From NCBI GenBank assembly GCA_022709465.1, contig JAKLIT010000004.1:1-25364 (forward strand): 25,364 nucleotides of DNA, written 5' to 3'. This document shows, piece after piece, positions 1 through 25,364 of this stretch. A program made the translations under genes and the position numbers. The stretch is from Candidatus Omnitrophota bacterium. GTDB lineage: Bacteria > Omnitrophota > Koll11 > Pluralincolimonadales > Pluralincolimonadaceae. Every line of letters starts with the position of its first letter. Positions within the stretch are counted from its first letter, which is position 1. The notes under the pieces were generated by a model. It ran no database searches and was not told the DNA's origin. It saw nothing but the letters and a program-made list of their open reading frames with translations.

Positions 1-2966
<2,966 letters not shown>

Positions 2967-2977
<11 letters not shown>

Positions 2978-3464
2978 CGCAGTCAAGACGGATGCTGTTA
3001 AGATCGACGATGTAGTGGAAGCCGAAGTCATAAAAATAACGGATTTCGGCGCGTTCGTGAAGTTCGGAAGCGGCAAAAAGGGCCTCATCCATATCTCGCA
3101 GGTCTCCGACTCGTATGTCAAAAAAGTCGACGACCACCTGAAGATAGGCGATAAGGTCAAGGCGAAGATAATGAAGGTCTCGCCGGACGGCAAGATAGAC
3201 CTTACGCTCAAGAGCGGAGCCCCCAGGAAGGACGATTCGAACGGGCGCCAGCAGGGCGGGCAGAGGCCTTACAGGCCGGACCAGGGCGGCAACCGCAGGC
3301 CGGGTAACCGCGATACCAGCTTCCGCGAGAACATGCAATCGTCACCGGACGGGAAGTCCTTCAAGAACTCGTCTTTCGAGGATAAGTTCAAGCATTTCCT
3401 CGCAGAGAGCGGCGAACGCCAGTCAGACCTCAAAAAGCACATCGAAGAGAAACAGCCCAGGTAA
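2967..3464 (+). CDS. Single S1-domain RNA-binding protein
   Basis: The protein has 165 residues. Residues about 12-75 form one S1/OB-fold RNA-binding domain, with the typical core DFGAFVKFGSGKKGLIHISQ and, at its end, the strand GKIDLTLK. The rest is a hydrophilic tail rich in Gly, Arg, Gln, Asn and Pro (about 80-120), probably disordered, ending in a charged segment with KHFLAESGERQSDLKKHIEEK. The architecture matches the YabR/GSP13 family of small S1 proteins, which bind RNA or ribosomes. The exact role is unknown. Its start overlaps the septum gene by 11 bp, and it is the last gene of this operon. No clear intrinsic terminator follows it. Confidence 0.88.
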
Positions 3465-3481
3465 ACCGGTTATATTAGGCC

Positions 3482-3510
3482 TTGCTATTGCGCGCACGGT
3501 CTGTTATAAT
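3482..3510 (+). promoter_or_regulatory. Sigma70-type promoter of the tRNA-fMet gene
   Basis: TTGCTA (3482-3487) and a perfect TATAAT (3505-3510) are separated by 17 bp. Transcription would start near 3517, about 54 bases before the mature tRNA 5' end. Confidence 0.75.
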
Positions 3511-3514
3511 TTAG

Positions 3515-3535
3515 TTCCCCTTAGAAGAAGGGGAA
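3515..3535 (+). other. Stem-loop in the tRNA precursor leader
   Basis: TTCCCCTT (3515-3522) pairs perfectly with AAGGGGAA (3528-3535) across a 5-nt loop AGAAG. It begins at about the predicted transcription start and is not followed by a T-run, so it is not a terminator. It may protect the 5' end or guide processing; the role is unknown. Confidence 0.5.
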
Positions 3536-3606
3536 GTACCGCTCTTTATTAGCGCAGCCTTTATTACTACCGCGGGGTGGAGCAGCCTGGTAGCTCGCAA
3601 GGCTCA

Positions 3607-4128
3607 ATGGACACAAAACTCAAAGCAGATATTGCGGAATCAGCCGTAACCACTGAACTCCTGAAAAGGGGTTTCAGCGTGTTACATCCTGTCGGGGATC
3701 GACTTAGTTACGACCTGGCTGTCGACCTCGGGGGAAGGCTTCTGCGCATTCAGGTGAAGAGTGCTTGGTACGACGCGAACGCGAAATGTTATGTCGTGGA
3801 TGCGCGAAGGACCAAAACAAATCGCCGCAGGATGCTAAGAAAACACTACGGCGCCGATGATTTCGATTTCGCGATAATCTACCTTTCCGACAGGAACGCG
3901 TTTTACGTGATGCCTGTATCTATTTTCTGCGGATATGAAAGCACGATCACATTCGTGGAAGAAGACAAAAGACAGCGTAAGCCGCGGTCGGCGGATTGTA
4001 GAGAGCGTTGGGATTTATTGTCCGATGGGCTCCTCGGCCGGAAACGGCCGAAGGATAGTCTGTCAAATTCGGTGAAGCCCGAAAAAGGTAATACCGAGCC
4101 AAGCCTGTCGAAAGACAGGAAGGTGTAG
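3607..4128 (+). CDS. Intron-encoded PD-(D/E)XK homing endonuclease, I-Ssp6803I-like
   Basis: The protein has 173 residues from ATG 3607, two bases inside the intron. The frame is open further upstream through the tRNA, but a start there would translate tRNA sequence. A possible Shine-Dalgarno AAGG (3599-3602) lies in the tRNA anticodon stem, available only in unspliced RNA. A nuclease core is readable: Glu11 in a helix, Asp36 in SYDLAVDLGG, and the QVK strand with Gln49-x-Lys51. This is the PD-(D/E)XK restriction fold with Q in place of the D/E. A basic stretch (about 68-79, RTKTNRRRMLRK) and a second alpha/beta part (FDFAIIYLSD...FYVMPVS) follow. The known endonuclease of the Synechocystis tRNA-fMet intron is also of this fold and of similar size (about 150 residues). 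Residues from about 140 on are encoded by ribozyme core DNA, with the stop two bases before the P7 strand. The product should cut intronless tRNA-fMet genes to spread the intron. Confidence 0.85.
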   Translation: MDTKLKADIAESAVTTELLKRGFSVLHPVGDRLSYDLAVDLGGRLLRIQVKSAWYDANAKCYVVDARRTKTNRRRMLRKHYGADDFDFAIIYLSDRNAFYVMPVSIFCGYESTITFVEEDKRQRKPRSADCRERWDLLSDGLLGRKRPKDSLSNSVKPEKGNTEPSLSKDRKV

Positions 4129-4218
4129 AGACTAAACGGCAGATCCCGGATTTCCGGGAAAGATATAGTCCAGACTACGAACTCCCGAAAGGGAGGCGGC
4201 GAAAGCCGAAGTAGCACG
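4025..4218 (+). ncRNA. Group I ribozyme catalytic core
   Basis: Helices read from the sequence: P2 CGGCCG-GAAA-CGGCCG (4035-4050); P3 CTGTC (4060-4064) with GGCAG (4138-4142); P4 TCGGT (4069-4073) with ACCGA (4093-4097); P5 GCC/GGT (4077-4079, 4087-4089); P6 GCC/GGT (4098-4100, 4122-4124); P6a CCTGTC-GAAA-GACAGG (4104-4119); P7 GACTA (4130-4134) with TAGTC (4166-4170); P8 CCCGG-ATTT-CCGGG (4145-4158); a P9 domain with CTAC/GTAG (4175-4178, 4211-4214) enclosing two GAAA-capped hairpins (4182-4195 and 4197-4208). The Q, R and S consensus boxes are obvious (CCGAGCCAAGCC; GAGACTAAACGG; AAGATATAGTCC). Confidence 0.93.
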
Positions 4219-4267
4219 CATAACCTTGAGGCCAGAGGTTCAAATCCTCTCCCCGCTACCAATACAC

Positions 4268-4308
4268 AAGTGGGCGTTAACGTAATGTTAACGCCCACTT
4301 TGTTGTTT
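4268..4308 (+). terminator. Intrinsic terminator after tRNA-fMet
   Basis: A perfect 14-bp stem (4268-4281 with 4287-4300), loop GTAAT, is followed by TGTTGTTT. It lies seven bases after the encoded CCA. The stem begins AAGTGGGCG and has a T-rich 3' side, so it reads as a strong rho-independent terminator. Confidence 0.85.
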
Positions 4309-4391
4309 AGGCCAAAAAAATAAGAAAATAGTGGCAATTTTGTAGCCCCCATATCCGCCAAGAAACACGATCTCAAGGCTTAAAATACCTA

Positions 4392-4420
4392 TTGTTCACC
4401 TTCCGGGGAAGGCGTATAAT
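4392..4420 (+). promoter_or_regulatory. Promoter-like element with a palindromic spacer
   Basis: TTGTTC (4392-4397) and a perfect TATAAT (4415-4420) are 17 bp apart. The spacer contains the dyad CCTTCC-GG-GGAAGG (4399-4412). It points toward the cassette gene at 4491, with an untranslated leader of about 65 nt. The -35 match is weak and no regulator can be named. In an integron this would be the place of a cassette promoter. Confidence 0.5.
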
Positions 4421-4423
4421 TTA

Positions 4424-4482
4424 TGTGCCACAATCAACAAAGTAAAAAACAGGGGCACAGCCGCTGAGTTCAAACGTTAGGT
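4424..4482 (+). repeat. attC-like right half (first copy of 21-bp repeat)
   Basis: Bases 4460-4480 are identical to 5407-5427, the right arm of the attC-like site downstream. The copy ends in GTTAGGT (4476-4482), a perfect match to the integron core GTTRRRY. A short stem TGTGCC/GGCACA (4424-4429, 4454-4459) precedes it. No convincing matching left arm (RYYYAAC) is found; ACCTATT at 4387 is at best degenerate. It marks the left edge of a cassette and could be a decayed attC or an attI-like junction. Confidence 0.5.
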
Positions 4483-4490
4483 GAGAAAAA

Positions 4491-5348
4491 ATGAAAATGA
4501 TAACTGTAATAAAATATGCATTGGTGTGTATATTTTCGCTATCTATGAGCAATGCGAATGCTGCCGATGGGCCATTTTCAGAAACCTCGCTAATAGATGC
4601 TTTCGAAAATGGTCGCTCTTTGGTTATCGCTAAAATTGTTTCAGTCCAAAGCAAACAAGAACAATACGGCAAATTATACTATTATACAGTGAAGATTGTA
4701 CAGCCTGTAATTATGGGCGATTTATACGATAAGGATTTAGTGAAACAGGTGGAACTTTATGCGGGAGCGTCTTATGGCGACTCGCTGAAAATTGGAACTA
4801 TATATACTATATTTATTACAAAAGACACGCCAATGGCCTTCTCTTGGGCTAATAGGAATGATATATGGAAAATTAATCAGAAGAATAAGAAAGAAGTCGA
4901 TGCATTCATATCTAAAGCCAAACAAATATATGAAAAAACCTCAATTTATAAATTCCGTAACGCAGAAATCGGAAAGTCATATACGCCGCCAGATATTTCT
5001 GATGAATTGAAGAATATATGTAATAAGTTCAAGGACAGAGAAGGAGATCGAGCTAAGTTGGCGAAGGCTATTTACCAGTCAGATTTAGGTTCGCGTCCTG
5101 ATGAGTCAAAAATGGGGTCATCGGTCATAGAATATCTACCCCCTAAGGCGCTTCTCTCGCGAAGTCAGGTTTTACAGCTTATAGGTGAGCCGACTCTAAA
5201 ATTAGGCAGGACATATTATTGGTTCTGCGGTGTAGATGATACCGGTTCTCCCGAATATACAGGAATTCTAAAAACTACATTTGATCGTAATGAAAATCTG
5301 GTTAGATTAATGTACGGCTTAGATAAAATGATAAAATGGAAGAAATAA
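4491..5348 (+). CDS. Exported protein of unknown function (cassette gene)
   Basis: This 285-residue protein is not recognised. The N-terminus is a good Sec signal peptide: MKMITVIK, a hydrophobic core ALVCIFSLSMS, and a probable cut after NANA. The mature part opens with LVIAKIVSVQSK...YYYTVKIVQPVIMGD...VELYAGA, an alternating beta pattern like secreted OB-fold domains. The C-terminal half contains LLSRSQVLQLIGEPTLKLG...YYWFCG, reminiscent of small lipoproteins with a 'VLELLGEPT' motif, then a final beta-rich segment. The start ATG 4491 is preceded by AGGTGAG, which comes from the attC-like core itself. Codon use is far more A+T-rich than in the flanking metabolic genes. It sits alone between the two 21-bp repeats. 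Confidence 0.8.
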   Translation: MKMITVIKYALVCIFSLSMSNANAADGPFSETSLIDAFENGRSLVIAKIVSVQSKQEQYGKLYYYTVKIVQPVIMGDLYDKDLVKQVELYAGASYGDSLKIGTIYTIFITKDTPMAFSWANRNDIWKINQKNKKEVDAFISKAKQIYEKTSIYKFRNAEIGKSYTPPDISDELKNICNKFKDREGDRAKLAKAIYQSDLGSRPDESKMGSSVIEYLPPKALLSRSQVLQLIGEPTLKLGRTYYWFCGVDDTGSPEYTGILKTTFDRNENLVRLMYGLDKMIKWKK

Positions 5349-5354
5349 CATATA

Positions 5355-5429
5355 CTCTAACATTTCACTCCAGCGGGCTGTCCTAGCGTCCTGCTCTAAT
5401 GTTGTCGCCGCTGAGTTCAAACGTTAGAA
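5355..5429 (+). repeat. attC-like recombination site (integron cassette)
   Basis: TCTAAC (5356-5361) is exactly complementary to GTTAGA (5423-5428), the R''/R' pair. Inside, CTC-C-AGCGG (5368-5376) pairs with CCGCTGAG (5408-5415) except for one extra C, which corresponds to the extrahelical base of L'' on the folded bottom strand. The segments between (ATTTCA and TTCAAAC) are unpaired, like the unpaired central spacer. The 75-bp size is typical. It begins six bases after the stop of the exported-protein gene, as an attC should. The outermost bases deviate from RYYYAAC/GTTRRRY (C at 5355, A at 5429). Confidence 0.75.
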
Positions 5430-5445
5430 AGCGAAAAGGAAAATA

Positions 5446-5622
5446 ATGATGGAAATGTGTCCGGTTTGCGGTAAAACCAGCAATATGGTCACTTCCACAT
5501 CCACTCGGACCGTAGAAGACTCCTCCGGAGAGAAAAAGAGGATTAAGACCATTTCATTCCACTGCGAGAGATGCCATCAATTCGTCCGTAGCGAAGGCGA
5601 GGAAGAGGCTGCCGGGCAGTAG
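5446..5622 (+). CDS. Small zinc-ribbon protein
   Basis: This 58-residue ORF (MMEMCPVCGKT...FHCERCHQF...) has two CxxC pairs (Cys5/Cys8 and Cys40/Cys43), which would bind one zinc, and an acidic C-terminus. AAAAGGAAAATA precedes the two adjacent ATG codons (5446, 5449); the first is used here and either could be real. It lies 16 bp after the attC-like site, where a second cassette gene would begin. No matching attC follows it in the next 300 bp. Function unknown. Confidence 0.6.
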   Translation: MMEMCPVCGKTSNMVTSTSTRTVEDSSGEKKRIKTISFHCERCHQFVRSEGEEEAAGQ

Positions 5623-5687
5623 TTCAATAAATATTCTTGGTAAAAACACGATTGCCGGCACCTATAAATTTGCGATTGGAGGCTATA

Positions 5688-6128
5688 ATGAAGCCGATAA
5701 CGATAATCTTAGGGTATGTTTATTGGCCGTTGCTTTACTTCGCGGTGTATTTGCCCGTTATTGTTCCCAGGCTTGATCAATGGCATTGTATCCCACTCTG
5801 GATAACATGGATAGTGTTTCTCGGGTTTATCGTGGTTCTAGGAGCACTAGGGTTTAAGACCTCCCACATAGCGATTGTCCTGCATGCCTTCGGAATAGCA
5901 TGTTTCACAGAAGGATTCTTCTTTGCAATGTCGGCGTTCAGTATGCCCGCTTTCCTTAAGTCATACGAAGCAGGATTTCTCCCAGATGCAATGCTAGATA
6001 TCCCCATCACCGCGATAATAGTAACTGTTCTTGCGGAAGCCGGACATTATGTTGCGATACTTAGGGAAAAGATATCTAACAATTGCATACACTGTGTAAT
6101 TACTGACGCATCCAGCGGCGATACGTAA
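5688..6128 (+). CDS. Four-helix membrane protein of unknown function
   Basis: The start ATG 5688 is chosen because GGAGG (5678-5682) lies five bases upstream; an upstream start at 5637 has no such site. The 146-residue product has four hydrophobic segments: ITIILGYVYWPLLYFAVY, LWITWIVFLGFIVVLGALGF, IAIVLHAFGIACFTEGFFF and IPITAIIVTVLAEAGHYVAI. The C-terminal tail is short and hydrophilic, with Cys residues (NNCIHC). No family is recognised. It begins a probable four-gene A+T-rich operon. Confidence 0.7.
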   Translation: MKPITIILGYVYWPLLYFAVYLPVIVPRLDQWHCIPLWITWIVFLGFIVVLGALGFKTSHIAIVLHAFGIACFTEGFFFAMSAFSMPAFLKSYEAGFLPDAMLDIPITAIIVTVLAEAGHYVAILREKISNNCIHCVITDASSGDT

Positions 6129-6151
6129 CATAGGCGGAGAATGCTATGTTA
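6126..6151 (+). promoter_or_regulatory. Stem-loop over the start of the 6146 gene
   Basis: TAACATAG (6126-6133) pairs with CTATGTTA (6144-6151). The 5' arm is the upstream gene's stop codon region and the 3' arm includes the ATG at 6146. The SD-like GGCGGAG lies mostly in the loop. Ribosomes terminating upstream would open it, so it could enforce translational coupling; this is inference. Confidence 0.4.
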
Positions 6152-6466
6152 ATTGTTATAGACTCAGACAACTTACTATCTCTTTATAACTCGATTGATG
6201 ACGCAGCGAAACATCTTGAGGCAATAGACGTTGAAAATAACGAATATGAAATTTATGATGATTCCGGTCAGAAGTATTTAGCAAAACTAACCGCTCCAAT
6301 CACAGCTTTCAATTCAGGAGAATTCACCCTTTGCCCTGAAGGCATACCGAATAAAAACTTGCTTCTAATGGCACTCAAGCGTGTTAAATCCTTAAATCGT
6401 AAATTGCGCAATATCGATAACCCCAACCAGCTTATAAATACCATTAAAAAGAGGGAAGCATTATGA
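6146..6466 (+). CDS. Small protein of unknown function
   Basis: The 106-residue product is not recognised. It opens with a beta strand LIVIDSD, has an acidic middle (EAIDVENNEYEIYDDSGQKY) and a basic helical C-terminus (LKRVKSLNRKLRN). No signal peptide or membrane segment is seen. GGCGGAG (6133-6139) is a suitable ribosome site six bases before ATG. The stop overlaps the next start as ATGA, so the two are probably translated together. Confidence 0.65.
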   Translation: MLIVIDSDNLLSLYNSIDDAAKHLEAIDVENNEYEIYDDSGQKYLAKLTAPITAFNSGEFTLCPEGIPNKNLLLMALKRVKSLNRKLRNIDNPNQLINTIKKREAL

Positions 6467-7446
6467 AAGCCCTGAAAGCGATAAGGACGCCAGCTTTAGC
6501 TTGCTTATTCACTCTTATGCTGTATCTCATTTCCTACGCAGGTGACGCCCCAGATTTAATATGCGCTGCCGGAGAATGCAATATATCAACCGTTCAATCA
6601 CCCCGGGGCGTATTTGTTTACTCAGACGGAGCAAACCTTCTTAAATACGATTTTGGCACAGAAAAAGAAGAGTTGTTATTTTCCCAAGAAGAAGGTATCA
6701 AGTCTCATAAAGATATATCCAACGTAATTTATCCCAATTACTTAAGGTCTAAAAACAGAATAGTATTTGTAGGTTATGACGGGCCAATCGGTAGAGGTCG
6801 CATATTTGAATGTGACATTGATGGCAAGAATTGGCTGGAGGTAAAGGCTTCTGATAATATAAAGCAGTTATTCATTTCTCCGGATGGCAGCAAAATATCT
6901 TTTGGAAGGTATATTAAACCACAGGGTAAAGGCAAGACGGCCTTGCCCAAAGACTATAGATATCAATTAGTAATAAAGGATTACAATGGGTTGGATGATA
7001 ATAGCTATGAACGAGTAATCGCCGATGATTTTTCCGGGCGTAATTGTTTTTGGCAATCAAACGATGCAATATTATATTCGGATGTTAATTCAAACACAGT
7101 TAAAATGGCTCTTAAAACCGGGGATAAGAGTATTGCCGTAAAGGGATTAGAGCCAGTCGGAATGAGTAATGATGGGGAACTTTTGTTATGTGCTGACAGA
7201 AAAAACATATATTCAGTTAACACAGATAGCTATATTCCTGTTTTATTAAAGAAATTCAATCCAGGCGTTAACCGTGGATTTGTCCTATCTCCGGATAAAC
7301 GCTATCTTATATATAGCAGGCTCAGAGCTTTTGAACTATTCATCCTCGCAGAGACGAAGGATCTGTGTTTATATGATTTAAATACCAACAAGGAAAAGCT
7401 ATTAATAAAAGGCACTTCGCTATTGAGTGGATTTTGGATAGAATAA
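6463..7446 (+). CDS. Exported beta-propeller-like protein (TolB/WD40-like)
   Basis: The 327-residue product has an N-terminal signal sequence (basic MKALKAIR, hydrophobic LACLFTLMLYLISYA, cut near AGDA). The mature part repeats the blade pattern of six- or seven-bladed TolB-type propellers: FISPDGSKISFGR, GMSNDGELLLCAD and LSPDKRYLIYSR, each at the beginning of a four-strand unit, and IFECDIDGKNW. No enzymatic motif is visible. It probably binds ligands or proteins in the periplasm or at the surface. Start: ATG 6463 overlaps the upstream stop; AGAGGGAAGC precedes it. Confidence 0.7.
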   Translation: MKALKAIRTPALACLFTLMLYLISYAGDAPDLICAAGECNISTVQSPRGVFVYSDGANLLKYDFGTEKEELLFSQEEGIKSHKDISNVIYPNYLRSKNRIVFVGYDGPIGRGRIFECDIDGKNWLEVKASDNIKQLFISPDGSKISFGRYIKPQGKGKTALPKDYRYQLVIKDYNGLDDNSYERVIADDFSGRNCFWQSNDAILYSDVNSNTVKMALKTGDKSIAVKGLEPVGMSNDGELLLCADRKNIYSVNTDSYIPVLLKKFNPGVNRGFVLSPDKRYLIYSRLRAFELFILAETKDLCLYDLNTNKEKLLIKGTSLLSGFWIE

Positions 7447-7482
7447 TTGTTTGCCGTAAATTAAATGAAAAGGGAGGGGATA

Positions 7483-7887
7483 ATGGAATACCAATTATTT
7501 AATATGTGTCCATTTACAATAGCATCTGTTGGCGGAGGCGGGAGTTTTGCTGGGGTTGGATCTGAAAGTTATACGTGGACTCACTCCCCTTGTTTAGAAG
7601 GTAACTGCCGGCTTTGGACGTATAAGTTAGATGAGAAAGGAGAAGTTTATGTGCAAGGTTGCTCGTTACAATTTATCGGTTTAAATAAGGAAGAAATTAT
7701 TAAGAACCTTGAAATAAAAAATAAAATTATCACGGAAACTAACGAAAAGGCAGAACGAATTACCCGAGGCGATTTTTGTGAAACATGTATGCATATAGAA
7801 TCAAGGTTTCTTGGTGATTCGACCTGTCAACTAACTGGCAAGGTGATAGACAAGAAACACTGGTGCGAAAAATTTAAACGCTACTAA
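7483..7887 (+). CDS. Cysteine-rich protein of unknown function
   Basis: The start ATG 7483 is chosen over 7465 because AGGGAGG (7471-7477) sits five bases upstream. The 134-residue product has nine Cys: CPF near the start, SPCLEGNCRLW, QGC, FCETCMH, TCQ and WCEKF. The pattern suggests metal binding, perhaps an iron-sulfur or zinc protein, but no named family is recognised. A glycine run (SVGGGGSFAGVG) follows the N-terminus. It is the last gene of the A+T-rich group. Confidence 0.65.
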   Translation: MEYQLFNMCPFTIASVGGGGSFAGVGSESYTWTHSPCLEGNCRLWTYKLDEKGEVYVQGCSLQFIGLNKEEIIKNLEIKNKIITETNEKAERITRGDFCETCMHIESRFLGDSTCQLTGKVIDKKHWCEKFKRY

Positions 7888-7920
7888 TTAAATAAATCCG
7901 CATACTTCCGCCGATACTGC

Positions 7921-7959
7921 ATACAACCGTAAGATTCCTGTATGTCTGATCGGTTGTAT
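7921..7959 (+). repeat. Inverted repeat in the intergenic gap
   Basis: ATACAACCG (7921-7929) and CGGTTGTAT (7951-7959) form a perfect 9-bp stem with a 21-nt loop. No T-run follows directly, so it is a poor intrinsic terminator; a six-T stretch comes only after 7990. Role unknown. Otherwise the gap 7888-8050 shows no gene. Confidence 0.4.
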
Positions 7960-8050
7960 TATCGTAACTTACTTATTGCAGTGGTATTATGTTAGCGCCT
8001 TTTTTGTTTACGTGATATACTTGGGTTCAGGATAAAACAGAAGGAGATCC

Positions 8051-8383
8051 ATGATAGGCTATTGCGGTCTGGACTGCGACCAATGCGGTGCGTTCATTGC
8101 TACCCGGAACAATGACGACGCGCTCCGCATCAAAGTCGCCGGGGAATGGTCAAAACAGTATAATGCGCCCATTAAGCCGGAACACATCAACTGTACGGGG
8201 TGCCAATCGGCCGGCATCAAGACCTTCTATTGCGACCAGTTGTGCGAGATCAGGAAATGCGCGATGAAAAGATCGGTCAGTACTTGCGCAAAATGCACTG
8301 AATTTTCATGTTCTTTAGTCGAGGAGGTGCTTCGGAATGCTCCCGAGGCAAGAAAAACCCTCGAAATGTTGAAGGAGCGTTAA
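8051..8383 (+). CDS. DUF3795 family cysteine-rich protein
   Basis: The 110-residue product begins GYCGLDCDQCGAFIAT, the diagnostic N-terminus of DUF3795. Further cysteine motifs (CTGC, CDQLCEIRKC, CAKCTEFSC) complete the usual set. These small proteins occur mostly in anaerobes and are thought to bind metal; no activity is established. AAGGAG stands six bases before the ATG. Composition returns here toward that of the flanking core genes. The stop TAA shares its last A with the next ATG (TAATG), so translation is coupled to the ankyrin protein. Confidence 0.88.
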   Translation: MIGYCGLDCDQCGAFIATRNNDDALRIKVAGEWSKQYNAPIKPEHINCTGCQSAGIKTFYCDQLCEIRKCAMKRSVSTCAKCTEFSCSLVEEVLRNAPEARKTLEMLKER

Positions 8384-9165
8384 TGCGCATTCTCGCGGCA
8401 GCGGCAATAATAGGTATTGCATGTTCAGGGACGGCATTCGCGGACTCGAGGGAAGACGCGCTCATCGCCGCCGCGGCGTCCGGCGACGCAAAACAGGTCA
8501 CATGGCTCGTCGGCGAGGACGTCAATATAAACTGCCACGGGCAGAACGAGACGACGCCGCTCATCGAGGCGGCCAAGAACGGGCAGGAAGCCGTCGTGAA
8601 ATACCTGCTGATGCATTACGCTTCCGTTAATCTCGACGATAATAATAACACATCCCCGCTAATGTATGCCGCGAAGGGCGGATATACGGCTATCACAGGA
8701 GACCTGCTTTCGTCCGGGGCCAACCCCGCCAAGCAGGATATAAACGGCAATACGGCATTGATTTATGCCTCGGAGAACGGGCATATAGATACCGCAAAAG
8801 CGCTGCTCGACAAAGGCGCCGACCCGAACCAGAGGAACACCGCCACCGATACCGCGCTTACCGTTGCGATAGTAGCGGGTGACAAGGATATGGTGCAGTT
8901 GCTTTTGTCGAAGGGTGCCGATCCGAATACAAAACTCACCGAAGGCACTTTCTACGGCAGGCACGGCGACCGCAGCGGCAACGACGGCATCACGGCCCTG
9001 ATGAGGGCGGCACAGTACGGCAGTATCGATATAGTGCAACTGCTCCTGGATAAGGGAGCGAAGGTCAACGAAGTGACTACCACGAATGAAACCGCCCTTT
9101 CGTACGCCGTCGCCGGAGGCCACAAAGACATCACGGACCTGCTCAGGAGCAAGGGCGCCAGGTAG
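8383..9165 (+). CDS. Exported ankyrin-repeat protein
   Basis: The start ATG 8383 (AAGGAG upstream) gives a clean signal peptide, MRILAAAAIIGIACSGTAFA, cut before DSRED. A longer reading from 8308 would overlap the DUF3795 gene and bury the signal. The 260-residue product consists of about seven ankyrin repeats, each with the TPL/TAL...AA..G....V..LL..GA(D/N)(P/V)N pattern, for example NTALIYASENGHIDTAKALLDKGADPN. One repeat carries an insertion (TEGTFYGRHGDRSGNDG, about residues 190-206). Such proteins act as binding scaffolds; here in the periplasm. Binding partner unknown. It is co-transcribed with the DUF3795 gene. Confidence 0.88.
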   Translation: MRILAAAAIIGIACSGTAFADSREDALIAAAASGDAKQVTWLVGEDVNINCHGQNETTPLIEAAKNGQEAVVKYLLMHYASVNLDDNNNTSPLMYAAKGGYTAITGDLLSSGANPAKQDINGNTALIYASENGHIDTAKALLDKGADPNQRNTATDTALTVAIVAGDKDMVQLLLSKGADPNTKLTEGTFYGRHGDRSGNDGITALMRAAQYGSIDIVQLLLDKGAKVNEVTTTNETALSYAVAGGHKDITDLLRSKGAR

Positions 9166-9196
9166 CAAATACGCAATATTTTGTATCAGATTTATT

Positions 9197-9225
9197 TTGA
9201 CACCACAACCCGGTTGTGGTATAAA
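9197..9225 (+). promoter_or_regulatory. Promoter of the purine biosynthesis operon
   Basis: A perfect TTGACA (9197-9202) and TATAAA (9220-9225) are separated by exactly 17 bp. Transcription would begin near 9232, leaving a leader of about 96 nt before purB. No purine riboswitch core was recognised in that leader. Confidence 0.88.
9202..9220 (+). promoter_or_regulatory. Perfect 19-bp dyad filling the promoter spacer (probable operator)
   Basis: ACCACAACC-C-GGTTGTGGT reads from the last base of the -35 to the first base of the -10 box. A bound repressor would exclude RNA polymerase. Its position before purB suggests control by purine supply, but the regulator is not in the window. The sequence differs from the E. 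coli PurR box as commonly given (ACGCAAACGTTTGCGT). Confidence 0.7.
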
Positions 9226-9280
9226 TAATCGTAGTAAAAGCCTACATCAAACAAGTATTCCTCGTTAAAAGAAGAAAAAT

Positions 9281-9331
9281 ATGTCCCTCGGACTGTCCTT
9301 AATTGACGTTGCGTCATTGGAGGCAAGATGA
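9281..9331 (+). CDS. Possible 16-residue leader peptide upstream of purB
   Basis: ATG 9281 opens a 16-codon frame (MSLGLSLIDVASLEAR) whose stop TGA overlaps the purB start as ATGA. It would translate across the purB ribosome site GGAGG (9319-9323) and across a hairpin TGACG-TTG-CGTCA (9304-9316). Its own ribosome site is weak (AGAAGAAA). It may couple or attenuate purB translation; the short length makes chance possible. Confidence 0.35.
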   Translation: MSLGLSLIDVASLEAR

Positions 9332-10620
9332 TCGAGAGGTATACCCTGCCCAGGATGGGCAAGATCTGGGAAGACCAGAACCGTTTCCAGCGCATGCTCG
9401 ACGTGGAGATAACCGCCTGTGAGGCATTCGCGAAGAAGAAACTCATACCAAAATCCGCCCTTTCCGAGATAAAGAAGAGGGCCCGCTTCGACGTAAACCG
9501 CATCAAAGAGATCGAAAAAGAGACAAAACACGATGTTATCGCCTTCATAAAGAGCATATCCGAGAACGTCGGGCCCGACGCGAAGTACATACACATGGGC
9601 CTGACCTCGAGCGACGTGCTCGATACCGGCCTCTCGCTGCAGATGCGCGACGCGGCCGACATCATCCTTGACGGCCTCAAGAGGTTCCTTATAGCGCTCG
9701 AGAGGAAAGCCAAAAAATACAAGAACACGCCGTGCGTCGGAAGGACCCACGGAGTGCACGCCGAACCGATGGCCTTCGGGCTTAAGTTCGCGCTGATCTA
9801 CGCCGAGACGCAGCGCAATATAGCGCGCATGAAGGCCGCGCGTGAGGCGATCAGCGTCGGAAAGCTCTCCGGAGCGGTCGGCACGTTCGCGAACGTCGAC
9901 CCGTGGGTCGAGGAGTACGTATGCAGGCGCCTCGGGCTCGAGCCGGCGCCGATATCGACACAGGTCATCCAGCGCGACAGGCACGCGCAGTTCCTTTCGA
10001 CGATAGCCATAATCGGCGGGACGCTCGAGAAGTTCGCTACCGAGGTCAGGGCCCTCCAGAGGACAGAGGTCCTCGAGGCGGAGGAACCGTTCACCGAGGG
10101 GCAGAAGGGTTCGTCGGCGATGCCGCACAAGCGCAACCCCGTCATCTGCGAGCGCATCGCGGGGCTCGCCAGGGTCCTGCGCGGTAACGCGCTCGCGTCG
10201 ATGGAGAATATCTCATTGTGGCACGAGAGGGACATCTCGCACTCGTCGGTAGAGCGTGTGATCCTGCCGGATTCGTGCATACTCATAGATTACATGCTCA
10301 ACCTCGCGACCGACGTCGCGATGCACATGGCCGTATACCCCGAGAGGATGATAGAGAACCTCGACAGGATGAAGGGCCTTGTCTTCTCCCAGAGGGTGCT
10401 TCTCGCGCTTATAGGCAAGGGTGTAACGAGGAACGAGGCGTACGACCTGGTCCAGCGCTGCGCGATGCGCGTCTGGAAGGAGAACGTGGAGTTCAGGTCC
10501 GCGCTGGCGGATGACATCGAGGTGACGAAGTATCTCGCGCAGGAAGAGATAGAGGCGTGCTTCGACCTCGGATATTACACCAAGAACGTGGACAAGATAT
10601 ATAAACGGTTAGGGCTATGA
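9328..10620 (+). CDS. purB: Adenylosuccinate lyase
   Basis: PurB removes fumarate from SAICAR (to AICAR) and from adenylosuccinate (to AMP). At 430 residues it has the usual length of the B. subtilis/Thermotoga type. The fumarase/aspartase superfamily signature GSSAMPHKRNP is intact with its mobile serine loop, as are HMGLTSSDVLDT (TSSD substrate loop) and the GRTHGVHAEP segment bearing the catalytic His. GGAGG (9319-9323) lies four bases before the ATG. It is the first gene of the purine operon, and its TGA overlaps purC as ATGA. Confidence 0.98.
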   Translation: MIERYTLPRMGKIWEDQNRFQRMLDVEITACEAFAKKKLIPKSALSEIKKRARFDVNRIKEIEKETKHDVIAFIKSISENVGPDAKYIHMGLTSSDVLDTGLSLQMRDAADIILDGLKRFLIALERKAKKYKNTPCVGRTHGVHAEPMAFGLKFALIYAETQRNIARMKAAREAISVGKLSGAVGTFANVDPWVEEYVCRRLGLEPAPISTQVIQRDRHAQFLSTIAIIGGTLEKFATEVRALQRTEVLEAEEPFTEGQKGSSAMPHKRNPVICERIAGLARVLRGNALASMENISLWHERDISHSSVERVILPDSCILIDYMLNLATDVAMHMAVYPERMIENLDRMKGLVFSQRVLLALIGKGVTRNEAYDLVQRCAMRVWKENVEFRSALADDIEVTKYLAQEEIEACFDLGYYTKNVDKIYKRLGL

Positions 10621-11522
10621 CAGAGAAGACAAAGGAACAGGTGATACTCGCCACCGAAGGCGTGCCGCTGAAATTCTTCAAGCGCGGCAAGGTAAGGGAC
10701 ATCTACGAATATGACGACAAGCTTCTGATAGTCGCGACGGACAGGATATCCTGCTTCGATGTCGTGCTGCAGGAGGGCATCCCGTTCAAGGGCAAGGTCC
10801 TGACGCAGATATCCGCGTTCTGGTTCTCGTTCCTGAAAGACCTCACGGAAAACCATATCGTGACTTTCGACATGGACTCCCTGCGCGGCAAGCTGGGGGA
10901 TTCCGCGGACATGCTGCGCGACCGCTCGATGCTCGTCAGGAAGACGCGTCCGTTACCGATAGAATGCGTCGTCAGGGGCTACCTCTCCGGCTCCGGCTGG
11001 AAGGAATACAAGGAGAACGGCGAGATCTGCGGGATCAAACTGCCGAAGGGCCTCAAGGAATCGGACCAGCTGCCCGAACCGCTCTTCACCCCGTCGACAA
11101 AAGAGGACGTAGGCCATGACATCAACATGACCGAGATCGGCGCGAGGAAGAAACTCGGCGACCGGCTTTTCGAGCTCGTGAAATGCAAGGCGATAGCCAT
11201 ATACAATAAAGCGGCGGCCTATGCCGATTCGAAAGGCATCATTATAGCCGATACGAAATTCGAGTTCGGCGTGACGGAAGAGGGCAAGACGATACTGATA
11301 GACGAGGTGCTTACGCCCGATTCGTCGAGGTTCTGGCCGAAGGAGAAGTATAAGCCGGGCGGGCCGCAGATGAGTTTCGACAAGCAGTTCGTGCGCGATT
11401 ACCTCGAAGGCCTGGATTGGTGTAAAGTGGCCCCGGCGCCTAACCTGCCGGAGGATATCATAAAAAAGACGAGCAAGAAATACCTCGAGGCGTTGAAGAA
11501 GCTCACAGGCAAGGAGATCTAA
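10617..11522 (+). CDS. purC: SAICAR synthase
   Basis: PurC joins CAIR with aspartate using ATP to make SAICAR. The protein has 301 residues, of the longer class also seen in yeast Ade1 and many bacteria. Signatures: KVRDIYEYDDKLLIVATDRIS (ATP-binding N-lobe), PIECVVRGYLSGSGWKEY, and LIDEVLTPDSSRFWP (Mg/nucleotide site). The start ATG overlaps the purB stop by four bases and the stop TAA directly abuts the GTG start of purL. Confidence 0.97.
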   Translation: MTEKTKEQVILATEGVPLKFFKRGKVRDIYEYDDKLLIVATDRISCFDVVLQEGIPFKGKVLTQISAFWFSFLKDLTENHIVTFDMDSLRGKLGDSADMLRDRSMLVRKTRPLPIECVVRGYLSGSGWKEYKENGEICGIKLPKGLKESDQLPEPLFTPSTKEDVGHDINMTEIGARKKLGDRLFELVKCKAIAIYNKAAAYADSKGIIIADTKFEFGVTEEGKTILIDEVLTPDSSRFWPKEKYKPGGPQMSFDKQFVRDYLEGLDWCKVAPAPNLPEDIIKKTSKKYLEALKKLTGKEI

Positions 11523-14411
11523 GTGCTCTGGCGCGTTGAAGTAAGCGGAAAAGACGGGGCGCAAGACCCCGGCATAAAGAAAGATATCGAGGACCTCGGA
11601 GTCAAGGGAGTAAATTCCGTCGAGGTAGTGCAGGTATATATCATCGAGGGGGATATCGGGCAGCAGGAGATCGGGAGGATATCCTCCGAACTGCTCGCGG
11701 ACCCGGTGACCCAGCGTTTTTCTTTCGGCAAGGGCCCCCTTAACGGCAAGGGCATCTCCGCGAAACGCGCCGTCATCGAAGTCACGTATAACGCCGGCGT
11801 AATGGATCCCGTCGAGGAGAGCGTCAGGAAAGGCATACTCGACCTCGGCATCGACGGTGTCGAGACGGTCAAGACCGCCAAGAAATACATCATCTCGGGG
11901 AAGGCCTCCGGAAAAGACCTAAAGACGATAAGCGAGAAACTGCTCTTCAACAAGGTCATACAGCATGTCGTATCTGGGCACGGTTCATACACCTCGAAGA
12001 ACCCCCCGAAATATGGATTCAAGCTCGTAACGGTAGCGATGCTCGGCGCGTCCGGCAGGGAGCTCGAGAGGATAAGCAGGGAAGGCCAGCTCTTCCTCGA
12101 CCTGGCCGAGATGCGCCGCATAAAAGAGTATTTCACGCGGCTCGGGCGCAACCCGACCGATATAGAGCTCGAGACGCTCGCGCAGACCTGGTCGGAACAC
12201 TGCGCCCACAAGACGTTCCGCGGCATGGTCGACTACGAGGCGGGCGGGAAGAAACGCCGCATAAAGAACCTGCTGAAAGAGACCGTGATGAAGGCGACCG
12301 CGGAGCTCAACAAGCCGTGGTGCGTATCGGTATTCAAGGACAACTCGGGCGTCATACGTTTCGACGAAAAGAACAATATATGTTTCAAAGTGGAGACGCA
12401 TAACCACCCGTCGGCGATAGAGCCGTACGGCGGGGCTAACACCGGCCTCGGCGGCGTGATACGCGACCCGCTCGGCACCGGCCTCGGCGCGAAACCCATT
12501 CTCAATACCGATATCTTCTGTTTCGGCGAGCCGGATTACCCGTTCTCCCGCCTGCCGAAAGGCGCACTGCACCCGAAGAGGGTCATGAAGGGTGTCGTCG
12601 CGGGCGTCAGGGATTACGGCAACAAGATGGGCATACCGACGGTAAACGGCGCGGTGCTCTTCGACAACAGGTATATCGGCAACCCGCTCGTCTACTGCGG
12701 CAACGTAGGGATAATGCCGAAGGATAAGTCATTCAAGGAAGTGGAGAGCGGCGACCTCGCGGTCGTCGTCGGGGGCAAGACAGGCCGTGACGGCATACAC
12801 GGCGCGACGTTCTCTTCCGGTGAACTGACCTCGGAATCGGAGCAGGTCTCCGCGCAGGCGGTGCAGATAGGCAACCCCATCGAAGAGAAGAAGATGGCCG
12901 ACTGCATCCTCAAAGCCCGCGATATGGGGCTCTATGACGCGATAACGGATTGCGGCGCGGGCGGCCTCTCTAGCGCGGTCGGCGAGATGGGAGAAAAGAC
13001 CGGTGCCATGATCGACCTCTCGAAGGTCCCGATCAAATACGGCGGGCTTACCTATACCGAGATATGGATATCCGAGGCGCAGGAGAGGATGGTCATCTCC
13101 GTACCGAAGAGCAAGGTGAAGAAACTGCTCGAGGTCTTCGAGGCGGAAGACGTCGAGGCGACGGTGATAGGCGAATTCACGAAAACGAAAAAACTCGAAT
13201 TATTTTACGGCGCCGAAAAGGTCTGCGACCTGGGCATGGATTTCCTGCACGGCGGGAACCCGAAGGAGGTCAGGAAGGCGAAATGGAAGGCGCCGAAATT
13301 CGCCGAACCGAAGTTCGCGTGCCCGAAGGACCTCACGCCTTCGCTGCTGGGCCTGCTCTCGGACTGGGATATCTGCAGTAAGGAATGGATAATCAGGCAG
13401 TACGACCACGAAGTGCAGGCGGGCTCGGCCGTCAAGCCGCTTGTAGGCGTGTGCAATGACGGGCCGTCCGACGCGGCGGTCGCGATACCCGTTCTCGGCT
13501 CGAAGAGGGGCGTCGTTATATCGAACGGCATCAACCCGCGCTACGGCGACATAGACCCGTACTGGATGGCGGCCTCGAATATCGACGAGGCGCTCAGGCA
13601 GATAACCGCCGTCGGAGGGGAGCTTAAGGAAGTCGCGATACTCGATAATTTCTGCTGGGGCGATACCGACCAGCCGCCGCAGCTCGGAAGTCTGGTAAGG
13701 GCTTCCCTCGGATGCTATGACGCGGCGAAAGCGTTCGGCGCGCCGTTCATCTCGGGAAAGGACAGCCTGCATAACGAATACATCGTAGGCAGCAGGAGGG
13801 TCTCGATACCGGGCACGCTGCTGATCTCCGCGATAAGCGTGACCGAAGACGTCACAAAATGCGTGACAATGGATCTCAAGGAGGCGGGGAGCCTGATATA
13901 TATAGTCGGCATGACGTTCGATGAGATGGGAGGTTCCCATTATTACGGCCTCAACGGCGCCGTCGGAAATTCCGTGCCGGCCGTCGACCTAAAACGCGCG
14001 CGGTCCGTAATGGAGAAGCTCAGCGCGGCGATAAGGTCCGGCATTGTCAGCGCGTGCCACGATTGCTCCGAAGGCGGCATAGGCGTTGCCGCGGCGGAGA
14101 TGGCTTTTGCCGGCGGCCTCGGGGCGGAGATATCGCTGAGCGACGTGCCCTTCAGGAACAGGTATGCCGCGCGCGGCGAGAAGCGCAGCGACAGCGTGCT
14201 CTTTTCGGAGTCGAACACGAGGTTCATAGCCGAGGTCGCGAAAGATAACCGCGAGGCGTTCGAGAAGGCGATGACAGGCGCCGCGATAGGCATGATAGGC
14301 AGGGTTATAGACCACAAGGATTTTGTGATATACGGGCTGGACGGCAAGGTCGCGGTGAGGTCGGATATAGACGAACTCAAGGAGGCATGGCAAGGTCCGC
14401 TGAAATGGTAG
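11523..14411 (+). CDS. purL: FGAM synthase, PurS-PurS-PurL fusion
   Basis: The 962-residue protein converts FGAR, ATP and glutamine-derived ammonia to FGAM. Start GTG 11523 follows the purC stop without a gap; AAGGAG lies just upstream. Residues about 1-80 and 81-165 each look like a PurS unit (RVEVSGKDGAQDPGIKKDIEDLG..., then AVIEVTYNAGVMDPVEESVRKGILDLG...; both with D-P and a V...K/V..Y.I.G strand). From about residue 170 it is a small-type PurL: TWSEHC (222-227), ETHNHPSAIEPYGGANTG (about 291-308), DCGAGGLSSAVGEMG and CHDCSEGGIGVAAAEM. Free-standing PurS dimers serve other bacteria, and the E. coli large PurL has a fused PurS-like N-domain plus a glutaminase. Here the glutaminase remains separate as PurQ, so the form is intermediate. 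Confidence 0.96.
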   Translation: MLWRVEVSGKDGAQDPGIKKDIEDLGVKGVNSVEVVQVYIIEGDIGQQEIGRISSELLADPVTQRFSFGKGPLNGKGISAKRAVIEVTYNAGVMDPVEESVRKGILDLGIDGVETVKTAKKYIISGKASGKDLKTISEKLLFNKVIQHVVSGHGSYTSKNPPKYGFKLVTVAMLGASGRELERISREGQLFLDLAEMRRIKEYFTRLGRNPTDIELETLAQTWSEHCAHKTFRGMVDYEAGGKKRRIKNLLKETVMKATAELNKPWCVSVFKDNSGVIRFDEKNNICFKVETHNHPSAIEPYGGANTGLGGVIRDPLGTGLGAKPILNTDIFCFGEPDYPFSRLPKGALHPKRVMKGVVAGVRDYGNKMGIPTVNGAVLFDNRYIGNPLVYCGNVGIMPKDKSFKEVESGDLAVVVGGKTGRDGIHGATFSSGELTSESEQVSAQAVQIGNPIEEKKMADCILKARDMGLYDAITDCGAGGLSSAVGEMGEKTGAMIDLSKVPIKYGGLTYTEIWISEAQERMVISVPKSKVKKLLEVFEAEDVEATVIGEFTKTKKLELFYGAEKVCDLGMDFLHGGNPKEVRKAKWKAPKFAEPKFACPKDLTPSLLGLLSDWDICSKEWIIRQYDHEVQAGSAVKPLVGVCNDGPSDAAVAIPVLGSKRGVVISNGINPRYGDIDPYWMAASNIDEALRQITAVGGELKEVAILDNFCWGDTDQPPQLGSLVRASLGCYDAAKAFGAPFISGKDSLHNEYIVGSRRVSIPGTLLISAISVTEDVTKCVTMDLKEAGSLIYIVGMTFDEMGGSHYYGLNGAVGNSVPAVDLKRARSVMEKLSAAIRSGIVSACHDCSEGGIGVAAAEMAFAGGLGAEISLSDVPFRNRYAARGEKRSDSVLFSESNTRFIAEVAKDNREAFEKAMTGAAIGMIGRVIDHKDFVIYGLDGKVAVRSDIDELKEAWQGPLKW

Positions 14412-15214
14412 CCATTAAGGGCAGGCCGAAGGTACTGGTATTGCGCGCCGCAGGGACGAACTGCGACGTCGAGACCGCGTTCGCGTTCGAACACGCGGGC
14501 GCGTCCGCGGAACAGGTCCATATAAACCGGCTCGTCTCCGGCGAGAAGAAGCTGCGCGATTACCACATTCTCGCGGTACCGGGCGGCTTCACCTACGGCG
14601 ACGATGTCGCGTCGGGGAAGATCCTCGCGAACGAGCTGAAGTACAAGCTGGCAGCCGACCTCGAGAAGTTCATCGACGCCGGAAAGCTTATAATAGGCAT
14701 CTGCAACGGTTTCCAGGTCCTCGTGAAGGCGGGACTGCTTCCGGGCAAGGGCGAGGGGGGCGAGCAACTCGAGGCGACCCTTACTACGAATGATACGGCC
14801 AGGTACGAGGACAGGTGGGTCTACCTGAGGATGGCCAAGAGCACTAACATGGAATCGCAGAACAGGTGCGTATGGACCCGCGGCCTCGACGAGTTGATAT
14901 ATATACCCGCGGCACACGGAGAGGGCAAGTTCGTCCCGAAGGATCAGGCGGTTCTCGGGAAATTATGGGCCAACGGGCAGGTTGTCTTCAGGTATGTCGA
15001 CTCGCGCGGGAAGCTCGCGGGTTTTCCGTGGAACCCGAACGGCTCGACAGATAACATCGCGGGAATATGCGATATAACGGGAAGGGTATTCGGCCTGATG
15101 CCGCATCCGGAAAGGCACTTGTTCTCGACTCAGCACCCCCGCTGGACGCGCGGGGAAGCGCAGCGCGAGGGCGATGGCGTCAGGATCTTCAGGAACGGGG
15201 TCAAGAGCGTCTAG
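14405..15214 (+). CDS. purQ: FGAM synthase glutaminase subunit
   Basis: PurQ is a class I glutamine amidotransferase that feeds ammonia to PurL. From ATG 14405 it has 269 residues: the N-terminal strand VLVLRAAGTNCD, the oxyanion loop GGFTYGDD, the nucleophile Cys100 in GICNGFQVL, the AHGEGKF segment and the catalytic PHPERH near the C-terminus. Start choice: ATG 14387 follows AAGGAGG by only one base, too close, while 14405 has AAGGT eight bases upstream. The alternative adds six residues. Either way it overlaps the purL end. It is longer than B. subtilis PurQ (about 227 residues) and closer to archaeal-type length. Confidence 0.95.
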   Translation: MVAIKGRPKVLVLRAAGTNCDVETAFAFEHAGASAEQVHINRLVSGEKKLRDYHILAVPGGFTYGDDVASGKILANELKYKLAADLEKFIDAGKLIIGICNGFQVLVKAGLLPGKGEGGEQLEATLTTNDTARYEDRWVYLRMAKSTNMESQNRCVWTRGLDELIYIPAAHGEGKFVPKDQAVLGKLWANGQVVFRYVDSRGKLAGFPWNPNGSTDNIAGICDITGRVFGLMPHPERHLFSTQHPRWTRGEAQREGDGVRIFRNGVKSV

Positions 15215-15222
15215 AGGTAAAC

Positions 15223-16623
15223 ATGGACGGAAGGATCAAAGAATACTGCGGGCTGTTCGGAGTATACGGCCATAAGGAAGCAGCGCGGCTTACCTATCTC
15301 GGCCTGTATGCCCTGCAGCACCGCGGCGAGGAATCGGCCGGAATAGCGTCTTTCGACGGTGAAACGACGCATACCCATAAAGGGATGGGCCTGGTCGCCG
15401 ATGTATTCAATGAAGGCGTATTAAGCGAGTTGAAAGGCCACGTTGCGATAGGCCATGTAAGGTATTCCACGACAGGTTCCACGACATTGAAGAACGCACA
15501 GCCCGTCGTAGTGGATTATTCGCGCGGAACGATAGCGGTCGGGCATAACGGCAACCTCGTCAACGGCTCGCGGCTTCGCGACGAGCTCGAGGCGCGCGGT
15601 TCTATATTCCAGACGACGCTCGACTCCGAGATAATCATACACCTCATGGCAAGGCCCGAGCACAAGAACCTTGAGGAAGGGCTCGTATACACGCTGAAGC
15701 AGCTTAAGGGTGCGTTCTCCCTCGTAATAATGAAAGAGGACATGCTCGTCGGCGTGCGCGACCCGCACGGCTGGAGGCCCCTGTGCCTCGGCAAATTAGG
15801 CGACGCGTATGTGCTCGCGAGCGAGACGACAGCGCTCGACCTCATAGAGGCGGAGTTCATACGCGAACTCGAGCCGGGAGAGGTGCTCTATATAAGCAAG
15901 AAGGGCCTGCGCTCGACGAAGCCGTTCGGCGAGAGTAAAAAGGTCGCGCACTGCATATTCGAGCATATATATTTCGCGAGGCCCGATTCGTATATTTTCG
16001 GCGAGTCTGTGCACCTTGTCAGGCAGAGGCTGGGGCATGTGCTCGCGAAGGAGCACCCCGTCGACGCGGACCTGATCGTACCCGTCCCGGATTCGGGGAC
16101 GCCCGCGGCGCTCGGACTCTCGCATGAGTCGGGCATCGAGCTCGAGATGGGCATCATCCGCAACCACTATGTAGGCAGGACGTTCATCCAGCCGCTGCAG
16201 CATATCAGGGATTTCAGCGTGAAGATAAAACTGAACCCGATAAAGGCGCTGTTGAAAGACAAGAGGGTCATCGTCGTCGACGATTCGATAGTGCGCGGCA
16301 CGACGTCGAAGGCGAGGATAAAGAAACTCTATGACGCCGGCGCGAAGGAAGTCCACATGAGGATATCATGCCCGCCGATCAGGTTCCCGTGCTTCTACGG
16401 CATAGATTTCCCGACGAAGAAGGAACTGATCGCGGCGACACATACGGTGGAAGAGATACGCAAGTACCTCGGAGTCACGACCCTCGGGTACCTTTCGGTC
16501 GAGGGGCTGTTAAGCTGCGTCTCGTGCCCGAAGGACTACTGCACGGCGTGCTTTACCGGCGATTACCCGGTGCCGTTCGGCGGAGAGGCAAACAAGTTCG
16601 CTACTGAGCATAAAGGATATTAA
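15223..16623 (+). CDS. purF: Amidophosphoribosyltransferase, iron-sulfur type
   Basis: PurF starts purine synthesis by making phosphoribosylamine from PRPP and glutamine. From ATG 15223 (AGAGGT upstream) it has 466 residues; the frame continues open upstream only by chance through purQ. An eight-residue propeptide (MDGRIKEY) precedes the N-terminal nucleophile Cys9, so self-cleavage is expected. Cys244, Cys390, Cys440 and Cys443 occupy the places of the B. subtilis [4Fe-4S] ligands; the first two match B. subtilis mature numbering (236, 382) after propeptide removal. The PRPP loop is VIVVDDSIVRGTT (349-361). The cluster makes the B. subtilis enzyme oxygen-sensitive, consistent with an anaerobic host. 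Confidence 0.97.
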   Translation: MDGRIKEYCGLFGVYGHKEAARLTYLGLYALQHRGEESAGIASFDGETTHTHKGMGLVADVFNEGVLSELKGHVAIGHVRYSTTGSTTLKNAQPVVVDYSRGTIAVGHNGNLVNGSRLRDELEARGSIFQTTLDSEIIIHLMARPEHKNLEEGLVYTLKQLKGAFSLVIMKEDMLVGVRDPHGWRPLCLGKLGDAYVLASETTALDLIEAEFIRELEPGEVLYISKKGLRSTKPFGESKKVAHCIFEHIYFARPDSYIFGESVHLVRQRLGHVLAKEHPVDADLIVPVPDSGTPAALGLSHESGIELEMGIIRNHYVGRTFIQPLQHIRDFSVKIKLNPIKALLKDKRVIVVDDSIVRGTTSKARIKKLYDAGAKEVHMRISCPPIRFPCFYGIDFPTKKELIAATHTVEEIRKYLGVTTLGYLSVEGLLSCVSCPKDYCTACFTGDYPVPFGGEANKFATEHKGY

Positions 16624-16624
16624 A

Positions 16625-17632
16625 ATGGGGCTTACCTACAAGAAGGCCGGTGTCGATATCATTGAAGCGAGCCGTTTCGTCGGCGCGATAACAAAGTACA
16701 CGCGCAGTACGGCGCGAAAAGGGGCGGACTGCAAGCTCGGCGGGTTCGGGGGGCTCTTCGACCTGAAGGCCTCCGGATACAGGGACCCCGTGCTTGTGTC
16801 GTCCACCGACGGCGTCGGCACGAAACTCAAGATCGCCTTCCTTGCGGGAAAGCATGACACCGTAGGCATAGACATGGTCGCGATGAACGTTAACGACGTG
16901 CTGACGACCGGCGCGGAGCCGCTGATCTTCCTCGATTATATCGCCACGGGAAAGATAGACAGGAAGGTCCTCGCGGATGTAGTGAAGGGAATAGCCGAAG
17001 GGTGCAGGCAGGCCGGCTGCGCGCTTGTCGGCGGAGAGACCGCGGAGATGCCGTCGTTCTATAAGCCGGGTGAATACGACCTCGCGGGTTTCTGCGTCGG
17101 GGCGGCCGAGAGGAAGAATATAGTCGACAACTCCAGGATGGAGGAAGGGGATATCGCGGTCGGGCTGGCCTCGAGCGGACCGCATTCGAACGGTTATTCG
17201 CTGATCAGGAAAGTGTTTTCAGCGGCCGAGCAGAAGAAGCTCGCGAAGGAGCTGCTCGCTCCGACGAGAATATACGTCAAGCCCGTGCTCGAGCTCAGGA
17301 GATTAGTGAAAGTAAAAGGCATCGCGCATATAACCGGCGGCGCGTTCTTCGAGAAACTGCCGCGCATAGTCCCCGACGGCAAGACGCTCGTCATAGAGAA
17401 GGGCTCGTGGGCGGTCCCGGAGATATTCAGGAAGATACAGAAGAAGGGCCGCGTCGATGAGGTCGAGATGTTCCGCACCTTCAACATGGGCCTCGGCATG
17501 GTCTTGGTCATGCCGCCGCGGGATTTCAGCAAGTCGAAAAAAATATTAAGCAGATGGGGAATAGATTCGTGGATAGTCGGCTCGGTTAACAAGGGGGGGA
17601 GCCACAAGGTAAAGATAATATGCGGGTTCTAG
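16625..17632 (+). CDS. purM: AIR synthetase (phosphoribosylformylglycinamidine cyclo-ligase)
   Basis: PurM closes the imidazole ring, FGAM + ATP to AIR. The 335-residue length is typical. Recognisable blocks are VSSTDGVGTKLKIA (ATP-binding strand with catalytic DG), GIDMVAMNVNDVLTTGAEPLIFLDY, ALVGGETAEMPSFY, GLASSGPHSNGYSLIR and HITGGAFFEKLPR. The start is one base after the purF stop, with AAAGGAT upstream. Its end overlaps purD by 13 bp. Confidence 0.97.
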   Translation: MGLTYKKAGVDIIEASRFVGAITKYTRSTARKGADCKLGGFGGLFDLKASGYRDPVLVSSTDGVGTKLKIAFLAGKHDTVGIDMVAMNVNDVLTTGAEPLIFLDYIATGKIDRKVLADVVKGIAEGCRQAGCALVGGETAEMPSFYKPGEYDLAGFCVGAAERKNIVDNSRMEEGDIAVGLASSGPHSNGYSLIRKVFSAAEQKKLAKELLAPTRIYVKPVLELRRLVKVKGIAHITGGAFFEKLPRIVPDGKTLVIEKGSWAVPEIFRKIQKKGRVDEVEMFRTFNMGLGMVLVMPPRDFSKSKKILSRWGIDSWIVGSVNKGGSHKVKIICGF

Positions 17633-18891
17633 TTATAGGTTCGGGCGGCAGGGAACACGCGCTGGCCTGGAAGATAAAACAGTCGACACTCGTCGATAAG
17701 GTCTATTGCGCGCCGGGTAACGGCGGGATCTCGTCGATAGCCGAGTGCGTCGACATCAAGCCGGACGATATCACGGGCCTTATCGGGTTCGCGACGAGGA
17801 ACAAGATAGACCTGACCGTCGTCGGGCCGGAGGCGCCGCTCGCGCTCGGGATAGTCGACAGGTTTTGCGTGAACGGGCTCAGGGTCTTCGGCCCGTCTAA
17901 GGAAGCCGCGAAGATAGAAGCAAGCAAGGCCTTCATGAAACAGCTCATGAAGAAATACAACATACCTACCGCGGATTTCGAGATATTCGAGGACAGCGCC
18001 CGCGCGAAGAAATATATCGACGGGCTTAAACGGGATTTCGTGGTCAAGGCGGACGGCCTCGCGGCCGGCAAGGGAGTGGTCGTATGCTCGTCGAAGGAGC
18101 AGGGCATTTCCGCAGTGGAATCGATGATGGAACGGCGCGATTTCAGGAACGCCGGGAACAGGATAATAATCGAGGAATGCCTCGAGGGCGAAGAAGTCTC
18201 GATGCTCGTTATAACCGACGGAAAAGATTGCGTGCCGCTCGCGTCGGCACAGGACCACAAGAGGATATTCGACGGGGACAACGGCCCGAATACGGGCGGC
18301 ATGGGTGCCTATTCGCCCGCGCCGGTGGCGACGCCGGAACTTACGGATTCCGTGATGAAGGATATAATCAGGCCGACGATCGCCGCGATGGGCAAGGAGA
18401 ACGCCCGCTATACAGGAGTGTTATACGCCGGCATAATGGTGACCGACGAAGGGCCCAAAGTCCTTGAGTTCAACTGTAGGTTCGGCGATCCCGAAACGCA
18501 GGTGATACTCCCGCGGCTGAAAAGCGACATTATTGAGCTTATCGAGGCATCGATTGACGACGAGATAGACATGGCCAAGCCGGAATGGGACGAGAGGCCT
18601 TGCGTGTCGGTCGTTCTCTCGTCTGGAGGGTACCCCGGGGAATACGAGACCGGCTTCGATATAGAGGGCCTCGACGCGCTCGACAGGGCAAAGGACGTAT
18701 ACGTCTTCCATGCCGGCACAAAGGCCGTCGACGGCAAAACCGTCACCGCGGGAGGGCGCGTACTGAACGTCACCGCCCTCGGTTCGGATATCAGGGACGC
18801 GATAGACAGGTGTTATAACGCGGTCAACCTCATAGAGTTCGAGGGGATGCATTTCAGAAGGGATATAGGGTTCAGGGCGCTGAAGAGGTGA
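17620..18891 (+). CDS. purD: Phosphoribosylamine-glycine ligase (GARS)
   Basis: PurD joins phosphoribosylamine and glycine using ATP to give GAR. The 423-residue protein has the expected N-domain (VLVIGSGGREHALAWK), an ATP-grasp fold with VVKADGLAAGKGVVVC, the CLEGEEVSMLVITDG strand, the DHKRIFDGDNGPNTGGMGAYSP loop, and the metal/substrate block VLEFNCRFGDPETQVILPRL. It overlaps purM by 13 bp. The glycine it needs can come from GlyA, encoded downstream in the same gene run. Confidence 0.97.
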   Translation: MRVLVIGSGGREHALAWKIKQSTLVDKVYCAPGNGGISSIAECVDIKPDDITGLIGFATRNKIDLTVVGPEAPLALGIVDRFCVNGLRVFGPSKEAAKIEASKAFMKQLMKKYNIPTADFEIFEDSARAKKYIDGLKRDFVVKADGLAAGKGVVVCSSKEQGISAVESMMERRDFRNAGNRIIIEECLEGEEVSMLVITDGKDCVPLASAQDHKRIFDGDNGPNTGGMGAYSPAPVATPELTDSVMKDIIRPTIAAMGKENARYTGVLYAGIMVTDEGPKVLEFNCRFGDPETQVILPRLKSDIIELIEASIDDEIDMAKPEWDERPCVSVVLSSGGYPGEYETGFDIEGLDALDRAKDVYVFHAGTKAVDGKTVTAGGRVLNVTALGSDIRDAIDRCYNAVNLIEFEGMHFRRDIGFRALKR

Positions 18892-18907
18892 ACAAAAGGA
18901 GTTTCGC

Positions 18908-19402
18908 ATGGCAAAACCAAAGATAGCCGTGATACTGGGGTCGGATTCCGACTTGTCCACGATGGAAGAGGGCTTGAAGGTCCTCAAGGACTTCAAGGTC
19001 CCGTTCGACCTTAAGATAATGTCCGCGCACAGGAGCCCCGCGCTCGTGCACGCGTTCGCGAAGACCGCGGAGAAAGAAGGCATACACGTGATAATAGCCG
19101 CCGCGGGCGGCGCGGCGCACCTTGCGGGGGTCATCGCCTCGATGACCCGCCTTCCGGTGATCGGCGTCCCGATGGAGACGAGCAGCCTCAACGGGATGGA
19201 TTCGCTCTTCTCGACGGTGCAAATGCCTTACGGCGTGCCGGTTGCGACGATGGCGATAGGTAAATCGGGCGCGCGCAACGCTTCGATATTCGCGCTCCAG
19301 ATACTCGCGCTCGAAGACAAGAAGGTCGCCGGCGAGCTCAACGCTTTCAAGAAGAGGCTTGAGGCCGACGTGATAGCGAAGAATAAAAAATTAAGCTTAT
19401 GA
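18908..19402 (+). CDS. purE: N5-CAIR mutase, class I
   Basis: PurE rearranges N5-CAIR to CAIR. The 164-residue protein shows the class I pattern: GSDSD (11-15), SAHRSPA with catalytic His41, AAAGGAAHLAGV, and GVPMETSSLNGMDSLFSTVQMPYGVPV. Class I enzymes normally depend on PurK to supply N5-CAIR; purK is not in the window and is expected elsewhere. AAGGAG stands seven bases before the ATG after a 16-bp gap from purD, the largest gap inside the operon. The stop overlaps the next start as ATGA. Confidence 0.96.
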   Translation: MAKPKIAVILGSDSDLSTMEEGLKVLKDFKVPFDLKIMSAHRSPALVHAFAKTAEKEGIHVIIAAAGGAAHLAGVIASMTRLPVIGVPMETSSLNGMDSLFSTVQMPYGVPVATMAIGKSGARNASIFALQILALEDKKVAGELNAFKKRLEADVIAKNKKLSL

Positions 19403-20007
19403 CGATAGTAGTGCGCGTCGACGCCTCGCGGCCGGAGGCGGCAAAGATAAAAGAAGCGGCTTCGGTCCTCAAGAACGGCGGGCTCGTAGGTTTCCCGACC
19501 GAGACGGTATACGGCCTCGGCGCGAACCTGCTCGACTCGCAGGCCGTAAAGAGATTATACAGGATCAAGAAACGACCGTCCGCAAAACCGCTTACCGTGC
19601 ATGTCGCGGGCGCGGAAGACGTGAAGAAGATGGCCGTCCGCATACCGTTAAAAGCGGCGAGATTGATGAAGAAGTACTGGCCCGGGCCGCTGACGCTCGT
19701 ATTGAAGGACAAGAGCGGAAGGAAGACCGGGTTCAGGGTGCCTGACAACAGGATAGCGCTGAAGCTCATCGCGGCGGCGGGCGTTCCCGTAGTCGCGCCG
19801 AGCGCCAACATATCGGGCAACAAACCGCCGGTGAGCGCGAAAGAGGTCCTGCGGGACCTCAACGGCCTGATAGAGGTCGTCATTGACGGCGGCAGGACAA
19901 AAATAGGGAAGGAATCGACGGTAGTTGATATGTCGGGCAGGAAGCCGGTGATATTGCGCGAGGGCGCGATCCCGGGGCCCAAAATACGCGAGGTCGCCGA
20001 TGGTTAA
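19399..20007 (+). CDS. tsaC: L-threonylcarbamoyladenylate synthase (Sua5/YrdC/TsaC)
   Basis: TsaC makes threonylcarbamoyl-AMP from threonine, bicarbonate and ATP for t6A37 modification of ANN-decoding tRNAs. The 202-residue length is the short TsaC form without the Sua5 C-terminal domain. Motifs: GGLVGFPTETVYGLGAN, RLYRIKKRPSAKPLTVHV (KxR substrate site), YWPGPLTLVL and VAPSANISGNKPP. It overlaps purE by 4 bp and the phosphatase by 8 bp. The order sua5 - phosphatase - rpiB - glyA parallels B. subtilis ywlC-ywlE-rpiB(ywlF)-glyA. Confidence 0.94.
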   Translation: MTIVVRVDASRPEAAKIKEAASVLKNGGLVGFPTETVYGLGANLLDSQAVKRLYRIKKRPSAKPLTVHVAGAEDVKKMAVRIPLKAARLMKKYWPGPLTLVLKDKSGRKTGFRVPDNRIALKLIAAAGVPVVAPSANISGNKPPVSAKEVLRDLNGLIEVVIDGGRTKIGKESTVVDMSGRKPVILREGAIPGPKIREVADG

Positions 20008-20473
20008 GTCCGTCCTGATGATATGCACGGGCAACTCATGCCGCAGCGTAATGGCCGAAGGCCTCCTGAAGAAATGGCTAAAAGAGCATAAGTGCGCGGA
20101 CATCAGGGTGGCATCGGCCGGCATCGCGACGATACCCGGCATGATGGCCAGCTCCAACGCCGTAGAGGTAATGAAGAGAGAGCACGTCGACGTATCGGGC
20201 CACCGGGCCCAGGTGGTGTCGGGGCAGCTTATAAGGGAGTACGATCTCATACTTTGCATGGAGCCGGTGCATTCGCAGGCGATAAAGGAGCTTTTGCCGG
20301 AGGCCTCGGAGAAGACGCACCTGCTCGTCGAATACGCATATGACGGGGACGCGGAAAAACCCAGGAACCTCTGGGTCACTGACCCTATAGGCAAGCCGAA
20401 GGAAGTGTATGAATCGGTCCTTATGACATTAAAAGACGCGATAGAAAGGGTGGGGAAGAAGATATGCGCATAG
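20000..20473 (+). CDS. Low-molecular-weight phosphatase, YwlE-like (possible protein-arginine phosphatase)
   Basis: This 157-residue protein has the catalytic P-loop CTGNSCRS with Cys9 and Arg15 near the N-terminus, and the general acid Asp128 in the DPIGKP loop, as in low-molecular-weight protein phosphatases. In B. subtilis YwlE the P-loop Thr11 favours phospho-arginine, whereas tyrosine phosphatases have Ile there. Here the position is Ser13, a small hydroxyl residue, and the gene neighbourhood also matches ywlE. Phospho-arginine specificity is therefore plausible but unproven. No McsB kinase gene is in the window. Confidence 0.85.
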   Translation: MVKSVLMICTGNSCRSVMAEGLLKKWLKEHKCADIRVASAGIATIPGMMASSNAVEVMKREHVDVSGHRAQVVSGQLIREYDLILCMEPVHSQAIKELLPEASEKTHLLVEYAYDGDAEKPRNLWVTDPIGKPKEVYESVLMTLKDAIERVGKKICA

Positions 20474-20904
20474 CTATTGGCGCCGACCACGGCGGTTTCG
20501 GCCTGAAAGCGAAGATAGTAAAGTATCTCAAATCCAAAGGCCACGAGGTAAAGGATTTCGGGTGTTTCTCGGCCGATTCCTGCGATTACCCGAAGTTCGG
20601 CTACGCTGTCGCGGACGCGGTAAGCAGGAAGAAATTCCCGAGGGGCGTGCTGATATGCAAGAGCGGCATAGGGATGTCGATCGTCGCGAACAAGTCGCGC
20701 GGCGTCCGCGCGGCGCTCGTTTCCGATATCGAGGGCGCGCGCTCATCGCGCGAGCATAACGACGCGAATGTCATCGTCTTCAGCGCGAAGGCGACGAACA
20801 TATACAAGGCGAAGAGGATGCTCGACGTCTGGTTCTCGACGAGGAGGGCGGGGGGAAGGCATTTGAGGAGAGTAAGGCAGATATCAGACCTGGAGGCGAT
20901 TTAA
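20464..20904 (+). CDS. rpiB: Ribose-5-phosphate isomerase B
   Basis: RpiB interconverts ribulose-5-P and ribose-5-P, supplying ribose for PRPP. The 146-residue protein has ADHGG (7-11), the catalytic base Cys65 in [11 protein letters not shown], and His98 in REHNDANV. The residue after the catalytic Cys is Lys where Gly is usual (CGSGIG/CGTGIG), an odd but surface-loop change. A ring-opening or sugar-phosphate preference other than ribose cannot be excluded in the RpiB/LacAB family. Overlaps: 10 bp with the phosphatase and 1 bp with glyA (TAATG). Confidence 0.94.
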
Positions 20905-22157
20905 TGGACCATCTCAAGAAGACGGACCCGGAGATATATGAAGCGATAATCAGCGAGACGAGGCGCGAGGAAGGCAACATAGAGCTTATCGCGAGCGAGA
21001 ACTTCGTAAGCCGCGCGGTCCTCGAGGCGCAGGGCTCGGTGCTCACGAATAAATACGCGGAGGGCTATCCGGCCGCGCGCTGGTACGGCGGATGCGAGCA
21101 TATCGATGTCGCCGAGAAATTAGCGATAGACCGCGCGAAGAAGTTATTCGGGGCGGAGCACGCGAACGTCCAGCCGCACTGCGGATCGTCGGCGAACATG
21201 GCCGTCTATTTCGCCGCGCTTAACATGGGCGATACCGTGATGGCTCTCGACCTCGCATGCGGGGGCCACCTGACGCACGGGCACAAGGCGAATTTTTCCG
21301 GGAAGTATTTCAACATAGTCCCTTACATGGTCGACCGCAAGACAGAGATGCTTGATTATGACGGGATAGAGAAGATAGCCGTCGAATGTAAACCGAAGAT
21401 GATACTCGCGGGCGCGTCGAACTACCCGCGCGCGATGGACTTCAAGAGGTTCCGCGCGATATGCGACAAGGTCGGGGCGTTACTGATGGTCGACATGGCG
21501 CATTTCGCCGGCCTCGTGGCCGCGGGCCTGCATCCCGACCCGGTCCCTTACGCGGAATTCGTCACTACGACGACGCATAAGACGCTGCGCGGCCCCCGGG
21601 GGGGCATGATACTCTGCAAAAAGGAGTTCGCGAAGAAGATAGATTCTATGGTCTTCCCGGGCATACAGGGCGGGCCGCTCGAGCATGTCATAGCGGCTAA
21701 GGCGGTAGCGTTCAAGGAAGCGCTCGAGCCGGAGTTTAAGGTTTACCAGGGGCAGATACTCAAGAACGCCCGCGTGCTCGCGGCATCCTTCCAGAAGAAG
21801 GGCTACAGGATAGTGTCGGGAGGCACAGACAACCACCTCTTCTCGATAGACCTCAATAGCAAGGGGCTCAACGGCAAGGACGCGCAGGAAGCGCTCGACA
21901 GGGCAAGGATAACCGTCAATAAGAACACTATACCCTACGACCCGAACCCGCCGATGAAACCGAGCGGGATAAGGATAGGCGTGCCCGCGGTGACTACACG
22001 CGGCATGAAAGAGAAGGAGATGGAGGAGATCGCGTCGCTCATGGACGAGGTCTTAAGCAATATAACGGACGCTGCGGCAGCGAAACGGGTCGGCGAAAAG
22101 GTCGGTTCCTTCGTGAAAAAGTTCCCGCTTTACGCCGACCTGCTGAAGGGGGCATGA
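20904..22157 (+). CDS. glyA: Serine hydroxymethyltransferase
   Basis: GlyA converts serine and tetrahydrofolate to glycine and methylene-THF, giving both glycine for PurD and one-carbon units for purines and dTMP. The 417-residue protein has [28 protein letters not shown], the PLP lysine Lys226 in [14 protein letters not shown], and the active-site [13 protein letters not shown]. Two departures from the usual wording are AAR in place of GKR after GYP, and QPHCGSSAN in place of QPHSGSQAN. The PLP site is otherwise intact. Start overlaps rpiB by one base; one base separates it from the next gene. Confidence 0.97.
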
Positions 22158-22158
22158 C

Positions 22159-22641
22159 ATGTTAAGAAAACCGCCCTTGAAGAAGAAGCGCCCGGAATGG
22201 GACGAATATTTCATGAGGATCGCGGAACTGATATCCGAGCGCTCGACATGCCTCAGGAGGTCGGTCGGCGCGCTTATAGTCAAGAACCGCAGGATACTTA
22301 CGACCGGCTATAACGGCACGCCGAGCGGCATCGCCCATTGCGAGGAGACGGGCTGCCTCCGCGATAAACTGAAGGTCCCCTCCGGCGAGCGCCATGAGCT
22401 CTGCCGCGGGCTCCACGCTGAACAGAACGCGATAATACAGGCCGCGCTCTACGGCGTCGACATACACGCCGGGACGCTCTATTGCACCAACCAGCCGTGC
22501 TCGATATGCGCGAAGATGCTCATCAACGCCGGCATAAAGGAGATCGTCATCGGCTCGGGGTATCCCGACGAGATGGCGAGGAAATTTTTCGAAGAGGCCG
22601 GCATAACCGTAAGGACCGGCCCGGCAAAGGGGAAAAGATGA
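22159..22641 (+). CDS. Deoxycytidylate (dCMP) deaminase, ComEB-like
   Basis: The 160-residue protein deaminates dCMP to dUMP, the precursor of dTMP. Catalytic zinc motif: His86 and Glu88 in HAEQNAI, and Cys114/Cys117 in PCSICAK. The insert HCEETGC...ERHELC before the active site is typical of dCMP deaminases, where it binds substrate and, in some, a second zinc. Phylogenetically close cytidine or guanine deaminases lack that insert. It starts one base after glyA; glyA makes the methylene-THF used by thymidylate synthase, so the pairing is metabolically sensible. Its stop overlaps nrdR as ATGA. Confidence 0.93.
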
Positions 22642-23120
22642 AATGCCCTTTCTGCGGCACGATAGAGGATAAGGTCATCGACTCGCGCATATCCGCCGAA
22701 GGCGACACGATAAGGCGCCGGCGCGAATGCCTCAAGTGCCAGAAGCGGTTCACCACCTACGAGCGCCTCGAAGAGCACCAGATGATGGTCATCAAGAAAG
22801 ACGGCAGGCGCGAGCCGTTCGACAGGAAGAAGCTCCTCTCAGGGATAGTCAAGGCATGCGAGAAGCGGCCTGTCCCGATGGACAAGATAGAAGGCATGGT
22901 TGACGAGGTCGAGCGCCTCATCCAGCGAAATTACGAGAAGGAGGTCTCCTCGACGACGATCGGCGAGTTCGTGATGAAGCAGCTGCACGACCTCGATGAG
23001 GTCGCGTATGTCAGGTTCGCTTCCGTGTACAGGCAGTTCAAGGACATCAACCAGTTCATGAAGGAGTTGTCCGGCCTGCTCAAAGAAGGACAGAAACCGG
23101 ACGATAAGAGCAGGTATTGA
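22638..23120 (+). CDS. nrdR: Transcriptional regulator NrdR
   Basis: NrdR represses ribonucleotide reductase genes according to ATP/dATP binding. From ATG 22638 it has 160 residues: a zinc ribbon (Cys3, Cys6, Cys31, Cys34 with [20 protein letters not shown]), then an ATP-cone (about 49-139, beginning [22 protein letters not shown] and ending with [19 protein letters not shown]). The frame is open upstream only through the overlapping deaminase gene. AAGG/GGGGAAAAG precede the ATG. No NrdR box was searched for beyond this window. Confidence 0.97.
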
Positions 23121-23977
23121 AAGAAGCGTTATACTGGGAAAAATCCTCCTCCGCGGCTGCGCCAGCAGTGCGTTGCCTCCTCTGCCCGCATGACTGCAAA
23201 ATAGCGGACGGCGCAGCAGGGATCTGCGGCGTGCGCCAAAATAACGGCGGCAAACTCTACTCCCTCATATACGGCGAGACGACGTCCGTCGCGCTCGATC
23301 CTATAGAAAAGAAACCCCTCTACCATTTCCACCCCGGCGAATATATCCTGTCCCTCGGCACGAAAGGGTGCAATTTCAAGTGCCCGTTCTGCCAGAACTG
23401 GGCGATATCGCAGGATGCCGGCGCGCGCACCGAAAAGATAACCCCGTCATGGGCCGTCGCGAAAGCGAAAGAGCTCAATTCATTCGGCATCGCTTATACG
23501 TATAATGAGCCGTTCATCTGGTACGAGTTCGTCCTCGATACCGCGAAGCTCGCGAAGAAAGCCGGCCTCGAGAACGTGCTTGTGACCAACGGCTACGTGA
23601 ACCCCGGGCCGCTGGAGGAGATGCTCCCGCTCATCGGCGCGATGAACATAGACCTGAAGTCGATAGACCCGGGATTTTACGTCAAATACTGCAAAGGAAG
23701 CCTAGAGCCGGTACTGAGCACCATAAAAACATCAGCGAAGTCATGCCACGTCGAGATAACGAACCTCGTCATAACGGGCATGAATGACACCGACGAGGAT
23801 TTCACGAAACTGTCCGATTGGATATGCGATAACGCAGGGCCCGGCACTCCTCTGCATTTCTCGCGGTATTTTCCGTGCTACCAGATGGAAAATCCGCCGA
23901 CACCGGCCGCGACGCTCAAACGCGCCGCCGCGATAGCTTCAAAGCGCCTGAAATACGTGCATCTCGGCAACGTTTAG
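23117..23977 (+). CDS. amrS: AmmeMemoRadiSam system radical SAM enzyme, short C-terminus
   Basis: The 286-residue protein starts at TTG 23117, whose TTGA overlaps the nrdR stop; the ribosome site is weak. It has the N-terminal CLLCPHDC...GICGVR cysteine motif (Cys20, 23, 27, 37) and the radical SAM cluster CNFKCPFC (Cys85, 89, 92), followed by the family's [12 protein letters not shown] and MNIDLKSID. It is related to pyruvate formate-lyase activating enzymes (COG1180) but belongs with AmrS. Function in the three-gene AmmeMemoRadiSam set is unsettled; the partners (AMMECR1, Memo) are not in the window. Family members usually continue about 45 residues past LGNV with two CxxC pairs; here a TAG stops right there. 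Confidence 0.85.
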
Positions 23978-23981
23978 CCCC

Positions 23982-24011
23982 TTGACAAATCGGAGCGGAT
24001 TCTGGTATCCT
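23982..24011 (+). promoter_or_regulatory. Promoter upstream of gdhA
   Basis: A perfect TTGACA (23982-23987) and TATCCT (24006-24011) are separated by 18 bp. It begins four bases after the amrS stop. Transcription would start near 24018, leaving an 84-nt leader. Confidence 0.72.
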
Positions 24012-24021
24012 ATAAGCCAGA

Positions 24022-24069
24022 AGACAAAGGCGTCTACCTAATATAAGCGACAAAGGGGACGCTTTTTTT
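24022..24069 (+). terminator. Tandem hairpins with T-run in the gdhA leader (terminator or attenuator)
   Basis: Hairpin 1 is AGAC-AAAGGC-GTCT (24022-24035). Hairpin 2 is AAGCG (24045-24049) with CGCTT (24060-24064), loop ACAAAGGGGA, running into seven Ts (24063-24069). Both loops carry the shared motif GACAAAGG. An alternative pairing, GCGTC (24031 region) with GACGC (24058-24062 region), would exclude both. Lying between a good promoter and gdhA, it could regulate by premature termination. No known riboswitch class was recognised. Confidence 0.55.
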
Positions 24070-24101
24070 GTTTCTATAAAACTATAAAAGGAGCCAGCAA
24101 A

Positions 24102-25364
24102 ATGTCCAGCAAGAAGATCGAAGATTTTATGTCTAAGGTCATCGCAAGGGACCCCAACCAGCCCGAATTCCACCAGGCGGTCCAGGAAGTCGTGGAATCC
24201 GTCGCCGATTACATCGACGATAACCCGAAATACCAGGAAGAGAAGATCCTCGAGAGGATGGTCGAGCCCGAAAGGGTCATCATGTTCAGGGTCCCCTGGA
24301 CGGATGATAAGGGGAACATCCACATCAACCGCGGTTTCCGTATCGAGATGAACAGCGCTATCGGCCCTTACAAGGGCGGCCTGCGCTTCCATCCGAGCGT
24401 GAACCTCAGCATACTGAAATTCCTCGCGTTCGAGCAGGTGTTCAAGAACGCGCTGACGACGCTGCCGATGGGCGGCGGCAAGGGCGGCTCGGACTTCGAC
24501 CCGAAGGGCAAGTCGGACGATGAGGTCATGAGGTTCTGCCAGAGTTTCATGACGGAGTTGCAGAGACATATCGGGCCTGATACGGACGTCCCGGCGGGCG
24601 ATATCGGCGTCGGCGGCCGCGAAATAGGTTTCCTGTTCGGCCAGTATAAGAGGTTGCGTAACGAGTTTACCGGGGTACTGACCGGAAAGGGCCTGAAATG
24701 GGGCGGAAGCCTGATAAGGCCGGAAGCGACCGGTTACGGATGCGTCTATTTCGTCGAAGAGATGCTTAAGACCAAGGGCGAGAGCTTGAAAGGCAAGGTC
24801 TGCGCGGTATCCGGCGCGGGCAACGTCGCCCAGTACACGGTCGAAAAACTCATCGACCTCGGCGCAAAGGTCGTGACGCTCTCCGACTCGAACGGGTTCA
24901 TATACGACGAAGGCGGCATAGACAAGAAGGAGCTCAGTTGCGTATTGGAGCTCAAGAACGTCCGCCGCGGCAGGATCAAGGACTGCTCGAAAGAGTTCAA
25001 GTGCAAGTATTACGAGAACCAGCGCCCGTGGGGCGTGAAATGCGACGTGGCTTTCCCGAGCGCGACGCAGAACGAGATAAGCGGGGAAGACGCGAAGATG
25101 CTCGTCAAGAACGGATGCATCGCCGTAGGCGAAGGCGCGAACATGCCGACGGCCCCGGAAGGCATCAAGGTATTCCAGAAGGCGAAGATACTTTACGCCC
25201 CCGGAAAGGCCTCGAACGCCGGCGGAGTCGCGACGTCCGGCCTCGAGATGTCGCAGAACAGCATGAGATTGTCATGGACGCGCAAGGAAGTCGACGAGAG
25301 GCTCCACGACATAATGATAGCTATACACGAACAGTGCATGAAATACGGCAAAGAAGGCAATTCC
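24102..25364 (+). CDS. gdhA: Glutamate dehydrogenase, hexameric GdhA type, 3' end outside window
   Basis: GDH reductively aminates 2-oxoglutarate to glutamate. 421 residues are visible and about 25-30 are probably missing from the typical ~448. AAAGGAG lies ten bases before ATG 24102. Features: substrate region GPYKGGLRFHPSVN (88-101), catalytic Lys127 in MGGGKGGSDFDPKG, Asp167 in PAGDIGVGGREIG, the dinucleotide fold SGAGNVAQY (237-245), and GEGANMPT (343-350). It matches the small-subunit class I type, usually NADP-linked; the strand after the GAGN motif ends in SDSNG, compatible with NADP but not decisive. It has its own promoter, separate from the purine gene run. Glutamate/glutamine nitrogen is what the purine pathway consumes. 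Confidence 0.96.
   Translation, partial: MSSKKIEDFMSKVIARDPNQPEFHQAVQEVVESVADYIDDNPKYQEEKILERMVEPERVIMFRVPWTDDKGNIHINRGFRIEMNSAIGPYKGGLRFHPSVNLSILKFLAFEQVFKNALTTLPMGGGKGGSDFDPKGKSDDEVMRFCQSFMTELQRHIGPDTDVPAGDIGVGGREIGFLFGQYKRLRNEFTGVLTGKGLKWGGSLIRPEATGYGCVYFVEEMLKTKGESLKGKVCAVSGAGNVAQYTVEKLIDLGAKVVTLSDSNGFIYDEGGIDKKELSCVLELKNVRRGRIKDCSKEFKCKYYENQRPWGVKCDVAFPSATQNEISGEDAKMLVKNGCIAVGEGANMPTAPEGIKVFQKAKILYAPGKASNAGGVATSGLEMSQNSMRLSWTRKEVDERLHDIMIAIHEQCMKYGKEGNS

Follow-up and report, generated by a model that had tools for sequence, protein, structure and literature searches.

The tRNA-fMet gene of Synechocystis PCC 6803 carries a group I intron of 655 nt, described together with the 150 aa endonuclease I-Ssp6803I (PMC1995217). 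tRNA-fMet introns of Gloeobacter and Synechocystis have also been noted with tRNAscan-SE 2.0, in a study reporting 36 genomes without a detected fMet or Ile2 gene owing to introns of this type (PMC8450103). Those cases resemble ours in that a group I intron in the anticodon loop hides the tRNA-fMet gene from a tRNA finder; the part of that paper dealing with tRNA-fMet names cyanobacteria, not Omnitrophota. In a further related system, collaborative homing, a free-standing endonuclease acts with an ORF-less intron; it has been described from two phages, and the same source, where it treats bacterial introns, sees little evidence that they move horizontally among bacterial species (PMC3984707). 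Within the open-licence literature, we found no paper that combined 'Omnitrophica' with 'group I intron', and one that combined 'Omnitrophota' with it, the intron term occurring only in a reference title. A 2025 preprint, to judge by its title, concerns group I introns in the tRNA genes of uncultured bacteria and a novel insertion site. The element described here is of a known kind, but its lineage is new.

In the window, that is, the whole 25 364 nt stretch of DNA that was analysed, ARAGORN found zero tRNAs when run without introns; when introns were permitted, it reported tRNA-Met(cat) with a 614 nt intron and the insertion 'aggct-Intron-cataa'. The joined exons score as a 77 nt tRNA-Met, and by eye they carry the marks of an initiator: a CAU anticodon, a C1xU72 mismatch (non-Watson–Crick 1-72), A11-U24 and an encoded CCA. 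The anticodon stem AGG/CCU has two G-C pairs and one A-U pair rather than the classical three G-C pairs, which we read as a lineage variant because Omnitrophota genes that are uninterrupted show the same AAGGCT form. Upstream lies a promoter-like site (two such sites in 3400–4500, against a mean of 1.1 in shuffles), and promoter, exons, intron and terminator-like hairpin look like one transcription unit. The features are as follows.

3482..3510, + strand: sigma-70-like promoter TTGCTA-17-TATAAT, the second hexamer preceded by TG (10/12 matches)
3571..3604, + strand: tRNA-fMet 5′ exon, nt 1–33 (ARAGORN and reading of the sequence)
3601..3613, + strand: 5′ strand of P1 and its extension, comprising exon GGCU, intron CA and the start region of the ORF, with A3607 unpaired
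3605..4218, + strand: group I intron of 614 nt, starting after U33 (3604) and ending in G (4218) (Rfam, ARAGORN)
3607..4128, + strand: I-Ssp6803I-type PD-(D/E)XK homing endonuclease ORF, 173 aa (PF11645, 2ost)
4019..4031, + strand: 3′ strand of the P1 extension, comprising the Leu138-Ser139 codons (4019–4023), then the guide GGGCU (4027–4031)
4034..4051, + strand: P2 hairpin, inside the ORF tail (Rfam match; helix name by eye)
4059..4064, + strand: 5′ strand of P3, pairing with 4138–4143 (Rfam, RNAalifold; helix name by eye)
4069..4119, + strand: P4-P5-P6/P6a (Rfam, RNAalifold; helix names by eye)
4130..4170, + strand: P7 (4130–4134 with 4166–4170) around the 3′ strand of P3 and P8 (4145–4158) (helix names by eye)
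4175..4214, + strand: P9 region with a CTAC/GTAG closing helix, P9 (4182–4195) and P9.1 (4197–4208) (helix names by eye)
4219..4261, + strand: tRNA-fMet 3′ exon, nt 34–76, CCA encoded (ARAGORN and reading of the sequence)
4268..4300, + strand: terminator-like hairpin of 15 pairs with a T-rich tail (sequence scan)

The Rfam group I model (Intron_gpI, RF00028) matches 4007–4197 with 58.8 bits (E 9e-13), above its gathering score of 50. The last U of the 5′ exon pairs with a guide G (U3604.G4028), and the terminal base of the intron is G4218. The group I helices were recovered by RNAalifold on 22 ORF-less introns of the same site, with two-sided changes in 37 of 65 pairs. In one RNAalifold consensus the guide is matched to part of P7, since a P1 would have crossed the anticodon stem selected by the program; P1 was therefore assessed by direct pairing. 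An intron of this build would be expected to splice and so give tRNA-fMet.

Only 2 nt of intron precede the ORF. Its nuclease part covers approximately residues 1–138, while the tail translates the guide and P2–P6 and stops just before P7. We considered the 173 aa tail as a conserved protein segment and rejected the idea as unnecessary, since many listed homologues are about 145 aa long and the tail is translated intron core. The match to PF11645 (PDDEXK_5) reaches 147.1 bits against a cut-off of 26.1, and the product matches PDB 2ost (E 7.6e-44), which is listed as 'Putative endonuclease' and which we take to be I-Ssp6803I of Synechocystis. In an alignment of 13 proteins, the window protein is 54% identical to I-Ssp6803I. 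The catalytic residues of this type are presumably E11, D36, Q49 and K51; the last three are invariant among the 13 proteins and the window protein has E11, the 2ost chain as given showing Q at position 11. The search gave 871 homologues; among the best 120, those with a named organism are Omnitrophota except for one from Deltaproteobacteria, and several are annotated 'group I intron-associated PD-(D/E)XK endonuclease'. By analogy with I-Ssp6803I, the putative endonuclease would cut the anticodon region of intron-less tRNA-fMet genes in the manner of homing, a prediction to which its link with that site in 75 of 80 related loci lends indirect support. The first-pass annotation had claimed exons forming a full tRNA-fMet(CAU), a 614 nt group I intron between U33 and C34 with readable P2–P9 and a terminal G, and a PD-(D/E)XK ORF of the I-Ssp6803I type, and the model matches, helices and intron boundaries given above bear out each of these.

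Genomes scanned at one per species yielded 82 related loci, of which 80 were kept. In 75 of these, the tRNA-fMet that encloses or adjoins the ORF is broken at U33|C34, so the split tRNA is not a matter of chance; both halves were found in 73, one of the others running off its contig (L036) and one having no 3′ half that we could find (L009). Of the other five loci, two have the ORF next to a tRNA-fMet that is intact (L077, L078), two have a split gene some kilobases from the ORF (L018, L029) and one has only a 3′ fragment of the tRNA before it (L040). Where the ORF is inside the intron it begins after 2–9 nt in the clade of the window (37 cases) and, by our own count, after 16–32 nt in the other clade. 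In the downstream layout, an ORF-less intron of 193–358 nt (29 cases) is accompanied by a free-standing ORF beyond the tRNA. In 19 of the 24 loci measured, this ORF lies no more than 105 nt from the tRNA end, and by eye a terminator-like hairpin comes before it. A search for a duplicated piece of exon or intron beyond these free-standing ORFs, which might have explained their exit, gave only two short self-matches (13 and 18 bases), nothing convincing. One endonuclease match, in G069 (L139), sits in a 532 aa open frame, possibly a fusion or a mere open frame. A different ORF was observed in L082 (G113), an Omnitrophota locus with a 935 nt intron at the same tRNA-fMet site, where a LAGLIDADG_2 ORF (57.6 bits) is placed by eye after the 5′ strand of P7; here a second family of endonucleases seems to have invaded the same intron independently.

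The two clades come from an endonuclease tree of 91 rows (the fragments L077–L080 left out), which has few columns and a bootstrap that had not settled. It has two starred sides, and the side of the window lies apart from the one where cyanobacteria stand with about ten further named phyla; it holds Omnitrophota and unnamed rows, one Bacteroidota, two Melainabacteria and one Margulisbacteria. Both sides hold inside and downstream forms, with 15 changes of layout in all. A tree of the intron core (97 rows) gives the same division, the other side being supported at 100/99, with L140 and, weakly, L017 and L021 as exceptions that fall with the opposite side. The nearest row to the window in this tree is L145, an ORF-less Omnitrophota intron. 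The host is an Omnitrophota bacterium: the five best matches of the neighbouring enolase are 95–98% identical, three of them named Omnitrophota or Omnitrophica, and Omnitrophota loci share the gene order eno-ftsB(-S1)-tRNA-fMet whether or not they carry the intron, which places the intron in an orthologous gene. Elsewhere in the window, at 9328–19402, a long run of ORFs resembles purine biosynthesis genes by eye (such as purB, purC, purL, purQ, purF, purM, purD, purE).

From these trees we favour the view that intron and endonuclease form a long-kept lineage centred on Omnitrophota, with some transfer between phyla, given the Bacteroidota, Melainabacteria and Margulisbacteria rows within the clade of the window. 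The earlier statement that the flanking genes are not cyanobacterial and belong to an uncultured phylum agrees with the enolase matches and the synteny. Its alternative of an intron either transferred or independently kept can now be narrowed: the long-kept lineage, with some interphylum transfer, agrees with the trees, and a fresh import from cyanobacteria does not, the window falling outside the cyanobacteria-holding clade in both of them.

Among the introns inspected, the guide GGGC follows the ORF on its 3′ side, and the ORF thus fills the loop of P1. In the clade of the window, the first codons of the ORF (AUGGAYACA) pair with its own Leu138-Ser139 codons beside the internal guide sequence. 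In the window itself, a two-strand fold gives a P1 of 12 bp with one mismatch (−17.0 kcal/mol), and the start codon lies inside the helix. This clade has no leader before the ORF; in the other clade, an intron leader pairs with the last codons of the ORF, over 8–11 bp in 11 of the 14 introns measured and over 4–6 bp in L039, L060 and L068, the measurement covering 14 of the 20 introns of that clade (L064 and five others fall outside it). The comparison with Synechocystis is direct in the case of the Synechocystis salina locus L074, which has a 655 nt intron, the same insertion site and an ORF in the P1 loop. The Synechocystis intron shares its tRNA and its endonuclease family with the window, but differs in host phylum, in clade and in the position of the ORF, which starts after 20 nt of intron rather than 2; the 3′ codons of L074 have a non-coding leader as their partner, whereas in the window the codons of the ORF itself extend P1. 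From the comparison with relatives, the nuclease gene seems to use both its first and its last codons as part of an RNA helix required for splicing as well. We found no report of such dual use of codons in the open-licence literature, although the original Synechocystis papers may draw a P1 extension. The part played by the ORF ends in P1, and the fact that the endonuclease of relatives can lie outside the intron, are the two points that go beyond the first-pass annotation.

Codon 2 (GAC/GAT) and Leu138 (TTG/TTA) each have a synonymous third base. In the 37 ORFs inside introns of the clade of the window, the combinations were C:G 19, T:A 12, T:G 5, T:T 1 and C:A 0 (Fisher 4.9e-6, ancestry ignored), and in 14 ORFs not inside an intron they were C:A 4, C:G 3, T:A 2, T:G 2 and others 3; the two synonymous positions show covariation in ORFs that lie inside the intron and none in those outside it. 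Over the five pairs of the helix, 180 of 185 pair cells are formed in the inside ORFs against 40 of 70 in the non-inside ORFs of this clade, and all five pairs are present in 34/37 against 1/14. The single non-inside ORF with a full helix is that of L018, kilobases from the split gene, and the inside ORFs that fail to form the 5 bp helix are those of L009, L036 and L043. None of 2000 shuffles reached the inside pair count (maximum 178), and none of 500 swaps of tails among species matched the observed energy, the mean duplex energy being −8.4 inside and −2.1 for non-inside ORFs (p 2e-7). The pairing was first spotted by eye and then tested on the same sequences.

Shared ancestry reduces the independent evidence. 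On the best tree there are 13 independent pairs, 9–11 in the same direction and 0 in the opposite one, for which a sign test taken without regard to branch support gives about 0.002 at the median; well-supported branches alone leave two or three independent pairs, too few for significance. Among 528 pairs of synonymous columns, codon 2:Leu138 ranks second (0.75; mean 0.02, SD 0.20), and its correlation is 0.74 after removal of GC3, so that GC3 does not explain the covariation. The top-ranked pair, at 0.80, joins alignment columns 9 and 87 (0-based), which have no known pairing; its correlation could reflect chance, ancestry or another RNA contact.

Partly deleted ORFs point in the same direction. 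In L144, L146 and L149, all in the clade of the window, the middle of the ORF has been lost by different deletions and both ends kept, the kept ends folding into a hairpin that closes P1; in the other clade, the partly deleted ORFs of L079 and L080 likewise keep the P1 extension. Partial deletions that keep both ends could also simply be recent. In L147 and L148, the ORF has gone with both of its ends and a short loop stands in its place, the core of L148 being close to that of the ORF-bearing L114 in the intron tree; the ends of the ORF are therefore unneeded once the ORF is gone.

To view the element across the phylum, we searched 285 Omnitrophota genomes. The 5′ half of the tRNA was matched in 224 and an uninterrupted match was found in 162, leaving 62, of which 49 were examined. 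The gene is split with both exons seen in 45 of these, and split but running off the contig in G211 and G230; G184 ends too soon to tell, and G232 (L154) has an uninterrupted initiator-like tRNA with CATCACC replacing CATAACC at the anticodon loop. Intron carriers among the 224 genomes thus number at least 45 and at most 61. Two matches to the 5′ half were noticed in four of the 224 (G067, G221, G230 and G284), only G230 being without an intact copy. A strong match to the endonuclease (E 1.2e-60 or lower) was found in 31 of the 285 genomes and only a weak match in 24. These 24 of 55 matching genomes have E values from 5e-4 to 1e-14; G148 and G216 hold remnants of the ORF in split tRNAs, and most of the other weak matches may be remote PDDEXK relatives.

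When 50 host genomes of the relatives were searched for the 5′ half, 45 matched, each exactly once, a count that comes from a pattern search of draft genomes and can miss variant tRNAs. One of the single matches (G047) is the intact gene of L078, and the coordinates of the other matching places were compared with those of the split loci for some only. By analogy with these relatives, the split gene of the window would be the only initiator tRNA gene of its host. The view that the interrupted gene is essential is strengthened accordingly in the relatives, in which no genome of the matching 45 revealed a second initiator gene.

Seven viral contigs carry relatives of the endonuclease. In six of them (the IMG/VR relatives L159–L164), a tRNA-Met without an intron lies at or just after the end of the ORF, overlapping it in five, and in L163 and L164 it is within a tRNA array; an intron-split tRNA-fMet was seen in none of the seven viral loci. 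A DnaB-like helicase is encoded on both of the viral contigs tested (n=2) and an anti-repressor on one, and PHROGs holds a family of unknown function that matches the endonuclease. In a quicker tree that included six viral-contig rows, these fell outside both clades with weak support (70). A phage or plasmid vector was considered and set aside: phage records gave one phage only (two records, 28.5%), plasmids gave one 53-residue match, and a search of phages for a close DNA match of the window gave none. Collaborative homing offers a parallel, in that the ORF of some relatives stands beside an ORF-less intron of the same tRNA gene; it is known from two phages, whereas here it would concern bacterial tRNA genes of four phyla. 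L027, L035 and L051 have this layout and the window, with its ORF inside the intron, does not.

We consider it very probable that the locus is a mobile intron of the I-Ssp6803I type in the initiator tRNA gene, in which ORF codons close P1 and homing is followed by later decay of the ORF. The anatomy, site, clade and helix come from computation; the steps that would follow from them are these. In the folded pre-tRNA, exon GGCU would pair with the guide GGGCU, and since the ORF fills the P1 loop, P1 would be held by the pairing of the first codons of the ORF with its Leu138-Ser139 codons; splicing would then yield tRNA-fMet. The endonuclease would cut intron-less anticodon regions and repair would copy the intron in, and once targets are filled the ORF would decay, partial deletions keeping the paired ends and complete ones leaving a short P1 loop. 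In the boldest step, the buried start codon may delay translation until after splicing or limit it to nascent RNA. A more far-reaching version, which we offer tentatively and think rather less likely to be right than wrong, treats the ORF as a removable 'P1 cassette', whose first and last codons close the substrate helix and lock the start codon, and which has repeatedly moved into and out of the intron. With the start codon locked in the helix, translation would be limited to RNA that has not yet folded or to the intron once excised, which would be a near-leaderless message, G-CA-AUG. The only initiator tRNA would then be spliced with priority over the parasite's own expression, and the free-standing phage and bacterial copies would be intermediates of entry and exit.

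One challenge to the very probable reading concerns the helix, as the ORF might merely occupy an unstructured P1 loop and its codon covariation reflect composition or shared ancestry. The scarcity of strongly supported independent pairs, the one codon pair that correlates more strongly (0.80 against 0.75) and the ability of L148 to manage without the ORF ends all fit such a loop. Nevertheless, we judge it improbable: the correlation survives the removal of GC3, ORFs of the same clade that lie outside introns contrast with those inside, Ser139 is TCC or TCT in 33/37 inside ORFs against 1/14 non-inside ORFs, and a helix of this kind also forms in the other clade, there from a non-coding leader. 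Retention of the ORF as a splicing helper (maturase) rather than a homing endonuclease would suit its position within an essential gene, and intron proteins may stabilize intron RNA (PMC3984707). That reading is highly improbable, however, given ORF-less introns at the same site that keep a covarying core, invariant D36, Q49 and K51, and ORFs found outside introns and in viral contigs where no intron was seen.

We give very little credence to a dead split pseudogene with a working initiator tRNA elsewhere. Our view of the host is of one contig stretch, and a second copy could lie beyond it, but the exons fold as tRNA-Met, the core matches the family model, promoter- and terminator-like sites are in place, and the matching genomes of relatives have exactly one copy in 45 of 45 cases. 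Recent transfer of a Synechocystis-type intron from cyanobacteria into Omnitrophota would account for the shared tRNA, site and endonuclease family, yet it deserves scarcely any credence: the window is outside the Cyanobacteriota-holding clade in both trees, its ORF belongs to the group that starts after 2–9 nt of intron rather than 16–32 nt, the highest endonuclease identity (82%) is to another Omnitrophota, and among the rows used no cyanobacterial intron is nested with the window.

Omnitrophota annotations probably often go without an initiator tRNA, because the finder run without introns missed that of the window and at least 45 of the 224 genomes have a split gene. At one site in one essential gene, these loci offer a natural series of the states proposed for the rise and death of a mobile intron: an intact tRNA with a free endonuclease (viral contigs, L077 and L078), an ORF-less intron with a neighbouring endonuclease, an endonuclease inside P1, and a decayed endonuclease. 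They also offer a case in which selection of codons for RNA structure can be tested.
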